In this document: piece by piece, positions 1 through 64,000 of the stretch
How the letters are laid out: the number at the start of each line of letters is the position of its first letter
Position numbering within the stretch: position 1 is the stretch's first letter
NCBI GenBank assembly: GCA_021740915.1
Contig: JAIOYW010000002.1
Location: forward strand, 248,001-312,000
Source of the DNA: Ignavibacteriales bacterium
GTDB lineage: Bacteria > Bacteroidota > Ignavibacteria > Ignavibacteriales > Melioribacteraceae
Direction: 5' to 3'
Length of the DNA: 64,000 bases
Translations under genes and position numbers: made by a program
The notes under the pieces: model-generated
Seen by the model: the letters and a program-made list of their open reading frames with translations, nothing else
Databases searched by the model: none
What the model was told of the DNA's origin: nothing

Positions 1-368
1 AGGGGATTTCTTTCGCCCTGAACAATAACTGCTGGTAAATTAATAGATCCGGAAGAAAGACTAAAAGCTAATTTAGTTGTGAATCCGGAACTTACTCTCA
101 CGTCAGTTATTGTCTGTTTCTGGTATCCAACTATTGAAGCAGTCACAGAATACACACCCGGTTTAACATTTAGTATAACAAAATTGCCTTCAAGATCGGT
201 TGCTGCTCCAAGAGTAGAACCCTCGATCATGACATTTGCAAAAGGAAGAGGTTCCCCAGTTTCTTTTTCAATAACTGTACCGGCAATTTTACCTGTGCTT
301 CCATATAAACATGTAAAAATGCCGAAGAACAGGATAAGTAAGATCATTCTGGTATTAGAATGGATCAT
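1..368 (-). CDS. TonB-dependent receptor, N-terminal part (cut by window edge)
   Basis: The ATG at 368-366 opens a reading frame that runs off the left edge, leaving about 122 residues. Residues 1-24 form a signal peptide (MIHSNTRMILLILFFGIF). Residues 25-110 read as a carboxypeptidase-regulatory-like beta-sandwich, with the typical GKIAGTVIEKETGEPLPFANV start and the GNFVILNVKPGVYSV strand. The end (NLPAVIVQGERNP) looks like the linker into a TonB plug. This domain order is typical of SusC-like or iron/vitamin TonB receptors of Bacteroidota, which import ligands across the outer membrane. The substrate cannot be told from this part. It is divergent from the glmM-like gene, with about 200 bp of AT-rich DNA between them. 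A cell-surface protein with only this N-terminal domain is the main alternative. Confidence 0.75.
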   Translation of the reverse strand, partial: MIHSNTRMILLILFFGIFTCLYGSTGKIAGTVIEKETGEPLPFANVMIEGSTLGAATDLEGNFVILNVKPGVYSVTASIVGYQKQTITDVRVSSGFTTKLAFSLSSGSINLPAVIVQGERNP

Positions 369-556
369 AGTACCACCTTGATTAGAATTGAAGATGTTGA
401 TAATTAAAGATAATTCTTTTAAAAATAGGAATGTGCTAAAGTATTTTCAAACTTATTTTTCTAAATATATAATATTTAACATTTTAAAAGTTTTATACCG
501 GGATTTTTCTATATTAATTTCATTCAATTTTTATTTTTCAGACATTTAGTGACTTT

Positions 557-563
557 AAGGAGG
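557..563 (+). promoter_or_regulatory. Strong Shine-Dalgarno site of the glmM-like gene
   Basis: AAGGAGG lies 7 bases before the ATG at 571. It is one of the strongest ribosome binding sites in the window and fixes that start. Confidence 0.8.
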
Positions 564-570
564 AATTTAT

Positions 571-1926
571 ATGCCAACATTGATGGTCAGCGTATCCGGA
601 ATTAGAGGAATCGTTGGAGATGGTCTTGATCCACACACTCTTGTTAAATATACATCGGCGTATGCAGAATTTATTGGGAAAGGGAAAGTTGTTCTTGGTA
701 GTGATGGTAGAATTACAGGGACAATGGTAAAGAACATTGTTGCCGGCACATTGTTGGCAAAAGGCCTGGATGTTATAGATATAGGTATCTGCCCAACGCC
801 GACAGTACTCTATAATGTTAACAAGTTAAATTGTCAGGGAGGAATTCAAATTTCCGCCAGCCACAATCCTAATGAGTGGAATGCACTTAAACTTTTGAAT
901 TCAAAGGGAGAGTTTATGACTCCGGATGAGAATAAACTTATGTTGAATTTAATTGAGAATGCCCAGAGCTACACTAATTGGGAGAACGTTGGTACGTATT
1001 CGGTCTCGAACGAAGGATTGGATAATCACTTTAAGGATGTGTTATCAATGCAGCACATTAATATTGCAGAGATAAGAAAGCGGAAATTCAGAGTTCTTCT
1101 CGACTGTGTAAATGGGGCAGGGTCATATATTATGCCCCGGCTGCTTGAGGAACTTGGATGCACCGTAATACCCATAAACTGTGAAAAGACCGGTGTTTTC
1201 CCTCGTCTTCCCGAGCCATTGCCTGAGAATCTTGTTGACACAATAAAAGCGGTTCGCGAGAATAATGTTGATATAGGCATCGTTGTTGACCCGGATGTTG
1301 ACAGACTAGTTCTTCTTACAGAAACAGGAGAGCCGTTCAGTGAGGAAAACACCATTACACAGGCCGTAAGATTTGTCCTTGGAAAAAATCCCGGAAATAT
1401 CGTTGTTAACCTTTCGACAACACGTGCTGTTGAGGATGTGGCAAAATCTTTCAGGTGCGAAGTTTTCAGATCGCCTGTTGGTGAGGCAAACGTCGTAGTA
1501 AAAATGAAAGAAGTTGATGCAGTAATAGGCGGCGAGGGCAGCGGCGGAGTAATTTATCCTGCACTCCATTATGGCAGGGATGCTCTGGTGGGTACAGTGA
1601 TCACCCTCCAGCATCTACTTGAATTCGGGGGAAAAATGTCGGAATTAAAACAGGCGCTCCCTCAATATTATATTGCAAAAAGTAAAATTAATGTGAGTGG
1701 TATCGATCCTGATGAAGTTCTTGAAAAACTTAAAGCAGTTTATAAATCAGGAATAATTAATACTGATGATGGGCTTAGAATAGATTTTCCTGACCATTGG
1801 GTCCATTTCCGCAAATCGAACACTGAACCAATAATCCGCTGCATCGCTGAAGCTGCAACAATTGAACTTGCTGAGGAATATATTTCAAAATATTTTGCGG
1901 AAGTACAGAAACTCGTGAAGAACTAA
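571..1926 (+). CDS. glmM: Phosphoglucosamine mutase / phosphohexomutase
   Basis: This 451-residue alpha-D-phosphohexomutase interconverts hexosamine (or hexose) 6-phosphate and 1-phosphate in the cytoplasm, feeding UDP-GlcNAc and nucleotide-sugar synthesis. The four family loops are visible: the phosphoserine loop ISASHNP (residues 94-100, catalytic Ser97), the metal-binding loop DPDVDR (240-245), the sugar-specificity loop GGEGSGGV (about 321-328) and the phosphate-binding loop RKSNTEPIIR near the C-terminus. The metal loop usually reads DGDxDR; here Pro replaces Gly but the three Asp are kept. The length and the GEGSGG loop fit the archaeal/Bacteroidota-type GlmM or phosphomannomutase group, so the exact sugar is uncertain. 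It is monocistronic, with a strong ribosome site upstream and a hairpin terminator downstream. Confidence 0.85.
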   Translation: MPTLMVSVSGIRGIVGDGLDPHTLVKYTSAYAEFIGKGKVVLGSDGRITGTMVKNIVAGTLLAKGLDVIDIGICPTPTVLYNVNKLNCQGGIQISASHNPNEWNALKLLNSKGEFMTPDENKLMLNLIENAQSYTNWENVGTYSVSNEGLDNHFKDVLSMQHINIAEIRKRKFRVLLDCVNGAGSYIMPRLLEELGCTVIPINCEKTGVFPRLPEPLPENLVDTIKAVRENNVDIGIVVDPDVDRLVLLTETGEPFSEENTITQAVRFVLGKNPGNIVVNLSTTRAVEDVAKSFRCEVFRSPVGEANVVVKMKEVDAVIGGEGSGGVIYPALHYGRDALVGTVITLQHLLEFGGKMSELKQALPQYYIAKSKINVSGIDPDEVLEKLKAVYKSGIINTDDGLRIDFPDHWVHFRKSNTEPIIRCIAEAATIELAEEYISKYFAEVQKLVKN

Positions 1927-1940
1927 AACAAAGAATTAAA

Positions 1941-1973
1941 AGAAGCCACTTAATTCAGGTGGCTTCTTTTTTT
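1941..1973. terminator. Bidirectional hairpin between glmM and the DUF58 gene
   Basis: AGAAGCCAC (1941-1949) pairs perfectly with GTGGCTTCT (1959-1967) and is followed by a T-run to 1973. On the other strand, the A-rich left flank supplies a weaker T-run. The right arm lies inside the 3' end of the convergent DUF58 gene, whose stop codon is at 1952-1950, so the stem also encodes that protein's last residues. Confidence 0.8.
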
Positions 1974-2852
1974 GAAAAAATTAAGAATTGCTTTATCAAA
2001 TGGAGTGGTAGTATCGATTAGATTATAATCTATATTATGATTCACACATTCAGATTTGATAGTCCGCAGAAATTCTGAAAATGCGGAATTGTAAGCCTTC
2101 TGAACCTGAAACGGCATAGTCGTCATCTCCTCCGCAGTTTCCTTATCTACAAAAATTGCATCCTTCCCAAATGAGAATTCCATCTCAACTTTATCCAATA
2201 TCTGGAAAACTATTACCTCATTCCCCTTATAACGAAAATGCTTAAGCGCCTGAAGCACTTTTGAGGAGTCATCGAAAAGATCAGAAATTATAATAACAAG
2301 CCCGCGGCGTTTTATTTTTTCAGCAATTTTATTTAGTGACGCGGCAGTATTGGTCGTCCCGGATGAAGAATGCGTAGAAAGCGACTTCAGGATTGAAGCA
2401 ACATGCAGACGTGTGGATTTTGGAATCAGATAGTCTTCAATTTTATCAGAGTAGAGAGCAAGTCCGGCGGCATCATTCTGACCTATAAGCAGATAAGAAA
2501 TAGACGCAGCAAGTATTTTACCGTATTCAAGTTTAGTGATATTACCCGAATGCTTAAAATCCATTGATTTACTTATGTCAAGAATAAGATTGCAGATAAG
2601 ATTGGTCTCTTCTTCATAACGTTTAACATAATATCTATCTGTTTTAGCGTACGCTTTCCAATCAATATTCTTAATAAAATCGCCCTGCATATATGGACGA
2701 TGTTCACTGAACTCAACACTAAAACCATGAAACGGACTTTTATGAAGACCTGTGAGAAATCCTTCAACAACGTATCTCGCCTTTAACTCAAGAGAATCGA
2801 GAGTTGAGATAAAGACCGGATCAAGAAATTTTCTGGTATCAGCGAAATTAAT
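1950..2852 (-). CDS. DUF58 family (vWA-like) protein with non-canonical start
   Basis: This is a DUF58 protein of about 300 residues, a family usually encoded with MoxR ATPases; the biochemical role is unclear. The signature EFSEHRPYMQGDFIKNIDWKA and the DISKSMD metal-site-like motif (the von Willebrand A MIDAS DxSxS) are clear. The first ATG (2690) would start inside this signature and remove 54 conserved residues (TRKFLDPVFISTLDSLELKA and so on), so it cannot be the real start. Upstream the frame is open to a TGA at 2861-2859 with no ATG, GTG or TTG. I place the start at ATT (2852-2850), which has AGGG nine bases before it. Alternatively a one-base indel in the A5 run at 2856-2852 would join the frame to a GTG at 2862. 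It follows the TPR lipoprotein gene by 14 bp. No MoxR gene is in view. Confidence 0.8.
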   Translation of the reverse strand: MNFADTRKFLDPVFISTLDSLELKARYVVEGFLTGLHKSPFHGFSVEFSEHRPYMQGDFIKNIDWKAYAKTDRYYVKRYEEETNLICNLILDISKSMDFKHSGNITKLEYGKILAASISYLLIGQNDAAGLALYSDKIEDYLIPKSTRLHVASILKSLSTHSSSGTTNTAASLNKIAEKIKRRGLVIIISDLFDDSSKVLQALKHFRYKGNEVIVFQILDKVEMEFSFGKDAIFVDKETAEEMTTMPFQVQKAYNSAFSEFLRTIKSECVNHNIDYNLIDTTTPFDKAILNFFKKRSHLN

Positions 2853-2866
2853 TTTTAATCACCCTG

Positions 2867-3373
2867 CTATTGAGGAACCACATTCTGTAGAATCTCCTCA
2901 GGAGTTTTTCCAAGATTCTGTAATTCCATTTCTGCGTCATCTGCAAGATCGCTCTGAGGATACTTCAAAAGAAAGAGTTCGTAATTATCTTTTGCACGAT
3001 TTAAATCATTTAATTCGTTTGCATATATAAAGCCGGCCATAAACAACGCCTGTGGAGCTAATGGATTGTCGGGATGATCAGTGTAAACTTTTTCAAAATA
3101 ATCAACTGATTTTTTGCCGCTTTCATAGGGTCCGGATGTTTTTACAACTTTCCCCTGATAGAGTTTTGCTATCTCAAATTTAGCATTACAGGCAAATTCA
3201 CTTTCCGGATGGGCTTGTAATAATGCTTCAAATTCTGTCAAAGATTCTTCATATTTACCATCTTTCAGTAATTTGGTCGCATTGTTGTAATAATCGGTAT
3301 CCGGCTTTCCGCCACATGCTGAAATAATTAGAACCATTAGAAAAAAAGCACAAAGTTTAAAAATGTTTTTCAA
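2867..3373 (-). CDS. TPR-repeat lipoprotein (BamD/CpoB-like)
   Basis: The 168-residue protein has a lipoprotein signal peptide ending in the lipobox IISAC (acylated Cys20), followed by tetratricopeptide-type helices: YYNNATKLLKDGKYEESLTEFEALLQAHPESEFACNAKFEIAKLY, then a second and third repeat with the PxxxLAxxA pattern. It is probably anchored in the outer membrane facing the periplasm. It resembles short BamD/YfiO or YbgF-type adaptors but is shorter than BamD (about 240 residues), so I would not call it bamD. It is the first gene of a two-gene unit with the DUF58 gene. The stop TAG at 2869-2867 is followed closely by the DUF58 ribosome site. Confidence 0.75.
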   Translation of the reverse strand: MKNIFKLCAFFLMVLIISACGGKPDTDYYNNATKLLKDGKYEESLTEFEALLQAHPESEFACNAKFEIAKLYQGKVVKTSGPYESGKKSVDYFEKVYTDHPDNPLAPQALFMAGFIYANELNDLNRAKDNYELFLLKYPQSDLADDAEMELQNLGKTPEEILQNVVPQ

Positions 3374-3491
3374 TTTCGAAGTCCTTTATTTTAAGATTCC
3401 AAATTTAATCAGAGAATAGGATTATCAAAAATAACTAATAAACAATATTCAGTGAATAAAGTTTCCGGTCAGAACAAGGTCATCTCAGAGG

Positions 3492-4538
3492 TTATTTTAC
3501 AAGGTGTGATTTTTTAAGACTATCGCCCCGGTCAATAGAAAGAAACCTGCCTAATCTTTCCAATTTTACTGATATTTCGTGTTGCGGGGAGGTATAATCC
3601 GGATATCGTTTGTTTGAGAAATTTTGCAATCTTTTTTTTGTCAGAAAAGGTTCAGGGGTAAAATTCGGCATCAGAACATTTGCGCCAGATTTCAGAGCAA
3701 TTTCACGTCCTGCTTTATTCAAGATATCCAGTCCGGTCACTGCCGGAAGATGACAATTTTTGAGCACTATCCTTGCAACTGCAATGGTTTTAATAGCTTC
3801 ATCGAAATTGCATATCTGCATATTCTGCAACGGAGTGAATGCCGAAGGAATAAATGGTGAAAAAACTGCCATATCAACATCAAGTTCACGGCTAAGAACA
3901 AGGTCATCGGCTATATCCTCAATCGTCTGGTTTGGCAAACCGATAATACTTCCTGTACCAGTTTGAAAACCTAACCTTTTTAAGAAGCGGAGATGCTGAA
4001 TACGCTCATTTCCCCTTATTAAACCATCCGTGAAATAGGTGAATAATTCACTATTTGCAGTTTCATGCTTAAGAAGATACCTGTCAGCTCCAGCCATCTT
4101 CCAGGCTTTGTATTCATCAAATCCTCTGGGACCAAGGCTAAGTGTTACTGCCAGATCCGTACTCTGTTTTATTTGGTATAAGATATAGGCGATCACATCT
4201 GTATCGTAATAAGTATCTTTCCCGGATTGCAGAATAATAGTTCTTATACCTTGAGCTGAAGCTGCCCGAACAACTTCAATTATTTGCTCAGGTGTCATCC
4301 GATAACGCTCAAGAGAAATATTTTCTTCTCTCAGACTGCAATAAAGACAATTCTGCTCACAATAATTCGAAAAGTCGAGAATACCACGCAGATGAATGCC
4401 GTCACCACAGAATTGCCGGCGAATTTCGTCTGCCCTCTGATATAAGAAATGAAGTTCATTTTTATCTGAAAATTTTAACAGATAAACAATTTCTTCTTTA
4501 CTTAAATCCTCTTCTTTGTTGATTATTTCGTGAAACAA
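3492..4538 (-). CDS. hydE: [FeFe]-hydrogenase maturase HydE-like radical SAM protein
   Basis: This 348-residue radical SAM enzyme has the CX3CX2C cluster motif at Cys60, Cys64 and Cys67 (NYCEQNCLYC), preceded by the HydE/BioB-like IHLRGILDFSN segment. The full-length match to HydE includes ILQSGKDTYYD, LSLGPR, DRYLLKHETA, TGSIIGLPNQT and the C-terminal LMPNFTPEPF. HydE works with HydG and HydF to build the di-iron subcluster of [FeFe] hydrogenase. Neither hydF, hydG nor a hydrogenase gene is adjacent, so the gene is an orphan here. The start is TTG (4538), with AAGGA just upstream. PylB or other HydE-like enzymes are alternatives, but the length and motifs favour HydE. Confidence 0.85.
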   Translation of the reverse strand: MFHEIINKEEDLSKEEIVYLLKFSDKNELHFLYQRADEIRRQFCGDGIHLRGILDFSNYCEQNCLYCSLREENISLERYRMTPEQIIEVVRAASAQGIRTIILQSGKDTYYDTDVIAYILYQIKQSTDLAVTLSLGPRGFDEYKAWKMAGADRYLLKHETANSELFTYFTDGLIRGNERIQHLRFLKRLGFQTGTGSIIGLPNQTIEDIADDLVLSRELDVDMAVFSPFIPSAFTPLQNMQICNFDEAIKTIAVARIVLKNCHLPAVTGLDILNKAGREIALKSGANVLMPNFTPEPFLTKKRLQNFSNKRYPDYTSPQHEISVKLERLGRFLSIDRGDSLKKSHLVK

Positions 4539-4751
4539 ATTTTCCTTAGTGTACTTAATTAATAAATATTTAAAAGTACTTTAGGACATCAATAAATATA
4601 CCATATTCAAATTCAGCGGTATAATTGGTCTTAGATCGGAATTGATCACTAAAAATTCTTATTTAAGAGAATATGTGTATATCGGACTTTCATATATTGG
4701 GGAAAACTTACAAACATCCGGGTTGGAGTGTTAAATGACCAAAAGCAATAC

Positions 4752-4774
4752 CGAATATTTGCTTTAAATATTCG
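4752..4774. promoter_or_regulatory. Perfect 9-bp inverted repeat upstream of tRNA-Ser(GGA)
   Basis: CGAATATTT (4752-4760) and AAATATTCG (4766-4774) form a perfect inverted repeat around GCTTT. It lies 11 bases before the presumed -7 element of the tRNA promoter, so it could be an operator or simply part of the promoter. Function unknown. Confidence 0.4.
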
Positions 4775-4785
4775 AATAAAAAAAG

Positions 4786-4793
4786 TATATTTG
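4786..4793 (+). promoter_or_regulatory. Bacteroidota-type -7 element of tRNA-Ser(GGA)
   Basis: TATATTTG matches the Bacteroidota sigma-A consensus TAnnTTTG exactly and lies 14 bases before the tRNA. A TTTG at 4758-4761 could be the -33 box, although the 24-base spacing is longer than usual. Confidence 0.5.
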
Positions 4794-4807
4794 GAATCGC
4801 TTTTTAC

Positions 4808-4894
4808 GGAGAGATGCAGGAGTGGTTGATCTGGCTACCCTGGAAAGGTAGTGTACTCGCAAGGGTACCGTGGGTTCGAATCCCACTCTCTCCG
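4808..4894 (+). tRNA. tRNA-Ser (anticodon GGA)
   Basis: The 87-nt gene has acceptor arms GGAGAGA (4808-4814) and TCTCTCC (4887-4893), discriminator G (4894), a T-arm containing GGGTTCGAATCCC, the long variable arm of a class II tRNA, and an anticodon loop reading CTGGAAA (anticodon GGA). The 3' CCA is not encoded. It reads UCC and UCU serine codons. Confidence 0.95.
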
Positions 4895-4898
4895 CAAT

Positions 4899-4930
4899 AA
4901 AAAACCCGCTTTTCGCGGGTTTTTTATTTT
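4899..4930 (+). terminator. Intrinsic terminator after tRNA-Ser(GGA)
   Basis: CCCGC (4905-4909), loop TTTTC, GCGGG (4915-4919), then a long T-run. The A-run before the stem extends the pairing with the T-run. Confidence 0.85.
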
Positions 4931-5014
4931 AAAGATCACTTCTTAACATTCTTCCTAATGAATCTTAAAATTATTTCCACACAAGGAACCTGAGCAATAT
5001 GAACAAAATGCCTG

Positions 5015-7381
5015 CTATTGTTTCTCAGTCGATTTTCTTAATTCCATTGTGTTCTGATAGAATTCTTCAAGTGTAAGTTCTTTCAGGAAAACAAGACCAT
5101 GCGCTGCACGGAGCCTGGGCATTTCACTTGCAACAAAGAAATCTTTGCCCAGACAAGTTCTTATTTTTTCGTATTGCTCCACTTGAATCTGCTGAGCAAG
5201 ACGACAGAAAGGCCCGTCAAGTTCATGACTTGGGAAACTGGCATTTTTTTGTGATCCATATCCATACATAAATGAGTTTTCCAATATTGCGAAACTATTA
5301 ATACTGGTTGGAATATAAATATTGGCTTCGGCAGGATGGAATCTGTACCACACATTTCTGTAACCCCAGACTTTTATGTCCTTATTCCCTGTCTCTTTTT
5401 CATATAATTTAAGTGCTTCGCTTGTTGCCTGAAGCACTTTATAATGCGTATCTGGTCCGCTGCCTTCCGGATCCAAAGCTACTGTTACGATTGTCGGCTT
5501 AGTTTTTCTTAACAAATTGAGAATCGGTCTTACATCCCTGTCCATTTCAGGTGTTTCGGTGAATACCTCACCCTGATAAAATCCAAGTCTCAGATGCCAG
5601 ACCCTGTCCTGATTAAATCCAAAATAACCCCATACAATTTCTTCTTCAAATTCCCTCTGCATTCCTTTCAATTTTTGTACATGGGGAATATCTTTTTTTC
5701 CGGGATATTGCGTGTTGAAGTAATTAGATAACTCATCAATTCTGTTCCTTAGATATCTTGGGTTATCCTCCTCATAAATTTCAACAAGGTTCCTGACAAG
5801 TCTTCTTGCCAGAGCTTCTTTTTTGAGAGTCCTACTATGAAGGGCAACGCCATCCAAATAAAGATTGACATCTCTGTTTTTCCCCTCGGCAAATTCAGGA
5901 TCGAAATACCTTTTATTAAATCTTGCAATAAAATCAGGTTCATCGATAAATTCTTTCAAAGCCTCAACAACCTCAAGCATATAAGCGTTCGTAACGCTCG
6001 TAAAACCACTTGTCATAGTTGCAAAATAGTTTTGATTTGTTGCTTCCCTGACAAGATGAACTACATAGGGCAAATAACCAAGCATTATATCATCATGGTG
6101 AGGACCGGTATGCAGTATCACCTGGTCGCGTGCGGTTACTAAACCATTTTTCAGTTTATTTGTTAACCCGGAATTAATTTCAGCCGAAATTTCCTGAGGT
6201 GTTTTCTTCGTGCGTTCAAGAACCAGTTTCCCAAATTTATCTGATTTGAAATCTTCCTTTGTCAGTTCAACGAGAGGCTTGTTTTTTTCTACGGCCAGAT
6301 TAATTATCGCCCGCTCAACAGATTTCTGAGTTAAAGGATTTTCCTGTTCCATCGCAACATACCTTCGCTCTTTCAGCCTGATCGCAGCTCCTGAAGTCAG
6401 ATAGAACCTTGCATTTTTTAGATTTTGAAGCACGGTAGCCGGATACTTGTTGGTTGAACCATTCTCGATTGAATCTCTTATAATGTTTGCTTTAGCCTCT
6501 CCGGCGGCAATAATTATTGCAACAGCCTCTTTATTGTGAGTAATCGTGTCCAGACCAATCGTTATTACTAATCGGTTGCGCGCAATTTCTATTCCTCCCA
6601 GGTCAGTTGAAGCAGCAGCCTGGGTTTCGTAATTTGTGTGCATTAGTCTTGTTGTGGAAAAATGATCACTTCCCTGCACATTAAAACCAATATGTCCATC
6701 CGGACCAATTCCGCCGAGGAAAAAGCCGATTCCGCCCCGTTCCCGCAGTCTTTTCTCATAGGTGGTGCAGAATTCATCCACTATTTCTATTGTCCGTTTC
6801 TGAAGTCGTTCAATCCTGTTTGAGGCATAGCGTGTTCTTAGCGAGAGATCAACCACCTTATCCGGGAAAATCTGTCCAAGAGGTAGGTTGTCCGCAGTTC
6901 CTATCTCATTCACATTAATTAGCATAGCTTTTGCAGGATCAAGATCAAAATTTTTGAAGTAATAACGCTGTATGTAATAATAGAATGAATTATGCTGATA
7001 AGAGTCAATTGGATAAAACTCATCAATCTGAACGAAATACAAACTCTGCATATCAGGCTTTATTCCAGGATCGATGCCCATTATTTTGAGTTCGCTTGCA
7101 ACACTTTCTTTCTGCCAGTTACGAAGATAATATCCCACCCATTTAATAAAGTGCTCGGGCGTCTTTCCTGTAGGCAGTGAGACTACTCCGCCAGGATTCT
7201 GCTGAACCCATTCTATAAATCTCAACGCGGTAAGCTTTCCGAGTTCCGGGAAATTACTTACCTGAATAATTGGTATTTTTTCTGTGGGAGGATAATAAAG
7301 CTTTTTTCCGGAGAGTTTCAGATAATGGTTTTCTACTTTTGAAAGATCTTTTTCTTTGAGACTTTCATAAATTTTTGTCAT
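5015..7381 (-). CDS. Glucosamine-6-phosphate deaminase-like / PIG-L deacetylase-like fusion
   Basis: The 788-residue protein joins two sugar-metabolism domains. Residues about 40-370 form a NagB/6-phosphogluconolactonase fold, with the phosphate loop LPTGKTPEHF, the QIDEFYPID segment corresponding to the catalytic Asp region, and GGIGPDGHIGFN. Residues about 420-780 match the PIG-L/LmbE deacetylase fold, with HTGPHHDDIMLGYL in place of the usual HPDDE zinc motif. NagB converts GlcN-6-P to Fru-6-P plus ammonia, and PIG-L enzymes remove acetyl groups from GlcNAc compounds. The fusion therefore suggests coupled deacetylation and deamination of amino sugars, as in similar long proteins of Bacteroidota. 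That coupling is inference. It stands alone between two tRNA-Ser genes. Confidence 0.85.
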   Translation of the reverse strand: MTKIYESLKEKDLSKVENHYLKLSGKKLYYPPTEKIPIIQVSNFPELGKLTALRFIEWVQQNPGGVVSLPTGKTPEHFIKWVGYYLRNWQKESVASELKIMGIDPGIKPDMQSLYFVQIDEFYPIDSYQHNSFYYYIQRYYFKNFDLDPAKAMLINVNEIGTADNLPLGQIFPDKVVDLSLRTRYASNRIERLQKRTIEIVDEFCTTYEKRLRERGGIGFFLGGIGPDGHIGFNVQGSDHFSTTRLMHTNYETQAAASTDLGGIEIARNRLVITIGLDTITHNKEAVAIIIAAGEAKANIIRDSIENGSTNKYPATVLQNLKNARFYLTSGAAIRLKERRYVAMEQENPLTQKSVERAIINLAVEKNKPLVELTKEDFKSDKFGKLVLERTKKTPQEISAEINSGLTNKLKNGLVTARDQVILHTGPHHDDIMLGYLPYVVHLVREATNQNYFATMTSGFTSVTNAYMLEVVEALKEFIDEPDFIARFNKRYFDPEFAEGKNRDVNLYLDGVALHSRTLKKEALARRLVRNLVEIYEEDNPRYLRNRIDELSNYFNTQYPGKKDIPHVQKLKGMQREFEEEIVWGYFGFNQDRVWHLRLGFYQGEVFTETPEMDRDVRPILNLLRKTKPTIVTVALDPEGSGPDTHYKVLQATSEALKLYEKETGNKDIKVWGYRNVWYRFHPAEANIYIPTSINSFAILENSFMYGYGSQKNASFPSHELDGPFCRLAQQIQVEQYEKIRTCLGKDFFVASEMPRLRAAHGLVFLKELTLEEFYQNTMELRKSTEKQ

Positions 7382-7516
7382 AATATCTATTCTTGTATTT
7401 GTTAATAATTTTTAAAATACTCTGTAATTCCCGTTCGGGTCATAATGAATGAAGGCAGGAGGTAAATAAAAAAGTATTTGTTCAATTTATGTGTGCATTA
7501 AAAATGCTTGGAATTG

Positions 7517-7605
7517 CGGAGAGAGAGGGATTCGAACCCTCGGTTCCACGTAAGCAGAACAACGGTTTTCGAGACCGTCCCATTCAACCACTCTGGCATC
7601 TCTCC
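7517..7605 (-). tRNA. tRNA-Ser (anticodon CGA)
   Basis: The 89-nt class II tRNA on the minus strand runs from 7605 down to the discriminator G at 7517. Its acceptor arms are GGAGAGA and TCTCTCC, it has a GGGTTCGAATCCC T-arm and a long variable arm, and the anticodon loop is CTCGAAA (anticodon CGA), reading UCG. CCA is not encoded. Its acceptor stem is identical to that of the GGA tRNA at 4808. Confidence 0.95.
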
Positions 7606-7746
7606 AGGCTAAATTCTATCCGGTATAAAAATTTCCGGAAAAAATAAAATTCAATCAGTCAAATTTAAGTAAATTGAGCCGTTCCGTAAAATTAAAATTT
7701 CTTCAAGTCGATTGATTAATTCAAATTTTAGATCTCGGCCGGGAAC

Positions 7747-7775
7747 AAAAAAAACGGGTCCTGAAGTGGACCCGT
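7747..7775 (-). terminator. Intrinsic terminator of alaS
   Basis: On the minus strand ACGGGTCC (7775-7768) pairs with GGACCCGT (7761-7754), followed by eight T residues (7754-7747). It lies about 60 bp past the alaS stop codon. Confidence 0.9.
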
Positions 7776-7837
7776 GCAAGTAGTGATAGTAAAAAAAATA
7801 TTTTATGAATAATCAATATATAAAAAAAATGCATTTC

Positions 7838-10423
7838 TTAAAATGAAGAAATGATTGACGGTACTTCTCTAAGAGCCGAAGGAATTGCTTCAACATTTTT
7901 ACCGCCGGCTGTTGCAAGGTGATCACGTCCGCCGCCGCCGCCATCAACAAGTTTGGCGACCCTTCCAACAATTTTACCGGCTGAATACCTTCCCTTTGTG
8001 ACGAGGTTATCGGAAACAACACAAACGATTCCAACCTTTCCGTTCATTTCTGAAATGAGTACCCCGATTCCGTTATTAATTTTTAGTCTGATTTCATCAG
8101 CAAGCGCTTTAAGTTCTTCATTATCCGCAACTTCAACCTGCCCGTAAACTAAATCAAAATCTTCAAGTTTGTGAGGATTAGCCAATAATTTTGCGGTCTG
8201 ATTAAGTTTTTCCTTGAGTTTATATTCAGAAAGTTCTTTCTCAATTTTCTTTTTTTCGTCATGCAATTCAAGAATTTTTTGCTGTTCCAATTTTATTTTT
8301 TCCTCCTGTTGCCGGATAAGTAATTCCACCCCTTCACCGGTAACTGCTTCAATTCTCCTGATTCCGCTTGCAATGGAAGATTCACTAATAATTTTGAAAA
8401 GCCCTATCTGTGCACTGTTTTTCACGTGGGTTCCGCCGCAAAATTCCAGAGTATAATCTCCGAACTGTACCACGTTAACTTTCTCACCGTATTTATCGCC
8501 GAAAAACATAAGCGCTCCCATATTTTTTGCATCCTCAAAAGGAACGTCCCTGTGATGGATCAATGGGATATTGTGCCTTAGCTTTGAATTAACTTCACTT
8601 TCAATTTCAGCTATTTGCGAAGCTGTCAATTTCTCAAAATGGGTAAAGTCAAATCTCAGTCTATCGGGGCCCACATACGAACCTGCCTGCTGAATATGTG
8701 TTCCAATTAGACTCCTTAGGGCTTTATGCAGAAAATGTGTGACCGAATGATTCCTCATAACAGCCCAACGTCTGTCTGAATCAACAATGGCTTTTATTTG
8801 AAGGTCTTGTTCGAGCAGAACACCATTTGGGTTATCAACAATATGTATTACCTGGTTTTTTAATTTCTGAAGATCGAGAACTTTCATCTTTTCTTTACCG
8901 ACAACTAAATAACCAGTGTCATCCACCTGCCCTCCGGCTTCAACGTAAAATGGAGTTTTATCAAGTATTATGTAATACCTGTCGCCTTCCTGTCTGAATC
9001 CCTTAACCACTGAGTCAACGCTTAAGTCATTATATCCGGTGAAAATTGTTTCAACATTATCTGACAAACCGAAATCATCAAGTGAATCAAAATTCACCGT
9101 ATTGACAGTAGTTTTATCCCGTTGAGCGTTACGGGCACGCTCTTTCTGCTCATTCATCAATCTTTCAAAGCCGGCTTCATCTATGCCGAATCCTTTTTCA
9201 TTAGCCATTACCCTGGTTAGATCAGGCGGAAACCCAAAAGTATCATATAATTTGAATACATGCTCACCACCAATAAGTTTGTTCATTTCCGTGGAATTGT
9301 TCTTAATTATTTCTTCAAATAACTCAATTCCTCTATCCAGAGTATTGTTAAAACTTACTTCCTCCGCTCTGATAATCCTTATAACATTCGACTTGAAGGT
9401 GATCAACTCCTTAAAAGTCTCTCCCATATTCTCAGCCAGAATGTCCACAAGTTTAAAAAGAAATGGCTCATTAAGACCTATTTTTCTTCCATATCTTGCA
9501 GCCCTTCGTAAAATCCTTCTCAAAACATAGCCACGCCCCTCATTTCCGGGGACTGCACCATCGGCAATAGCAAAACTTAAAGTACGTATATGATCAGCGA
9601 TAACCCGCATTGCAATCTGATTGTTTTCACCTGAGTATGATGACCCGCTTAATTCTTCAATACTTCGGATAATCGGCATAAAAACATCTGTATCGTAGTT
9701 GGAACTTTTTCCCTGTAAAACTGCAACGATTCGTTCAAATCCCATACCTGTATCAACATGCTTAGCCGGCAGTTCTGTTAGTTTACCGGTTTCATCTCTG
9801 TTGTACTGAATGAAAACAAGATTCCATATTTCCATACAGACAGGAGTACCAGCATTTACATGTTTGGGATTATCGTAATCATCAGATAAATTGATATGAA
9901 TCTCGGAACAGGGGCCGCAGGGACCTGTCTCGCCCATCTCCCAGAAATTATCCTTCTCATCAAATTTCAGTATATGATCGGGATGAATATCAGTTTTGTT
10001 TTTCCATATTTCAATTGCTTCCTCATCAGTGCGGTAAACTGTTGCCCATAATCTTTCTTTAGGCAGTTTCCAGACCTCTGTAAGTAATTCCCAAGCCCAT
10101 TCAATTGCCTCGGCTTTGTAATAATCTCCAAATGACCAATTACCAAGCATCTCGAAAAAGGTATGATGATATGTATCGTGACCAACTTCTTCGAGGTCAT
10201 TGTGTTTGCCGCTGACTCTTATACATTTCTGTGTATCGGCAGCCCTCGAATATTCCCTGTGTCCGTTACCCAGAAACACATCCTTGAACTGATTCATACC
10301 TGCATTGGTAAAAAGAAGCGTTGGATCGTCAAATGGAACAACTGGTGAACTGTCAACTAATTTATGATTTTTTGATTTGAAAAATTCTAAAAATTGTTTC
10401 CTGATCTCTCCGGAACTTAACAT
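7838..10423 (-). CDS. alaS: Alanyl-tRNA synthetase
   Basis: The 861-residue enzyme attaches alanine to tRNA-Ala. The N-terminal class II catalytic core is complete (LSSGEIRKQFLEFFKSKNH, FTNAGMNQFKDVFLG, GHDTYHHTFFEMLGNWSFGDYYK, ETGPCGPCSEI). The editing domain has the HxxxH motif (VTHFLHKAL) and the downstream CGGTHV zinc-site motif. A coiled coil (about residues 700-760) and a C-terminal GGGGGRDHLATAGG DHHA1-type domain follow. The length is close to the usual 870-880 residues. It is monocistronic, with its own terminator. No frameshift was seen. Confidence 0.97.
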   Translation of the reverse strand: MLSSGEIRKQFLEFFKSKNHKLVDSSPVVPFDDPTLLFTNAGMNQFKDVFLGNGHREYSRAADTQKCIRVSGKHNDLEEVGHDTYHHTFFEMLGNWSFGDYYKAEAIEWAWELLTEVWKLPKERLWATVYRTDEEAIEIWKNKTDIHPDHILKFDEKDNFWEMGETGPCGPCSEIHINLSDDYDNPKHVNAGTPVCMEIWNLVFIQYNRDETGKLTELPAKHVDTGMGFERIVAVLQGKSSNYDTDVFMPIIRSIEELSGSSYSGENNQIAMRVIADHIRTLSFAIADGAVPGNEGRGYVLRRILRRAARYGRKIGLNEPFLFKLVDILAENMGETFKELITFKSNVIRIIRAEEVSFNNTLDRGIELFEEIIKNNSTEMNKLIGGEHVFKLYDTFGFPPDLTRVMANEKGFGIDEAGFERLMNEQKERARNAQRDKTTVNTVNFDSLDDFGLSDNVETIFTGYNDLSVDSVVKGFRQEGDRYYIILDKTPFYVEAGGQVDDTGYLVVGKEKMKVLDLQKLKNQVIHIVDNPNGVLLEQDLQIKAIVDSDRRWAVMRNHSVTHFLHKALRSLIGTHIQQAGSYVGPDRLRFDFTHFEKLTASQIAEIESEVNSKLRHNIPLIHHRDVPFEDAKNMGALMFFGDKYGEKVNVVQFGDYTLEFCGGTHVKNSAQIGLFKIISESSIASGIRRIEAVTGEGVELLIRQQEEKIKLEQQKILELHDEKKKIEKELSEYKLKEKLNQTAKLLANPHKLEDFDLVYGQVEVADNEELKALADEIRLKINNGIGVLISEMNGKVGIVCVVSDNLVTKGRYSAGKIVGRVAKLVDGGGGGRDHLATAGGKNVEAIPSALREVPSIISSF

Positions 10424-10756
10424 TCTATCCCCAAAAAATTTAAATAATAAATATAATAAAGCCTTAGCATTTTTTTACTCCCTTAGGTGAGGGTCGTCAA
10501 AAACTATATAATATTAAAACCGATCAATTTTTTGTTTCTTTACAGGTAAATAACCGAATTCTGCATTCAGAAATAGTCAACAAAAAGAATTGAATGTTTG
10601 CCTTTGATAGAACAAAAAAACAAAAACTGATGCCAGGGATCACAAATTTTATGTAAATGAAATGAATACTTCATTAAGGTCTTTGTATTATTGATTATTT
10701 TAACTTTATATTTTAGTTTAATAAATCTATTATTTAAAATAATCTCAGGGTGCCAG
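10424..10756. other. Intergenic region before the ECF sigma gene
   Basis: About 330 AT-rich bases separate the divergent alaS and sigma-factor genes and must hold both promoters. I see no tRNA, strong hairpin or alanine T-box. The sigma frame is open back to 10691, but that part is hydrophobic and looks non-coding. Confidence 0.5.
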
Positions 10757-11341
10757 GTGTCAATTGATTACAAAGAACTCGATGATCTTGACCTGTTTAT
10801 TCATATAAAGAAATTTGACCCGAAAGCGATCGAAGAAATATATAACCGTTATTCTGTTTCAGTACTGACACTCATAAAAAAAATACTCCAGGAAAATGAA
10901 AAGTCTGAAAAAGCAGTAATTGAGGTTTTCGCGATAATTTGGAAAAAATCAGACAGATTTCATATAAAATTCGGCAACCCTTTTGTGTGGATCATGATGC
11001 TTTCAAGAAATGTTGCTGTTGACATTTTAAGAAGAGAAAGGGATAAAGAAAATAAAATACCAGCATATGATGAGCATTATGAGAACGATTATATAATCCC
11101 GGTTTTAGATCCTGATATTGATCAGTTGGATCTTAAAAGCGCGATGTCCCTTCTTCCTAAAATCAAACATGCGTGGGAAAAACTTACAGACGCTCAGAAA
11201 TATGTAATAACATTAGCTTATTTTGAGGGTCTGACCATTGATGAAATTTCCAAAAAATTGAATATTCCGGTAGAGACAGTCAGAAATAAAGTTCGAACGG
11301 TAATGTCAAGTTTACGGGATAATGTTATGGAGGCAGTTTAA
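10757..11341 (+). CDS. ECF (extracytoplasmic function) RNA polymerase sigma factor
   Basis: The protein of 194 residues has sigma-70 region 2 (DPKAIEEIYNRYSVSVLTLIKKIL through FVWIMMLSRNVAVDILRR) and region 4 with a helix-turn-helix (LTDAQKYVITLAYFEGLTIDEISKKLNIPVETVRNKV). It should direct RNA polymerase to a small regulon in response to an envelope or redox signal. I chose GTG at 10757, preceded by AGGG at a 6-base spacing. An ATT-rich upstream extension to 10691 would add 22 hydrophobic residues with no counterpart in the family. It is followed after 2 bp by its likely anti-sigma gene, so the pair is co-transcribed and probably autoregulated. It most resembles the SigK group paired with RskA. 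Confidence 0.85.
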   Translation: MSIDYKELDDLDLFIHIKKFDPKAIEEIYNRYSVSVLTLIKKILQENEKSEKAVIEVFAIIWKKSDRFHIKFGNPFVWIMMLSRNVAVDILRRERDKENKIPAYDEHYENDYIIPVLDPDIDQLDLKSAMSLLPKIKHAWEKLTDAQKYVITLAYFEGLTIDEISKKLNIPVETVRNKVRTVMSSLRDNVMEAV

Positions 11342-11343
11342 CC

Positions 11344-12402
11344 ATGTCAGAAAATATAAAAATTGAAATGATCAGCGCATTTGCTGCAGGATGCATGGAT
11401 GCAAAAAATTATCTTTCCTTTAAAGAGTATATTGAAACGGGAGGTGAACTACCTGCAAAACGGCTTAGTGAACTTCAGAATATCATCTCAATTCTTCCGC
11501 TGCTTGAATCACCCGAAACACCTTCCGATGCATTAAAACAAAGTGTTGCAAAAAAATTGCTCAGTCTCAATGAGGAATTGAAGGATAAAATAGAAGCTGC
11601 AAAGAAACCACGCGAAAAACAATCGGAGAATAAAAAAGCAGAGGAAAAATCAGACATTCCCGAGAAAATGAAAACAATTCCGGAAAAAAAGGCTGAGAAA
11701 ACCGCCACTTTGATACCTGAAATCAAAAATGCATCAATCCCGGTTATTCCTGAACCAGCCTTGCCATCTGCCGAACCTTCACCCTTTGAGAGTGCTGTTG
11801 ATGAAGAAAGCCCGATAATGCAGAAGATCAGACATAGGAGAGAGCAGATAGACAAGATTGAGAATACTGGCACCGCAAAAAACTACAGTTTGCTGATTTT
11901 TAGCGGAATAGCTTTGATTATTATCCTCATGACAGCCGGTATTTTTATATTATATACAATCACGGACAACAGACTAAATGATATTTCCGCCGCACTTCAG
12001 GAGGTTACTACTGAAGTGCGGGATAATTCCTCATTTCGTGAAAATTATCTGAGTATTGTGGAATTTTTTAATCTTAGCGATATTACTACTTTTAACCTTA
12101 AATCTTCGGCCGCAGATAAAGATTACTCCGCTAAATTTATGCTTTCAAAAAGCTCCGGCAAAGGTTTGCTGCATATATATAACCTGCCTTCACCAGGAAA
12201 TGATTCCGAATTTCAGTTATGGGTTAAATCAGGCGGACAAACTTTTGCAATTCTTACTTTTGTACCGATACCCGGTAAAAAATTCTTTGAGATATCAGAA
12301 TTGCCGGTTTTTGATATGAATAATAATCTGGAAACTTTTATTACAATCGAAGAGAGAGGCGGCGCAAGTAATCCTTCGGGGCAATTATTACTGAATAACT
12401 GA
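11344..12402 (+). CDS. Membrane anti-sigma factor, RskA-like C-terminal domain
   Basis: The 352-residue protein has a short cytoplasmic N-terminal part (residues 1-80) that could bind the sigma factor, then a low-complexity Lys/Glu/Pro-rich linker (about 85-150), one transmembrane helix (about 181-205) and an exported domain (about 265-351). The exported domain carries the anti-sigma-K signature: LLHIYNLPSPGNDSEFQLWVKSGG, FVPIPGKKFFEISELP, and TIEERGGASNPSGQLLL. It should hold the upstream ECF sigma factor at the membrane until regulated proteolysis. A clear zinc-binding HxxxCxxC motif is absent. Its stop codon directly abuts the stop of the convergent membrane protein gene. Confidence 0.8.
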   Translation: MSENIKIEMISAFAAGCMDAKNYLSFKEYIETGGELPAKRLSELQNIISILPLLESPETPSDALKQSVAKKLLSLNEELKDKIEAAKKPREKQSENKKAEEKSDIPEKMKTIPEKKAEKTATLIPEIKNASIPVIPEPALPSAEPSPFESAVDEESPIMQKIRHRREQIDKIENTGTAKNYSLLIFSGIALIIILMTAGIFILYTITDNRLNDISAALQEVTTEVRDNSSFRENYLSIVEFFNLSDITTFNLKSSAADKDYSAKFMLSKSSGKGLLHIYNLPSPGNDSEFQLWVKSGGQTFAILTFVPIPGKKFFEISELPVFDMNNNLETFITIEERGGASNPSGQLLLNN

Positions 12403-12900
12403 TCAGCGTTTTCGCAGCAGATAATATATCCCAATTCCGATCAGTAAAATTGGGAATAAATCAAATATTCCGAACCTTTCCGGAATAAACATAAATTCGA
12501 ACGGGAATCTGAGCCCGGCTTTGATCAAATACCATCCCGCAATTGAGATAATAATACCTGCCAGCAGGTAATAATATTTTTTTAAATCATCAAACCACAG
12601 CATTAAAATCGAAAGTCCTGCAATAAATATTACAGTTCCGGTAAATGGTGCATTAAGATTATTAACCTCAAACAACTCGATAAGAAGAAATTCAAGAGAC
12701 GCAAAAAAAACAGCGGATAATAAGAAAAGATTCAAATATTCCTTTTTGCCAAAAACATAATAGACGGCAATTGTTGAAAAAACAATACCGGCAAGAGCAA
12801 TTCCTGCCAGGAAAGTAAGATTTATTATGTCAAAGCGTTCAAGGATAAATAGGAGAAGCAACGCTGAAAGATAGATTTTAAGAAAATTTTTAAATTTCAA
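12403..12900 (-). CDS. Small multi-pass membrane protein, function unknown
   Basis: The 165-residue protein is almost entirely hydrophobic, with about six predicted transmembrane segments. It ends in FDLFPILLIGIGIYYLLRKR, a pattern like the LiaI/LiaF-type transmembrane region (a WPxLLIxxG-like helix followed by RR). I do not recognise a catalytic motif. It lies 11 bp downstream of the 5-formyl-THF cyclo-ligase gene and is probably co-transcribed with it. Its TGA stop forms a TGATCA with the stop codon of the convergent anti-sigma gene. Confidence 0.65.
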   Translation of the reverse strand: MKFKNFLKIYLSALLLLFILERFDIINLTFLAGIALAGIVFSTIAVYYVFGKKEYLNLFLLSAVFFASLEFLLIELFEVNNLNAPFTGTVIFIAGLSILMLWFDDLKKYYYLLAGIIISIAGWYLIKAGLRFPFEFMFIPERFGIFDLFPILLIGIGIYYLLRKR

Positions 12901-12911
12901 AATTGGCCTGT

Positions 12912-13526
12912 TTATGGATTTAGATTTTCAGGTTGAAACACTTCAGTCTCTCTTGTATTGATGATTCTCCTTTCAGTCACAATTTTGTCAACTTTTATAT
13001 CCCTGGAGGATGATTCAATATAGCTGAATACCTGAAATTCATAAGCCAAAACTACCTTTGGGGCGAAAGTTTGTTTGAGAAGTTTGTCGTAATATCCTCC
13101 TCCGTAACCGACCCGATGCCCCGATAGAGAAACAGCAAGAGCAGGAATAATAAACAGATCAATATCTGTAAGCTCCTCCTCCATGGCAAGTTTGGGTTCT
13201 TTCCAACCTTCCGTATTTGTGATTATCTCATCCCAACCCATAAAGTGAAACCTGTGGAAATTCCCACTCCTTTTATTGAGTTTTGGAATAAATACGGATC
13301 TTCCGGATGAATCGATAATGTCAATCAGCTTTCGCGTTTCAACCTCGCCGGGTCTCGAACCGATATAACAAAAGATATTTTTTGCATAACGGAATTCATC
13401 CATACCGAGAATTCTCTCTTCAATTCGTTTGGCTTTAAGCCGAATATCTTCTTCTCTAAACTCCGCTCTTCGCTTAACAGCAAGTTTTCGGACTTCAGAT
13501 TTTGGAATAAGTGTTTTTAATTTCAA
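12912..13526 (-). CDS. 5-formyltetrahydrofolate cyclo-ligase
   Basis: The 204-residue enzyme converts 5-formyl-THF to 5,10-methenyl-THF using ATP, salvaging folate in the cytoplasm. The family signature GYGGGYYDKLL (about 141-151) and the preceding DLFIIPALAVSLSGHRVG are clear. The N-terminal KSEVRKLAVKRRAEF matches the basic ATP-contacting helix. The length is usual for the family. It is first in a two-gene unit with the membrane protein. Confidence 0.9.
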   Translation of the reverse strand: MKLKTLIPKSEVRKLAVKRRAEFREEDIRLKAKRIEERILGMDEFRYAKNIFCYIGSRPGEVETRKLIDIIDSSGRSVFIPKLNKRSGNFHRFHFMGWDEIITNTEGWKEPKLAMEEELTDIDLFIIPALAVSLSGHRVGYGGGYYDKLLKQTFAPKVVLAYEFQVFSYIESSSRDIKVDKIVTERRIINTRETEVFQPENLNP

Positions 13527-13731
13527 TTTTTTCCTTCTGGAGCTTGAAATCTAAAAATGTTCAATGAAAGGAATAGTAACAATACCCGGCTTGAAAAATA
13601 TTAAATTCTTTGCATTAAATGAATAAAAAACTTAAAACAAAATTAAATCCCGGGTTTCTTAAAATTTAGTGTTTCTTGTTTCGCTTTTTTAATAATTTAA
13701 TAAAATGTAAATTATTATCTTGAATCATTTT

Positions 13732-13749
13732 TAAGATTTTCGAATCTTA
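13732..13749. promoter_or_regulatory. Perfect inverted repeat before the OsmC gene
   Basis: TAAGATT (13732-13738) and AATCTTA (13743-13749) flank TTCG. The repeat ends 27 bases before the OsmC start codon, a position suited to an operator or a 5' UTR hairpin. No known regulator motif is recognised. Confidence 0.4.
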
Positions 13750-13776
13750 TGAGAAAATCAATTTCGAGAGGAAAAA

Positions 13777-14202
13777 ATGGCTACAAAAACAGCTTATATG
13801 AAACAAGTAAAGGGTATTTCTTTCATCGGGAAATCCGATTCAAATAATTGGGTTGCTATGGATGGACCCGAGAACTTTGGTGGAAGCAATGCCGGAACAC
13901 GTCCCAAAGAACTTATGTTATTATCACTAGCCGGTTGTACCGGGAGTGACGTAGTTTCAATTCTTCAGAAAAAACGTGTCGGACTTGAAGATTTTGAGAT
14001 AAACATTACAGCCGAAGAGACTGAAGATCATCCGAAAGTATTTACTTCCATGCACGTTGAATACGTTTTTTATGGTGCGAATCTTAACGAAAAAGATGTT
14101 GAACGAGCAATTGATCTTTCATTAACCCGCTACTGCGGTGTAACTGCTATGTATAAAAAAGCTTTTGATGTTACACACTCATACAAAATAATCAGAGAAT
14201 AA
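13777..14202 (+). CDS. OsmC/Ohr family protein
   Basis: The 141-residue OsmC-fold protein has the two family cysteines, in LLSLAGCTGSDVVSIL (Cys about 52) and RYCGVTAMYKKA (Cys about 119). Members are thiol peroxidases acting on organic or fatty-acid hydroperoxides, or YhfA-like proteins of unknown role. The sequence, with the RPKELMLLSLAGC segment, fits the YhfA-like branch better than classical Ohr. A GAGAGG ribosome site and a perfect inverted repeat lie upstream. The next gene follows after 14 bp, so they are probably co-transcribed. Confidence 0.85.
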   Translation: MATKTAYMKQVKGISFIGKSDSNNWVAMDGPENFGGSNAGTRPKELMLLSLAGCTGSDVVSILQKKRVGLEDFEINITAEETEDHPKVFTSMHVEYVFYGANLNEKDVERAIDLSLTRYCGVTAMYKKAFDVTHSYKIIRE

Positions 14203-14216
14203 TCAGGGGTGATCAA

Positions 14217-15389
14217 ATGAAAAAGGTTTATGCTATTATCGGTTCCGGGAGGCAGGGTGTTTCTGCGGCTTATGATCTTGCTCTAAATGGAGATGCTCAA
14301 AAGATCTATCTGATTGACCGGGATAAAGACACCCTTAATAGTGCTATGCAATATATTAATTCCCGCTTCGGGAAAGATATGGCCGAAGCCGTACTTAGTG
14401 AGATTTCGGATAAAAGTATAATTGGTAAATATCTAAGCCAGTCTGACGCTGCCGTATCTGCAGTTCCATATTACTACAATTTAGATTTGAGCAAACTTGC
14501 AATCGAAACCAAAACTCATTTTTTTGATTTCGGCGGCAATACAGATGTAGTTAAATCTCAACTTAGCTTAGACCTGCCGGCAAGAAAAGCCGGAGTATCC
14601 ATTGTTCCGGATTGCGGAATGGATCCGGGTATGAACATCTCTCTCATTATGTATGTTCTATCGCAATTTGATGAGTGTAACTCGGTAAAGTCCTATGGTG
14701 CAGGCTTAGTTCAGAACCCGACACTGCCCTGGAATTTTGCACTTTCTTTTCATGTGAATGGTTTGACAAACGAATATTACGGCAAATCCCTCGGACTCCA
14801 TGATGGGGAACTTGCTGAATTTAACTGTTTTTCCGAAAGGGAATTTCTCGATTTCCCGAAACCTATCGGCAAACTTGAAGCAGCTGTCACTTCCGGCGGT
14901 CTCTCGACATTGCCTATCTCCCTTAAGGGGAAGGTTCATAACCTGATCAATAAAACATTACGTTATCCTGGCCACTGGGATCGTTTTGAAGCGTTTTCAG
15001 ATCTGGGATTATTTTCAACGGAGCCGGTTGAATTTGAAGATAGAACCATTGTTCCACGGGATTTTTATCATTTCTTGCTTGAGCCAAGGATTACTGTTCC
15101 GAATCTTAAAGATATCGGAATAATCAGGATAATAGCTGAAGGTATCCAGAATGGCAAAAGAAAAGAAATTGATCTTTTAGTTGAAGACTATTTCGATGAA
15201 CAAACAGGTCTGACAGCTATGCAGAGATTAACTGGCTGGCATGCATCAATGGCTGCTATACTGGCGGTTAACGGACAAATTGAAAGGGGTGCGCTGCCCG
15301 TTGAAAGTGCATTCCCGGGTGAGCTGGTTTACAATGAAATGAAAAACCGGGGAATCAAAATAACAGTGAGCGAATCCTATCCTGATTAA
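14217..15389 (+). CDS. Saccharopine dehydrogenase-like (lysine 6-dehydrogenase-type) oxidoreductase
   Basis: The 390-residue enzyme begins with a Rossmann fold (YAIIGSGRQGVSAAYDLAL, residues 4-22) and has the acidic residue typical of NAD binding after strand 2 (KIYLIDRDKDT). The central domain, DCGMDPGMNISLIMYVL and the SYGAGLVQNPTLPWNFALSF stretch, matches the saccharopine-dehydrogenase/lysine 6-dehydrogenase group that oxidises lysine or related amino acids. The substrate is not provable from sequence. It lies 14 bp after the OsmC gene and overlaps the convergent TPM gene by four bases. Confidence 0.75.
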   Translation: MKKVYAIIGSGRQGVSAAYDLALNGDAQKIYLIDRDKDTLNSAMQYINSRFGKDMAEAVLSEISDKSIIGKYLSQSDAAVSAVPYYYNLDLSKLAIETKTHFFDFGGNTDVVKSQLSLDLPARKAGVSIVPDCGMDPGMNISLIMYVLSQFDECNSVKSYGAGLVQNPTLPWNFALSFHVNGLTNEYYGKSLGLHDGELAEFNCFSEREFLDFPKPIGKLEAAVTSGGLSTLPISLKGKVHNLINKTLRYPGHWDRFEAFSDLGLFSTEPVEFEDRTIVPRDFYHFLLEPRITVPNLKDIGIIRIIAEGIQNGKRKEIDLLVEDYFDEQTGLTAMQRLTGWHASMAAILAVNGQIERGALPVESAFPGELVYNEMKNRGIKITVSESYPD

Positions 15390-15841
15390 AATGCAACCGA
15401 GTTGCTAAGTTCATTCGTATCATCAATTTTTATGGGGAAATGCGCAGATAGGATTTCCCCAGCCTGTCCCAGCCCATCAAGAATTCCCTCACAAAAATCA
15501 CCATTACGGAAAAATAATTGAACAGAATCTCTGATTGAATCCCAGACCGATTGTTCTACTTTTGTATTGATACCATCATCAGCAAAAATATAAAACTGCC
15601 GTTCTGCAAGAACCAGTACAAAAAGAATTCCAGTGCTGTCTCTCGTGGATTTCATACCCAGTTGTTCAAATAGTTTGGAAGAGTAGTCTTTTAACGATAA
15701 TCTTCTCGCTGAATATTCCTTTTTTTCCTTAATTGTAACCCTGAGTTCACCTGAAGTTTTCTTCTCAACTTCTTTGATTTTTGATGAAATTCTTAAAAAA
15801 TCATCATCCGAAAAGTATTTATACAAAAGTTCTTTTTTCAA
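15386..15841 (-). CDS. TPM-domain protein
   Basis: The protein matches the TPM domain (first described in TLP18.3/Psb32/MOLO-1), with the hallmark KIKEVEKKTSGELRVTIKE, DSTGILFVLVLAERQFYIFADDGI and the final DGLGQAGEIL. TPM proteins can be membrane-linked and some have weak phosphatase activity; their role is poorly known. The frame is open to a TTG at 15925, but the family normally starts near KKELLYKYFSDDD. I therefore prefer the TTG at 15841 (about 151 residues), which has an AGG seven bases upstream. Unlike many TPM proteins it has no C-terminal transmembrane tail, so it looks like the small soluble type. Confidence 0.75.
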   Translation of the reverse strand: MKKELLYKYFSDDDFLRISSKIKEVEKKTSGELRVTIKEKKEYSARRLSLKDYSSKLFEQLGMKSTRDSTGILFVLVLAERQFYIFADDGINTKVEQSVWDSIRDSVQLFFRNGDFCEGILDGLGQAGEILSAHFPIKIDDTNELSNSVAF

Positions 15842-16008
15842 TGAGTCGCCTGATTGTAATCCCCTAAAATAAAATATGGAATCCGTAAAAAAAAATATTT
15901 GAATCCATTCCGGCAAAGAACTCAATCAAGGCTTTATTTCAATAGTTGAATATTCCCCTGACTCTGCTTAACTTTAATGTTTAAATAATTTATAAATGGC
16001 AATATATT

Positions 16009-17634
16009 ATGAGTTTAAATCTTAAGAAATCGACTAAATTTAGCGGCAGAAAAGGTCCTGTACTTCTGATAATTATGGATGGTGTCGGAATCGGCAAGCA
16101 TGATGAAAGCGATGGTGTTTTCCTTGCAAAAACCCCGGTATTGGATGATTTGTTGCAGATCCCTCTCCAGACACGCCTCAGAGCACATGGTCCGGCAGTT
16201 GGACTCCCTTCAGATGATGATATGGGCAACAGCGAAGTTGGTCACAATGCAATTGGTGCAGGAAGAGTATTTGACCAGGGAGCAAAACTCGTAAATAAAT
16301 CTATTGAAACCGGTGCAATATTTGAATCAGCAAACTGGAAAAAAGCCGTTACTTTGAATGATACTAATGCATTGCATTTTATTGGTCTGCTTTCAGACGG
16401 AAATGTGCATTCTCATATTAATCAACTTTTTTCAATGGTTAATAAAGCAGCAGAATCCGGAGTCAGGAAACTCAGACTACATGCATTACTTGACGGTAGA
16501 GATGTATTTGAAAAATCAGCTATTTCTTATCTCACTCCAACCGAAGAACTCTTTGCAGGTATCAACTCAAAATATGGTTTCGATTACCGGATTGCTTCAG
16601 GCGGCGGCAGAATGATTACAACGATGGACCGCTATAATGCTGACTGGAGCATTGTTGAACGTGGCTGGAATGCGCATGTCCTCGGTATTGGGAGAAAGTT
16701 CAAATCTGCCTCCGAAGCTGTCCAGACATATTATGACGAAGATCCAAAAGCTACTGACCAGTACCTTGAGTCATTTGTAATTGCTGATGATGAAGGCAAC
16801 CCTGTCGGGAAGATAGAAGATGGCGATAATGTGATTTTCTTCAATTTCAGAGGTGATCGCGCAATAGAAATTTCCCGCGCTTTTGAAGAAAAAGAATTTG
16901 ATAAATTTGATCGTGTAAGAGTTCCTAAAGTATTTTATGCCGGTATGATGGAGTATGACGGTGATCTGCATATCCCGTCAAATTATCTCGTTCAACCGCC
17001 GGCAATCGATAGAACAATTTCTCAGTACCTCTGCGCCGAAGGCGTTACCTCATTCGCAATTTCCGAGACTCAAAAGTTCGGTCACGTTACATATTTCTGG
17101 AATGGGAATAAGTCGGGTTATATTAACCAGACTCTTGAAACGTATGTTGAAATTCCATCAGATAAAATCCAGTTTGATAAAGCCCCACGAATGAAAGCTG
17201 ATGAGATTACGGATAAAACTATCGAACTGTTAAAGAGCGGTAAGTATAAATTTGGCAGAATCAACTACCCCAATGGCGATATGGTTGGTCATACAGGAGT
17301 GCCTGAAGCAATAATTACATCGGTGGAAGCTGTTGACGAGGGACTCGCAAAAATCCTGCCTGTCATAAGGGAACTCGGTGGAATAGCATTGATCACCGCA
17401 GACCATGGTAATGCAGATGAGATGTTTATCGAGAAGAAAGGTAAACGCGAGACAAAAACTTCACATTCACTAAATCCTGTACCCTTTATTATCTACGATC
17501 CCCAGTTTAGTGATGAATACAGAATGGCGGCAGTAGAAAATCCAGGACTAACAAGTATTGCAGGAACTATCCTGAATCTTCTCGGCTTCGAGAATATACA
17601 GGATTACGACACTTCCCTTATCGAAATAATCTAA
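16009..17634 (+). CDS. gpmI: 2,3-bisphosphoglycerate-independent phosphoglycerate mutase
   Basis: The 541-residue alkaline-phosphatase-superfamily enzyme interconverts 3- and 2-phosphoglycerate in glycolysis using two manganese ions. Metal ligand Asp24 lies in LLIIMDGVG, and the phosphoserine is Ser75 in MGNSEVGHNAIGAGR. Further motifs are LLDGRDVFE, RYNADW, the NFRGDRAIEI loop, FGHVTYFWNGN, NYPNGDMVGHTG and the final metal site ITADHGNADEM. The length is slightly above the usual 510-515 residues. It begins with ATG after a weak ribosome site and appears monocistronic, with a long hairpin just downstream. Confidence 0.95.
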   Translation: MSLNLKKSTKFSGRKGPVLLIIMDGVGIGKHDESDGVFLAKTPVLDDLLQIPLQTRLRAHGPAVGLPSDDDMGNSEVGHNAIGAGRVFDQGAKLVNKSIETGAIFESANWKKAVTLNDTNALHFIGLLSDGNVHSHINQLFSMVNKAAESGVRKLRLHALLDGRDVFEKSAISYLTPTEELFAGINSKYGFDYRIASGGGRMITTMDRYNADWSIVERGWNAHVLGIGRKFKSASEAVQTYYDEDPKATDQYLESFVIADDEGNPVGKIEDGDNVIFFNFRGDRAIEISRAFEEKEFDKFDRVRVPKVFYAGMMEYDGDLHIPSNYLVQPPAIDRTISQYLCAEGVTSFAISETQKFGHVTYFWNGNKSGYINQTLETYVEIPSDKIQFDKAPRMKADEITDKTIELLKSGKYKFGRINYPNGDMVGHTGVPEAIITSVEAVDEGLAKILPVIRELGGIALITADHGNADEMFIEKKGKRETKTSHSLNPVPFIIYDPQFSDEYRMAAVENPGLTSIAGTILNLLGFENIQDYDTSLIEII

Positions 17635-17660
17635 ATTGTAAATTACAATCACAAACTCAG

Positions 17661-17691
17661 GCAGGAGCTCAAATTTATTATGAGCTTCTGC
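17661..17691 (+). other. Long hairpin after gpmI without a T-run
   Basis: GCAGGAGCTCA (17661-17671) can pair with TGAGCTTCTGC (17681-17691): 11 base pairs including one G-U. No T-tract follows, so it is not a standard intrinsic terminator. It may be an RNA-stability or attenuation element between gpmI and the YitT gene. Confidence 0.45.
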
Positions 17692-17754
17692 GCTGGGTAA
17701 AGATAAATTGATTTTATTCAATAACTTAACTGTTTTTTGTAATACGGAATTGAT

Positions 17755-18690
17755 ATGATTTTCAAGTTTATTCATCGGAATGTAATCGTAGATTATATTT
17801 TTATCATCATCGGCGCCGCAATAATGGGGCTTGGAATTGGAGTTTTTCTTGTTGATGCAAAAGTTGTTCCCGGCGGCGTTTCTGGGCTCTCCATGGCTGT
17901 GCATTACCTTACTGACGGCAAACTGTCCGTAGGCTTAATGGTCTGGATATTTAATGTGCCGCTTTATTTATGGGGCTTAAAAGAATTAGGTAAAACTTTC
18001 GGAGTACGAACTTTTTTCGGGTTTACGTTTAACTCATTTTTTATTGACTTTTTCAGGGGAGATATACCTGGGTTCAGTTTCGTGAGGCTGCAGGATTCAC
18101 AAACCATACGCGATCTGATGCAGCATGATTTCCTTTTCCTCGTTATTATTGGCGCTGCGCTTCTGGGAGTCGGATTGGGTATTGTTTTCAAATTCAATGC
18201 CACAACTGCGGGCTCAGATATTGTAGCCGCGATAATGCAGAAACGTTTTGGAATTAAACCCGGGCAGGCAATTATGTCAATTGATTTTTTTGTAATTGCG
18301 CTTGCCGGACTGATAATTGATTTAAAGAACCTATCACCTGATCGTCCTGCCCTCTCACTTACGTTATATGCCCTCTTATTACTCCTTGTTTCTTCCCGTC
18401 TCGTCGATGTTATTATCGACGGCTTTGACTATGCCAGAAGTGTTATGATCATTTCTGAAAAACACAACGCTATTTCCACAGCGATCATGAACGAACTTTC
18501 CCGCGGAGCAACCGCAATTAAATCCCGTGGACTTTATAAAAATATCGAGAGAGAGGTTATCGTAACTGTTGTGACCCTTAAAGAACTTAGTCGGGTTATT
18601 TCTATTATTAATGAGATCGATCCCGATGCTTTTGTCATTATTAACAACGTTCATGAAGTACTGGGGGAAGGTTTCCGACGGCGTATCTGA
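17755..18690 (+). CDS. YitT family membrane protein with DUF2179 domain
   Basis: The 311-residue protein has five to six transmembrane segments. The family motifs are VVPGGVSGLSMAVHYLTDGKLSVGLMVWIFNVPL, a GVGLGIVFKFNATTAGSDIVAAIM second half, and a C-terminal soluble DUF2179/DAC-like domain (residues about 225-305; SRGATAIKSRGLYKNIEREVIVTVVTLKEL). YitT proteins are widespread inner-membrane proteins without an established substrate. The start is ATG at 17755. It is in the same direction as gpmI, 120 bp downstream. Confidence 0.85.
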   Translation: MIFKFIHRNVIVDYIFIIIGAAIMGLGIGVFLVDAKVVPGGVSGLSMAVHYLTDGKLSVGLMVWIFNVPLYLWGLKELGKTFGVRTFFGFTFNSFFIDFFRGDIPGFSFVRLQDSQTIRDLMQHDFLFLVIIGAALLGVGLGIVFKFNATTAGSDIVAAIMQKRFGIKPGQAIMSIDFFVIALAGLIIDLKNLSPDRPALSLTLYALLLLLVSSRLVDVIIDGFDYARSVMIISEKHNAISTAIMNELSRGATAIKSRGLYKNIEREVIVTVVTLKELSRVISIINEIDPDAFVIINNVHEVLGEGFRRRI

Positions 18691-18856
18691 TTTTATGATT
18701 TTATCCTGCCATGATTCCCCTATCTTGACTAATATGTTTTATTTGTTAATTTTGCACATTAATAATGATTATAATATGATTTAATAAGATGACGGCATTA
18801 ATCTTTGAATATTGTTTGCCGATCAATTTTTTAATAATCAATGACGGTATTTGCCT

Positions 18857-19315
18857 ATGATAAAAGAATTTGAATCTTCAAGAATTCCTCCCGATTACGA
18901 AATTGATGAGGAGCATGAGTACCTTACCTATTGTGAAAGTTGCCGTAAGGATATTCTCGTCCCCAAAGAGTATCCGGCAGGAAAATATTATTGTTCCGGC
19001 TGCCGGGCAAAATTCCTTTCTGAAAAAAAGGAAGAATTTGAAAAGCATTTTGTATCAGAAAAATTAATACAGTCGCGTTTCTCCAGTTCCATAAAAAAGA
19101 GTTCCAAAGCTTTTTCAACCTCTATTACTTTTTTTCTTTTTGCATTTGCCTTCTTAATCTTTGCTGTTGGAGTCGAACTGAGCAAAGAAAATTCTTTTCG
19201 TAAGGTTGCCTGGGGTGCAATGGCTCTCAGCATTCTGATTGCTATTTTTTATTCACTCAGAGGATTCCTCCTTAAACGCTCCGAACGCAAAAAAGCCTCT
19301 AAACCAAAATCCTGA
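18857..19315 (+). CDS. Zinc-ribbon protein with two transmembrane helices, function unknown
   Basis: The 152-residue protein contains a four-cysteine zinc ribbon near the N-terminus (YCESCRK and YYCSGCRAKF), a charged helix, then two hydrophobic helices (about 90-110 and 119-137) and a basic tail rich in Lys and Arg. I chose ATG at 18857 over TTG at 18851. I do not recognise the family. It directly precedes the SOS-box palindrome and the truncated dnaE, but shares no obvious function with it. Confidence 0.65.
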   Translation: MIKEFESSRIPPDYEIDEEHEYLTYCESCRKDILVPKEYPAGKYYCSGCRAKFLSEKKEEFEKHFVSEKLIQSRFSSSIKKSSKAFSTSITFFLFAFAFLIFAVGVELSKENSFRKVAWGAMALSILIAIFYSLRGFLLKRSERKKASKPKS

Positions 19316-19353
19316 TATTCAATATCCCTTTGCTTTTGATGGATAATTTTGTG

Positions 19354-19383
19354 ATATTTACTGTACAAATGTACAGTAAATAT
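19354..19383. promoter_or_regulatory. LexA-type SOS box in a 30-bp perfect palindrome
   Basis: Arms 19354-19366 and 19371-19383 are perfect 13-base inverted repeats around AAAT. The core is CTGT (19361-19364), eight bases, ACAG (19373-19376), with flanking TA on both sides. This is the E. coli-type LexA consensus TACTGT-N8-ACAGTA. It ends five bases before the ATG of the truncated dnaE, so LexA binding would block its transcription. The location leaves no room for a ribosome binding site between the box and that ATG. Confidence 0.75.
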
Positions 19384-19388
19384 CCGAT

Positions 19389-21062
19389 ATGGAACATACA
19401 AACGAAAATTCATTTGACCTGAGCACATACAGACTTCCCGAAGGCAGAAGGCACGTAACACCTGTTATTTACAATCCTGTGCCGGGTAAAGAGAGCGGAC
19501 TAAACTTCGATATATATGACTACAATACCCTCTTTAATGATCCGGAAACGAAAAAGATAATCAGGAAAGGTGATACGATAGGATGTTTCTATATTGAATC
19601 ACCTGGTATGCGTTCACTTCTCCGGAGATTGAGCTGTGATACTTTTGAAATGCTTACTGCTGCCAGCTCGGTAATCCGTCCGGGAGTTGCCGAAAGCGGT
19701 ATGATGCAGGAATTTATTGCCCGGCACCACGACCCTTCAAAGCGTAAATATCTTATACCGGAAATGGAAAAATATCTGGGCGAGACCTACGGAGTAATGA
19801 TATACCAGGAAGATGTAATCAAAGTTGCACATCATATAGCGGGGCTTTCCCTGGAGGAATCTGATCTGCTGCGCAGAGCAATGAGCGGAAAAATGCGTTC
19901 TCATGATGCAATGCAAAGACTTGAAAATAAATTTTTCACCTCCTGTGCCTCCCGCGGATACAATAACACAGTATCAACTGAACTGTGGAGACAAATAGAG
20001 TCCTTTGCCGGATACGCATTTTGTAAGGCGCACAGCGCTTCATTCGCCCTTCTCTCTTTCCAGGTAGCATACCTGAAAGTACATTATCCCGCAGAATTTA
20101 TGGCAAGTGTACTCAGTAATAGCGGCGGCTATTATTCCGCAGCCGTTTATATACAGGAAACCCGCCGTATGGGCATTACCGTGCTGCTTCCGGATATTAA
20201 CCAAAGCGATTACGAATACACCGGCAAACAAAAGTCTCTGCGCATTGGGTTTATGGCAATCAAAAACTTCCCCCGGAATACTGCTTTCCGCATAATCGAA
20301 GAGCGGAACAAAAACGGGAAATTTTCTTCTCTTGCTTCATTTATCGCCCGAGTGAATACGGGGCCGGAAGAAACTGCTCTGCTGATAAAATGCGGTGTTA
20401 TGGATTGTTTCGGGAAGACACGCCCCACTCTTATGCGCTGGCTCGATATTTATATACGATACCGGAAACAGATGGCATCAGGAATGAACGGGCTTTTCGC
20501 CTCTGAGTTCAGTGATCTCGAAAAAAATGTTGAAACAAAAGATCAGTATTCTATTTCGGAAATATGCGCTATTGAGTATGAGACATTTGATTATATGGTA
20601 ACCCGCCACCCCCTTGAATTTTTCAGCGGAGTTATTAACCGGGAATCAATAATTAAAGCGAAAGATATGTACCGATACAACAAAAAAGAAATCAAGATGG
20701 TTGGCTGGTTTATGACATCAAAACGGATTAAAACTAAAAAGGGAGATATTATGAAATTCCTTTCCCTGGAAGATTTGACCGGAACTTTTGAAGCAGTGCT
20801 TTTCCCTGAGACCTATTCAGAATATGCCGAACAGACTTTATCAATGGGACCTTATCTGCTGAAAGGCACTGTTGATGCAGAGGCGGGAAATAACCTCATT
20901 GTGAATAAACTTGCGGTGCTTTCAGCGCAGGACGTAAAAGCAACTGCACGCAAAGATAGTTCTGAGAATAACTACTACGGTGATGTTGAAAAAGTTAACC
21001 CTGAAGAGTTTTCAATATTAAGCGGTCTCGATCAGGAAAAACTACGTCAGGCGTATTTATAA
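19389..21062 (+). CDS. DnaE-like DNA polymerase III alpha, C-terminal half only (no PHP or palm)
   Basis: The 557-residue protein aligns by eye with the C-terminal half of DnaE. Residues about 57-320 are the fingers (GDTIGCFYIESPGMRSLL, SVIRPGVAESGMM, TYGVMIYQEDV, LLRRAMSGK). About 320-351 is helix-hairpin-helix, 361-370 (QMASGMNGLF) resembles a beta-clamp-binding motif, and 434-520 is an OB fold (IKMVGWFMTSKRIKTKKGDIMKFLSLED). The PHP and palm domains, including the catalytic aspartates, are absent. A stop codon (TAA, 19377) closes the frame just upstream and no palm sequence is found in the window. The ORF has no internal frameshift. The SOS box next to it and the IESPGMR/AESGMM variants point to an SOS-mutagenesis DnaE. 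It could be half of a split polymerase, a dead accessory subunit or a decaying fragment. Confidence 0.8.
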   Translation: MEHTNENSFDLSTYRLPEGRRHVTPVIYNPVPGKESGLNFDIYDYNTLFNDPETKKIIRKGDTIGCFYIESPGMRSLLRRLSCDTFEMLTAASSVIRPGVAESGMMQEFIARHHDPSKRKYLIPEMEKYLGETYGVMIYQEDVIKVAHHIAGLSLEESDLLRRAMSGKMRSHDAMQRLENKFFTSCASRGYNNTVSTELWRQIESFAGYAFCKAHSASFALLSFQVAYLKVHYPAEFMASVLSNSGGYYSAAVYIQETRRMGITVLLPDINQSDYEYTGKQKSLRIGFMAIKNFPRNTAFRIIEERNKNGKFSSLASFIARVNTGPEETALLIKCGVMDCFGKTRPTLMRWLDIYIRYRKQMASGMNGLFASEFSDLEKNVETKDQYSISEICAIEYETFDYMVTRHPLEFFSGVINRESIIKAKDMYRYNKKEIKMVGWFMTSKRIKTKKGDIMKFLSLEDLTGTFEAVLFPETYSEYAEQTLSMGPYLLKGTVDAEAGNNLIVNKLAVLSAQDVKATARKDSSENNYYGDVEKVNPEEFSILSGLDQEKLRQAYL

Positions 21063-22304
21063 ATTCGAGTTTGAGGCTGGCTTACCCGCTTTTGCTATCT
21101 TTATTGCCTGTGTAGAATCGAGCATTGTCATCATACTATCACGCAGAGCATAATAAGGCTGCAGATATTTCTTATCGATAGGTCGAGTCGGAGGAAATTC
21201 CATTTTTAAGTAATTGATGGGAGATCCATTTTTCCAGAAACGAAAATCCAGATGAGGACCGGTTGATAACCCCGTACTTCCAACGTACCCGACAACCTGA
21301 CCTTGCTTAACTCTTGCACCAACAGAGATGCCCTTACCGAATCGGGAGAGGTGCATATAGCCGCTTTGAAATGTCCTGTTATGCTTGATCTTGATATAAT
21401 TTCCTTCGCCCTTTTTGTAGCCCTTAAAAATCACGGTGCCGTCGCCGACAGCAGAAACAGGTGTACCAGTAGGTGCAGCGTAATCAATGCCGTGATGAGC
21501 CCGGTAACGTCTGAGAACAGGATGGAAACGATTGTTTGAGAAACGGGAACTTATACGAGAAAATTTGAGTGGTGCTTTTAAAAAGGCTTTCTGGAGGCTG
21601 TTCCCAAGTTCATCAAAAAATCCGGCTTCGTCTCCTTCGGTAAAATTAAAAGCAAAAAATGGCGATTTTCTATGGAGAAAGAATGCTGCCTTAACTTTTT
21701 CAATACCTATAGGTTCACCTTCAAGGAATTTCTGGTCAAAAACGACCTTAAAACTATCTCCGGGCTGGATAGCCCAGAAATCTATCTGCCAAGCATAAAT
21801 ATCAGCTAATTTGAGTGCGATATTGATATCTTCATTAATATCCTGAAAAGTCTGGTAGAGGGAACTCCTGATAGCTCCCGATACAATACGTTCTTCTATG
21901 AAGGTTTCTTTCTGGGCATTGTACACAATAAGAGAATCCTTAAAATCAAAAACGACATAGTTTTCAAGGTCTTTCTCATAAATAAAATAGAGAAGTTTGT
22001 TTGTCGAATCAGATGCATTATAGGTTATATATTTTTTACCTGGTTTTATTTCACGAACATTAAAAGTACTTCTTGAAAAATTTGCAATATTTATGATTTC
22101 AGCTGCTGAAAACTTGTGGGGAAAAAGAATATCGCTAAGAGTCTGTCCGCTTTTAACATAATTGACATTTTCGAGTAATGAGTCAGCATATATTCCATAA
22201 ATATTTTTCGTGGGAACTGGTGGGGTTTTGTCATTTTCTTCACCTGTGCAGGCAAAAAGGACAAAAAACGCCCCGATCATTAGCAAAATGTTAAGTATTC
22301 TCAT
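21057..22304 (-). CDS. M23 family metallopeptidase lipoprotein (LytM/MepM-like)
   Basis: I start the protein at ATG 22304 (about 415 residues), because the sequence then begins with a lipoprotein signal (MRILNILLMIGAFFVLFAC). The frame is open to 22385. An OapA/LysM-like segment (YVKSGQTLSDILFPHKFSAAEI) precedes the C-terminal M23 domain, which contains HHGIDYAAPTGTPV, GNYIKIKHNRTFQSGYMHLS and GPHLDFRFWKNGSPIN. Such enzymes cut peptidoglycan cross-links in the periplasm. The usual last metal ligand motif HxH reads HLD here, a variant I recall from other Bacteroidota M23 proteins, so activity is likely but not certain. The 3' end overlaps the dnaE fragment by six bases. Confidence 0.85.
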   Translation of the reverse strand: MRILNILLMIGAFFVLFACTGEENDKTPPVPTKNIYGIYADSLLENVNYVKSGQTLSDILFPHKFSAAEIINIANFSRSTFNVREIKPGKKYITYNASDSTNKLLYFIYEKDLENYVVFDFKDSLIVYNAQKETFIEERIVSGAIRSSLYQTFQDINEDINIALKLADIYAWQIDFWAIQPGDSFKVVFDQKFLEGEPIGIEKVKAAFFLHRKSPFFAFNFTEGDEAGFFDELGNSLQKAFLKAPLKFSRISSRFSNNRFHPVLRRYRAHHGIDYAAPTGTPVSAVGDGTVIFKGYKKGEGNYIKIKHNRTFQSGYMHLSRFGKGISVGARVKQGQVVGYVGSTGLSTGPHLDFRFWKNGSPINYLKMEFPPTRPIDKKYLQPYYALRDSMMTMLDSTQAIKIAKAGKPASNSNL

Positions 22305-22401
22305 GAGGTATTTAATTTTTACGAAGTAATGGATAAATTTGGCGTAGAATATAAAAATTATATCTTTAATACTCAACATTTTCAAATTTACAGGCTAAGG
22401 T

Positions 22402-24267
22402 TTGTCAGAGGAAATAGCTGAAATACGGCATAAAATAAGTGATAAACTGGAAAATCTTCCGGCAGAACCGGGCATATATCAATTCCTTAATGAGAATGGG
22501 AAAGTTATATATATCGGTAAGGCAAAAAACCTTCGGAATCGTGTAAGATCATATTTTCATACAGGAATCAATTCACCCAAAACACTTGCCATGGTTTCGA
22601 AAGTTGCTGATCTGCAAATGATTATAACCGATACGGAAGTGGAGGCTCTTGTACTTGAAAATAATCTGATCAAGGATCTGAAACCAAGATATAATATCAA
22701 TCTGAAGGATGATAAAACTTTTCCATATATAAGAGTGACGAATGAACCATTCCCTCAAATATTTACTACTCGAACTCTGGTAAGGGACGGCTCAAAGTAT
22801 TTCGGACCTTATACTGACGTAAAAAGCATGAAAGCCTCTTTAAAAATGCTGAATAAAATCTTCAAAATAAGAAGCTGCAAATACCTGATTAATGATGAAA
22901 CAATAGAAAAGAGGAAAATCAAGGTATGTCTGGACTATCACATAAAAAAATGCGGAGGTCCCTGCGAAGGTCTCGTCAGTAAAACAGAATACTCAGAGAT
23001 GGTGGGCGAGGTTGTAAAAGTATTACGAGGCAAAACCGACGACCTTATCAGGGATTTGACACTTAAGATGAACACAGAATCTGCGGATCTGAAGTTCGAG
23101 AACGCAGCTGAATTGAGGGATAAAATTGATCAGTTAAGAGTATATAATTCCAGACAGAAAATCGTTTCGGAAAACCGGGACGATCGCGATGTGATTTCAT
23201 TTGCTGCCGAAGGCAAAGATGTTGCTTCAACAATTCTGAATATCAGAAACGGCAGACTTACAGGCAAAAAACAATTCAGATTAGGAATTGAAACCGGAGA
23301 ATTTGGTTCGGATATACTCGCTGCAATAATAAGATTCTACTATGGTGAATTTGTTGAAATTCCCAAAGAAATACTTTGTGAAGAAGTACCCGCTGATAAA
23401 GATATTCTTTTGGATTGGCTTAGGATTAAAGGCGGACACAAAATTGAGTTTGTAATTCCTAAAAAGAAAAGTGAGGCGCGCAGCCTGCTTGAGATGTGCA
23501 GCCAAAATGCAAATCTGCTGTTAAAAGAGATCCAGTTGCAGCGTATGAAAAAGGAGGGCAATGTTCCTCATGTCCTTGTTTCGCTGAAACGGGATCTCCG
23601 GCTAAAAAATATTCCACGCAGAATAGAATGTTTTGATATATCGAACCTTCAGGGTACAGACACCGTGGCAAGTATGGTCGTTTTTGAAGATGCCAAACCA
23701 AAGAAAAGTCTCTACCGCAAATTTATTATTCGGACTGTTGAAGGTCCAAATGATTTTGCAAGTATGATGGAAGTTATTACAAGAAGATATACCAGGGTTA
23801 TAGATGAAAAGATAACGATCCCCGATCTTATTATGGTTGATGGCGGCAAAGGCCAACTTTCTTCGGCAGTTAAAGTCCTGAATAATTTGGGTATGAAACA
23901 CTTTGAAATAATCGGTTTGGCAAAAAGACTGGAGGAAGTTTATCTTCCCGGAACAAGCGAGCCCGTAGTAATTCCAAGAACCTCGTCAGCATTAAAACTT
24001 TTACAGCATCTTAGGGATGAGGCGCATAGATTTGCAATTACCTTCCATAGATCCCGCAGAGATAAAAGGACGTTTACAACCGAGCTTACTTCAATTAAGG
24101 GGATTGGCGAGGCAATCGCAACAAGATTGCTCACGTCTTTCTCATCCATCGATGAAATTCGTAAGGCTGCTTTCTCTGATCTCGCGATTCTGATCGGAGA
24201 TTCTAAAGCAAAATTAATTGTTGAACATTACAGCCGTGAGCTTCAGTCTGATGAGACAGAACCCTAA
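22402..24267 (+). CDS. uvrC: UvrABC excinuclease subunit C
   Basis: The 621-residue nuclease makes both incisions in nucleotide excision repair, working with UvrB. Visible are the N-terminal GIY-YIG domain (PGIYQFLNENGKVIYIGKAKNLRNR), the cysteine-containing region (CLDYHIKKCGGPCEG), the UVR motif that binds UvrB (about 215-250), the RNase H-like C-terminal nuclease (CFDISNLQGTDTVASMVVFED, DGGKGQL) and the helix-hairpin-helix tail. It starts with TTG (22402), with CAGG seven bases upstream. It is divergent from the M23 gene. No LexA box was seen upstream. It overlaps the NhaC gene by four bases. Confidence 0.95.
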   Translation: MSEEIAEIRHKISDKLENLPAEPGIYQFLNENGKVIYIGKAKNLRNRVRSYFHTGINSPKTLAMVSKVADLQMIITDTEVEALVLENNLIKDLKPRYNINLKDDKTFPYIRVTNEPFPQIFTTRTLVRDGSKYFGPYTDVKSMKASLKMLNKIFKIRSCKYLINDETIEKRKIKVCLDYHIKKCGGPCEGLVSKTEYSEMVGEVVKVLRGKTDDLIRDLTLKMNTESADLKFENAAELRDKIDQLRVYNSRQKIVSENRDDRDVISFAAEGKDVASTILNIRNGRLTGKKQFRLGIETGEFGSDILAAIIRFYYGEFVEIPKEILCEEVPADKDILLDWLRIKGGHKIEFVIPKKKSEARSLLEMCSQNANLLLKEIQLQRMKKEGNVPHVLVSLKRDLRLKNIPRRIECFDISNLQGTDTVASMVVFEDAKPKKSLYRKFIIRTVEGPNDFASMMEVITRRYTRVIDEKITIPDLIMVDGGKGQLSSAVKVLNNLGMKHFEIIGLAKRLEEVYLPGTSEPVVIPRTSSALKLLQHLRDEAHRFAITFHRSRRDKRTFTTELTSIKGIGEAIATRLLTSFSSIDEIRKAAFSDLAILIGDSKAKLIVEHYSRELQSDETEP

Positions 24268-26138
24268 ATCGTTACCTGAGGTAATTTTTTTCCGAAAAAT
24301 TTCACAATCAGGTAAAGAAGAATAAAAATAATTGCTATTGCGATAAATGGATTTAGCCCATAAGCAGTAAGAATATCTCCGATGGGCATTGTAACTGATG
24401 CAACAACAATGGCATAAGGAAGTTGCGTCCGGACATGATCTATATGATTACATTTGGAAGCCATTGAGCTGAGTATTGTCGTGTCTGCAATCGGTGAACA
24501 ATGATCTCCCCACACAGAACCTGCCAGAACAGAACTAATCACACCATAAATGATAAGCCGGGTATTTTCATGATCATAACCGTTCATCTGACTAAGATGA
24601 AAACCCAGGGGAATAACTATCGGCATTACGATCGCCATTGTTCCCCAACTTGTTCCGGTTGAAAAACTAACCGCACCGCAAATAATAAAAATAAGCAAAG
24701 GAAGCAGTCGTGGGTTGATTGAATCGGAAAGAATAGAAATAAGGTAATCAGCAGTGTGCATTTCAACCGTAACCGAACTCAGTGCCCAGGCGAGTACAAG
24801 AACTATGCAGGCAAACATCATCGACTGCACTCCGGTGTTCCATGCAGTAAGTGATTTTTCAACGCTCATGATCTTTCTGCCTACTGTCAGCAGGATAGCG
24901 ACAGCTGTGGCAAAAAGACTGGACCACAACAAAGATGCATATGAATCCGAATGTGTAATAATATCCTGGATTCCGTAAGAAGCCGTTCCCAATGCCTCAA
25001 GTTTTTCAATTCCTGTATAAATGAGTGCAGCTACCGTTGTGAATAGCAGGGTGAAGATTGGGATCACAGCGAGAAGCCACGAAGATTTCCCCGTTTTTAC
25101 CTTTTCTGCCTCTGCTATATCGATCTCCTCCTCTGTGAGATTCTCAGCAAACACTCTGCCCGTTGTCCGTGCTCTATATTCTGCTTTATACATCGGTCCA
25201 AAATCACGTTCTTTTACAGCAATCAAAAAGACAAAAAAGACTGCCGCAATTGGATAAAACCTATATGGTATTGTCGATAGAAAAACATCGTAGGGGTTGT
25301 CTCCCCAGCCGATTAGGGCAAGTCCTTCTCCGATAAGACCGAGTTCAAAACCAATCCAGGTGCTTATGATCATAACGCTTGCAATGGGTGCAGCCGTGGA
25401 ATCAACTATATATGCAAGTTTCTCACGGGATATTTTAAGTTTATCAGTAATCGGCCGCATCATATTTCCGATAAGAAGCGAATTTGCATAATCATCAAAA
25501 AAGATAAAAACGCCCATAAAATATCCTGATAACATTCCGGAACGCGGTTTTCTGGCAAATCTTGTGATTTTGTCTGCTATCCCTGCAGTACCACCGTTTT
25601 TTGAAATAATTCCGACAACACCTCCGATAAAAAGGGTGAACAGAAGTATCATCATATGATCTTTATCGATAACTGAATTAAGAACTATTTCATCACTAAG
25701 TCTCAAAAAAGCAATTAGGGGATCATAACCGTTGATAAAAAAAGCGCCTATATATATTCCGGCAATAAGTGAGATGAGCACCTGCCTGAAGAATAAAGCG
25801 AGAAGAATTGCGACCAATGGCGGGATAACACTTAAAAAGCCCGGGAGGACGAGGATAGAACTTCGATCAGCTCTTCCCGGTATATCAAAATAGTAGTAGC
25901 CAGTGGAACTTAAAGATATTGTCGTATCAATCTCCTGCCCTCGGGTAATCAGATAAAAGGTTTCTTTTTTACCCCCGTCATAATGACTAACAGAGATATA
26001 ATCAGAATTGATATCAACAAGATTTAACTTATAAGGGATGCCCTGAAGAAGAACTTTCGGTAGGTCTTCATTTGCCTGATGCACAACGAATCTACCTGCG
26101 ATTAGAATTGTAAGAACAATCAGTATTAATTTATTCAA
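24264..26138 (-). CDS. NhaC-family Na+/H+ antiporter with N-terminal exported domain
   Basis: The 624-residue inner-membrane transporter matches the NhaC superfamily, with about 11-12 transmembrane helices and the family stretches GGTAGIADKITRFARKPRSGML, FFDDYANSLLIGNMMRPITD, STAAPIASVMIISTWIG, SFSTGTSWGTMAIVMP and AGSVWGDHCSPIADTTILSSM. It should exchange Na+ (or a carboxylate or amine substrate) for protons. Before the transporter core lies an extra part: a signal anchor (1-19) and a beta-rich exported segment (about 25-95). The core then starts at about residue 96. It ends four bases inside the convergent uvrC. Confidence 0.85.
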   Translation of the reverse strand: MNKLILIVLTILIAGRFVVHQANEDLPKVLLQGIPYKLNLVDINSDYISVSHYDGGKKETFYLITRGQEIDTTISLSSTGYYYFDIPGRADRSSILVLPGFLSVIPPLVAILLALFFRQVLISLIAGIYIGAFFINGYDPLIAFLRLSDEIVLNSVIDKDHMMILLFTLFIGGVVGIISKNGGTAGIADKITRFARKPRSGMLSGYFMGVFIFFDDYANSLLIGNMMRPITDKLKISREKLAYIVDSTAAPIASVMIISTWIGFELGLIGEGLALIGWGDNPYDVFLSTIPYRFYPIAAVFFVFLIAVKERDFGPMYKAEYRARTTGRVFAENLTEEEIDIAEAEKVKTGKSSWLLAVIPIFTLLFTTVAALIYTGIEKLEALGTASYGIQDIITHSDSYASLLWSSLFATAVAILLTVGRKIMSVEKSLTAWNTGVQSMMFACIVLVLAWALSSVTVEMHTADYLISILSDSINPRLLPLLIFIICGAVSFSTGTSWGTMAIVMPIVIPLGFHLSQMNGYDHENTRLIIYGVISSVLAGSVWGDHCSPIADTTILSSMASKCNHIDHVRTQLPYAIVVASVTMPIGDILTAYGLNPFIAIAIIFILLYLIVKFFGKKLPQVTI

Positions 26139-26234
26139 TTATAAATGATATTCCTTATACAAGTGAACCTGAAATTTTGAATCAAAAATAAAAAAAATTC
26201 AGTTATATTAAAATGAAATATTTATGAGTCTTCG

Positions 26235-26522
26235 ATGTTAAAAGCAGTCTTTCTTTTCAGCAATGAAGCTGATGATAAACTAACAAATCATTTCATATCT
26301 GAAGTGATACCCCTGTATGTCGAAATTTGCTCATCTGTTAATCACGGGAAAATTTTTGGAGCTGTTCTTCCCGGAGAGAATTACAAATACTATGCAGAAG
26401 CAAATTTTCAGTCTGTCGATGATATGAACCGCAGTATGTCAGGTATAACAGGAAAAAAAATCACACGATTACTTATGGGTTATACTTCAGGAGTTGCAGT
26501 GTTTTATACGGAGTTAACATGA
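26235..26522 (+). CDS. Small protein of unknown function upstream of sixA
   Basis: The 95-residue soluble protein contains MLKAVFLFSNEADDKLTNHF and an internal YYAEANFQSVDDMNRSMSG segment, giving an alternating strand-helix pattern like dimeric ferredoxin-like (EthD/Dabb) folds. This is a weak structural guess; I do not recognise the family. Its last codon overlaps the sixA start (ATGA, 26519-26522), so translation is coupled and the two proteins probably work together. Confidence 0.65.
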   Translation: MLKAVFLFSNEADDKLTNHFISEVIPLYVEICSSVNHGKIFGAVLPGENYKYYAEANFQSVDDMNRSMSGITGKKITRLLMGYTSGVAVFYTELT

Positions 26523-26965
26523 AACTGCTTCTTGTACGGCACGCTGAAGCTATTGGTGGCTATCCGGATAATCTGCGGCAACTTTCAGAACAGGGTAGGT
26601 TTGATCTTAATGAACTAAGTAACAAGTTGAAACCAATATTTAATCGACCTGATTATATTTTTGCATCTCCATTTCTGAGAGCGAAAATGAGCGCCGAGAT
26701 ACTATCAGCTTCACTGGGGAACATTGAAGTGCTGATTGATAAGAGTCTTAAGCCTTTTGCGGAAGTCTGGGAAGCTACCGAATTAATAAAATCTCTCGCA
26801 GCGGATTCTATTATTATGGTTGGGCACATGCCTTTTGTTTCTGAATTATGCTATACGCTCTCCGATGTATTAATTCAGTTTAATACAGGACAGGCAATAG
26901 GGCTTAATCTGGAATTCGACGGAATAAAATTGAAAGGTAAAATATTTTTTAACAGCGCTGAATAA
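26519..26965 (+). CDS. sixA: SixA-type phosphohistidine phosphatase
   Basis: The 148-residue histidine-phosphatase-superfamily protein has the catalytic RHAEA (residues 7-11), a SPFLRAKMSAEIL arginine motif and the second histidine in VGHMPFVSEL. The short length fits SixA, which dephosphorylates phosphohistidine in HPt domains or the nitrogen-related phosphotransferase system. It is translationally coupled to the preceding small gene. Other small RHG phosphatases are possible. Confidence 0.85.
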   Translation: MKLLLVRHAEAIGGYPDNLRQLSEQGRFDLNELSNKLKPIFNRPDYIFASPFLRAKMSAEILSASLGNIEVLIDKSLKPFAEVWEATELIKSLAADSIIMVGHMPFVSELCYTLSDVLIQFNTGQAIGLNLEFDGIKLKGKIFFNSAE

Positions 26966-27037
26966 GAAAGACCTGAAACTTTATTTGCAATTTTCAATCT
27001 TTAATGATTTAGCGGTCAGCCCGACAGGAAATAAAAA

Positions 27038-27128
27038 TCGGGCTAACTACCTACACAAACCGAATGCTGACCGTTGCTTCCTTCCGGACCTGGCGGGGTT
27101 GGGCTTCGGAATGTTAGGTAGCGCCCGA
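27038..27128 (-). ncRNA. ffs: Small bacterial SRP RNA (4.5S type)
   Basis: The minus strand carries the invariant domain IV core CCAGGTCCGGAAGGAAGCAA (centred near 27080). The ends pair: TCGGGC at 27128-27123 with GCCCGA at 27043-27038, then CTACCTA with TAGGTAG. This gives one long hairpin of about 91 nt, the small SRP RNA that with Ffh targets membrane proteins co-translationally. Just downstream, 27020-27013 (GCTGACCG) and 27024-27018 (TCGGGCT) are complementary to segments inside the RNA, so a longer transcript could fold differently. Confidence 0.9.
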
Positions 27129-27153
27129 AAATTTGAATACAAAATATATAAAA

Positions 27154-28191
27154 TTAGATTGACTTTTTATCGTTTCTTAGTAAAATTTGTTTAATTGCAT
27201 TTAATACTGTTGAAACCTGAATACCTCTATCCCCTTTGAAAAAACACTCTTTCGGATCACCGGGGCATTCATTTTTACAAAAATCGTCAGAAGGGAAAAT
27301 ATGTTCGGAATCATTGCCCATTGCCCCCCAGAGTGATGGTTTGCAAGCTGGCAGGGGACAGAAAAGAGCAACAGTGGGAATTTTTAGTGCAGCACAGATA
27401 TGCATCGGTCCGGTGCTGGCAGACACAAGACAATCAAGAGCTGCAAAATTCAGTATGGAATCCCTTAATCCCTTGTCCTGATCAATGAAATACTTATCCT
27501 CAAAACCATTGACCGAACCCGGCAAATCTGTTATATACGCCGAAATTTCGGGATCATTATTCAAATTGTTAAGCAATATGCGGTAAATTTCCGGCTGCCA
27601 GTTTGGTGCTGATTTACCGCTCGAAACCTGCAAACCCACGACATATTTTTTTCGTGACTTGAATTTTTGCTTTTTGGATATAACACTAATATTCTCGTCC
27701 TCGGACAGGTAAATTTCAGGCGAAATATTAACAACATCAAAATTAAGTTTTCTTATAAGATCGAGACAATAATCGGCTTCGTGCCTCTCCTGAATATATT
27801 TTCTTCTATGAACAGATTTCGTATTAGTTAAAAGTTGATAGATTTTTACACCTGAACTGATCCTCAGTTTGATTCCTGAAAACCACATTAGATAATTGAG
27901 TCTTTCATCAGGCAGAGGCATAAGGGAAATATCGAATTCCTCAGCTCTTATTTGCTTAATTTTTTTAATAAATCCTGAAAAAGCTGTGATATTAACATCG
28001 TCCAGGATTATAATATTATCAACGAATGGATTATTGAGATAAATATCGGCTGCATACCGGCGAACCAGAACAGAAATCCGGCAACCCGGCAGATTCCTCT
28101 TTAGTTCTCTCGGTATCGGAGTAGTTAAAACATTATCTCCGATCCTGTCCTGACGGCAAATGAGAATATTCGGATTCGAATTTTTTATCAT
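27154..28191 (-). CDS. Glycosyltransferase family 9 (heptosyltransferase-like)
   Basis: The 345-residue protein is a GT9 enzyme (GT-B fold). It begins with NILICRQDRIGDNVLTTPIPRELKRN, the conserved RxDRIGDxxLTTP motif of ADP-heptose:LPS heptosyltransferases, and contains DCLVSASTGPMHICAALKIPTVALFCP, the sugar-nucleotide site. It probably adds a heptose or related sugar to LPS core or another envelope glycan at the inner membrane. It overlaps the upstream GT4 gene by one base (TGATG), forming a three-gene operon GNAT-GT4-GT9. Confidence 0.85.
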   Translation of the reverse strand: MIKNSNPNILICRQDRIGDNVLTTPIPRELKRNLPGCRISVLVRRYAADIYLNNPFVDNIIILDDVNITAFSGFIKKIKQIRAEEFDISLMPLPDERLNYLMWFSGIKLRISSGVKIYQLLTNTKSVHRRKYIQERHEADYCLDLIRKLNFDVVNISPEIYLSEDENISVISKKQKFKSRKKYVVGLQVSSGKSAPNWQPEIYRILLNNLNNDPEISAYITDLPGSVNGFEDKYFIDQDKGLRDSILNFAALDCLVSASTGPMHICAALKIPTVALFCPLPACKPSLWGAMGNDSEHIFPSDDFCKNECPGDPKECFFKGDRGIQVSTVLNAIKQILLRNDKKSI

Positions 28192-29312
28192 CAGGAGAAT
28201 AATACTTTTTTCACTTTCAAGTACTCAGTTTCCCAGTTAAGCACTTTTGATGCTTCACCTGCCTTTTTCCTGTAATAATCATTCCGACCATTCCTTTCGA
28301 TAAATTGCATCATCTCTGAAATCGCCTGCTGCTTGTTTTCGAGATTCACAGCAATACCTGTTTCATATTCCTCAATTATTCTCTTCATCTGCGGCAGATC
28401 ACAGGAAATGACAGGAATCTCTGCCATTATATATTCAAATAATTTATTTGGCAGGGCATGATAATAACTAACGCTTATATTTTCAATCAATGCACATCCG
28501 AAATCAGCACCCGCCGTGTATTCAAACAATTCTTCCTGCGATTTCATACCCAGAAAAAACACCCGGTCATCAATTTTAAGCTCCTGGGCTTCCATTTCAA
28601 ATTTTTGTCTGAAGGGACCATCTCCGACCAGCACAAAAACAAGTTTTTCGCTAAGTAACATTAAATCATAGATAAGCGAAATTCCCCTGCCCTCCAGTAT
28701 CATTCCCTGGTAAAGCAGGATAATTGAATCTGCACTGACCCCAAGTTCTTTTTTAAGGTTGATAATATTGCGCGGTTTCCTGTAAGAGGGAATATTTCGG
28801 ATAACAACAGTGTTTTCTGTCCCATAGTGATGTTTAAGAAACTCAGAATCCATTTCACCTGTAGTCAGGACAAAATCGTTTTTGTTTATATAAAACCTCT
28901 CAAGAAAAGCAAAAAATGCCTGTATTTTGCTCTTGTTCCTTAAACCGCCAAGGAAAGCAAACAATTCACGTGAATTATAATATAACTTTTTGCCTCGAAA
29001 GCGTGCGACCAAGTGACATAATGGCAGGGAATAGATTTCTTCAGCAAGGTAGATATCTGTTTTGCTTTTTATCAGCTCCTTAAAAAGAAGGAACAGAAAT
29101 TTCGGGTAAAACCTCAGCGGGCTTCTTTTATTGAGTTTGAATACAGGAAACTTATCCCGGGGAATATGATCACCGGAGAACCAGTCAAAGGAAATTATAT
29201 TTACTATCCAGCCGTCTGAAGTAAGTGATCTATGAAGACTGACGATGCGTGAATCTAAATTTGCATTACCCAAAAAGGCTATTGTAATGCTTTTTCCTGT
29301 TGTCTTCGTCAT
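28191..29312 (-). CDS. Glycosyltransferase family 4-like protein
   Basis: The 373-residue GT-B-fold transferase has an N-terminal acceptor domain and a C-terminal GT1/GT4 donor domain: LLYQGMILEGRGISLIYDLM, LVGDGPFRQKFEMEA, and the E-x7-E region ALPNKLFEYIMAEIPVISCDLPQMKRII. It probably transfers a hexose to an envelope glycan. It is the middle gene of the GNAT-GT4-GT9 operon, overlapping the upstream gene by four bases (ATGA) and the downstream gene by one. Confidence 0.85.
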   Translation of the reverse strand: MTKTTGKSITIAFLGNANLDSRIVSLHRSLTSDGWIVNIISFDWFSGDHIPRDKFPVFKLNKRSPLRFYPKFLFLLFKELIKSKTDIYLAEEIYSLPLCHLVARFRGKKLYYNSRELFAFLGGLRNKSKIQAFFAFLERFYINKNDFVLTTGEMDSEFLKHHYGTENTVVIRNIPSYRKPRNIINLKKELGVSADSIILLYQGMILEGRGISLIYDLMLLSEKLVFVLVGDGPFRQKFEMEAQELKIDDRVFFLGMKSQEELFEYTAGADFGCALIENISVSYYHALPNKLFEYIMAEIPVISCDLPQMKRIIEEYETGIAVNLENKQQAISEMMQFIERNGRNDYYRKKAGEASKVLNWETEYLKVKKVLFS

Positions 29313-30271
29313 CTAAGCTTACTGTAAAAGGTGTTCCGCAAGATTGTTTTTGCGTCAAATTTCTCTTTGAATTCAATAAGACTTTTACTTGGGGTCATCG
29401 GATCAATTGCCGATGTATCCTGAGAGACTCCGATATCCACATAGCTGTAACCCTGTTCGGTAGAATAATTGGTAACATTATACATTACTCTCTGAATAGG
29501 TTTTAGATGTGCATACTCGTATCTCAACATATTATAGAAACAAATGCCAACCTTTTTATTTGCATAGAACATAAGCGAACCGGCGATCGGCTTATCCTGG
29601 TAATAAACCATAAATAATTTGATCTCGTCAGGGAATAAATCTTTCAGTCTAAGCAGATCATCGTATGAATGTGTAGGTTTTACATTGTGCTTTGCTTTAT
29701 TCTCAATCAGTATCGGATAAAATTCGTCGTATTTTTCATTTAATTCAACACGGATATCTTCATTTTTAAGGCTCATTCTGATGTTTCTGCGTATCGTCGG
29801 AGAAAACCTGCTTATCAGATCCCGTTCAGGATCAAGTTTAATAGCGCTTGATATATAGTGTACCCTGTAACTGAATTTACCCCAGAGAAGTGCAAATTCC
29901 AGGTCCTGATTCGGATATTCTTCATAAATAAGTGGAGCAGGGGTAAGAAGGAGTTCATCAATATTATTGTTCAAAGCATATTCTTTCAGGCTTTCGACAA
30001 ATTCTTCAGCATCTGCATATTTCAGATCACCAGTTACAATCGATCCATACGAAGCTCCTACAGGCGATTCAAACATTCTGCCGTATATTGCTCCGGGCAA
30101 AACGCCTGCAATATTTCCATTTTTAAGGAATACTAAATGATTAAAATTAAATTTACCAGGTAAATGATAATCAAAAAATCTTTGCATCTGGAAAATGGTG
30201 CCATTATTGGAATGCAACACAAACTCATCCCATTTGTCCCGCCATTCTTCTGTATATTTTATTATTTCCAT
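29309..30271 (-). CDS. GNAT / FemAB-like acyltransferase
   Basis: The 320-residue protein resembles the FemAB-like double-GNAT family (BioF2-like/PEP-CTERM-associated GNAT). N-terminal pieces are EWRDKWDEFVLHSNNGTIFQM and an internal GASYGSIV. C-terminal pieces are FSPTIRRNIRMSLKN, DKPIAGSLMFYANKKVGICFYNML and YSYVDIGVSQDTSAIDPMTPSKSLIEFKEKF. Relatives transfer amino-acyl or acetyl groups to cell-wall or LPS precursors. In this operon with two glycosyltransferases it probably decorates an envelope sugar; the acceptor is unknown. Confidence 0.75.
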   Translation of the reverse strand: MEIIKYTEEWRDKWDEFVLHSNNGTIFQMQRFFDYHLPGKFNFNHLVFLKNGNIAGVLPGAIYGRMFESPVGASYGSIVTGDLKYADAEEFVESLKEYALNNNIDELLLTPAPLIYEEYPNQDLEFALLWGKFSYRVHYISSAIKLDPERDLISRFSPTIRRNIRMSLKNEDIRVELNEKYDEFYPILIENKAKHNVKPTHSYDDLLRLKDLFPDEIKLFMVYYQDKPIAGSLMFYANKKVGICFYNMLRYEYAHLKPIQRVMYNVTNYSTEQGYSYVDIGVSQDTSAIDPMTPSKSLIEFKEKFDAKTILRNTFYSKLR

Positions 30272-30314
30272 ACTTTAATTACATTAAAATTAATTTGTAA
30301 AATTAAGGAAAATA

Positions 30315-30443
30315 ATGGATTCGGTCATGCCTTTTGAATATAAGATAAGAGGAATCGCTGTAATATTTATGGCTGTCTTAATTTTATTTGACAGAGACAA
30401 GATTATATCTGACCTGCTATGCTATTTACCCAACCCTAAATAA
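30315..30443 (+). CDS. Possible 42-residue single-pass membrane protein
   Basis: This short ORF starts with ATG at 30315, preceded by AAGGA five bases upstream, and encodes MDSVMPFEYKIR, then a hydrophobic stretch (GIAVIFMAVLILF), then a charged/polar tail ending NPK. The layout fits a small membrane protein. It lies alone on the plus strand between two minus-strand genes. There is no homology evidence; it could be chance. Confidence 0.35.
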   Translation: MDSVMPFEYKIRGIAVIFMAVLILFDRDKIISDLLCYLPNPK

Positions 30444-30453
30444 ACCAGATCAA

Positions 30454-31215
30454 TTATCCATGTTTGATTTTAATGTAAATATGCCTGATGTGCGATTTTT
30501 CAACTTCTCTTTCATCTACATCGAAGTATTTTCCAAGTGACTTAACTAATGGAGTTAGTTTCGTGAATCCGTAATTTCTGGGATCGAAATCCGGTTTCTT
30601 TTTGTTGATTAACGCTCCGACAGCAGAAAGCGCTGCCCAACCGTCCTCTTCAGCCATATCCTCGGTTGAGGACCTTAGCAATTGAATAAATCCTTTATCT
30701 ATTAATTCAATCCCGCTCTTTTTCGTCTTTTGCCCTGATGACGATTCTTTAACTCCCTTTTTGATTTTGTCGGAATCTCCTAATATTTCGATATAAACAA
30801 ACTTATCACACGCAACAATAAATGGATGCGGAGTTTTTTTCTCCCCGATTCCAATTACCAGCATACCGGACTCTCTTATTCTCGTTGCCAGCCTTGTAAA
30901 GTCGCTATCGCTTGAGACAAGACAGAATCCGTCAACTTTTTCGCTGTGCAGAATATCCATTGCGTCTATAATCATGGCAGAATCGGTGGCATTTTTGCCT
31001 GTTGTATAGCTATACTGCTGGATCGGTGTTATAGCATGTTCAAGTAAAGCAGGTTTCCAACCGGCGACTGTACTTTTAGTCCAGTCGCCGTATATTCGTT
31101 TAATTGTCGGTATTCCGAATTTAGCAATTTCATCAAGCATTCCTTTAATATTTGAGTATGGAATGTTATCTGCATCAACAAGAACTGCTAATTTTAAATC
31201 GTTTTTTTCCGGCAT
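30454..31215 (-). CDS. NYN-domain nuclease with C-terminal LOTUS/OST-HTH domain
   Basis: The 253-residue LabA/DUF88-like protein has an N-terminal NYN (PIN-like) domain with the acidic metal site in LAVLVDADN, KNATDSAMIIDAMDIL and VSSDSDF, the standard arrangement of this RNase fold. The C-terminal part (about 165-250; IDKGFIQLLRSSTEDM...WAALSAVGALINKKKPDFDPRNYGFTKLTPLVKSL) is a winged-helix LOTUS/OST-HTH RNA-binding domain, ending with a typical HIYIKIK strand. It is predicted to cleave or process RNA. It is monocistronic. Confidence 0.9.
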   Translation of the reverse strand: MPEKNDLKLAVLVDADNIPYSNIKGMLDEIAKFGIPTIKRIYGDWTKSTVAGWKPALLEHAITPIQQYSYTTGKNATDSAMIIDAMDILHSEKVDGFCLVSSDSDFTRLATRIRESGMLVIGIGEKKTPHPFIVACDKFVYIEILGDSDKIKKGVKESSSGQKTKKSGIELIDKGFIQLLRSSTEDMAEEDGWAALSAVGALINKKKPDFDPRNYGFTKLTPLVKSLGKYFDVDEREVEKSHIRHIYIKIKHG

Positions 31216-31283
31216 GGTTAATCCCCTTATATTTTTAAGAATTCCCGTGAATTCAAAATATATCTATCGAGAACATTTCAAAC

Positions 31284-31625
31284 TCATAACCTGCTGTTTG
31301 CTTGAATAATCATCCCTGCTATTAGTAAAATATAACCTAATGCAGAAATAGTGAGGCTGTTTGTTCCCGCACCACCAATAATCATAAAAAGGAATCCTGA
31401 ATTGATCAGGACAATCATTTTACCGGAGGAATACTCAATGATTAACCTGCCCTTAAGAATCATGACCGCCGCAATTAAAAGTGTGACCGAGAAAATTAAT
31501 TGTGCAATCCCCTGCAGATAAAGCTGGTCAGCGAAAATCTTTGCCATCCCCAGAACAAGAAATAAAATCCCTGTAAAGAAAAACAGAATTATCCAAATCT
31601 TTCTAAAATCCGGCTTTTTGCTCAT
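31284..31625 (-). CDS. Small membrane protein, function unknown
   Basis: From the ATG at 31625 (MSKKPDFRKIWIILFF) the protein has 113 residues with about four transmembrane helices and a basic N-terminus. The frame is open to an ATG at 31793, which would add 56 residues. I prefer the shorter form because the longer one would cover the promoter and start of the divergent GH3 gene. No family recognised. Confidence 0.5.
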   Translation of the reverse strand: MSKKPDFRKIWIILFFFTGILFLVLGMAKIFADQLYLQGIAQLIFSVTLLIAAVMILKGRLIIEYSSGKMIVLINSGFLFMIIGGAGTNSLTISALGYILLIAGMIIQANSRL

Positions 31626-31814
31626 TTTTATACAGATATTAATTAATAATAACACATTTATTGCAACATATATATATACTGATTTTTTACTCCCGGAAAA
31701 AATATCTGGTAATTTTGTCGCGAATACCAAGGAACTCCAATAATCTCCGGTTAATTGAATTATCCCTATCTTTGTATCCAAATAATTATTCAAAAATGTT
31801 TATTCAGGTTCCAG

Positions 31815-33188
31815 GTGCTTAATAAAATTTTTTTCATCGTCAGTCTTTTATTCGTTATTATCATTTTCCCGGTGCGCAATATTTCACAAACTTCTCTCGA
31901 TCATAAAATTGCTCAGATGCTGATGGTGGGATTCTCCAATTCATCTGATTATTTCGATACATTAAAATCGGATTTGCAGAATAAAGGATTAGGCGGAGTT
32001 ATTGTTTTTGGCAGAAATATTGAGAGCCGTGAGGCTATTCCAATTCTTATTAATTCGCTGAAGGAATTATCTGAAATACCTCTTTTTGTCTCGATAGATC
32101 AGGAGGGCGGAAGAGTCGCCAGATTTAATGGTAATAATGGTTACTCTTCTACATATAATGCCTATACACTTGGAACTATATTCAACAATGAAGATTCAAC
32201 TCGCAGCCAGGCCTCAATGATGGCAGATTGGCTCGCTGAAGCCGGGGTCAATATAAACCTTGCACCTGTGGCTGATGTCAATGTTGACAGTCTGAGTCCT
32301 GCAATTGGAAAACTTAAAAGATCATTCTCTAAGGATCCTGTAAAAGTCTATCAGCATACCTCGTGGTTTATTGACGAATTTCATAAACAAAATATTATGA
32401 CTTCGCTCAAACATTTTCCAGGTCATGGGAGCGCTCAGCAGGACTCTCATAATGGTTTTACCGATATAACGCTCACCTGGGCTGATTCCGAATTAGTGCC
32501 ATATAATTATCTGATAGCCGATAATTATGCTGATTTTGTGATGACCGGGCACTTATACAACGCAAATCTCGACAGTCTTTATCCCGCTTCATTATCGTAT
32601 CAGGTTACCACAGAATTATTACGTAATCAGATGGGTTTTCAGGGGCTGGTTATTACCGATGAATTATTCATGCAGGCTATTTCTGCTAATTATGGATTCG
32701 AAGAATCTTTGGTTCTTGCGATAAATGCAGGAGTGGATATACTTTTATTCAGCACCAATGAATATGAAGGTAAATCTTTGGTCTCTTATGCTGTTCAGAC
32801 AATTAAGGATAAGATTGATCAGGGAGTTATACAGATCAGCCGCATCGAGGAATCCTACCAACGGATACTCGATTTGAAAAACAAGTATATTCCTACCGGA
32901 TTAAAAGAAAACATTTCTCTCACCCCATCGGAATATGCTCTGAGCGCCTATCCTAATCCATTCAATCCTTCCACAAAAATTGATTTCAGAGGGAAAGCGG
33001 GCGAAAGAGTTAAAATAGAAATTTTTAATATGATCGGTCAGCAGATAGAAGTACTTTATGAAGGCATTTCAACCGGCAGCACTCAGGTTTTTCAACTTAA
33101 TATGTCTGGATTATCGTCCGGAGTTTATTTTGTAAGAGCAGCGGGGCAGAATAATGCTGAAAATTTGAAACTATTACTTCTTAAATAA
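31815..33188 (+). CDS. Secreted GH3 beta-N-acetylhexosaminidase with T9SS sorting domain
   Basis: The protein of about 457 residues is a glycoside hydrolase family 3 enzyme of the NagZ-like group. Its motifs are FVSIDQEGGRVARF, the catalytic loop KHFPGHGSAQQDSHNG and the nucleophile Asp in VITDELFMQAI. It has a signal peptide and a C-terminal type IX secretion (type A) signal of about 80 residues (SAYPNPFNPSTKIDF to YFVRAAGQNNAENLKLLLLK). It is therefore probably displayed on or released from the cell surface, where it would cut GlcNAc-containing glycans. I chose GTG at 31815 (AGG six bases upstream) rather than the ATG at 31755. It overlaps the convergent GT39 gene by 15 bases. Confidence 0.9.
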   Translation: MLNKIFFIVSLLFVIIIFPVRNISQTSLDHKIAQMLMVGFSNSSDYFDTLKSDLQNKGLGGVIVFGRNIESREAIPILINSLKELSEIPLFVSIDQEGGRVARFNGNNGYSSTYNAYTLGTIFNNEDSTRSQASMMADWLAEAGVNINLAPVADVNVDSLSPAIGKLKRSFSKDPVKVYQHTSWFIDEFHKQNIMTSLKHFPGHGSAQQDSHNGFTDITLTWADSELVPYNYLIADNYADFVMTGHLYNANLDSLYPASLSYQVTTELLRNQMGFQGLVITDELFMQAISANYGFEESLVLAINAGVDILLFSTNEYEGKSLVSYAVQTIKDKIDQGVIQISRIEESYQRILDLKNKYIPTGLKENISLTPSEYALSAYPNPFNPSTKIDFRGKAGERVKIEIFNMIGQQIEVLYEGISTGSTQVFQLNMSGLSSGVYFVRAAGQNNAENLKLLLLK

Positions 33189-34721
33189 ATCCGGGTTAAC
33201 TATATATATTTCAAACTCACCGATCTGGGCTAAAATGGGTGACTCTGTAATTCTGCCTGGGAAAAGAGGATTTATACTAAAGCCCTGACGGCGAAGTTCT
33301 CTGATTTTTGGCAGGCTTTTTATAAAATAGATTTTTTTATCCGCAAAATCCATACCCCGAAGATTCTCAAAGGAATTTTTATCATCTAATACTTCGTTCT
33401 GAGTCAAAAACACAATTTTCAATTTCTCGGCCCTATTAAAAATTTGAATGCCATATGCGGTATGATGGTCACTAATTACAATTCCCTCTAATTTTTCCAG
33501 ATATTTCTTAAACTCCGCCTTATTTCCGACATCAAAATAATTGTTATATGACTGTGCCATGAATAGCGAAACAATAAAAACTAGTATAAGAATAGGATAA
33601 ATAAATATATTTTTTTGTTCAGCTAAAAAACTTGCCGAAATAATTATTGCAGGCACAAACAACACATATGAATACCATGAAAACCTGAGATCCAACGGAT
33701 TATAACTTTGAAGCCCGGTGGGCAGGGCAGCGAGGCTAAGCAGCAGGATAATATAATAGAAGTGGACGGATTTCGCTTTTCGCCAATAAATCATCAACAG
33801 AGCGATAATCAGAGATATCAGGGGTATAAACAGGAAAAACCTGCGCAAAAGGATATACTTTAAATTGAGTGATATCTGATATAAAACCTGGATGACAGGA
33901 GAAGATTTTTGTATTTCTTCCGGAATTGTAAACGGGAAAAAATTGTACCAGGCAAATTCATAATTGGCAGCCAAAACAGTAAACCGGTGAAAAAAGTCAC
34001 CCTTGATGAAAAGATAAAATAATCCCTCTGTTAAAACTCCCCCAAGAAGCACGATTAAAGAAATTACTATATAGCGGTAAGAGTTATTTTTTTTGTGCCA
34101 GAGAAAAACCGTAATAATAATTAAAGCTGGAAGGATAAAGAATACGACTGACTTAAAAAGAAGCGCAATAAAAAAAGCGAGCCCTGAAAAAAAAGCGTAA
34201 AAATTCGATCCATTTGTAACGGCAAGAAGCAATAGGAGAAGTCCTAAACCGATAAAAAATGCTGACTGCAGATCAACAAAATTTATTGTTGCAAATATTA
34301 CGTCAATCGGGAAAATGGCTAAAATAAATGCAGCTATAATTGCCGGGAATTTTTTTTTCGAAAGTATCAATGTAATTTGATATATAACAAAGAGACTAAG
34401 GAGTGAAAAAAGGAAGGGAAAAATAATTGTAGATACTTCAGATTTCCCGAAAATACTTATCGCAGCAGAAGTGAAAAAATACTGGCCAATACGGAGCGGG
34501 ATAACAGGGTAGCCAAAAAAAATGCCGCTTTCGCTTAGTGCATATCCAGCGTAATATGCATCATCTGAAAAGACCATTCCTGAATAGAAATAAAGCCTCA
34601 GAACAAATGCCAGAGAAAAAATAAATATCAGATTTGAGTCAAAGCTTGTTTTTCTCAGAACATTTTTAACAATTCTTATCAGTCCGGTTTCTGATCCATA
34701 AGACAGATGGTCTCTCTTCAC
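33174..34721 (-). CDS. GT39/ArnT-like membrane glycosyltransferase
   Basis: The 515-residue protein has about 12 transmembrane helices. The first periplasmic loop carries the GT39/PMT pattern: YSGMVFSDDAYYAGYALSESG with the catalytic acidic pair DD, followed by PLRIGQYFFTSAAISIFG. Such GT-C enzymes transfer sugars from polyprenyl phosphate to lipid A or proteins in the periplasm. The C-terminal 130 residues form a soluble periplasmic part. The acceptor is unknown. It is probably read alone and its end overlaps the secreted GH3 gene. Confidence 0.8.
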   Translation of the reverse strand: MKRDHLSYGSETGLIRIVKNVLRKTSFDSNLIFIFSLAFVLRLYFYSGMVFSDDAYYAGYALSESGIFFGYPVIPLRIGQYFFTSAAISIFGKSEVSTIIFPFLFSLLSLFVIYQITLILSKKKFPAIIAAFILAIFPIDVIFATINFVDLQSAFFIGLGLLLLLLAVTNGSNFYAFFSGLAFFIALLFKSVVFFILPALIIITVFLWHKKNNSYRYIVISLIVLLGGVLTEGLFYLFIKGDFFHRFTVLAANYEFAWYNFFPFTIPEEIQKSSPVIQVLYQISLNLKYILLRRFFLFIPLISLIIALLMIYWRKAKSVHFYYIILLLSLAALPTGLQSYNPLDLRFSWYSYVLFVPAIIISASFLAEQKNIFIYPILILVFIVSLFMAQSYNNYFDVGNKAEFKKYLEKLEGIVISDHHTAYGIQIFNRAEKLKIVFLTQNEVLDDKNSFENLRGMDFADKKIYFIKSLPKIRELRRQGFSINPLFPGRITESPILAQIGEFEIYIVNPDLFKK

Positions 34722-34765
34722 GAAAGGGCTAACCCTCCATATTCAGAATTCTTAGCTATTGCAGC

Positions 34766-35665
34766 TTAGTTAAATGTATATCTCAGGCTGATAATATGCC
34801 CGGTTCCTAATCCTTCTGAATATGGCGAATATGCATAATCAAAATTGATATCCGAATAAAAGAAGCCGACTCCCGCAGAAAAATTGCGTGTATCAAGACC
34901 TGGCTGCAATCCAGTCCTGACAGCTATCAATGACTTGTAAACAGCTTCTAAAGCGAATGCCGGGCTGTTAACAGCGGATTCAAAATAGTAATGATATCCG
35001 CCGAGAAAAAGAAATGAAAGATCATAATCATGAAGAGCATAATTCCAGGATGCCCCAAGTCTCAGATCAGCAGGTAATTTAGTCGCCTCATTCCTCAATT
35101 CGTCCATACTGCCGATGTTGCGCAAAGATAGTCCGATCAGTAATTTATCATCCAGCATCGGTTTTGAAAGCCCAAAATCAAAAGCATAGCCCTGGGAATT
35201 ATCAGTGTATAATCCCTCATAAATATATTTAACATTTACACCTGCCGAAATCCCTTCAAAAGCCATGAATGCAGAAGATAAAGAAAGATAAAAATAATGA
35301 GCATTAAATGTTGAGAGGGCATCCCCCGGCAAATTGCGTATCTCAATATTAGGAATAGTCGTATTATTAGCGTATAATGCTAAGGGTATTCCCCAGACAG
35401 GCATTGAAGCGCCGACAGCCTGGCTCGTGATATCCTGCAGCAATTGATTATGAGAGACAGTGATCTGCTCCTTCTTCAGTCCGGTCAGAAGTGCAGGATT
35501 ATAATTAAATGATGAAACATCATTGGAAAGTACAATACCCAGATCAGCCAGAGCTGCATTTCTTGCCCCCGATGGGTGTTTCAAAAATGCAAGACCTGTT
35601 TTGCCAGCTTCCTGTGAAAGAAGCACTGTAGATAATAAAAAAAGGGAAACGATAATTTTTTTCAT
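34766..35665 (-). CDS. PorV/PorQ-like outer-membrane beta-barrel protein
   Basis: The 299-residue protein has a signal peptide ending at LLSQEAG and the FadL-like PorV/PorQ family start TGLAFLKHPSGARNAALADLGIVLSNDVSSFNYNPALL. Repeated amphipathic beta strands and a final aromatic strand (ISLRYTFN) fit an outer-membrane barrel. PorV is the shuttle/attachment protein of type IX secretion; PorQ is an associated barrel. It is the last gene of a five-gene cluster with lipoproteins and a T9SS-type cargo gene. It starts 4 bp after the preceding lipoprotein gene. Confidence 0.8.
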   Translation of the reverse strand: MKKIIVSLFLLSTVLLSQEAGKTGLAFLKHPSGARNAALADLGIVLSNDVSSFNYNPALLTGLKKEQITVSHNQLLQDITSQAVGASMPVWGIPLALYANNTTIPNIEIRNLPGDALSTFNAHYFYLSLSSAFMAFEGISAGVNVKYIYEGLYTDNSQGYAFDFGLSKPMLDDKLLIGLSLRNIGSMDELRNEATKLPADLRLGASWNYALHDYDLSFLFLGGYHYYFESAVNSPAFALEAVYKSLIAVRTGLQPGLDTRNFSAGVGFFYSDINFDYAYSPYSEGLGTGHIISLRYTFN

Positions 35666-35669
35666 GCTA

Positions 35670-36317
35670 TTAAAAATCCTTCACCAGTCCTGTAGCTGTA
35701 TTGTACCAGAAAATTTTTGAATTAGTGCCATTGTAATAATGTGCAAGCCAGTCAACAGAATCATTGATAGAATTTATATCAATTGCTTTTGAAGGAAAGA
35801 GAAACAGATCAACCTGAGTTCCGCTGTTTGAATTTCTGAAAGCTGATCCGCCATTACTTTCGAAACGAGGCATTACACCGTCACTATCTAGAAAGTTAAC
35901 GCTCAAATTAATTTTTACTTTTGTCAGAAGTCCGAACACACTTTCCAGTTTACCTTTTGCGTTTGCGTCCTTAACCAGATCGGTTACTGTGGAGAGGCTC
36001 AACGGACTTTTAATTATCCCCCCTGCTACAGTCGGGATATAAATCTCGGTAGATCGTTTGGATTCGGAGCCGACAATATAGAAAAAACCTTTTACTGAAG
36101 AAAAATCCGTAAGATCCATGACGCCATCGGAACCAATATTCCTGCAAACAACGGAGGAAAGCTGCGCATCAGATGCAAAATCTTTACGCGCTTCAGTAAG
36201 CACGGCATCAATCCTGTCTTTCACGGTAATTTCTGTGCCAAGGATTGCGTTAATTATTTCATCATCACACGAAGTGAGAGTAACTAAAACTACGATAACA
36301 AATATTAATTTTTTCAT
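35670..36317 (-). CDS. Predicted lipoprotein, function unknown
   Basis: The 215-residue protein begins with a lipoprotein signal (VTLTSC lipobox, Cys17). A polar domain follows with VKDRIDAVLTEARKDFASDAQLSSVVCRNIGSDG. It is not a family I recognise. It lies between two PorV/PorQ-like genes with gaps of 1 and 4 bp, so it is clearly in the same transcript and probably works at the outer membrane with them. Confidence 0.7.
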   Translation of the reverse strand: MKKLIFVIVVLVTLTSCDDEIINAILGTEITVKDRIDAVLTEARKDFASDAQLSSVVCRNIGSDGVMDLTDFSSVKGFFYIVGSESKRSTEIYIPTVAGGIIKSPLSLSTVTDLVKDANAKGKLESVFGLLTKVKINLSVNFLDSDGVMPRFESNGGSAFRNSNSGTQVDLFLFPSKAIDINSINDSVDWLAHYYNGTNSKIFWYNTATGLVKDF

Positions 36318-36318
36318 A

Positions 36319-37311
36319 TCAGAAAATAATGTTTACTCCAATAATATGTGGATTATACAGAGAATAAGGTTCAACAAGGAAAGCATAGTCTATTCCTACC
36401 TTAATATCTCCAAGTGAATATGTGTAAGAAAACCCTGCCGAAAATCTTGGAGGGTCATCTGAATTTCTAAAATTATAACGGTCAAATCCTGCACGCAGAC
36501 CAAGATCGCTAACAATACGGTATTCAGCGCCAAGCCTGAGAAAAGTAGTTCCCGCATTGCTTGCCTCTAATTCAGCGCCCAGCAATAGATCGGGGTTATC
36601 TAATTTATAAGCGGCAGATAATTTTTTCATAAGCGGAAATTTTTCTATTGTGTTAGATCCTTCCTGCCCGTAAAGTTCCGCGGTATCCCATGTATATTTG
36701 CTGTTAAGATCGGAGATTACGAACCCGATTCTCAGATTGTCAGTCGCAGAATAAAGCACGCCCACATCAAATCCCAGCCCTGTTGAAGTTATGCTCTCAT
36801 AAAGTTTGTAATAATAGAATTTTACTGAAACGCCTAAGGCGACTTTTCTTGAAAATCGGTTAGAAAGCCCGATAAAAAACTGATTCTCGGAAGTCTGAAG
36901 TTCGCCTGTGCTGATTCCCTGGTTGTCGCGTCCGTCAATATTCGACACTCCGGAATTAATGATGCCGAGACTCAATCCCGCAGCTCTTCTCCAGGATTTT
37001 GAAGAATCCTCTCCCGGAGGACCAAATTCAAAGCGTCTGCTGAAATTTATAAAATTAAGACTCCGGTCTAAGGAGAGAATCGAATATGAAGCCTGGAATG
37101 AATTATTCTCCTGAAAAACACCGAGCGCCGGATTATAATAGGAAGTGAGAGTGCCTTCCGTAACGGCTCCCATTGCATTGCCCATTGCAATTCCTCTTGC
37201 TCCGAAACCCATCCTGCTGAAGGAGCCTGGCAGACTGTTAAGAGGTGTAAACTGCGGCTGGGCGATCAATACCTGTGAAATAATTATAACTAAGAAAAAT
37301 GATTTTTTCAA
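36319..37311 (-). CDS. PorV/PorQ-like outer-membrane beta-barrel protein (second copy)
   Basis: The 330-residue protein has a signal peptide (ending LIAQPQ) and the family N-terminus FGARGIAMGNAMGAVTEGTLTSYYNPAL, then many beta strands and the final strand IIGVNIIF. It belongs to the same broad PorV/PorQ family as the gene at 34766 but is clearly divergent from it. It lies between the propeller gene and the lipoprotein gene. A type IX secretion role (cargo release or sugar/A-LPS attachment) is inferred from family and context. Confidence 0.8.
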   Translation of the reverse strand: MKKSFFLVIIISQVLIAQPQFTPLNSLPGSFSRMGFGARGIAMGNAMGAVTEGTLTSYYNPALGVFQENNSFQASYSILSLDRSLNFINFSRRFEFGPPGEDSSKSWRRAAGLSLGIINSGVSNIDGRDNQGISTGELQTSENQFFIGLSNRFSRKVALGVSVKFYYYKLYESITSTGLGFDVGVLYSATDNLRIGFVISDLNSKYTWDTAELYGQEGSNTIEKFPLMKKLSAAYKLDNPDLLLGAELEASNAGTTFLRLGAEYRIVSDLGLRAGFDRYNFRNSDDPPRFSAGFSYTYSLGDIKVGIDYAFLVEPYSLYNPHIIGVNIIF

Positions 37312-37331
37312 AACTTCTCCGCAATCAAAAT

Positions 37332-38918
37332 TTATCTTACAACAAGGATTTTGCCATAGAATGTATCTGAACTACCAGCATCAATCCTGTAAAAATATAC
37401 GCCATTTGGAACGATTTTTCCCTGCTCATCCCTGCCGTCCCAGAATTCAAAATGATCCTGATTTCCATCTCTTGGAGCATTTTGTAGTAAAGTCCGAACG
37501 AGGTTCATTCCAAAATCAAATAACCGGATAGTTACAGCGGACTGTGTACCGAGCCTGAATTTAATCCTGGTGTATCCAAGGTTTGGTGAAAATGGATTGG
37601 GAAATGCATAAGTTTCGCTCACAGACGGTAATGGTTCTGAAGCAAGTAATATCTTCCATTCGCCGTTCCACATTCCCCCGCTTTCCTGAAGTCTGACAAG
37701 ACCTTCTCCGCCGGAACCCAGCCAGAAATAATCAAGATTTCCTGAATTATTATGACCGGCAGAATAATAAACCGGATCAATTATTGTGAGTGAATTTGAA
37801 AAATCCCGCACTTCTATTGGAGAAAACCAGCTTGAACCAAGATTTGAAGAACGGAAAACACCTCTATCAGTCGGTATTATTACGTCAGTATAGGTGTAAG
37901 TCTGATCCGAAAAATTTCTGAATGCAAAATTGTGTGCTTTTTCATCTTCGAGGAAAATTCTCCAGGTCTCGCCTCTGTCAAAAGAAGCGCTGATTGCATT
38001 AAATTCTGTCTGACCTTCTGCCCGCCAAGTTGCAGCCCAGACTGAATTCGAGCCGCTATTATAGCCGATTGCAGTTACGAAATTTCCGCTGACGGGTTCA
38101 TCCGAATTGAGCCTGTTGAATTTTTTCCAGCTTATATTTCCCGTAATACTATTAATAGTTCCCCTGTTTATACCGCCTGCAGTTCCAACGTAGATTGTTG
38201 TATCGCCGGCGCCTGCCACCGAAAACACTCTGTGATTCAGATTGTTCTCATTACCAAATCTACCCTTGACCGGCTGTAATGAAAATGAATAAGCGCTGTC
38301 CGGATTTATTTCATTAAGATAATCAGGTGGAATTACAACCCTTTGCCATGTTTCGCCACGGTCTGTTGTGCGCCTCAAACCACCGGCAAAAGTGCTGATC
38401 CAGACTGACCCCGGTGTAAACCCAATATCATAATTAATATTATTGATTGTCGTAGTAATTGGAAGCGCTCTTAAGGTGTTGACTCCATAAATCACTGTAG
38501 TATCATTTTCGTTATCGAGCGGCTGTGAAACTTTATGCCAGGTCAGACCATAATTTGTCGAATAGCGCAGACCGCTGCCTTCCGGAAGATTCTGACCATC
38601 TCTTTCTACAGAGTGACCGGTTCCCGCCCAGATGACGCCTTCAGAAAAGCCCAATGAAGTTATCGATTCTTCTCCGAAATCAGGGTGACGATAAAAACTT
38701 GTCCAGGAATTTCCATTATCTGTTGATTTATTCAGACCTCTTGAAGTACCAATCCAAATTGTGTCTTCAACGAAAATGATATCAAGAATTGAATTCCCGG
38801 TCGGAACCGAACGCGAAATTTTGGAAAGATTCTGAATGTCGGTTTTATACTCCTGTGGAAAAAGCTGGGCAAAAGCAAGTTCACCCGTTATAAATATTAA
38901 AATCAAAATTTTTTTCAT
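37332..38918 (-). CDS. Secreted BNR/propeller-type protein with FlgD/T9SS C-terminal domain
   Basis: The 528-residue protein has a signal peptide and repeated beta-propeller blades with sialidase-like Asp-box/WIGT motifs (IWIGTSRGLNKSTDNGNSW, VWISTFAGGLRRTTDRGETW, YVGTAGGINRG). It ends in an immunoglobulin-like FlgD/CTD module (AFPNPFSPNLGYTRIKF to VYFYRIDAGSSDTFYGKILVVR), the Ignavibacteria-style secretion signal. It is likely exported through the type IX system; whether it binds or cuts a ligand is unknown. Its ATG overlaps the stop of the upstream lipoprotein gene (TAATG). Confidence 0.8.
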   Translation of the reverse strand: MKKILILIFITGELAFAQLFPQEYKTDIQNLSKISRSVPTGNSILDIIFVEDTIWIGTSRGLNKSTDNGNSWTSFYRHPDFGEESITSLGFSEGVIWAGTGHSVERDGQNLPEGSGLRYSTNYGLTWHKVSQPLDNENDTTVIYGVNTLRALPITTTINNINYDIGFTPGSVWISTFAGGLRRTTDRGETWQRVVIPPDYLNEINPDSAYSFSLQPVKGRFGNENNLNHRVFSVAGAGDTTIYVGTAGGINRGTINSITGNISWKKFNRLNSDEPVSGNFVTAIGYNSGSNSVWAATWRAEGQTEFNAISASFDRGETWRIFLEDEKAHNFAFRNFSDQTYTYTDVIIPTDRGVFRSSNLGSSWFSPIEVRDFSNSLTIIDPVYYSAGHNNSGNLDYFWLGSGGEGLVRLQESGGMWNGEWKILLASEPLPSVSETYAFPNPFSPNLGYTRIKFRLGTQSAVTIRLFDFGMNLVRTLLQNAPRDGNQDHFEFWDGRDEQGKIVPNGVYFYRIDAGSSDTFYGKILVVR

Positions 38919-39724
38919 TAATTAACAGTTACATTAGTTGTGAGTACATTACTGATTTTTTTGCCTTTATCTTTTGCTGCAAATTCAAATTTCCATGGGC
39001 CTGTCGGCGCAGTCGTACCGAACGAATTTTTAAACGTGTAAATTCCGTCCCCTGCCTGAGTGTCTCCATATACATCGAGATTCCCGGAATCATCCATCGG
39101 GAATTCTGATAAGCCCGTTCTTGTGTCAATAACAACTGTACCATCAGGGCGGTAAAGTTTGAAGAAAACAGTTGTTATATCGGAATAACCGTTTGCATCG
39201 GCAGCTTTAACTGAGAAAATAAAACTCTCACCCCTGTTAACGCTGGCGGGTATATTCAGATCACTGAGAACAGGAGCCTCATTGCTCGTGCCATTATCAT
39301 ACAGGATTTTGTGGACACCAATTTTTACAACTTCCCCGTTATTTTTCCTGCAGAAAAAAGCAAAGTCATAATAATCCGAAGGATAGAGTACGCTCATTGT
39401 AATTCTGCCGGTATAAATATTATCATCACGTGTAATATCACCATTAGCTGAAGTATTTCCATCATCCCTAAGCTGTTTATAGGAAATTATTTCCTGCTTT
39501 CCATCTGCACTTGAAAGGCTAAGCCAGATATCCTCAGGTTTGCTCTCTCCGGTAAAGTGCAGGTTCAAAGTTATAACAGAATCAGTTACTGTTTTGGTGA
39601 AATAGAGAGGTGCTTCTATCTTCGTCAGCCTGAATTCTCCTGAAGCGGAAGAACTATCAACTATTCCCTCAGGTATTTCAGTACAGCCCAAAGCAAGAAT
39701 AATCAGAATGAATAATTTTTTCAT
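38918..39724 (-). CDS. Predicted lipoprotein with two beta-sandwich domains
   Basis: The 268-residue protein has a short lipoprotein signal (LILALGC) and two copies of an Ig-like exported domain. Both end with similar calcium-site-like loops, DDGNTSANGDITRDDNIYTG (about 86-105) and DDSGNLDVYGDTQAGDGIYTF (about 213-233), seen in surface-anchored Bacteroidota/Ignavibacteria proteins. It is the first gene of the five-gene secretion/envelope cluster and overlaps the propeller gene by one base. Partner or ligand unknown. Confidence 0.7.
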   Translation of the reverse strand: MKKLFILIILALGCTEIPEGIVDSSSASGEFRLTKIEAPLYFTKTVTDSVITLNLHFTGESKPEDIWLSLSSADGKQEIISYKQLRDDGNTSANGDITRDDNIYTGRITMSVLYPSDYYDFAFFCRKNNGEVVKIGVHKILYDNGTSNEAPVLSDLNIPASVNRGESFIFSVKAADANGYSDITTVFFKLYRPDGTVVIDTRTGLSEFPMDDSGNLDVYGDTQAGDGIYTFKNSFGTTAPTGPWKFEFAAKDKGKKISNVLTTNVTVN

Positions 39725-39911
39725 TTAATACCCATAAAAAAAGGAAAAACCTATACAATAATCCCCACCCACCTTCAAATATACCTTAATAGATAATAAA
39801 GTGTGTGAAAAGTAGAAATTATTTTATAGGCTCTTCCCTTAGTTTTCTTCTAATGTCAAAAATACCAATAATTGCTTTTATGTGTCAAGTGATAAAATTC
39901 AGCCGCTAAAT

Positions 39912-40856
39912 TTAAAATGTTATTTCAAAAGGAACAGGTGAAAAACTCATCAGCAAAACAACAAACGCAATATAACCAATAATTTTTCTTCTGCTGTCAA
40001 GTTTATTATATTCCCAGACCGGAGGATGTTTTACACGGATAAAGAAATATAGCACAAAACTCCAGAAGAGCCAGCCGCTCCAGCCAAATCCAAGCCCTAA
40101 TTCTAAAAATGAATCAATCAATCCTGACACACCCAGAAAAATCAGAATTATCATAGAAATTGAAGCAATAGCTTCATGTTTTTTCTCTCCAAACATAGAA
40201 TAAGCGATATGCCCGCCATCAAGCTGTCCGACAGGAATCAGATTCATTGCAGTAACAAATAAACCAAACCATCCTGTACATAAAAAAGGATAATGGTAAA
40301 TCTCGGACATAGGCGGAACAAAATCTCCGGGAGAAGTAAACAACAATCTCATAAAAGAAAAGAGCAGAGTATCACCAAACCTTAATGAAATAGCGTCTTT
40401 TCCATATTCCGGGCTGAAATAATCCGGGTGTATCGTAAGAATATAGTCTGCCGGCGGAAGATTGGAAAATCCATAAGCAAGGATAATTATACAGGCGATA
40501 AATCCGGCGATTGGTCCTGAAGCGCCTATATCGAACATAGCAATATTATTCCGGACTGGAGATTTTGTTTTGATAACCGCTCCCATAGTCCCGAAATTAA
40601 AAAACCCGGGAAGCGGGGGGAAAGGGATGTAATACGGGAAAGTCACTTCAACTTTATGGTATCGGGCAGCAAAATAATGCCCGAATTCGTGTACTGTCAG
40701 GAAAAATAAAATCGCGATTGCATAAGTAAGTCCGTTAAGCAGAAAACTGAGTTCATATGGGCCTGGTTTCCCGGTAGTCCACTCAACACCCGCAATAAGT
40801 GTTGTAATAAAAGTTATTACGAATAATCCAAGGTGAATAAATAGCCTTTTACTCAT
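39912..40856 (-). CDS. Site-2-protease-family (M50) membrane metalloprotease
   Basis: The 314-residue multi-pass protein carries the zinc motif HEFGH (residues 56-60) in a membrane helix and the second motif NLIPVGQLDGGH (205-216) supplying the Asp ligand, the standard M50 architecture with no PDZ domain. Such enzymes cleave transmembrane proteins, often anti-sigma factors or signal peptides. It is the last gene of the seven-gene glycan operon, overlapping the DUF1207-like gene by four bases. Its substrate may be in the envelope, but this is inference. Confidence 0.85.
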   Translation of the reverse strand: MSKRLFIHLGLFVITFITTLIAGVEWTTGKPGPYELSFLLNGLTYAIAILFFLTVHEFGHYFAARYHKVEVTFPYYIPFPPLPGFFNFGTMGAVIKTKSPVRNNIAMFDIGASGPIAGFIACIIILAYGFSNLPPADYILTIHPDYFSPEYGKDAISLRFGDTLLFSFMRLLFTSPGDFVPPMSEIYHYPFLCTGWFGLFVTAMNLIPVGQLDGGHIAYSMFGEKKHEAIASISMIILIFLGVSGLIDSFLELGLGFGWSGWLFWSFVLYFFIRVKHPPVWEYNKLDSRRKIIGYIAFVVLLMSFSPVPFEITF

Positions 40857-41677
40857 AAATCGAAATTCAGCCCAAATGCAGTATAACGGCTATCGTGGTC
40901 AAAGTATTCGCCGTGAATATTTTTCCCATTATAATAGGCTAAATAAAGGCTGAATCCTCTGCCGTCAGGATACCCGGTTTTTATTCCAAGATTTACTGAA
41001 TTATTCCCTCTTCGTTTATCAATATTTACGACTCTAAGATCGTATGCCCCATAAAAATAAATCCTTTCAGAAATTCCCGAAGGTATTGTGTACTCAGCTC
41101 CGAGATGCCAGATATCTTTTCCAAGCCATGAAGGATCGACATGAAATATGTAGGACGCCCCGGCATAAAAACGGAATGCACCTTTTGCATAATAAGGAAT
41201 AAATTCTAAAAACTCGCGGCTGTAAACTCGGGGGTTAAGTCCATCACGCCACTGGTTTAACGCTCCTTCGAAATGCCCGTCAACAAAATGCGCGCTGATA
41301 TGACTTAAGCGCAGCCTTGCGCCAAGTTCATAATTGCAGAATTTTTTTTTCCATGTTCCGTTAATACCAAACAAATAATCGACCGCATCGACCGGGAAAT
41401 GAAAATTCGATTCACCCCTGAGCAGAGTATAAGTAAAAAGATCAGCCCCGAAAGAAAATGTTCCGCTCTCCTTATTTGTCCAATGCATTAAATCTATTGA
41501 TGTGCCGATATCAAGCCTCAGTTTATTTTCATTAAATTCAAAAAGGGCTCCGGCTTTTGGCTCGATTATGTTAGCAATGTATGGCTTAAAATTAAGATCA
41601 GAAGGGAAATAATCAACTGATGTCTGGGCATTAATTACCGATAACGATATGTATAAAATAAACAATACTCTTTTCAT
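40853..41677 (-). CDS. DUF1207-like predicted outer-membrane protein (copy B)
   Basis: The 274-residue protein has a signal peptide (ends INAQTS) and then the segment FPSDLNFKPYIANIIEPKAG that is shared with the gene at 45509, followed by alternating strands, DGHFEGALNQWRDGLNPRVYSREF and the C-terminal YLAYYNGKNIHGEYFDHDSRYTAFGLNFDL. The last residues are an aromatic beta strand, as in outer-membrane barrels. I believe the family is DUF1207 (from memory). It is paralogous to the first gene of the operon. Function unknown. Confidence 0.7.
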   Translation of the reverse strand: MKRVLFILYISLSVINAQTSVDYFPSDLNFKPYIANIIEPKAGALFEFNENKLRLDIGTSIDLMHWTNKESGTFSFGADLFTYTLLRGESNFHFPVDAVDYLFGINGTWKKKFCNYELGARLRLSHISAHFVDGHFEGALNQWRDGLNPRVYSREFLEFIPYYAKGAFRFYAGASYIFHVDPSWLGKDIWHLGAEYTIPSGISERIYFYGAYDLRVVNIDKRRGNNSVNLGIKTGYPDGRGFSLYLAYYNGKNIHGEYFDHDSRYTAFGLNFDL

Positions 41678-41692
41678 TTGTTAAAATCCGGA

Positions 41693-42784
41693 TTAAAACT
41701 CTCTGCCTTTCCAAACAACTTTCCTGCTGAAAATCAGCGAAAGCGGAAGCAGGATTACATAAATGATAAAATAGATCTGAAATGTTATAAAACCAGATAA
41801 TTTAAATTTTAATTCAAGTTTACGATGAAAATATTGAAGGAAAATATAATCTGCAAAAAATTTGATCAAGGTAAAAGCAAAAACCGTCCATGAGAAAAAC
41901 AATGGTAAAAGTAAGATGCCAGCATGTGCAAGAAAACCAAATGAGAGAACCGTAAATCCGCTGAGATCGCTGTCTAATCCCCCGACTCCCCAGCGCTTTT
42001 TCTGTCTTACTAATGAGCTCAGATTCTCACAGGGCATCGAAGTAACTAAAGTTCCTTTATCGAGAGGAGATATAAACTTGTATTTCTTAAGATTATACAT
42101 CGCCATCAGCAGCTTAAAATCTTCAGTGACCGAAAAAGGTATAGCCTCATAACCGCCAACTTCCTCGTAAACGCTTCTCCGGTAAGCCATATTATTCCCG
42201 ATACAACTGAGAGGTTTGCCAAGATTCATAGTGCCGGCGGCAACCGCAAGCAGATAAATAAAGTCGAGCGACTGCATCTCAAGAAACGGAGCCGCGCCAG
42301 TCTGATTTGTGTATCCGCCTACCATTGCAACATTGCCTGTGAAATAAGAGGTCATTGTTTTTGCCCAGTCGGCTGAAACAGCACAGTCTGCATCAGTTGT
42401 AAGAATTATTTCTCCCTTTGCAGTCTTTAATGCGTTTGCAAGGGCATTTGCTTTTCCTTTAAGATGACCGAGATTCTTTTCCGGGGACATGGTTCTGAAA
42501 TATTCTTTTCCCTCAATAAATTTTCGGACCAGTTCAGCCGTCTTATCGGTCGAGTGGTCATCAATTATTATTATTTCCAGCTTACTGCGGTCATAATCCA
42601 AACGATCAAGTGATTCAAGGCAGGCAATGATATTGTTTTCTTCATTCCGGGCTGCAACAAGAATACTTATTGTAGGAAATTCCGATTCCGGCAGAGTAGC
42701 ATATTTTTTTGAGGCGCCGTAAACAAAAATAACCTGCTGTATCAGATAGCCTAATATTACGATACCAAATATCAGTTCAAACAT
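41693..42784 (-). CDS. Membrane glycosyltransferase family 2 (processive-type)
   Basis: The 363-residue GT2 enzyme has an N-terminal helix, then ISILVAARNEENNIIACLESL, IIIIDDHSTDKTAELV, the DxD-like TTDADC, and LVRQKKRWGVGGL (QxxRW). Two or three C-terminal transmembrane helices follow. The QxxRW motif and membrane anchoring resemble chitin/poly-GlcNAc/cellulose-type synthases and IcaA-like enzymes. The overlap with the deacetylase gene (13 bases) suggests the product is partly deacetylated. Substrate not proven. Confidence 0.85.
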   Translation of the reverse strand: MFELIFGIVILGYLIQQVIFVYGASKKYATLPESEFPTISILVAARNEENNIIACLESLDRLDYDRSKLEIIIIDDHSTDKTAELVRKFIEGKEYFRTMSPEKNLGHLKGKANALANALKTAKGEIILTTDADCAVSADWAKTMTSYFTGNVAMVGGYTNQTGAAPFLEMQSLDFIYLLAVAAGTMNLGKPLSCIGNNMAYRRSVYEEVGGYEAIPFSVTEDFKLLMAMYNLKKYKFISPLDKGTLVTSMPCENLSSLVRQKKRWGVGGLDSDLSGFTVLSFGFLAHAGILLLPLFFSWTVFAFTLIKFFADYIFLQYFHRKLELKFKLSGFITFQIYFIIYVILLPLSLIFSRKVVWKGREF

Positions 42785-43431
42785 TCAGCGGGAATTCCTA
42801 TTTTAATCTTTTTTACTGCAGCAGTTTCTGTCAAATAATCTATTCCTGAAAGGGTTGTTTCCAGATTTGAGGGTCGATCATGAAAGACCACCAGCGATTC
42901 CAGATTCAAATAATTTCGGATGCTAAATTTAACAATATTTGAGTCATTTAAGTAATCACATGTCAACATCGACCATAAAACGGTTTGAACGCCGAATTTT
43001 TGCAGACTCCCGATCATAAACGGACTGATTAACCCGAATGGCGGACGGAAATATTTCGGCTGCTCAATGCCAATATCTCTGAAAACCTCTCCCGTTCTGC
43101 TTATCTGACCGAGAATATCAGCTTTTTTCATAATCAGCATATTTCTGTGATCGTATCCGTGAATACCCAAAGTATGCCCACGGTTAAGGGTTTCTCGCGC
43201 TACTTCAGGCGATTTCAGCAAATTTGCACCTGTGCAGAAAAATACCGCTGAAATCCCCTTCCGCTCTAATAAAGATAAAATTTCCGGTGTGGAAGCCGGG
43301 TCAGGACCATCGTCGAAAGTCAAAAGGATTCCCCTTCTGCTTCTCCAAACTGCATGCGGATAAACCAGTCTGCCAATAGATGAGGGGTCGTAATATAACT
43401 TTCTCAACGGGAGCGCTTCCTTCCTTTCCAT
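42772..43431 (-). CDS. Polysaccharide deacetylase (CE4)
   Basis: The 219-residue NodB-homology protein has TFDDGP (38-43), the zinc-binding HGYDH (91-95) and RPPFG motifs, and a conserved tryptophan in TVLWSM. CE4 enzymes remove N-acetyl groups from chitin-like polymers or peptidoglycan. It has no clear signal peptide, so it may act in the cytoplasm or at the membrane on a lipid-linked sugar. It overlaps both flanking GT2 genes (13 and 28 bases), indicating a single coordinated pathway. Confidence 0.85.
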   Translation of the reverse strand: MERKEALPLRKLYYDPSSIGRLVYPHAVWRSRRGILLTFDDGPDPASTPEILSLLERKGISAVFFCTGANLLKSPEVARETLNRGHTLGIHGYDHRNMLIMKKADILGQISRTGEVFRDIGIEQPKYFRPPFGLISPFMIGSLQKFGVQTVLWSMLTCDYLNDSNIVKFSIRNYLNLESLVVFHDRPSNLETTLSGIDYLTETAAVKKIKIGIPAECLN

Positions 43432-44540
43432 GAAAAACCACCTGCTGTCCCGCTCAGCGCTGAATATATAATATAAGGTATATGGAAAAGTGATGCAGCT
43501 AAAAATATATTCAGGACAGGTATTACCCCGGTGAATGGTTCAGAAAGTTTTAAAGCATAAAAATCCAGAGCCGATTTGATAAGAAAAGCAGATATCCCTA
43601 AAAATAATAATATCGGATCGTAAAAAATCCCGCCGAAAATTGCCGCCGGGATCGAGATAAAAAAAATAAAAATAAAAACTAATTCTGCAACGAGCATTTT
43701 GTCTGTATAAAAAAAGCCTTTGCTTGCCCATCTCTGCCTCTGCGAAACAAAATCACTGAGGGTAGGATTCGTGCGGGTAAATACACGTGAATCCGGGCTG
43801 CTGTTAAATTTTACATTATACCTGGTTTCAACAGCGATTTTCTGCATAAGAAATTCATCATCTCCGGACGCGAGGAAAATATTACCTTCATAACCGCCCG
43901 CATCAAAAAATGCCTGTTTTCGGAAAGCGATGTTCGCACCGCTGCAGGTTACAGGGCGGCTGCTCCTGATTAAACCGGCGGCGGCAGATATTAGCCCTGC
44001 AAATTCTAATTGCTGGACTTTCTGAAACAATGAACCGCCGGACTCAAATTTTACAGGTCCCGCAGTAAAACCCGTATTTTCCCCGAAGGAGCCAGCCATT
44101 GAAGAGATCCATTTATCCGAAGGAACTGAATCAGCATCCGTAAGCAATATTAATTCAGCACCGCTTATTTTAACTGCTTCGGAAATAGCATGTTTCTTAA
44201 AAGAGATTTGATTTTCGGGGCGGCTGACCCTGATAAGGTTTATTCTTTTGTCATTCATGTAGCCCGATAATATTTTAACAGAATTATCATCCGAATCATC
44301 ATCAATATATAGTATCTTATACATCTCAGCAGGATAATCCTGACGAAGCAAAGATTCAATATTAGCTTTTATCCGCTCTTCTTCGTTTCTGAAAATCACC
44401 AGAACATTAACAAAAGGGAATACCGCGCCTGGCTTTATTTCAGATTCCGGTTTTCTGAGTCCTGCGATTATTGACCCCATAAAGCGGAGGTAAACGATAA
44501 AACTGACCGTCATTAAAATGTAAAAAAGCGCAGGTGTCAT
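43404..44540 (-). CDS. Membrane glycosyltransferase family 2 (second)
   Basis: The 378-residue GT2 enzyme starts with a membrane helix and has FVNVLVIFRNEEERIKANIESLL, DDDSDDNSVKILSG, the DxD-like LLTDADSVP, and FVSQRQRWASKGF (QxxRW), followed by about three transmembrane helices. It is a divergent paralogue of the gene at 41693, and two such enzymes side by side suggest a two-sugar repeat or two-step synthesis. Its start overlaps the flippase-like gene by four bases (ATGA). Confidence 0.85.
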   Translation of the reverse strand: MTPALFYILMTVSFIVYLRFMGSIIAGLRKPESEIKPGAVFPFVNVLVIFRNEEERIKANIESLLRQDYPAEMYKILYIDDDSDDNSVKILSGYMNDKRINLIRVSRPENQISFKKHAISEAVKISGAELILLTDADSVPSDKWISSMAGSFGENTGFTAGPVKFESGGSLFQKVQQLEFAGLISAAAGLIRSSRPVTCSGANIAFRKQAFFDAGGYEGNIFLASGDDEFLMQKIAVETRYNVKFNSSPDSRVFTRTNPTLSDFVSQRQRWASKGFFYTDKMLVAELVFIFIFFISIPAAIFGGIFYDPILLFLGISAFLIKSALDFYALKLSEPFTGVIPVLNIFLAASLFHIPYIIYSALSGTAGGFSWKGRKRSR

Positions 44541-45502
44541 TTTTTCTTTCTTAATACAAGATAGCCGCCGATAAGAGCAGGTAATGCAATATTAATGATA
44601 AATAACATAACCGCAGAATTGAAGGCAGCAGAATAATGTATCCCAACCTGTGAGAAATAAAAAACGGCAAGACCTTCCCGAACTCCAACTTCCCCGAAGG
44701 CAACAGGAATAAAACTTTTTGTGAAAAAGACAGCCGCAATTCCGAGCATATAAATATGGAAATCATAATCACCTGAAAAAGCCGCCATTAAGAAAGCATA
44801 TTCAAGGCAGTTAAAAAGGAATGAGATAAAAGTTATGAGGAATAACTTTTCGATAAGTTTTTTTCCTAATAGTTTTAATGCCCTGAGGCTATCCAGAAAC
44901 TGCTTCATCATCTCAAAACGGTAAAGTCGGGTGTAGTATTTCCGGATAAAATCCCTCCGGAGAGCAATTTTATAAATAAAATATCCGTAAAGCAGAGTTG
45001 CTGCAAGTATCAGGAAAAAGTAAACGACAGAGAGTCCCATAAAAAACACAAGATAAAGCTGAGTCATTATCCCGCCGGCAAAAAAAAGCACAAGATAAGG
45101 AATAACCCTGTCGAGAGATGTTGCAGCAGTAATATCGGCGGCTTTTTTATGATCGAGCATTATAACCCTGCCTAAAAAATCCCCCACCCGCAGAGGTGTT
45201 GTTATTCCGGAGGCATAACCTCCGAGCAGTGATTTAAGCGCAGTACTGTTTTCATTTATGCCGAGATGCTTTGAACAGATTATTTTCCAGACAATAAAGC
45301 GGGAATAAAAATGCACTGCAAAAGCCAGAATACCGAAAAAAAGGAAGAGCAGATCAATCTTTAAAAATGCTTCCTTTATCTCGGCGGGATGAATGTATTT
45401 AATAAGGAAATATAAGAGGAGAACGCTTATTATCAGTCTGTAAATATTAAGAAGAAGCGCTTTTTTATGAATTATCAGGTCCCAGATTTTACTCAAACCC
45501 AC
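44537..45502 (-). CDS. Lysylphosphatidylglycerol-synthase/UPF0104 flippase-like membrane protein
   Basis: The 321-residue protein has about eight transmembrane helices and matches the UPF0104/AglD/MprF-transmembrane family: KALLLNIYRLIISVLLLYFLIKYI, GGYASGITTPLRVGDFLGR and FIPVAFGEVGVREGLAVFYF. In related pathways it translocates or handles lipid-linked sugars or lipids. It has no MprF catalytic domain. It is co-operonic with two GT2 and one CE4, so it may flip their lipid product. Confidence 0.8.
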   Translation of the reverse strand: MGLSKIWDLIIHKKALLLNIYRLIISVLLLYFLIKYIHPAEIKEAFLKIDLLFLFFGILAFAVHFYSRFIVWKIICSKHLGINENSTALKSLLGGYASGITTPLRVGDFLGRVIMLDHKKAADITAATSLDRVIPYLVLFFAGGIMTQLYLVFFMGLSVVYFFLILAATLLYGYFIYKIALRRDFIRKYYTRLYRFEMMKQFLDSLRALKLLGKKLIEKLFLITFISFLFNCLEYAFLMAAFSGDYDFHIYMLGIAAVFFTKSFIPVAFGEVGVREGLAVFYFSQVGIHYSAAFNSAVMLFIINIALPALIGGYLVLRKKK

Positions 45503-45508
45503 ATCCTT

Positions 45509-46363
45509 CTAAAAATCAACAAAAAAGCCGGCTGTCAGCTTTTTTATATTTTCTTCAAAATATTCGCTGAACATATTTTTCCCGGCAAAATATGAAATAT
45601 AGAAAACAACTCCTTTATTATATGATCCCCCAAATTTGACGCCCGCCATAATATGATGCACCGCCTGATATTCCGGAGTGCCTTCAAGTGACATGTGATA
45701 AGCAGAAATAATATTTAATTGTTTTCCGCCAACTTTCGGGCCTGTATCAAAATTAAACTCTGCTCCGGTATTAAAAGCATATTTTTTTATCTGTCCCGGT
45801 CTGACAAGTGTGCTGTATGAGACCGAACCGTAAATTCTGTAATCATAAGAGTCAGAGAATTTCCTGAAAGCAGTTGTCACTTCACCGAAATCCCGCGTGT
45901 ATGCAACGGGGTATCTTTTGTTTCTCCATTCGTCTGCGGAAAGATTATAACTGCCATCCACGAGATGAGCGCTGTTGTGGATAATTCTCGCACGTATCTG
46001 GAGATCATAATCGCCGTAATTTCTTGTAAATGAAGCATTGCCCCCGAAAAACCCGTCGAGCGCGTCAATCTGAAGCCTGTTCCCGGCAAAACTGGATGCC
46101 AGCCCGTAAGCCATAAAGTCGATACCCATCGTAAAAAACGAAGCGCCGCTATCCCATTTGTATCCGATAAGATCACTTGAATTGCCGATATCAACCTTAA
46201 GATTTGCGTTATCAGGGAAATACATTACCCCTAATCTCGGCTCTTCGATATTGGCTCGCAGCGGAAGAAAGTTGATGCCCTCAGGGAATAAAACAAAACC
46301 ATCCTGCCCCATAAGATGGCTGCTGCATATCAGAAGCAGAAATATTAATGTAAATTTTCTCAT
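45509..46363 (-). CDS. DUF1207-like predicted outer-membrane protein (copy A)
   Basis: I start at ATG 46363 (284 residues, MRKFTLIFLLLICSS signal peptide), eight codons after the longest ATG. The mature protein shares FPEGINFLPLRANIEEPRLG with the gene at 40853, and the order of motifs is the same: NSSDLIGYKWDSG, AHLVDGSYNLSADEWRNKRYPVAYTRDF and the final YISYFAGKNMFSEYFEENIKKLTAGFFVDF. It is the first gene of the operon. A terminal aromatic strand suggests an outer-membrane barrel. Its role in glycan export is inference. Confidence 0.7.
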   Translation of the reverse strand: MRKFTLIFLLLICSSHLMGQDGFVLFPEGINFLPLRANIEEPRLGVMYFPDNANLKVDIGNSSDLIGYKWDSGASFFTMGIDFMAYGLASSFAGNRLQIDALDGFFGGNASFTRNYGDYDLQIRARIIHNSAHLVDGSYNLSADEWRNKRYPVAYTRDFGEVTTAFRKFSDSYDYRIYGSVSYSTLVRPGQIKKYAFNTGAEFNFDTGPKVGGKQLNIISAYHMSLEGTPEYQAVHHIMAGVKFGGSYNKGVVFYISYFAGKNMFSEYFEENIKKLTAGFFVDF

Positions 46364-46973
46364 AGACCGGTAAAAATTAAAATCCAAAGTTAAATAATTC
46401 AGGGTAATTAACCTTTGCTGTTAAATACAATGATACAAATACCAAAGGCTCAGCTTTATTTATTAATTTCATTTTAATATAAGAGGGATATTTATTGCAG
46501 GATTTTTCTTCGTTAACAATAGATCAGTTTCCTTTGGTGCCCGATATTTGGAGCGCTAACCTCTGGCAGGCGGCAGCATCCCTCTACAATTTTTAAAAAG
46601 GAAGTAAAAAACGGCAAGAATGCATATGAACATTGATAAGTTTTGGCAAAAAACCAATTAATAACAGCACAATTTTGCATGTGTTCGTTTCGTATTTATC
46701 CGCCAACGTGTCGGGCGGACAACAGAATTTTAACAGTAAATGATTATCGGTAATATATTTTTATTATTTATTTTGTCATTTAGTGATAAAATTCTTTAAA
46801 GTTAGGTTACTATGCAGAAAATGAATATTATTTTTAAACAAATTCAATAGATAGGCTTTTATGGGTGCATTACATTATTTATGATTGGTTATTTTGCCGT
46901 AAAATCCGACTAATATTTGTAGAATGTCATCTTTATATGTACATTGTGTCTGTACAATTTAAAAGGATCTAAA
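46364..46973. other. Long noncoding region before the toxin-antitoxin pair
   Basis: This is about 610 AT-rich bases with no convincing ORF. A hairpin TCCGCC (46699-46704) / GGCGGA (46714-46719) and a GCGCTAACCTC string near 46553-46563 are visible, but I cannot name them. The promoter of the DUF1207-first operon must lie at its left end and that of the antitoxin at its right end. It looks like a decayed or accessory insertion between two conserved blocks. Confidence 0.5.
46938..46956 (+). promoter_or_regulatory. Putative antitoxin operator: two TGTACA sites
   Basis: Two self-complementary TGTACA hexamers lie at 46938-46943 and 46951-46956, 13 bases centre to centre and upstream of the antitoxin ribosome site. 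Phd/YefM antitoxins repress their own promoter by binding such short palindromes (TGTACA is the known YefM core). Confidence 0.6.
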
Positions 46974-47255
46974 ATGGCAATAAGTTTAACATATACTCAA
47001 GCGAGAGCCAATCTTGCAAAACTATTAGACGAAGTTTCACTTAATAATGAAGTTGTAATTATTAATCGTAAGAATGCTGAGAATGTTGCATTAATTTCAG
47101 AAAGTGAGTTGTCGAGCATTCTTGAAACTGCTCATTTACTTCGTTCACCTAAAAACGCTCAAAGATTATTAAAAGCATTGTTGAAAGTTCAAGAAAATGA
47201 TGAAATCCCGCAAACTCTTGAAGAACTTAAACGGGAATTCGGTCTTGAAAAGTAA
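46974..47255 (+). CDS. Antitoxin, Phd/YefM family
   Basis: The 93-residue antitoxin has the YefM/Phd N-terminal DNA-binding fold (ISLTYTQARANLAKLLDEVSLNNEVVIINRKNAENVALISESELSSILETAHLL) and a C-terminal tail rich in charges that should wrap the toxin. ATG 46974 is preceded by AAGGA six bases upstream, so I prefer it to the ATG at 46944. It overlaps or directly precedes the toxin gene. It should neutralise YoeB-type toxin and autoregulate the pair. Confidence 0.9.
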   Translation: MAISLTYTQARANLAKLLDEVSLNNEVVIINRKNAENVALISESELSSILETAHLLRSPKNAQRLLKALLKVQENDEIPQTLEELKREFGLEK

Positions 47256-47523
47256 AATTCCCAGGGGACGGCTTTCTATTTTTCACACTGATTTTAGAGA
47301 TGACTTAGCTTATTGGGTAAAAAATGATCGAAAAATTGCCTTGAGAATTTTAGAAATTGTAGAAGCAATACTACGAAATCCTTTTGAAGGAATTGGCAAG
47401 CCAGAACCACTTCGTTATTTGGGTGCTGGTGTTTGGTCAAGAAGGATTACACAAGAGCATCGTATTGTTTATATTGTCAGTGATGACAAAATAGACTTTA
47501 TCCAGTGCAAATATCACTATTAA
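47245..47523 (+). CDS. Toxin, YoeB family ribosome-dependent mRNA interferase
   Basis: The protein of about 92 residues matches E. coli YoeB almost end to end: NPFEGIGKPEPLRYL, VWSRRITQEHRIVYIV and the C-terminal KYHY. The Glu, Arg and terminal His of the YoeB active site (GKPEPL, SRRI, EHR, YHY) are present, so it is probably active and cuts mRNA on the ribosome when the antitoxin is lost. I place the start at TTG 47245, inside the end of the antitoxin gene, because it gives YoeB-like length; ATG 47197 is the alternative. Functional activity is inferred. Confidence 0.9.
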   Translation: MKSKIPRGRLSIFHTDFRDDLAYWVKNDRKIALRILEIVEAILRNPFEGIGKPEPLRYLGAGVWSRRITQEHRIVYIVSDDKIDFIQCKYHY

Positions 47524-47945
47524 AGATAATATAATCTGCTGCGCAAGCCGGCCAGCCTATTTCTGTCCTGCTTTAACTGTTTTTTAGCTTTGCTTTGTTT
47601 TCTGTTCATTGTTTAAGTTTCGCTTAGTTAATTAAAGTCTGCCGTGCTAACGCCTCCCCTTTTTTCGTGGACCGACGGCTTATCAGCAATAGTTTAGTGA
47701 AACGGAGATTATAATGCTTCAGATGAAAATGTATAAAGCCTAAATTTAATATCTTATAAACGCAGCTTTTTATGGGCAGAAAAACACGTCAAACAGGGAT
47801 TCAAAAAACCCATATTCTTAGGGACTTTCTCAAAAAAATAAGAAAAAGCAGCGCTGCCCGACCAAATGTTTGTTTGCGTGTGATTCTTTATTTCGCGACT
47901 TGTTTCAGCCCGTTATTGAAATTAACAGGCTCTTCTCTCAGCAAT
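47524..47945. other. Noncoding region after the toxin gene
   Basis: This stretch holds no convincing gene. A GTGCTAACGCCTCCCC string near 47644-47659 and some GC-rich repeats look integron-like at first sight, but I could not pair them into a real attC site. A short ORF at 47772 overlaps phoU on the other strand and has no family signature. Confidence 0.4.
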
Positions 47946-48635
47946 TCAATAATCCAGTTCCTGTAAACCTGAGCCGTCCTCAAACTGCATATGGCGTATT
48001 GAAGTCGCATTCAGGATAAAATAAACTTCTTCCCCGATATTTGCAGCATGGTCGCCGATTCTTTCAATCTGCTGAAGAATTGAATAGAAACGCAGACCGG
48101 GATAAACATTCTCCGGCTCACTTTTCATAATTTCGATAAGATTATCATTGGCTCCCCTGACAATATTGTCAAGTTCTTCTTCTTTCGATATTGCCTTTTG
48201 AGCAAGGGCTGCGTCGCTTGTGATCAGAGCATCGAGGGAATATTTGAGTGTTTCAGTACAAATAGCAGAAACTTCACGTAAACGGATACTATCAAAAACT
48301 CCTTTATTTATATTAATATCCTTGAATTCTCTGCTTATATTTACAGTAAGATCCCCTATCCTTTCGAGATTCGCATTTATTTTTAATGATGAGAGGATCA
48401 TCCTGAGATCGAGTGCGACCGGCTGATGCAGCGCAATTATTTTCTGACATAATCGTTCAATCCGAAGATCATACTGATCAACCTTATTCTCAGCCTCCTC
48501 TATCCGCTCCACTGCCTCACGGTCATTTTCGTTCACAGCTCGGAAAACCTCCTGCACCTGTCTATCGACAAGACTGCACATCTTGAAGAGACGTGTTTTT
48601 AATTTATTCAGATTAATATCTATTGGTCTTAACAT
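47946..48635 (-). CDS. phoU: Phosphate-specific transport regulator PhoU
   Basis: I start at ATG 48635 (229 residues), which has AAGGA upstream; the longest frame goes back to 48740. Both tandem PhoU helical domains are visible: KMCSLVDRQVQEVFRAVNENDREAVERIEEAENKVDQYDLRIERLCQKIIALHQPVALDLRMILSSLKINANLERIGDLTVNI, then a second copy with YSILQQIERIGDHAANIGEEVYFIL. The E(R)xxD metal-binding motifs (LERIGD, IERIGD) are intact. PhoU couples the Pst transporter to phosphate signalling. It is the last gene of pstSCAB-phoU. Confidence 0.93.
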   Translation of the reverse strand: MLRPIDINLNKLKTRLFKMCSLVDRQVQEVFRAVNENDREAVERIEEAENKVDQYDLRIERLCQKIIALHQPVALDLRMILSSLKINANLERIGDLTVNISREFKDININKGVFDSIRLREVSAICTETLKYSLDALITSDAALAQKAISKEEELDNIVRGANDNLIEIMKSEPENVYPGLRFYSILQQIERIGDHAANIGEEVYFILNATSIRHMQFEDGSGLQELDY

Positions 48636-48645
48636 TAATTTTTCC

Positions 48646-49404
48646 TTAGCCGAATCTTCCTGAAATATAATCCTCGGTTTGTTTATTCGCCGGATTCGTA
48701 AATATTTTTGTAGTTTTCCCGGATTCCACCAATTGCCCAAGATAAAAAAACGAAGTATAATCGCTTATCCGGGCTGCCTGCTGCAAGTTATGCGTTACAA
48801 GCACAATCGTTAGTTCTGAAGATAAATTCCTTATAAGCTCTTCAATTTTCTGTGTCGATGAAGGATCAAGCGCAGTCGCAGGTTCATCCATAAGGAGGAT
48901 TGCAGGGTCTCCGGCTAATGCCCTTGCAATACACAACCGCTGCTGCTGCCCTGCGGAAAGATCCAGCGCATTATGCTGGAGCCTGTCTTTTATTTCGTTC
49001 CAGATATCAGCCTGCACACACACTTTTTCGAGATTTTCTTCAAGCGCTTTCTGGTCTATTACTCCCCTTATCCTTAATGCAAAGGTAACATTCTCGAATA
49101 TTGATTTCGGGAAAAGGTTAGCTCTCTGAAATACCATACCGACATATTTCCTGAGCTGAATTTCATCAATTTCCGGACTGTAAATATTCTGTCCATTAAG
49201 AAGAACTTCACCAGTCATCCTGAAACCCGGCATCAGCTCATTCATCCTGTTCAAGGTCCTGAGAAAACTTGTCTTGCCGCAGCCGGAAGGCCCTATAATA
49301 GAAGTTACCTTATTCGAATAAATCTGCGTACTTACATTGTTCACCGCCTGAATATAATCGAAATAGACGCTCAGATTATTGATATTTATAATAACTTCTT
49401 TCAA
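48646..49404 (-). CDS. pstB: Phosphate ABC transporter ATP-binding protein PstB
   Basis: The 252-residue ATPase has Walker A GPSGCGKTSF (38-47), the ABC signature LSAGQQQRL, Walker B ILLMDEPATALDP and the H-loop VLVTHNLQQAARISDYTSF. It powers phosphate import by the PstSCAB complex. The start is TTG at 49404, with AAGGGAGG inside the end of pstA. The stop is 10 bp before phoU. Confidence 0.95.
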   Translation of the reverse strand: MKEVIININNLSVYFDYIQAVNNVSTQIYSNKVTSIIGPSGCGKTSFLRTLNRMNELMPGFRMTGEVLLNGQNIYSPEIDEIQLRKYVGMVFQRANLFPKSIFENVTFALRIRGVIDQKALEENLEKVCVQADIWNEIKDRLQHNALDLSAGQQQRLCIARALAGDPAILLMDEPATALDPSSTQKIEELIRNLSSELTIVLVTHNLQQAARISDYTSFFYLGQLVESGKTTKIFTNPANKQTEDYISGRFG

Positions 49405-50394
49405 TTATACCTCCCTTATTTTAAGGGGTTCAAGTTTCTTTCGGAACTTGTATCTGAAATAGAAAGCCACCGCGTTGAACATTCCGATTAGCGCAATAAG
49501 GACAAGTGCAGCGCCATTCTGAGCCGGTATAGTAGATGCATCGCTGAATGACTGTGTTGTGAGTACAAAAATATGATATGAGAGATACATAAACTGCTCC
49601 ATCGGATTGATGACCGGAATACTGAAAAACCCCATATTTACGTAAGTCACCGGAAGCTCAGGCATAAAAAATGCACAGCCGAGGAAAAGAACCGGCGCAG
49701 TTTCCCCCGCTCCCCTGCTTATTGCAAGTATAATGCCTGTAATTATTCCTGAACCTGCTTCGGGAATAACTACCCTTTTAACAACATCCCATTTTGTCGC
49801 ACCCAGGCTGTATGCTGTAAGTCGCTGCGAATTTGGAACCGCTTTCAGAGCTTCAAGTGAAGTAACAATAATCGTAGGAAGGATAAGAATCGCGAGTGTG
49901 ATTCCCGCCCAGAGCATTGCCGGTTTGCCGAAAAGCAATCCCGTACCTAAAACATCGTCAGCGAATCGTCCGATAACAAGAATAAAGAACCCGACTCCAA
50001 ACAAACCAAGTACCACAGAAGGTACTCCGGCAAGGTTATAGATAGAATGAATGATGATTCTTTTCCGGATTGTTTCTTTCGCATATTCATTCAAGTATAT
50101 TGCAGCGGATACGCCAACCGGAACTGCAACAATCAGCATTAAAAGGATTATTGATGCTGTTCCAAAAAGAGCAGGACCTATTCCACCGGACGAAAAACCA
50201 TTTCGCGGCGGTTCGGTCAGAAAATTCCCCGAAATAGTATTTCCCCCTTCAAGAAATATCTTGAGGAAGATAATCAGAAATCCTGTCAGAATAAAGTATG
50301 TAATTATTCTGAAAATGTATGGAATTATTCTATCTGCCATACTATTGTAATTATTCCTGTCATCCCTGCGGAAAAATATTTTTTCAATGTTCAT
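49405..50394 (-). CDS. pstA: Phosphate ABC transporter permease PstA
   Basis: The 329-residue inner-membrane permease has about six helices and the cytoplasmic EAA-like loop ALKAVPNSQRLTAYSLGATKWDVVKRVVIPEAGSGIITGIILAISRGAGETAPVLFLG. I chose ATG 50394, which overlaps the pstC stop (ATGA), over GTG 50409. It forms the channel with PstC. Confidence 0.93.
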   Translation of the reverse strand: MNIEKIFFRRDDRNNYNSMADRIIPYIFRIITYFILTGFLIIFLKIFLEGGNTISGNFLTEPPRNGFSSGGIGPALFGTASIILLMLIVAVPVGVSAAIYLNEYAKETIRKRIIIHSIYNLAGVPSVVLGLFGVGFFILVIGRFADDVLGTGLLFGKPAMLWAGITLAILILPTIIVTSLEALKAVPNSQRLTAYSLGATKWDVVKRVVIPEAGSGIITGIILAISRGAGETAPVLFLGCAFFMPELPVTYVNMGFFSIPVINPMEQFMYLSYHIFVLTTQSFSDASTIPAQNGAALVLIALIGMFNAVAFYFRYKFRKKLEPLKIREV

Positions 50395-51341
50395 AGGCGT
50401 CTGATCCACCTGGCTGATCTTTTACTGAGAAACGAAGCAACCACATTTAATAAAAATGTGAAAATAAAGAGAAAAGTGCCGAGCACAAAAAGCGCAAAAA
50501 AATGCTCGGAATTATAAATAACTTCTCCCATCTCTGAGGCAAGAGTGGCTGAAATTGTCCTGATACTCTGAAGAAGATTAAAAGAAAGTTCGCCGGCATT
50601 TCCTGAAGCCATAAGAACAATCATTGTTTCGCCGATCGCGCGGCTGAACCCGAGGACAATTGCGGCAGAAATCCCGCTATAGGCTGCGGGAAGAATGACC
50701 AGACGTGTTGTCTGCCATTTACTTGCGCCAAGAGAATATGCTTCAACCCTGAGGTGATCTGGAACAGCTCTGAGCGCCTCTTCAGTGAGGCTTGCCACTA
50801 TTGGAATGATTATCAGTGAAAGCCCGGTTGAAGCAAGCAGGGCGTTGAATTTCTGGTTTATTCCAAGCATATCCTGAAAGAAAACAGCGCCTGCTGAAAG
50901 CAGAAAGAATCCGATAACAACTGTAGGAATACCTGAAAAAAATTCAAAAAGAGGTTTAAGAATTTCCCTTGTACGCGGTGTTGCTATCTCTGAAAGATAT
51001 ATTCCTGAGATAATACCAAGTATGGATGAAATCAGAGTTGAAAAAACTGCCGTAAGAAAAGTGCCGGCAAGCAGCGGCAGAATTGAATATTTCGGATTTT
51101 CAGAAGTGGGATACCACTCGAATAGTTTATTGAATGATCCGGTACCCGAATCATTATGATCAAAAATAAATGAGAGCGGATCAACTGAAATGAACGCTTT
51201 TGATGCTTCAAAAAACAGAAACACAAATATCAGCAGGAATATTATGAGTGAAAAATATCCGCTGAGCATCAAAAAGAAGGATATAACTTTTTCCCTGCTA
51301 TGCTTCAGAGAATGGCTGTGCCTCAGAAAATCTGCATTCAT
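50391..51341 (-). CDS. pstC: Phosphate ABC transporter permease PstC
   Basis: The permease of about 316 residues has an N-terminal cytoplasmic tail, six or more helices and the loop ALRAVPDHLRVEAYSLGASKWQTTRLVILPAAYSGISAAIVLGFSRAIGETMIVLMASG that contacts PstB. A periplasmic insertion lies between the first two helices. The frame also allows a TTG at 51356; ATG 51341 looks more natural. It overlaps pstA by four bases (ATGA). Confidence 0.93.
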   Translation of the reverse strand: MNADFLRHSHSLKHSREKVISFFLMLSGYFSLIIFLLIFVFLFFEASKAFISVDPLSFIFDHNDSGTGSFNKLFEWYPTSENPKYSILPLLAGTFLTAVFSTLISSILGIISGIYLSEIATPRTREILKPLFEFFSGIPTVVIGFFLLSAGAVFFQDMLGINQKFNALLASTGLSLIIIPIVASLTEEALRAVPDHLRVEAYSLGASKWQTTRLVILPAAYSGISAAIVLGFSRAIGETMIVLMASGNAGELSFNLLQSIRTISATLASEMGEVIYNSEHFFALFVLGTFLFIFTFLLNVVASFLSKRSARWIRRL

Positions 51342-51348
51342 ATCTTTT

Positions 51349-52242
51349 CTAATCAACAGAAATATATTCCATTTCCCTGACGATTGCCTGACCCCCGGGA
51401 GATAAAATATAATTGATATAAGTTATCATTTCCGGCTTCTCCGGCGCAGCCGTATAACAGAAGAGTGGACGAGCAAGAGAATAAATTCCTTTCCTGATAC
51501 TTTCACTATTGATCTTTTGACCATTTGTCGGAAAAACGGCAGGTTCCTTTGCATTCTTTTTAATTCCTAACAATTTATGCCCTTCTCCCCTGACAAAATA
51601 GCCCAGTCCGCCATAAACAATACCGCCCCGGTCGCGGCGGATGACTTCACCAGCCTGAGCAGTACCCTGCAAAACAAGAATAGCAGAACTGAACTCAATT
51701 GCCCTTCCGGAGCTGTCTTTCCCCAGAATAAGATTTTTCAGAAATTCATATGTGCCGCTGCTGCTTTCCCTTCCGTAAACATTAATATTTTGATCAGCCC
51801 CGCCGAAATCCTTCCAGTTATTCTTTTTCCCTGTGTAAATATCCCTTAGATCATCAATAGTAAGTGAATCCACCGGGTTTGAAGGATGCACAGCAATTGC
51901 TATACCATCATAAGCGACATGATACGATTTAAGTAATATGTTTCTCTGCCGTGCAGCTTCAATTTCGCTTTTCCTCAGCACTCGTGAAAGATTTGCAATA
52001 CTGGAAGTACCATTGATCAGACCTGCGATTCCAATCCCCGATCCGCCCCCGGTTATCTGCACGGAAAAATTGGGATTTGCAGACATAAATTCCTCCGCCC
52101 AGCTAACAGAAAGATTCACCATTGTATCTGAGCCGCCGATTGAGATGACCTTTTTTTTACTTTCCCTCACTCCGCATGAAGTGAGAATCATCATCGCAAA
52201 CAAAAGGACAAGTACTAAATTAAATTTTTGGATTTTAGCCAT
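51349..52242 (-). CDS. pstS: Phosphate-binding lipoprotein PstS
   Basis: The 297-residue lipoprotein has a lipobox (LTSC) and phosphate-binding-protein motifs: IGGSDTMVNLSVSWAEEFMSANPNFSVQITGGGSGIGIAGLINGTSSIAN, ESSSGTYEFLKNLIL and LYGGLGY-like IVYGGLGYFV. It captures phosphate in the periplasm for PstCA. It is the first gene of the operon, with about 157 bp to the divergent small membrane gene. No obvious Pho box was seen upstream. Confidence 0.93.
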   Translation of the reverse strand: MAKIQKFNLVLVLLFAMMILTSCGVRESKKKVISIGGSDTMVNLSVSWAEEFMSANPNFSVQITGGGSGIGIAGLINGTSSIANLSRVLRKSEIEAARQRNILLKSYHVAYDGIAIAVHPSNPVDSLTIDDLRDIYTGKKNNWKDFGGADQNINVYGRESSSGTYEFLKNLILGKDSSGRAIEFSSAILVLQGTAQAGEVIRRDRGGIVYGGLGYFVRGEGHKLLGIKKNAKEPAVFPTNGQKINSESIRKGIYSLARPLFCYTAAPEKPEMITYINYILSPGGQAIVREMEYISVD

Positions 52243-52399
52243 TTTACAAAATTACAGAATTGAAAATCGGGCTTTTTATATTTGAATATTAAATTTATGT
52301 TAAATTTTCTCTTAAAGCTTTTTAAGTCAAAGTTGAATTTGGTTTTTTATTCCTTCCTTCCTAACTTAATAATTGAATTAATTTGCTAAGGGATTCCTG

Positions 52400-52612
52400 A
52401 TGCCTTCATTTTATCACACATGGCTGCCCTTCATATATCTATATGGAGTGGGAGGAGTGTTTTTTGTCCTCGGTCTGATTTTTGCCATTAAGAGCAACGC
52501 CCTGAATCTTAAGAAAAAGAAACATAAGTACTGGCTCAGGGTTTTAATTTTCGGCTATCTCTATTTTATGTTCATCCATGCTTTTTTTACTATAGCAGCT
52601 TTATACTGGTAG
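52400..52612 (+). CDS. Small membrane protein paired with the Na+/solute symporter
   Basis: The 70-residue protein has two hydrophobic helices (about 7-30 and 46-67) around a basic loop (NLKKKKHKYW). It ends four bases before the symporter ATG, so the two genes are co-transcribed. Small companion proteins are known for some solute:sodium symporters (for example YhdT with PanF and DUF4212 proteins), but this sequence is not one of these that I recognise. Confidence 0.7.
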   Translation: MPSFYHTWLPFIYLYGVGGVFFVLGLIFAIKSNALNLKKKKHKYWLRVLIFGYLYFMFIHAFFTIAALYW

Positions 52613-52616
52613 GATA

Positions 52617-54716
52617 ATGGAAAAATTTCATAATATTGGAACTTCAGCCGACTGGCTGGTAATGCTTTTTTATTTCATGTTCGTCATGCTGTTCGGAAGC
52701 TACTTCGGACGGTATAACAGGAACACAAAAGATTTTTTCTTTGGCGGAAGACGTTTCACATGGTGGCTTATTGCCTTCTCAATCGTGGCAACGGGAGTCG
52801 GAAGTCATAGTTTTATTAAATATTCTGCGATGGGATTTAATAACGGTTTTTCATCAACTATGACATATCTGAACGATTGGTTCTTTATGCCGTTCTTCTT
52901 ATTCGGATGGCTCCCCATCGTCATTTACACTAAAGTCCAGTCAATTCCGGAATATTTTGAAAAACGATTCAGCCCTTCAGCGCGATTCCTCGCTACAATT
53001 TTGCTGATATTTTATATGGTGGGTTATATCGGTATCGGATTCCTCACAATGGGAAGCGCGATGCTGCCAATGCTGCCCGAATCTTTTGTTCTCTTCGGAA
53101 GTAACTTCCCGGTAACACTTATGGGGGTTGTTACTGTGATCGCTGTTATCACGGGTATCTACATAACTTTCGGGGGGCAGACAGCCGTCATATTCACTGA
53201 TCTGCTTCAGGGAGTAGTATTACTGTTTGCAGGATTTCTATTGTTTTTCCTGGGTGTTTCTTATCTGGGAGGATTCAGTATATTCTGGGATATGCTTCCG
53301 GCAGAGTGGAAACTTCCACTTGCCCATTTCAATAAACCATCCGGATTTAACTTTGTCGGGATTTTCTGGCAGGATGGTATTGCCGGCTCCGTTGGTTTTC
53401 TATTTATGAATATGGGGCTGATAATGCGGTTTATGGCTACAAAAAGTGTGGATGAAGGGAGAAAAGCGGCAGCGTTTAACGTGCTTTTTATGCTCCCGCT
53501 TTCGGCTATTGTAGTCGGAAATGCCGGGTGGATTGGTAAAGCTCTTTCAATTGAATTCCCTGACCTCGTTCCGCCGAATACAATTCCTGATCAGATTTTT
53601 GTTGTTGTTGCCAATATCGTCTCGCATCCTGGTGTATTTGGTTTTATTATGGCAGCTCTCACAGCAGCGCTAATGTCCACAGTTGATACTCTAATCAATG
53701 CAACGGCTGCTATATATATAAACGATATCCACAGACCGCTCATAAAAGCATATTCTAAAAGGGTAAATACCGTAAAAGAAACTGATAAAAAGGAACTTTT
53801 TGCAGCGAGGATTGCCTCAGTAGCCATAACAATACTCGGGGTAATTTCAGTCCTGGCTTTTAAGAATTTTCCAACAATTTACGAGGCACATGGATATTTT
53901 CACTCAACTCTTACTCCTCCGCTCGTTGTAGCAATTTTCCTGGGAGCATTCTGGAAAAGATTTACTCCTTCCGGTGTTATTGCCAGTTTCGTAAGCGGTG
54001 TCGCTCTGATGATACTCGGGAGTAATTACCCGGCAGCGCTGATCGGTCCGTTCGATCATGGGATTGTCATGGATAGCTCACATCCTTATACATATATCAG
54101 GGCACTCTATAATATTCTGGTCTGTCTCTCTATTGCAGTAATTATTACGTATCTTGATACCATACTTCGGAATATAACCGGTAAATGGAAAAAAGCAGGG
54201 ACTGATCGTAAAATCACAAATATCCTGATCCCTGTAACGGTAATATTTTTCTTGCTGACTTCTCTCAACATTACAAATATGCCGGTTTCACTGGCTCTCG
54301 CCTTGATCAATTCATTTTTGATATCACTTATAGTTACATCGAGAGTTAAATACGATGCCGTCAGAAATACCGAGGGATTAACTATCTGGTCAATTCAAAA
54401 AGCCAAAGAAATTTTCAAAGGCAGCAAAATTAATGAAGCTGAAGGGAAAACTGTAAAAGTAAAATTCAAAATAAAAACTGACGACAACAGCGATACAGTC
54501 AATTTCTCATTTACCGAAATGGAGGATATGGCTGCGGAAGTGGGAGACCTTGTTTATATTTCCGATGCACGAAAATATCTGGGAGGATTAAAATCTGTTC
54601 ACTCTGTATATGGTGAATCACACGGAGAGAAAGGAATAGTTTATATTACTGAAGATCACCTTGCTTCAGGACTTTTTAATAAGAACAGGATACTCGTCGC
54701 TGAAAAGGAGATGTGA
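52617..54716 (+). CDS. Sodium:solute symporter family protein with C-terminal extension
   Basis: The 699-residue protein has the SSS fold with about 13-14 transmembrane helices: FGGRRFTWWLIAFSIVATGVGSHSFIKYSAMGFNNG, FGGQTAVIFTDLLQGVVLLFAG, ALTAALMSTVDTLINATAAIYINDI and GAFWKRFTPSGVIASF. The Na2-site-like serines in LMSTVDT are kept. It should co-import a solute with Na+. The length exceeds the usual 500-570 residues: residues about 585-699 are a soluble cytosolic extension (KVKFKIKTDDNSDTVNFSFTEMEDMAAEVGDLVYISD). The substrate is unknown. Its stop directly abuts the coaD stop in a TGATCA. Confidence 0.85.
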   Translation: MEKFHNIGTSADWLVMLFYFMFVMLFGSYFGRYNRNTKDFFFGGRRFTWWLIAFSIVATGVGSHSFIKYSAMGFNNGFSSTMTYLNDWFFMPFFLFGWLPIVIYTKVQSIPEYFEKRFSPSARFLATILLIFYMVGYIGIGFLTMGSAMLPMLPESFVLFGSNFPVTLMGVVTVIAVITGIYITFGGQTAVIFTDLLQGVVLLFAGFLLFFLGVSYLGGFSIFWDMLPAEWKLPLAHFNKPSGFNFVGIFWQDGIAGSVGFLFMNMGLIMRFMATKSVDEGRKAAAFNVLFMLPLSAIVVGNAGWIGKALSIEFPDLVPPNTIPDQIFVVVANIVSHPGVFGFIMAALTAALMSTVDTLINATAAIYINDIHRPLIKAYSKRVNTVKETDKKELFAARIASVAITILGVISVLAFKNFPTIYEAHGYFHSTLTPPLVVAIFLGAFWKRFTPSGVIASFVSGVALMILGSNYPAALIGPFDHGIVMDSSHPYTYIRALYNILVCLSIAVIITYLDTILRNITGKWKKAGTDRKITNILIPVTVIFFLLTSLNITNMPVSLALALINSFLISLIVTSRVKYDAVRNTEGLTIWSIQKAKEIFKGSKINEAEGKTVKVKFKIKTDDNSDTVNFSFTEMEDMAAEVGDLVYISDARKYLGGLKSVHSVYGESHGEKGIVYITEDHLASGLFNKNRILVAEKEM

Positions 54717-55196
54717 TCAGCCGGGAAATTTTTGCTTAAGTTTTGCGACAACTATTGGGGGGACAAAATCACTGATGTCCCCTTTAAACTGTGCAAGATT
54801 TCTTATGATTGTTGAATTAAGGTAAGTGTACTTCTCATGCGGCATCAGAAAAATAGTTCTCAGATCATCATTCAGCTTACGATTCATGAGCGCCATTTGG
54901 AATTCGTACTCAAAATCCGAAACTGCCCGTAATCCTCTGATTATTCCAACTGCTCCAATTTCACGGGCATGATCAACAACAAGCCCGTCAAACGAATCCA
55001 CAAAAACACCTTCCATATTTTTCAAACTGACATTCAGCATTTCAACTCTCTCCTCAACTGTGAAGAGAGATGTTTTTGAGGGATTTTTGGCTACGGTAAC
55101 AACCACTTCATCAAAAAGATCGATGGCTCTCATAACAATATCAATATGCCCGTTCGTGACAGGATCGAATGTTCCGGGGTAGATAACTTTGCGCAT
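54717..55196 (-). CDS. coaD: Phosphopantetheine adenylyltransferase
   Basis: The 159-residue nucleotidyltransferase catalyses the penultimate step of coenzyme A synthesis, 4'-phosphopantetheine plus ATP to dephospho-CoA. The motifs are YPGTFDPVTNGHIDIV (the T/HxGH nucleotide motif), IIRGLRAVSDFEYEFQMALMNR, and the ISSTxxR-like YLNSTIIRNLA. I chose ATG 55196 over TTG 55202. It lies downstream of rsmD, a common arrangement. Confidence 0.95.
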   Translation of the reverse strand: MRKVIYPGTFDPVTNGHIDIVMRAIDLFDEVVVTVAKNPSKTSLFTVEERVEMLNVSLKNMEGVFVDSFDGLVVDHAREIGAVGIIRGLRAVSDFEYEFQMALMNRKLNDDLRTIFLMPHEKYTYLNSTIIRNLAQFKGDISDFVPPIVVAKLKQKFPG

Positions 55197-55389
55197 ATCC
55201 AAGTAATTTTTTGTGAGATGTGTTAAAATATAAAATATTTATAATATGCCGGATGCATTGTCCTTGTGAAGCTTTCAGGTAAGATAATATTCACCGATTC
55301 AATTTAAATGATGTGGGGAAATTTATTAGATAAGGGGCAAAATAATCAGGGAAAAAGTGACAACCGTATAAATCTTAAGTTATGAGTAG

Positions 55390-55938
55390 CTATTCCGGGG
55401 TAAATTCGTAAATCAGACTATCACCGATTTTCTTGAATGGTTCACGTTCAAATTCCTGAATATCTTTTTTTTCAGTCTGTATTGAGCGTTCCACCAGCAG
55501 AAGCCCATCCTCGTTCAAAAACTCTTCATTTAATAAATTACGGACAACTTCATGTATGTCATCCTTAAAGAACGGTGGATCTGCCAGAATAAGATCATAT
55601 TTCTTCTGCGGTGTGGTTTTGGAAAATTTTACAGCTTCACTTCGTATTATCCTGCATCGGCTGTTAACTTTTAAGGTATCAATATTTTCTTTGATTACCA
55701 TCGAAACTTTAAAATTCTTTTCGATGAAATCAACCAAGCCTGCTCCTCTGCTCAGGGCTTCAAAACCCAGCGATCCTGATCCTGCATATATATCACACAC
55801 ATTTATCATCTCGAAGGAAATCTTATTGGACAGATAATTAAAGATGGAGCCTTTGACTTTGTCGGTGGTTGGTCTTACGAGTGAGGACTGTGGAACTTTA
55901 AGCCGCCTTCCTCCAAATTCACCCGAAATAATTCTCAT
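55390..55938 (-). CDS. rsmD: 16S rRNA (guanine966-N2)-methyltransferase
   Basis: The 182-residue SAM-dependent methyltransferase has GEFGGRRLKVPQ, DIYAGSGSLGFEALSRGA (SAM site) and the N6/N2-methylase motif ILADPPF. It methylates G966 of 16S rRNA. AAGG lies eight bases before its ATG. It overlaps the upstream DUF3822-like gene by 20 bases. Confidence 0.93.
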   Translation of the reverse strand: MRIISGEFGGRRLKVPQSSLVRPTTDKVKGSIFNYLSNKISFEMINVCDIYAGSGSLGFEALSRGAGLVDFIEKNFKVSMVIKENIDTLKVNSRCRIIRSEAVKFSKTTPQKKYDLILADPPFFKDDIHEVVRNLLNEEFLNEDGLLLVERSIQTEKKDIQEFEREPFKKIGDSLIYEFTPE

Positions 55939-56863
55939 CGTAAAACCTTAATCCGGTGCCGAGAGGTGCTAACAGCCCTCCGCCATCTGAATGATGACCA
56001 GAATTATTTTCCACTTTTCTGATCTTTCCAAAGGAATGATCCCTGAATGGATTAAACATAAGAAGCCTTGCCTTGACTGAGGCTCGGAGTATCTGGAGAT
56101 CAATCTTTTCTGCCCCGGAGGTAATAGCATATAACTTCCGGGATTCCTTATCGATTCCCTGGAAATTATTGAAACCGTATAATTCATCCAGCATGAAGTT
56201 TAATAAGGAAAACATTTCTTCCTGACTGTTATATCTCGATTGCCGAAAAAAATAAACAAGGTCACGCGAACTAAGTAAAACCGAAAAATAATTCCGGTCA
56301 ATATAAATTGAAGGAATAAGTTTATTCCCGCCATAAGACCGGCTGATAAGATAATTAGAGGCGAAATGAGAATTGATAATGTAATTAAGGCGCAAACCGG
56401 ACTGTGTACAAATTTCTTTCAGGGAATTTGTTATTTCAGTTTTAAGGCAGATAACGAGCAGCCTCTCATAATCGAAAAGAAAACTTTTCGGCACCCTGAA
56501 ATACACCACATCAAATTTGGCAGGATCAGATTCGGGATATAGTTTCGAAATTTCCCAGCGAATCGAAAGATCCAACTCGTTTCCTAATAGTTTCGATTCG
56601 TAAGGTGTTTCGAAAAAATAAAAAAAACGTGGTGAGATAGAAACTGATAAAAAGGGAGAACCATTATTTCCCGAAAGAATCATCTCAGCGATTTTTGAGG
56701 GAACAACTTTCTGCTCTTTTTCGAATTCATCGATTTCAACAGAATTTAATGCAACCTCAGTAAGGCTATCAAAACTTAATACGCTATCTTCAAACCTTAG
56801 GTTTGTAAGACGTGCAAAATCGCCATTGATATCAACACTTAAATGATTCTCCCCTAATATCAT
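55919..56863 (-). CDS. DUF3822-like protein (PilM-like actin fold possible)
   Basis: The 314-residue protein has the look of the DUF3822 family, which I recall as being encoded beside rsmD in many Bacteroidota. Recognisable are LSVDINGDFARL near the start, FLSVSISPRFFYFFETPYE and SIYIDRNYFSVLLSSRDLVYFFRQSRYNSQEEMFSLLNFMLDEL. The alternating beta/alpha pattern resembles actin-like PilM/GspL proteins, but this is a weak guess. It is part of the rsmD unit. Function unknown. Confidence 0.7.
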   Translation of the reverse strand: MILGENHLSVDINGDFARLTNLRFEDSVLSFDSLTEVALNSVEIDEFEKEQKVVPSKIAEMILSGNNGSPFLSVSISPRFFYFFETPYESKLLGNELDLSIRWEISKLYPESDPAKFDVVYFRVPKSFLFDYERLLVICLKTEITNSLKEICTQSGLRLNYIINSHFASNYLISRSYGGNKLIPSIYIDRNYFSVLLSSRDLVYFFRQSRYNSQEEMFSLLNFMLDELYGFNNFQGIDKESRKLYAITSGAEKIDLQILRASVKARLLMFNPFRDHSFGKIRKVENNSGHHSDGGGLLAPLGTGLRFYDENYFG

Positions 56864-56876
56864 TAAATACCTGTGA

Positions 56877-57434
56877 TTATTCCCAGGATGCAGTATTTCT
56901 CAAGGCATCATTTTTAAGATCCCCAATCTTGTCGTCATTATCGGGTGAGAGAATCACGTATTTTGTTCCGACTTTTCTTGTAGAATCAACCTTAAGAATT
57001 TTACCTTTTGCGTTAATAACCGTATCTCTGGAAATTGAGGTATCAACCTGAACAAGAAACTTCAGAAATGATTTCGGTGAATAATAGAGTGAATCCGGAT
57101 TGAATTCGCCATGAGTAAGTACTTTAAATGGGTTGGATGGCCTTCCGGTAATCGAATCGGTTCCGGTAATGACTGCTGCAACCATTTCATCGGTTTTAAT
57201 AAAGTGAATTAGAGAATCAATATTATCCGAGAATGATTTGTGCTTTTTCTCCCACAAAATCTGAGCTTCCCTGAGGTTCATCATTCTCAGCCTGGACTCA
57301 CTCTTATAATATTTCTCCTTCTCCATGATCTCCTGGGGTTGTATTATCGCCACTTGAATGAGCACATAAGCCAGGATCAGCATTATGACGATGAGTACCG
57401 CATGAATATACCAGGGTTCTTTTCTAAGATTCAT
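56877..57434 (-). CDS. Single-pass membrane protein of unknown function
   Basis: The 185-residue protein has an N-terminal transmembrane anchor (about residues 10-33, HAVLIVIMLILAYVLIQVAI), a short coiled coil (EKYYKSESRLRMMNLREAQILWEKKH) and a periplasmic domain. The layout recalls PilN/PilO-type alignment proteins of type IV pilus and type II secretion systems, and it lies next to the DUF3822/PilM-like gene, but I see no certain family signature. Confidence 0.6.
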   Translation of the reverse strand: MNLRKEPWYIHAVLIVIMLILAYVLIQVAIIQPQEIMEKEKYYKSESRLRMMNLREAQILWEKKHKSFSDNIDSLIHFIKTDEMVAAVITGTDSITGRPSNPFKVLTHGEFNPDSLYYSPKSFLKFLVQVDTSISRDTVINAKGKILKVDSTRKVGTKYVILSPDNDDKIGDLKNDALRNTASWE

Positions 57435-57462
57435 TATTCCTCCGGGAATTAAAAAATATTCT

Positions 57463-57945
57463 TCATAATGTTATGTAAATTTTAATCTTTTCAAACTTCT
57501 TGATACCGATTCCTTTAACATTCATCAATTCAGATAATTCATTGAATTTTCCATGTTCTGATCGGTATTCAATAATTTTTTCAGCAGTTTTAATCCCTAT
57601 TCCAGGCAATTTGTCCAGGTCATCAACTCCAGCTGTGTTAATATTGATAGAACCCAGGGAAAGTTTACCGCTGTTTGAATATAATAAACTATTCTTACTA
57701 AAATCTAAAAGTTCCGTTTTAGAATCAAGTGTATCGACATTTTTTTTTGATTCAATAACGGATGATTTGGCTATCCTTTCGAATTCAATTGTAAGACTGT
57801 CAATAAACCTGCTGTCAACTTCAGAATAATTTTCACTTCCCACCGAAAAATAGGAAAATGAAAGGGAAACTAAACACAAAACAGAAATAAAAATTATTAC
57901 TTTGGCTTCTTCCCTTGTAAAACCAAACTTGCTTAACCAGTTAAT
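57463..57945 (-). CDS. ComEA-like helix-hairpin-helix protein with non-canonical start
   Basis: The C-terminal 65 residues are two tandem HhH motifs (INTAGVDDLDKLPGIGIKTAEKIIEYR and NELSELMNVKGIGIKKFEKIKIY) as in ComEA, the DNA receptor of natural transformation. N-terminal to them lies a membrane anchor. A TTG at 57879 would start inside this anchor. The frame is open to the dnaJ stop and encodes INWLSKFGFTREEAKVIIF, a basic/amphipathic start typical of an anchor. The only SD-placed codon is ATT 57945, seven bases after AGAGGA. The gene follows dnaJ by 3 bp. Confidence 0.8.
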   Translation of the reverse strand: MNWLSKFGFTREEAKVIIFISVLCLVSLSFSYFSVGSENYSEVDSRFIDSLTIEFERIAKSSVIESKKNVDTLDSKTELLDFSKNSLLYSNSGKLSLGSININTAGVDDLDKLPGIGIKTAEKIIEYRSEHGKFNELSELMNVKGIGIKKFEKIKIYITL

Positions 57946-57948
57946 TAT

Positions 57949-59073
57949 TTATTCCTCTGGAACTTTAATATTCGGACTATCCTGCAACTCTTTAAGTATC
58001 TCTTTTTCGCGCGAAGTTACTTTTTTGGGTACATGAATGTTTATCTTAACCAATTGATCCCCCGCACCGTGACTATTTAGGTGCGGAATTCCCTTCTCAC
58101 GCATCTTCAGGTACTTTCCTGCCTGAGTACCGGGTTCAATTTTAATCTTCGCCCGACCAGTAAGAGTCGGCACTTCAACTTCGCTTCCAAAAACGGCTTC
58201 CGGAAAACTAAGAAAGAGTTCGTAGATGACATTATCACCATCTCTTTTAAAGTATGAATGTTCTTCTTCACGGAAAATCACAATAATATCTCCGGCAGGA
58301 CCACCGTTCTTCCCGGCATTTCCCTCGCCCCTCAAAGTCATGTAACTATTATCGGTCACACCTGGTGGGACGTTGATACTTATTGTTGATTCGCCATGAA
58401 TCCGCCCATCGCCAAAACAAGTTTTACAGGGTTCCGAAATAACTTTGCCGGAACCATTACAATTATTGCACGGAGCTATATTGACAAATTGCCCGAAAAT
58501 CGATCTTGACACCTGCCTGACTTCACCCGCTCCATTACAGACTGAGCAGGTCTTGAATCCCGAATCACTTCTCGCTCCGGTACCTTTGCAGGTTTCGCAG
58601 GAATTATATTTCTTAATCTTGATTTTTTTGGGAGAACCCGTTGCAATTTCTTCAAGTGTAAGTTTAAGTGTAACTTTCAGATCAGAACCGGGAACCCCGC
58701 CTGAGCGTTGCCTGCCTCTGCCTGATGATGAGGATCCGAAGAAGTCGTCAAAAATTGAGCCTCCTCCGCCACCGAATCCGCCGAAAATATCTGAAAAATG
58801 GCTGAAAATATCATTTACATCACGAAAACCGTGATAATCCTGGCCGCCGCGCATACCGGCATGACCAAATCTGTCGTACTTCTGCCTCTTTTCATCATTA
58901 CTTAGAACCTCGTAAGCTTCTGCGGCTTCTTTGAACTTTTCTTCTGCAGTTTTATCATTTGGATTCCTGTCAGGATGATACTGCATTGCGAGTTTTCGGT
59001 AAGCTTTCTTAATTTCATCAACAGAAGCATTTTTTTCAATACCTAAAATTTCGTAATAATCTCTTTTTGCCAT
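57949..59073 (-). CDS. dnaJ: Chaperone DnaJ (Hsp40)
   Basis: The 374-residue co-chaperone stimulates DnaK ATPase and delivers substrates. Visible are the J domain with HPD (residues about 33-35, YHPDRN), the Gly/Phe-rich linker (about 75-125), four CxxCxGxG-type zinc repeats ([32 protein letters not shown]) and the C-terminal substrate domains. It is full length. It follows grpE by 28 bp. Confidence 0.97.
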
Positions 59074-59101
59074 ATAATATCCGGTCTTTCCCCTATTTCT
59101 G

Positions 59102-59716
59102 TTATTCTTGTTCAGGTCCTTTACTTACAATTACCTTTGCAAACTTTAGAACTTTTTCTTTATAAAGGTAACCCGGTTCAAGTTCTCTGATTATTGTATG
59201 AGGGGGTACTACGTCCGATACCTCCTGCAGCAGAGCTTCATGAAAATTAAAATCAAACTCTTTTCCAACTACATCCATCTTCTTAAGACCTTCTTCGGTA
59301 AGAGTTTTTGTGAAATTATTATAAATAAGTGAAAGGCCCTCTGTTAATTCTTCAATTTTGGATGATTCACTGGCATGAGATAATGCTCTTTCAAAATCAT
59401 TATATACAGGTAATAATTTCTTTAACAGTGATTCACCTGCATACTCGATAATTTTCCTTAGATCTGCCTCGTTTCGTTTTTTGTAATTCTGAAACTCAGC
59501 CATTAATCTAAGGTTCTGATTTGTCAATTCTGCAATACTGTTTTCGTATTCGTTCTGTTTTTCAATAGCTTCTTTTAATTTTGAATTTAATTCAATTATT
59601 TCATTTTCGAAAGCCTTATTCGCATTTTCAGTATTGATTTTTTCATCAACAGACTGTTCTTCGTTAGCTGCTTCCTGATCACGTTTTTCAGATTTATCCT
59701 TATGCTTTTCTCTCAT
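59102..59716 (-). CDS. grpE: GrpE nucleotide exchange factor
   Basis: The 204-residue protein has a charged N-terminal tail, a long coiled coil (about 35-95, containing [14 protein letters not shown]) and the C-terminal beta domain with [41 protein letters not shown]. It exchanges ADP on DnaK. It is the middle gene of hrcA-grpE-dnaJ, with only small gaps. Confidence 0.96.
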
Positions 59717-59750
59717 AAACTAAATTAAATATTCCTCTGTTATTAAAAAT

Positions 59751-60794
59751 TTACTCATTTATTTCTTTTGTAAGTAGTTCAGCAACATACTGCACCGCTG
59801 CAACTACCTTGGAATACTCCATCCGGCGCGGTCCGACGACTCCGAGCGTACCGATCTTCCCCCCTAATTTATAGGGTTTTATTATTAAACTGTATTCGCT
59901 GTACTTCTGTCGTTCATTCTCTGCACCAATAAAAATAGATACCGGATTTTCACCTATAAAAGCGCTTTTTTCCATAAGGTGAATAATAATATCCTTATCT
60001 TCTATCAACTCAATAATACTCTGAAAATGTTCAAGATCTTCAAATTCAGGCTGTTTTATAAAATTTTTGGCGCCGGTGATAATCGCCTGTTCTTTCATCC
60101 TGGGATCAGTGAAAATTTTATCTATAGAATCAACGAATAATCTGAGCACAGGTTTCAGATCTGAATCTAAATAATCTTTCACCCGCTGGCTGAAAGTCTG
60201 TTTAATCTCATCGAAAGTTAGTCCGGCAAGTTTTTCATTTAAGATGCCCTGAACTCCATCAAGATTCACCGAGCTGATCTCCGATTCGATCTCCAATGTA
60301 ATTGTTTTCACTGCCCCCGACGATACGTTCAATACAACTAAAAGCCTTGTGGAAGCCAATGGAACCAGATGGATTTTTTCAAGTATTGATGAATCAAATG
60401 CAGGATACGTAATACATGCGAGCTGATGAGTAATCTCACTTAAAATCAGCGAAGAGAAGTTCAGAAGAGATTCCGGGTCAGTTCCGGCTTTTTCAAAAGC
60501 GCCGTTTATATAATCTTTTTCCTTACTATCTAATGCGGGAGGGTCCATAAGCGAATCGACATAAAGCCGATACCCCTTATCTGTAGGAACTCTTCCGGCG
60601 GAAGTATGTGGATGTTCAAGCAGACCGAACTCCTCGAGATCAGACATTATATTTCTGACAGTAGCCGGTGAAACTCCCAATTCATATCGTTTTGTAATAT
60701 TTCGGGAGCCGACTGGATTTGCCGTCAGAATAAACTGATGAACAACGAATCTTAATATGGATTTTTCTCTTTCGCTTAGCTCAAAGGAGACCAT
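59751..60794 (-). CDS. hrcA: Heat-inducible transcription repressor HrcA
   Basis: The protein of about 347 residues has the N-terminal winged helix (LSEREKSILRFVVHQFILTANPVGSRNITKRYELGVSPATVRNIMSDLEEFGLLEHPHTSAGRVPTDKGYRLYVDSLM) and the C-terminal signature FIGAENERQKYSEYSLIIKPY...GTLGVVGPRRMEYSKVVAAV. It represses heat-shock operons through CIRCE. I start at ATG 60794; a GTG at 60836 is also open. No TTAGCACTC/GAGTGCTAA CIRCE element is found upstream in this window, so control may differ or act elsewhere. Confidence 0.95.
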   Translation of the reverse strand: MVSFELSEREKSILRFVVHQFILTANPVGSRNITKRYELGVSPATVRNIMSDLEEFGLLEHPHTSAGRVPTDKGYRLYVDSLMDPPALDSKEKDYINGAFEKAGTDPESLLNFSSLILSEITHQLACITYPAFDSSILEKIHLVPLASTRLLVVLNVSSGAVKTITLEIESEISSVNLDGVQGILNEKLAGLTFDEIKQTFSQRVKDYLDSDLKPVLRLFVDSIDKIFTDPRMKEQAIITGAKNFIKQPEFEDLEHFQSIIELIEDKDIIIHLMEKSAFIGENPVSIFIGAENERQKYSEYSLIIKPYKLGGKIGTLGVVGPRRMEYSKVVAAVQYVAELLTKEINE

Positions 60795-60940
60795 TTTTAA
60801 ACCGGTAAAATTAACCTTGTAATATACTAAAAACACCGTTCATTTATAAACGGCGCGTAATTATCCATATGATTAAACAAAAATTAAGTTATAAAGTTTC
60901 ATTATATTTGCTCGTCTCCACTTACAAACTTAATAACACC

Positions 60941-61936
60941 ATGAATGAATCTTATAAAACTGCCGGCGTTGATATTGAAGCTGGTGATGAATTTGTAAAA
61001 AATATTAAGTCACTGGCTAAAAGTACATTTAACAAAAATGTTTTATCAGGTATTGGACATTTTGGAGCTTTTTATGAACCGGATTTTTCTGGTTTTAAAA
61101 ATCCGGTGCTTGTTTCCAGTGTCGATGGTGTCGGCACAAAACTCAAGGTCGCCATATCATATGACAGACATGATACTATCGGTCAGGATTTGGTAAATCA
61201 TTGTGTCAATGATATTGCAGTCTGCGGCGCTAAGCCGATGTATTTTATGGATTATCTTGCCTTCGCAAAACTCGATCAGAAAATTGCTTTACCCATTATG
61301 GAAGGTTTTGCAAAAGCATGCAGAGAAAATGGCATCGCCCTTATCGGAGGTGAGACTGCTGAAATGCCGGGATTTTATAATCCGGGTGAATATGATGTCT
61401 CCGGGATGATCGTTGGAATTGTTGAAAAAAGCAAAATTTTTGATGGCAGTAAAATTAGAAAGGGTGACAGGTTAATTGGATTCAGTTCTAACGGATTGCA
61501 TACAAATGGATTCTCCCTTGCCCGTAAAGTGCTTCTCGATAAGTTTCCTCTTACTCATAGATTCGCCACCCTCAATTCTGAATTGGGTGAGGAACTCCTG
61601 ACTGTCCATAAATCGTACTATAAATTGATATCCCTGCTTGCTGATAAGCCTTACATCAGGGGTTTCTCTCATATTACGGGCGGCGGGATCGTCGGAAACA
61701 CAAACAGAATACTCCCGGATGGACTGTCAATAAAAATTAACTGGGACGCATGGCATTTACCGGAAATTTTCAGACTGATTCAGGAAACCGGAAATATAAA
61801 AGATGCTGAAATGAGAAAGGTCTTTAATATGGGTATTGGTCTTGTGGCAGTAGTTTCACCGGAAGGAGTCGAAGAAATTGACAAACATCTTATATCAATT
61901 AATGAAAGAAGCATCCTTATAGGAGAAGTCATCTAA
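60941..61936 (+). CDS. purM: Phosphoribosylformylglycinamidine cyclo-ligase
   Basis: The 331-residue AIR synthetase makes 5-aminoimidazole ribotide in purine synthesis. The motifs are YKTAGVDIEAGDEFV, VSSVDGVGTKLKVA, VNDIAVCGAKPMYFMDYLA, GGETAEMPGFY, FSSNGLHTNGFSLAR and HITGGGIVGNTNRILP. I start at ATG 60941 (MNESYKTAGVD, the family start), not at 60869. It is divergent from hrcA. Confidence 0.95.
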   Translation: MNESYKTAGVDIEAGDEFVKNIKSLAKSTFNKNVLSGIGHFGAFYEPDFSGFKNPVLVSSVDGVGTKLKVAISYDRHDTIGQDLVNHCVNDIAVCGAKPMYFMDYLAFAKLDQKIALPIMEGFAKACRENGIALIGGETAEMPGFYNPGEYDVSGMIVGIVEKSKIFDGSKIRKGDRLIGFSSNGLHTNGFSLARKVLLDKFPLTHRFATLNSELGEELLTVHKSYYKLISLLADKPYIRGFSHITGGGIVGNTNRILPDGLSIKINWDAWHLPEIFRLIQETGNIKDAEMRKVFNMGIGLVAVVSPEGVEEIDKHLISINERSILIGEVI

Positions 61937-62119
61937 CCACACTTTTTAGCCGGATCTATTTTTGTTACTTAATCAGCAGAGATTCTGTAACTCCAAAATG
62001 TTCCATCCCCTGTTTCCATAATAAATCCTTAAACCCGGATTTATTTAAGCACCTCAGTGTGTGTAATAGGATACTATCTTCCTCGAATAATAATACTAAT
62101 ATCCAAATATGAGTTCGTG

Positions 62120-62662
62120 TTATGAAAATGGATTTCTTGAATTAAGCGCGATTCTGATTTGACCAACATGATGTCTGCCATGCCAGGAATATAGATGCAG
62201 CAACTCATCCAGTCTTATTGCGCGTTTCTGCTCCGGATGATAAAATGTTCTTGCAAATTGCTCAGATTTCATCGATTTCAGTAAACAAGCCCAGCGTTTG
62301 TGAATGCCATCGATAATCGACAAACTTGGCATTAGTTCATAATGAAGAGCATCTGCGGTTTCCGCCCATCTATCCTGATCATAAGGCTTTATTTGAGGAT
62401 TGTCCTCAGTAAGTGCAAGTTTAAATCTCACGAAGGCATTCAAATGGCTATCGGCGACATGCGATACAATCTGATTGACATTCCAGCCGCCTTCTTTATA
62501 AGATTGGTAAGCAAGTGAGGGGTCATCAAAACTGACTGCTTCTTTTAATAAAACAGGTAAGATCACTATTTCATCAATATATGATTGTACGTCCTGAATA
62601 GTATACTTTTCTTTCGCTTTGAATATTCCGATAGGATATATTATTTTCTCATTGCTTTTCAT
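62120..62662 (-). CDS. DinB/YfiT-family metal-dependent protein (bacillithiol transferase-like)
   Basis: The 180-residue four-helix DinB-fold protein matches the YfiT group (YPIGIFKAKEKYT, WNVNQIVSHVADSHLNAFVRFKLALTED, YSWHGRHHVGQI). Its three metal-binding histidines are in SHVADSH and WHGRHH. Relatives are thiol-dependent transferases or hydrolases acting on small electrophiles. It is divergent from the lipoprotein gene at 62689 and 26 bp away. Confidence 0.85.
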   Translation of the reverse strand: MKSNEKIIYPIGIFKAKEKYTIQDVQSYIDEIVILPVLLKEAVSFDDPSLAYQSYKEGGWNVNQIVSHVADSHLNAFVRFKLALTEDNPQIKPYDQDRWAETADALHYELMPSLSIIDGIHKRWACLLKSMKSEQFARTFYHPEQKRAIRLDELLHLYSWHGRHHVGQIRIALNSRNPFS

Positions 62663-62688
62663 AACATTTTCCGGAAATTATTAAGTAT

Positions 62689-63219
62689 ATGAATATACTA
62701 AACTTTAAAAAATATTTGATTTTCCCCACTATTCTTCTTATTACTGTAAACTTTACAGGCTGTGACAAAGGCATTGCACCCCTTGAAATAAATGAGAAAC
62801 CAGGTTTCAGTGGGAAAATCACATTTTTCGGTAATTGGCCTATTGATGTCACGAGGACACATCTTGTAATCTTTAAAAAACCTCTCAACAGTGCTGCTGA
62901 TTTTAATGCGGATAATCTGGCTTTCGTCAGTAAGGAAATCCCAAAAGGAACATCAAGTCTCGATTATTCGACTTTGGATGAACCACTGATTGGGAAAATA
63001 CCAGCCGGCACTTATAATTACATTGCAGTTGCACAGAGCAAAACAATACTGCTCTCGCTTAATAGAATTGACTGGAATGTGGTTGGACTTTTCCAAAATA
63101 ATTCAAATCCAGGAACTCCGGGAAGCGTAACCGTACCTGAGTCCGAATTGATCAGAGGTGTAGATATTGAAGTTGACTTTTCGAATCCCCCAGTTCAGCC
63201 TCCGGGAGGTTTGCAATGA
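62689..63219 (+). CDS. Predicted lipoprotein coupled to a TonB receptor
   Basis: The 176-residue protein has a lipoprotein signal (NFTGC, Cys25) and a single beta-sandwich domain (FSGKITFFGNWPIDVTRTHLVIFKKPL, IPAGTYNYIAVAQS) with a C-terminal proline-rich tail. It overlaps the TonB receptor gene by four bases (ATGA), so it is translationally coupled and probably its surface or periplasmic partner. No family recognised. Confidence 0.7.
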   Translation: MNILNFKKYLIFPTILLITVNFTGCDKGIAPLEINEKPGFSGKITFFGNWPIDVTRTHLVIFKKPLNSAADFNADNLAFVSKEIPKGTSSLDYSTLDEPLIGKIPAGTYNYIAVAQSKTILLSLNRIDWNVVGLFQNNSNPGTPGSVTVPESELIRGVDIEVDFSNPPVQPPGGLQ

Positions 63220-64000
63220 AAAAATTTGCCATGTTTTTTTTACTGAGCCTTAATCTGCTATTGGCGCAAAAATTTACTATCAGTGGAATTGTAACTGATA
63301 CAAAGGGTATTGGGCTAACAGGAGTAAATATTATTCTTATAAATACCAATTATGGAACCGCATCAGATGCTCACGGACAATATATTTTCTCCGAAATTCC
63401 GGCTGGAATGTATGAACTGAAGGTTTCTGCCATAGGATTTCGAACTTTTGAAAGTGGACCGATTGATATTAATAGCCATCTAACTTATAACATCGTTATG
63501 GAGGAAAATGGTTATCAACTCGGACAAGTTTTGGTTTCGGCAGGCAAACACGAACAGAAAATTGAGGATTTACCAGTAAGCGCTCTGATTATTAGTGGTG
63601 AACAAATTGGTAAAAAGAACATCTCGAAGTTTGACGAATTATTGCGTTATGCGCCGGGAGTCAATCTCACACTTGATCAGGTAAGTATAAGAGGTTCAAG
63701 CGGTTACAGCCGTGGAGCGGGAACAAGGGTGCTGCTCGGATTGGATGGAATTCCGCTTTACAGCGGTGATTCCGGAGAAATAATCTGGGAAACTATCCCG
63801 GTTAATGATATAGCCCGTGTGGAGATTGTAAAAGGGGCTTCAAGCGCGCTATATGGGTCAACTGCCATCGGTGGAGTAATAAATGTAATAACAAAAGAAA
63901 TAAGTTCACAGCCTGTAACTTATCTTAAAACCGGCATCGGTTACTATGCTATGCCTAAATATGATCAATGGAGATGGAGCGATGAAACCCGATTCTTTAA
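63216..64000 (+). CDS. TonB-dependent receptor, N-terminal part (cut by window edge)
   Basis: About 261 residues are visible. A signal peptide (MKKFAMFFLLSLNLLLAQ) is followed by a carboxypeptidase-regulatory-like domain (KFTISGIVTDTKGIGLTGVNIILINTNYGTASDAHGQYIFSEIPAGMYELKVSAIGF). The plug domain then has the typical KKNISKFDELLRYAPGVNLTLDQVSIRGSS, the conserved DGIPLYSGDSGEIIWETIPVNDIARVEIVKGASSALYGSTAIGGVINVITK. It is an outer-membrane importer. The pattern fits a siderophore, heme or vitamin receptor more than a SusC type. The barrel lies beyond the window. Confidence 0.9.
   Translation, partial: MKKFAMFFLLSLNLLLAQKFTISGIVTDTKGIGLTGVNIILINTNYGTASDAHGQYIFSEIPAGMYELKVSAIGFRTFESGPIDINSHLTYNIVMEENGYQLGQVLVSAGKHEQKIEDLPVSALIISGEQIGKKNISKFDELLRYAPGVNLTLDQVSIRGSSGYSRGAGTRVLLGLDGIPLYSGDSGEIIWETIPVNDIARVEIVKGASSALYGSTAIGGVINVITKEISSQPVTYLKTGIGYYAMPKYDQWRWSDETRFF

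Follow-up and report, generated by a model that had tools for sequence, protein, structure and literature searches.

In DnaE2/ImuC the PHP, palm, fingers, helix-hairpin-helix (HhH) and OB regions lie in one chain, and in the ImuA-ImuB-DnaE2/ImuC mutasome a LexA-controlled DnaE2 is combined with a Y-family partner, ImuB, which is catalytically dead in this cassette. Separation of DnaE is known from the cyanobacterial split-intein DnaE, where the cut falls within the fingers region. The split archaeal family-B polymerases are also made from two genes, and to our knowledge no SOS control has been described for them. As far as the available text of the source reaches, these enzymes (Methanobacteriales; Nanoarchaeum) belong to another polymerase family and are replicative, and the Nanoarchaeum version uses an intein (PMC4104785). 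The cyanobacterial DnaE likewise derives from two separated genes, whose parts carry intein halves and get joined, and in the accessible portions of two papers DnaE is described as split by inteins only (PMC3901139; PMC3919608). The Bacteroidetes have a DnaE2B-PolY-RecA system that needs no ImuB; in the available excerpts DnaE2B is one chain (PMC12926913; PMC6511836).

The locus compared here with these systems lies in a window of 64,000 nucleotides (the whole stretch of DNA that was analysed) from a genome of the order Ignavibacteriales. With the mutasome it shares an apparently LexA-controlled DnaE2 and a Y-family partner; the differences are that DnaE2 is split and that the partner carries catalytic motifs. 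The aspartates of the C-family palm are present as in DnaE2/ImuC, in the N-terminal half (N-half), but the regions that form one chain there are spread over two genes here. The cut is at the palm/fingers seam, whereas the cyanobacterial one is not, and the Ignavibacteriales DnaE2 is without intein. The likeness to the DnaE2B-PolY-RecA system, as presented in the available text, consists of a PolY of its own with catalytic residues, a clamp motif and a tail resembling the RecA N-terminus (PMC12926913; PMC6511836); in contrast to the single chain of the Bacteroidetes, the Ignavibacteriales have two genes cut between palm and fingers.

One survey, in its accessible part, ascribes fragmented DnaE sequences mostly to frameshifts; it rebuilt or removed DnaE fragments, and entered one Ignavibacteria genome as DnaE1+DnaE2 (PMC3919608). 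In the available text of another paper the word 'split' has three uses, never that of a DnaE cut in two, and Ignavibacteria are unnamed in its main text (PMC12926913). Among open-licence papers, covered by titles and abstract beginnings (subscription papers and preprints lay outside this scope), no description of a DnaE cut between palm and fingers was found.

The window ORF very probably encodes one of the two subunits of a DnaE2 (C-family) translesion polymerase that is naturally divided between two genes, a heterodimer that would work with PolY and RecA. The ORF, here called the C-half, and its surroundings comprise the following features:

19353-19384, no strand: perfect palindrome (two 15-bp arms around a 2-bp spacer) that contains the LexA2-type SOS operator ACTGTACAAATGTACAGT and ends 4 bases before the ATG
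19389-21062, + strand: dnaE2-C, C-terminal half of the split DnaE2, 557 aa, with fingers, HhH, clamp-motif region and OB
19389-19511, + strand: leader of about 41 residues, weakly conserved, unaligned in most full-length DnaE2 compared
19533-19955, + strand: fingers domain PF17657, residues 49-189 (Pfam, E 2.5e-40)
20172-20429, + strand: HHH_6 helix-hairpin-helix, residues 262-347 (Pfam)
20469-20498, + strand: putative beta-clamp motif region QMASGMNGLF, with F370 invariant and L369 nearly so in 18 aligned C-halves
20697-20891, + strand: OB fold PF01336, residues 437-501, at 23.6 bits under the curated 27-bit cut-off

The frame of 557 codons at 19389-21062 (+) is uninterrupted, and Pfam gives no PHP or palm match in its 557-aa protein. 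ORF reading and Pfam thus bear out the first-pass annotation, which had described an intact ORF of this length without these two domains and with a stop upstream. The closest in-frame stop 5' of the ATG is the TAA at 19377-19379, within the palindrome, and therefore no palm is coded in frame above the ATG. The same annotation had placed a 13-bp inverted repeat five bases before the ATG; its CTGT-N8-ACAG element stands, but the arms are 15 bp long and the distance is 4 bases. An assembly break at 19389, which it had considered, is excluded because the gene lies mid-contig (G000:C31:267389-269059 of 357,453 bases) and dozens of other assemblies contain the same ORF, likewise standing alone. The finger motif CFYIESPGMRSLL is invariant in 18 of 18 aligned C-halves, and we infer that the QMASGMNGLF region binds the beta clamp. 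A loose pattern for a docking motif in the C-half leader fits 59 of 91 sequences, which is too weak for a claim. On the other strand a convergent 442-aa ORF (window 21057-22385, -) overlaps the final 6 bases of the C-half gene.

Searching the same genome for the palm (PF07733) gives three matches, namely dnaE1 (C33), a mini-DnaE (C18) and a frame on C26; no full-length dnaE2 is among them. Since a full-length dnaE1 is present at G000:C33, DnaE2 is a second C-family polymerase beside DnaE1. The C26 frame is the missing N-half: 566 codons, coding for 565 aa, at G000:C26:389659-391353, on another contig than the C-half. It holds PHP and almost the complete palm model (2-259 of 260) and ends about 45-50 residues past the start of KIDLL, the last catalytic motif. 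The N-half closes a same-strand cluster that is opened by lexA1, one of two lexA genes in the genome. Between lexA1 and a DinB-type polY lie genes of 144, 177 and 293 aa, presumably resembling YjbQ, Ogt/MGMT and DUF72 proteins, and the polY stop is only 11 bases before the N-half. With another ORF, one that stops after the DnaE palm, thus located beside polY in a lexA cluster, the earlier suggestion of half of a split SOS polymerase has become the best reading.

The two halves fit together without overlap. On the DnaE model NF004226 (NCBIfam, 1146 positions) the N-half spans 7-580 and the C-half 588-1065, and on the profile of E. coli PolIII alpha (5fku) the matches adjoin, the N-half reaching up to 586 and the C-half beginning at 591. 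AlphaFold models, made for each half alone with 17-18 aligned sequences, have PolIII-alpha chains as their best matches. Apart from the C-terminal tail, the confidence of the N-half model is lowest at 486-495 and 520-527, which flank the third catalytic Asp (516); with 17 sequences this is only a hint, though such patches near Asp 516 would fit the absence of the fingers chain. All 17 of the 17 aligned N-halves have the aspartates of PDVDLDF and KIDLL, taken here as the catalytic ones of the palm. After the palm helix the aligned N-halves continue for a few to about 33 residues, so that there is no room for an intein in this set, and no intein family is among the Pfam matches of either half. 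The C-half is 43-49% identical to ten full-length DnaE2-like ORFs of the class (the ten that were read) against 26-28% to its own DnaE1; for the N-half the values are 33-37% (best pieces) against 30%. By these identities the split polymerase sits nearer DnaE2 than DnaE1.

Across 391 genomes sampled from the class, the C-half occurs as a stand-alone frame in dozens of genera of the order Ignavibacteriales (families f1-f3), with near-full-length matches at 59-71% identity. The named relatives (best 80 of 282) are mostly metagenome-assembled genomes that carry the labels Melioribacteraceae, Ignavibacteriaceae or Ignavibacteriales or, more loosely, Bacteroidetes and Chlorobiota; these names fit the Ignavibacteria lineage presumed in the first-pass annotation. 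Matches in family f13, which lies outside the order, reach 67-77% over part of the length and about 55% over more. Here too the C-halves stand alone (L093, L094, L105, L106) and N-halves are found in the same genomes; two aligned f13 C-halves have an insert after the HhH region. The f13 split may be either an older split or the result of horizontal transfer. Families f4, f12, f22 and f23 have a DnaE2-like match (43-53%) in 21 genomes, in 15 of them within a frame of 1037-1111 aa. Five of the six shorter frames (G059, G068, G094, G095, G120) lie at or near a contig end. The sixth (G081, f22, outside the order) belongs to an otherwise continuous dnaE2 frame, interrupted by a lone in-frame TAG exactly at the palm/fingers seam (L248:2604-2606); the TAG may reflect an error, decay of the gene or a recent split that arose independently. 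Outside the class, the DnaE2-like matches listed for a phylum-wide sample of 395 genomes lie in frames of 871-1056 aa.

The linkage of the halves has been reshuffled. At 18 loci chosen for nearby halves, divergent, convergent, N-then-C and C-then-N arrangements all occur. At 80 named loci not chosen for nearness, where the C-half ORFs have a median length of 562 aa (388-627), the available flank includes the N-half at 30 and does not at 50, many flanks being short. Of the 30 pairs, 14 are divergent, 3 convergent, 11 C-then-N and 2 N-then-C, with L171 sorted into the last group by hand. In one genome (G218) the N-half stop overlaps the C-half start (TAATG). Such variation in order and orientation can be explained neither by a frameshift nor by a broken assembly. 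Among 49 distinct N-halves whose upstream sequence is long enough, 22 have PolY directly 5'.

Both halves are under purifying selection. Among five pairs compared, three (one of them the own genome with G073) have saturated dS in both halves and give no ratio; the two usable pairs (NG86, dS 0.31-1.56, one of them at 0.98-1.56) yield dN/dS values of 0.039 and 0.075 (C-half) and of 0.025 and 0.057 (N-half). In one more comparison of C-halves, G041/G051, dS is about 2.1.

These results bear on the plainest alternative, namely that a normal dnaE2 was broken by recent deletion, decay, a frameshift or an assembly break. The habit of blaming frameshifts for fragmented DnaE, seen in the accessible part of the survey (PMC3919608), speaks for it, as does the TAG at the seam of the G081 dnaE2, but an intact stand-alone C-half ORF conserved throughout dozens of genera, its low dN/dS and halves that are convergent, divergent, reversed or on different contigs do not agree with it. 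For the order, the recent deletion fragment that the first-pass annotation had offered as its duller option is refuted by the order-wide conservation, the low dN/dS and the reshuffled gene order, and we give the broken-gene explanation as a whole practically no credence. Chance as the source of the stand-alone frame is likewise rejected by its recurrence among relatives and by the gene orders. That the window gene is a conserved working half, and not a decaying fragment, is well supported.

Both halves are present in 86 of 146 genomes from the order, the C-half alone in 10, the N-half alone in 6 and neither in 44, so the N-half is present in 86 of the 96 genomes having a C-half; no fused dnaE2 copy is among the matches listed. 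A half was counted as present at E < 1e-100, plus four genomes judged by eye from partial matches (C-half in G424 and G321; N-half in G332 and G442). The association has a Fisher p of 4e-21, a value that ignores phylogeny and is inflated because of shared ancestry. The 73 genomes that are at least 98% complete show the same pattern: both halves in 46, C only in 3 (G106, G195, G312), N only in 2 and neither in 22. When 14 genomes were searched again with a profile, no N-half turned up in G106, G195 or G329, and the matches in G312 were weak only.

As for the origin of the split, the 22 split sequences form one clade in the N-half tree (support 99/98). The C-half tree unites the ten full-length DnaE2 in a single clade (100/100), and the split sequences are not one clade against these and a very long-branched DnaE1 outgroup. 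There the split label needs 2 changes, and 1 change in 10% of bootstrap trees; because the long-branched outgroup does not resolve, this tree leaves a single origin neither shown nor excluded. The mirror-tree correlation between N- and C-halves, in which the species tree is not controlled for, is 0.70, or 0.86 without G340. In that genome the N-half (L081:5990-7654) is unusually diverged (52%, long branch) and the C-half is typical.

Tight co-occurrence also bears on the idea that during the SOS response the fingers half takes a place in the replicative DnaE1, or poisons that enzyme, altering fidelity or slowing the fork. The genome does carry a full-length DnaE1, and genomes with only a C-half exist. 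Nevertheless, the C-half shares only 28% identity with the corresponding stretch of its own DnaE1, and it is mostly accompanied by its N-half, which makes this idea very unlikely.

The own PolY carries the catalytic motifs DLDAFF and SIDE and a clamp-like QESLF, and its tail IRDKFGYKSIRMG resembles the N-terminus IEKTHGKGTIMRLG of the own RecA (IRDKFGYKSI, cf. IEKTHGKGTI); the sole PF00154 match in the genome is recA. Across 31 distinct PolY sequences the clamp-like motif is found in all 31 and both catalytic patterns in 25, and a strict RecA N-terminus pattern in 7, the remainder being variants judged by eye. In contrast to ImuB, the PolY beside the N-half thus has catalytic motifs. Since PolY is apparently active in most cases, it could be the sole translesion enzyme. 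The C-half would then be a non-catalytic adaptor that binds clamp and DNA and recruits PolY, with the N-half having a role of its own (e.g. as nuclease or regulator). The existence of C-only and N-only genomes is in line with this, and the PHP metal pattern of the N-half looks degenerate, with TDTN where TDH is usual. However, neither the palm aspartates nor the finger residues vary among the aligned halves, and the two genes tightly co-occur. The dead scaffold proposed earlier from the window alone is made less likely by an N-half that keeps the catalytic aspartates and accompanies the C-half so often, and we consider the adaptor explanation improbable.

Returning to the split polymerase, its probable control can be read from the operator boxes. 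The window palindrome (19353-19384), which includes CTGT-N8-ACAG, is the one exact site for ACTGTACNNNNGTACAGT in the 4.35-Mb genome; the next-best site (1 mismatch) lies before the second lexA, and when up to 3 mismatches are allowed the pattern shows no genome-wide excess (51 places against 100 for a control pattern). The own genome codes for two LexA proteins (L043:2796-3425, L007:10556-11179) with operator types ASTGNACNNNNGTNCAST and ACCATACNNNNGTATGGT, and both kinds recur across the order. Using a pattern defined after a palindrome scan of the C-half starts, and hence not chosen blind, we find that 67 of 86 non-redundant C-halves have a palindromic ASTGNACNNNNGTNCAST-type box close to the start at up to 2 mismatches (0.7 expected) and that 48 have one at up to 1 mismatch (0.05 expected). 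The box lies from about 75 bases before to 9 after the first possible start codon. C-halves were clustered at 95% identity, and expectations derive from order-1 Markov random sequences; before clustering, with the own gene present twice, the count is 68 of 88 against 1.1. Another pattern, TACN4GTA, gives no signal (12 of 88 C-halves against 10.75 in shuffles), and the ASTGNACNNNNGTNCAST-type box is absent from all four f13 C-halves. A LexA2 orthologue is present in 23 of 23 tested Ignavibacteriales genomes, and the box stands twice before 20 of 20 LexA2 genes with a located start (at 3 of the 23 loci the script found no start codon), which is independent support for the post-hoc pattern.

LexA1 genes have a different operator. 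The ASTGNACNNNNGTNCAST-type box precedes 0 of 7 examined, and a ACCATACNNNNGTATGGT-type site precedes 4 of 7 by pattern and, by eye, 7 of 8 distinct genes, the eighth beginning at the locus end. The own lexA1 is preceded by such a site with 2 mismatches; over the whole genome, places that fit the LexA1-type pattern with up to 3 mismatches are no more frequent than for the control (94 against 102). Just 5' of recA no box of either LexA type was seen by eye. Taken at face value, the boxes suggest LexA/SOS control of the split DnaE2. With a LexA2-type box at its start, the C-half looks LexA2-controlled in the own genome, where the N-half lies in the lexA1 cluster. We tentatively raise the possibility, itself rather doubtful, of a two-key lock, with the N-half under LexA1 (ACCATACNNNNGTATGGT-type) and the C-half under LexA2 (ASTGNACNNNNGTNCAST-type); an active error-prone polymerase would then form only with both regulons open. 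At several divergent loci a single LexA2-type box lies between the N-half and C-half genes, so that in these other genomes the lock would be reduced to one shared box.

The two halves are complementary, conserved and co-occurring genes under purifying selection with SOS-type operators. From their sequences we infer physical assembly, activity, a mutagenic role and SOS induction along the following lines. DNA damage would lead to cleavage of LexA and derepression of both genes. The N-half would supply PHP and the palm with its metal-binding aspartates and the C-half the fingers, and the two polypeptides may associate non-covalently at the palm/fingers seam, without intein or peptide bond, into an active polymerase. 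This would dock on the beta clamp via the C-half and act in translesion synthesis with PolY and RecA; it is probably error-prone. If this is right, the chain of a C-family polymerase can be divided exactly at the palm/fingers boundary and maintained order-wide as a pair of genes without an intein, and the use of trans assembly to control mutagenesis becomes testable. The pair would also be a natural, ready-made basis for polymerases that are split or conditional.

A different arrangement of DnaE parts is seen in the mini-DnaE on C18, a 549-aa ORF (L003:1126-2775; G000:C18:111960-113609). Its N-terminus is KilA-N / PADLOC PDC-S22-like (E 2e-51) and is fused to a partial DnaE palm plus fingers, with no PHP or OB match. 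No relatives of this ORF were found in viral contigs. Three IMG/VR contigs (L215-L217) code for DnaE relatives with 37-40% identity to the C-half.
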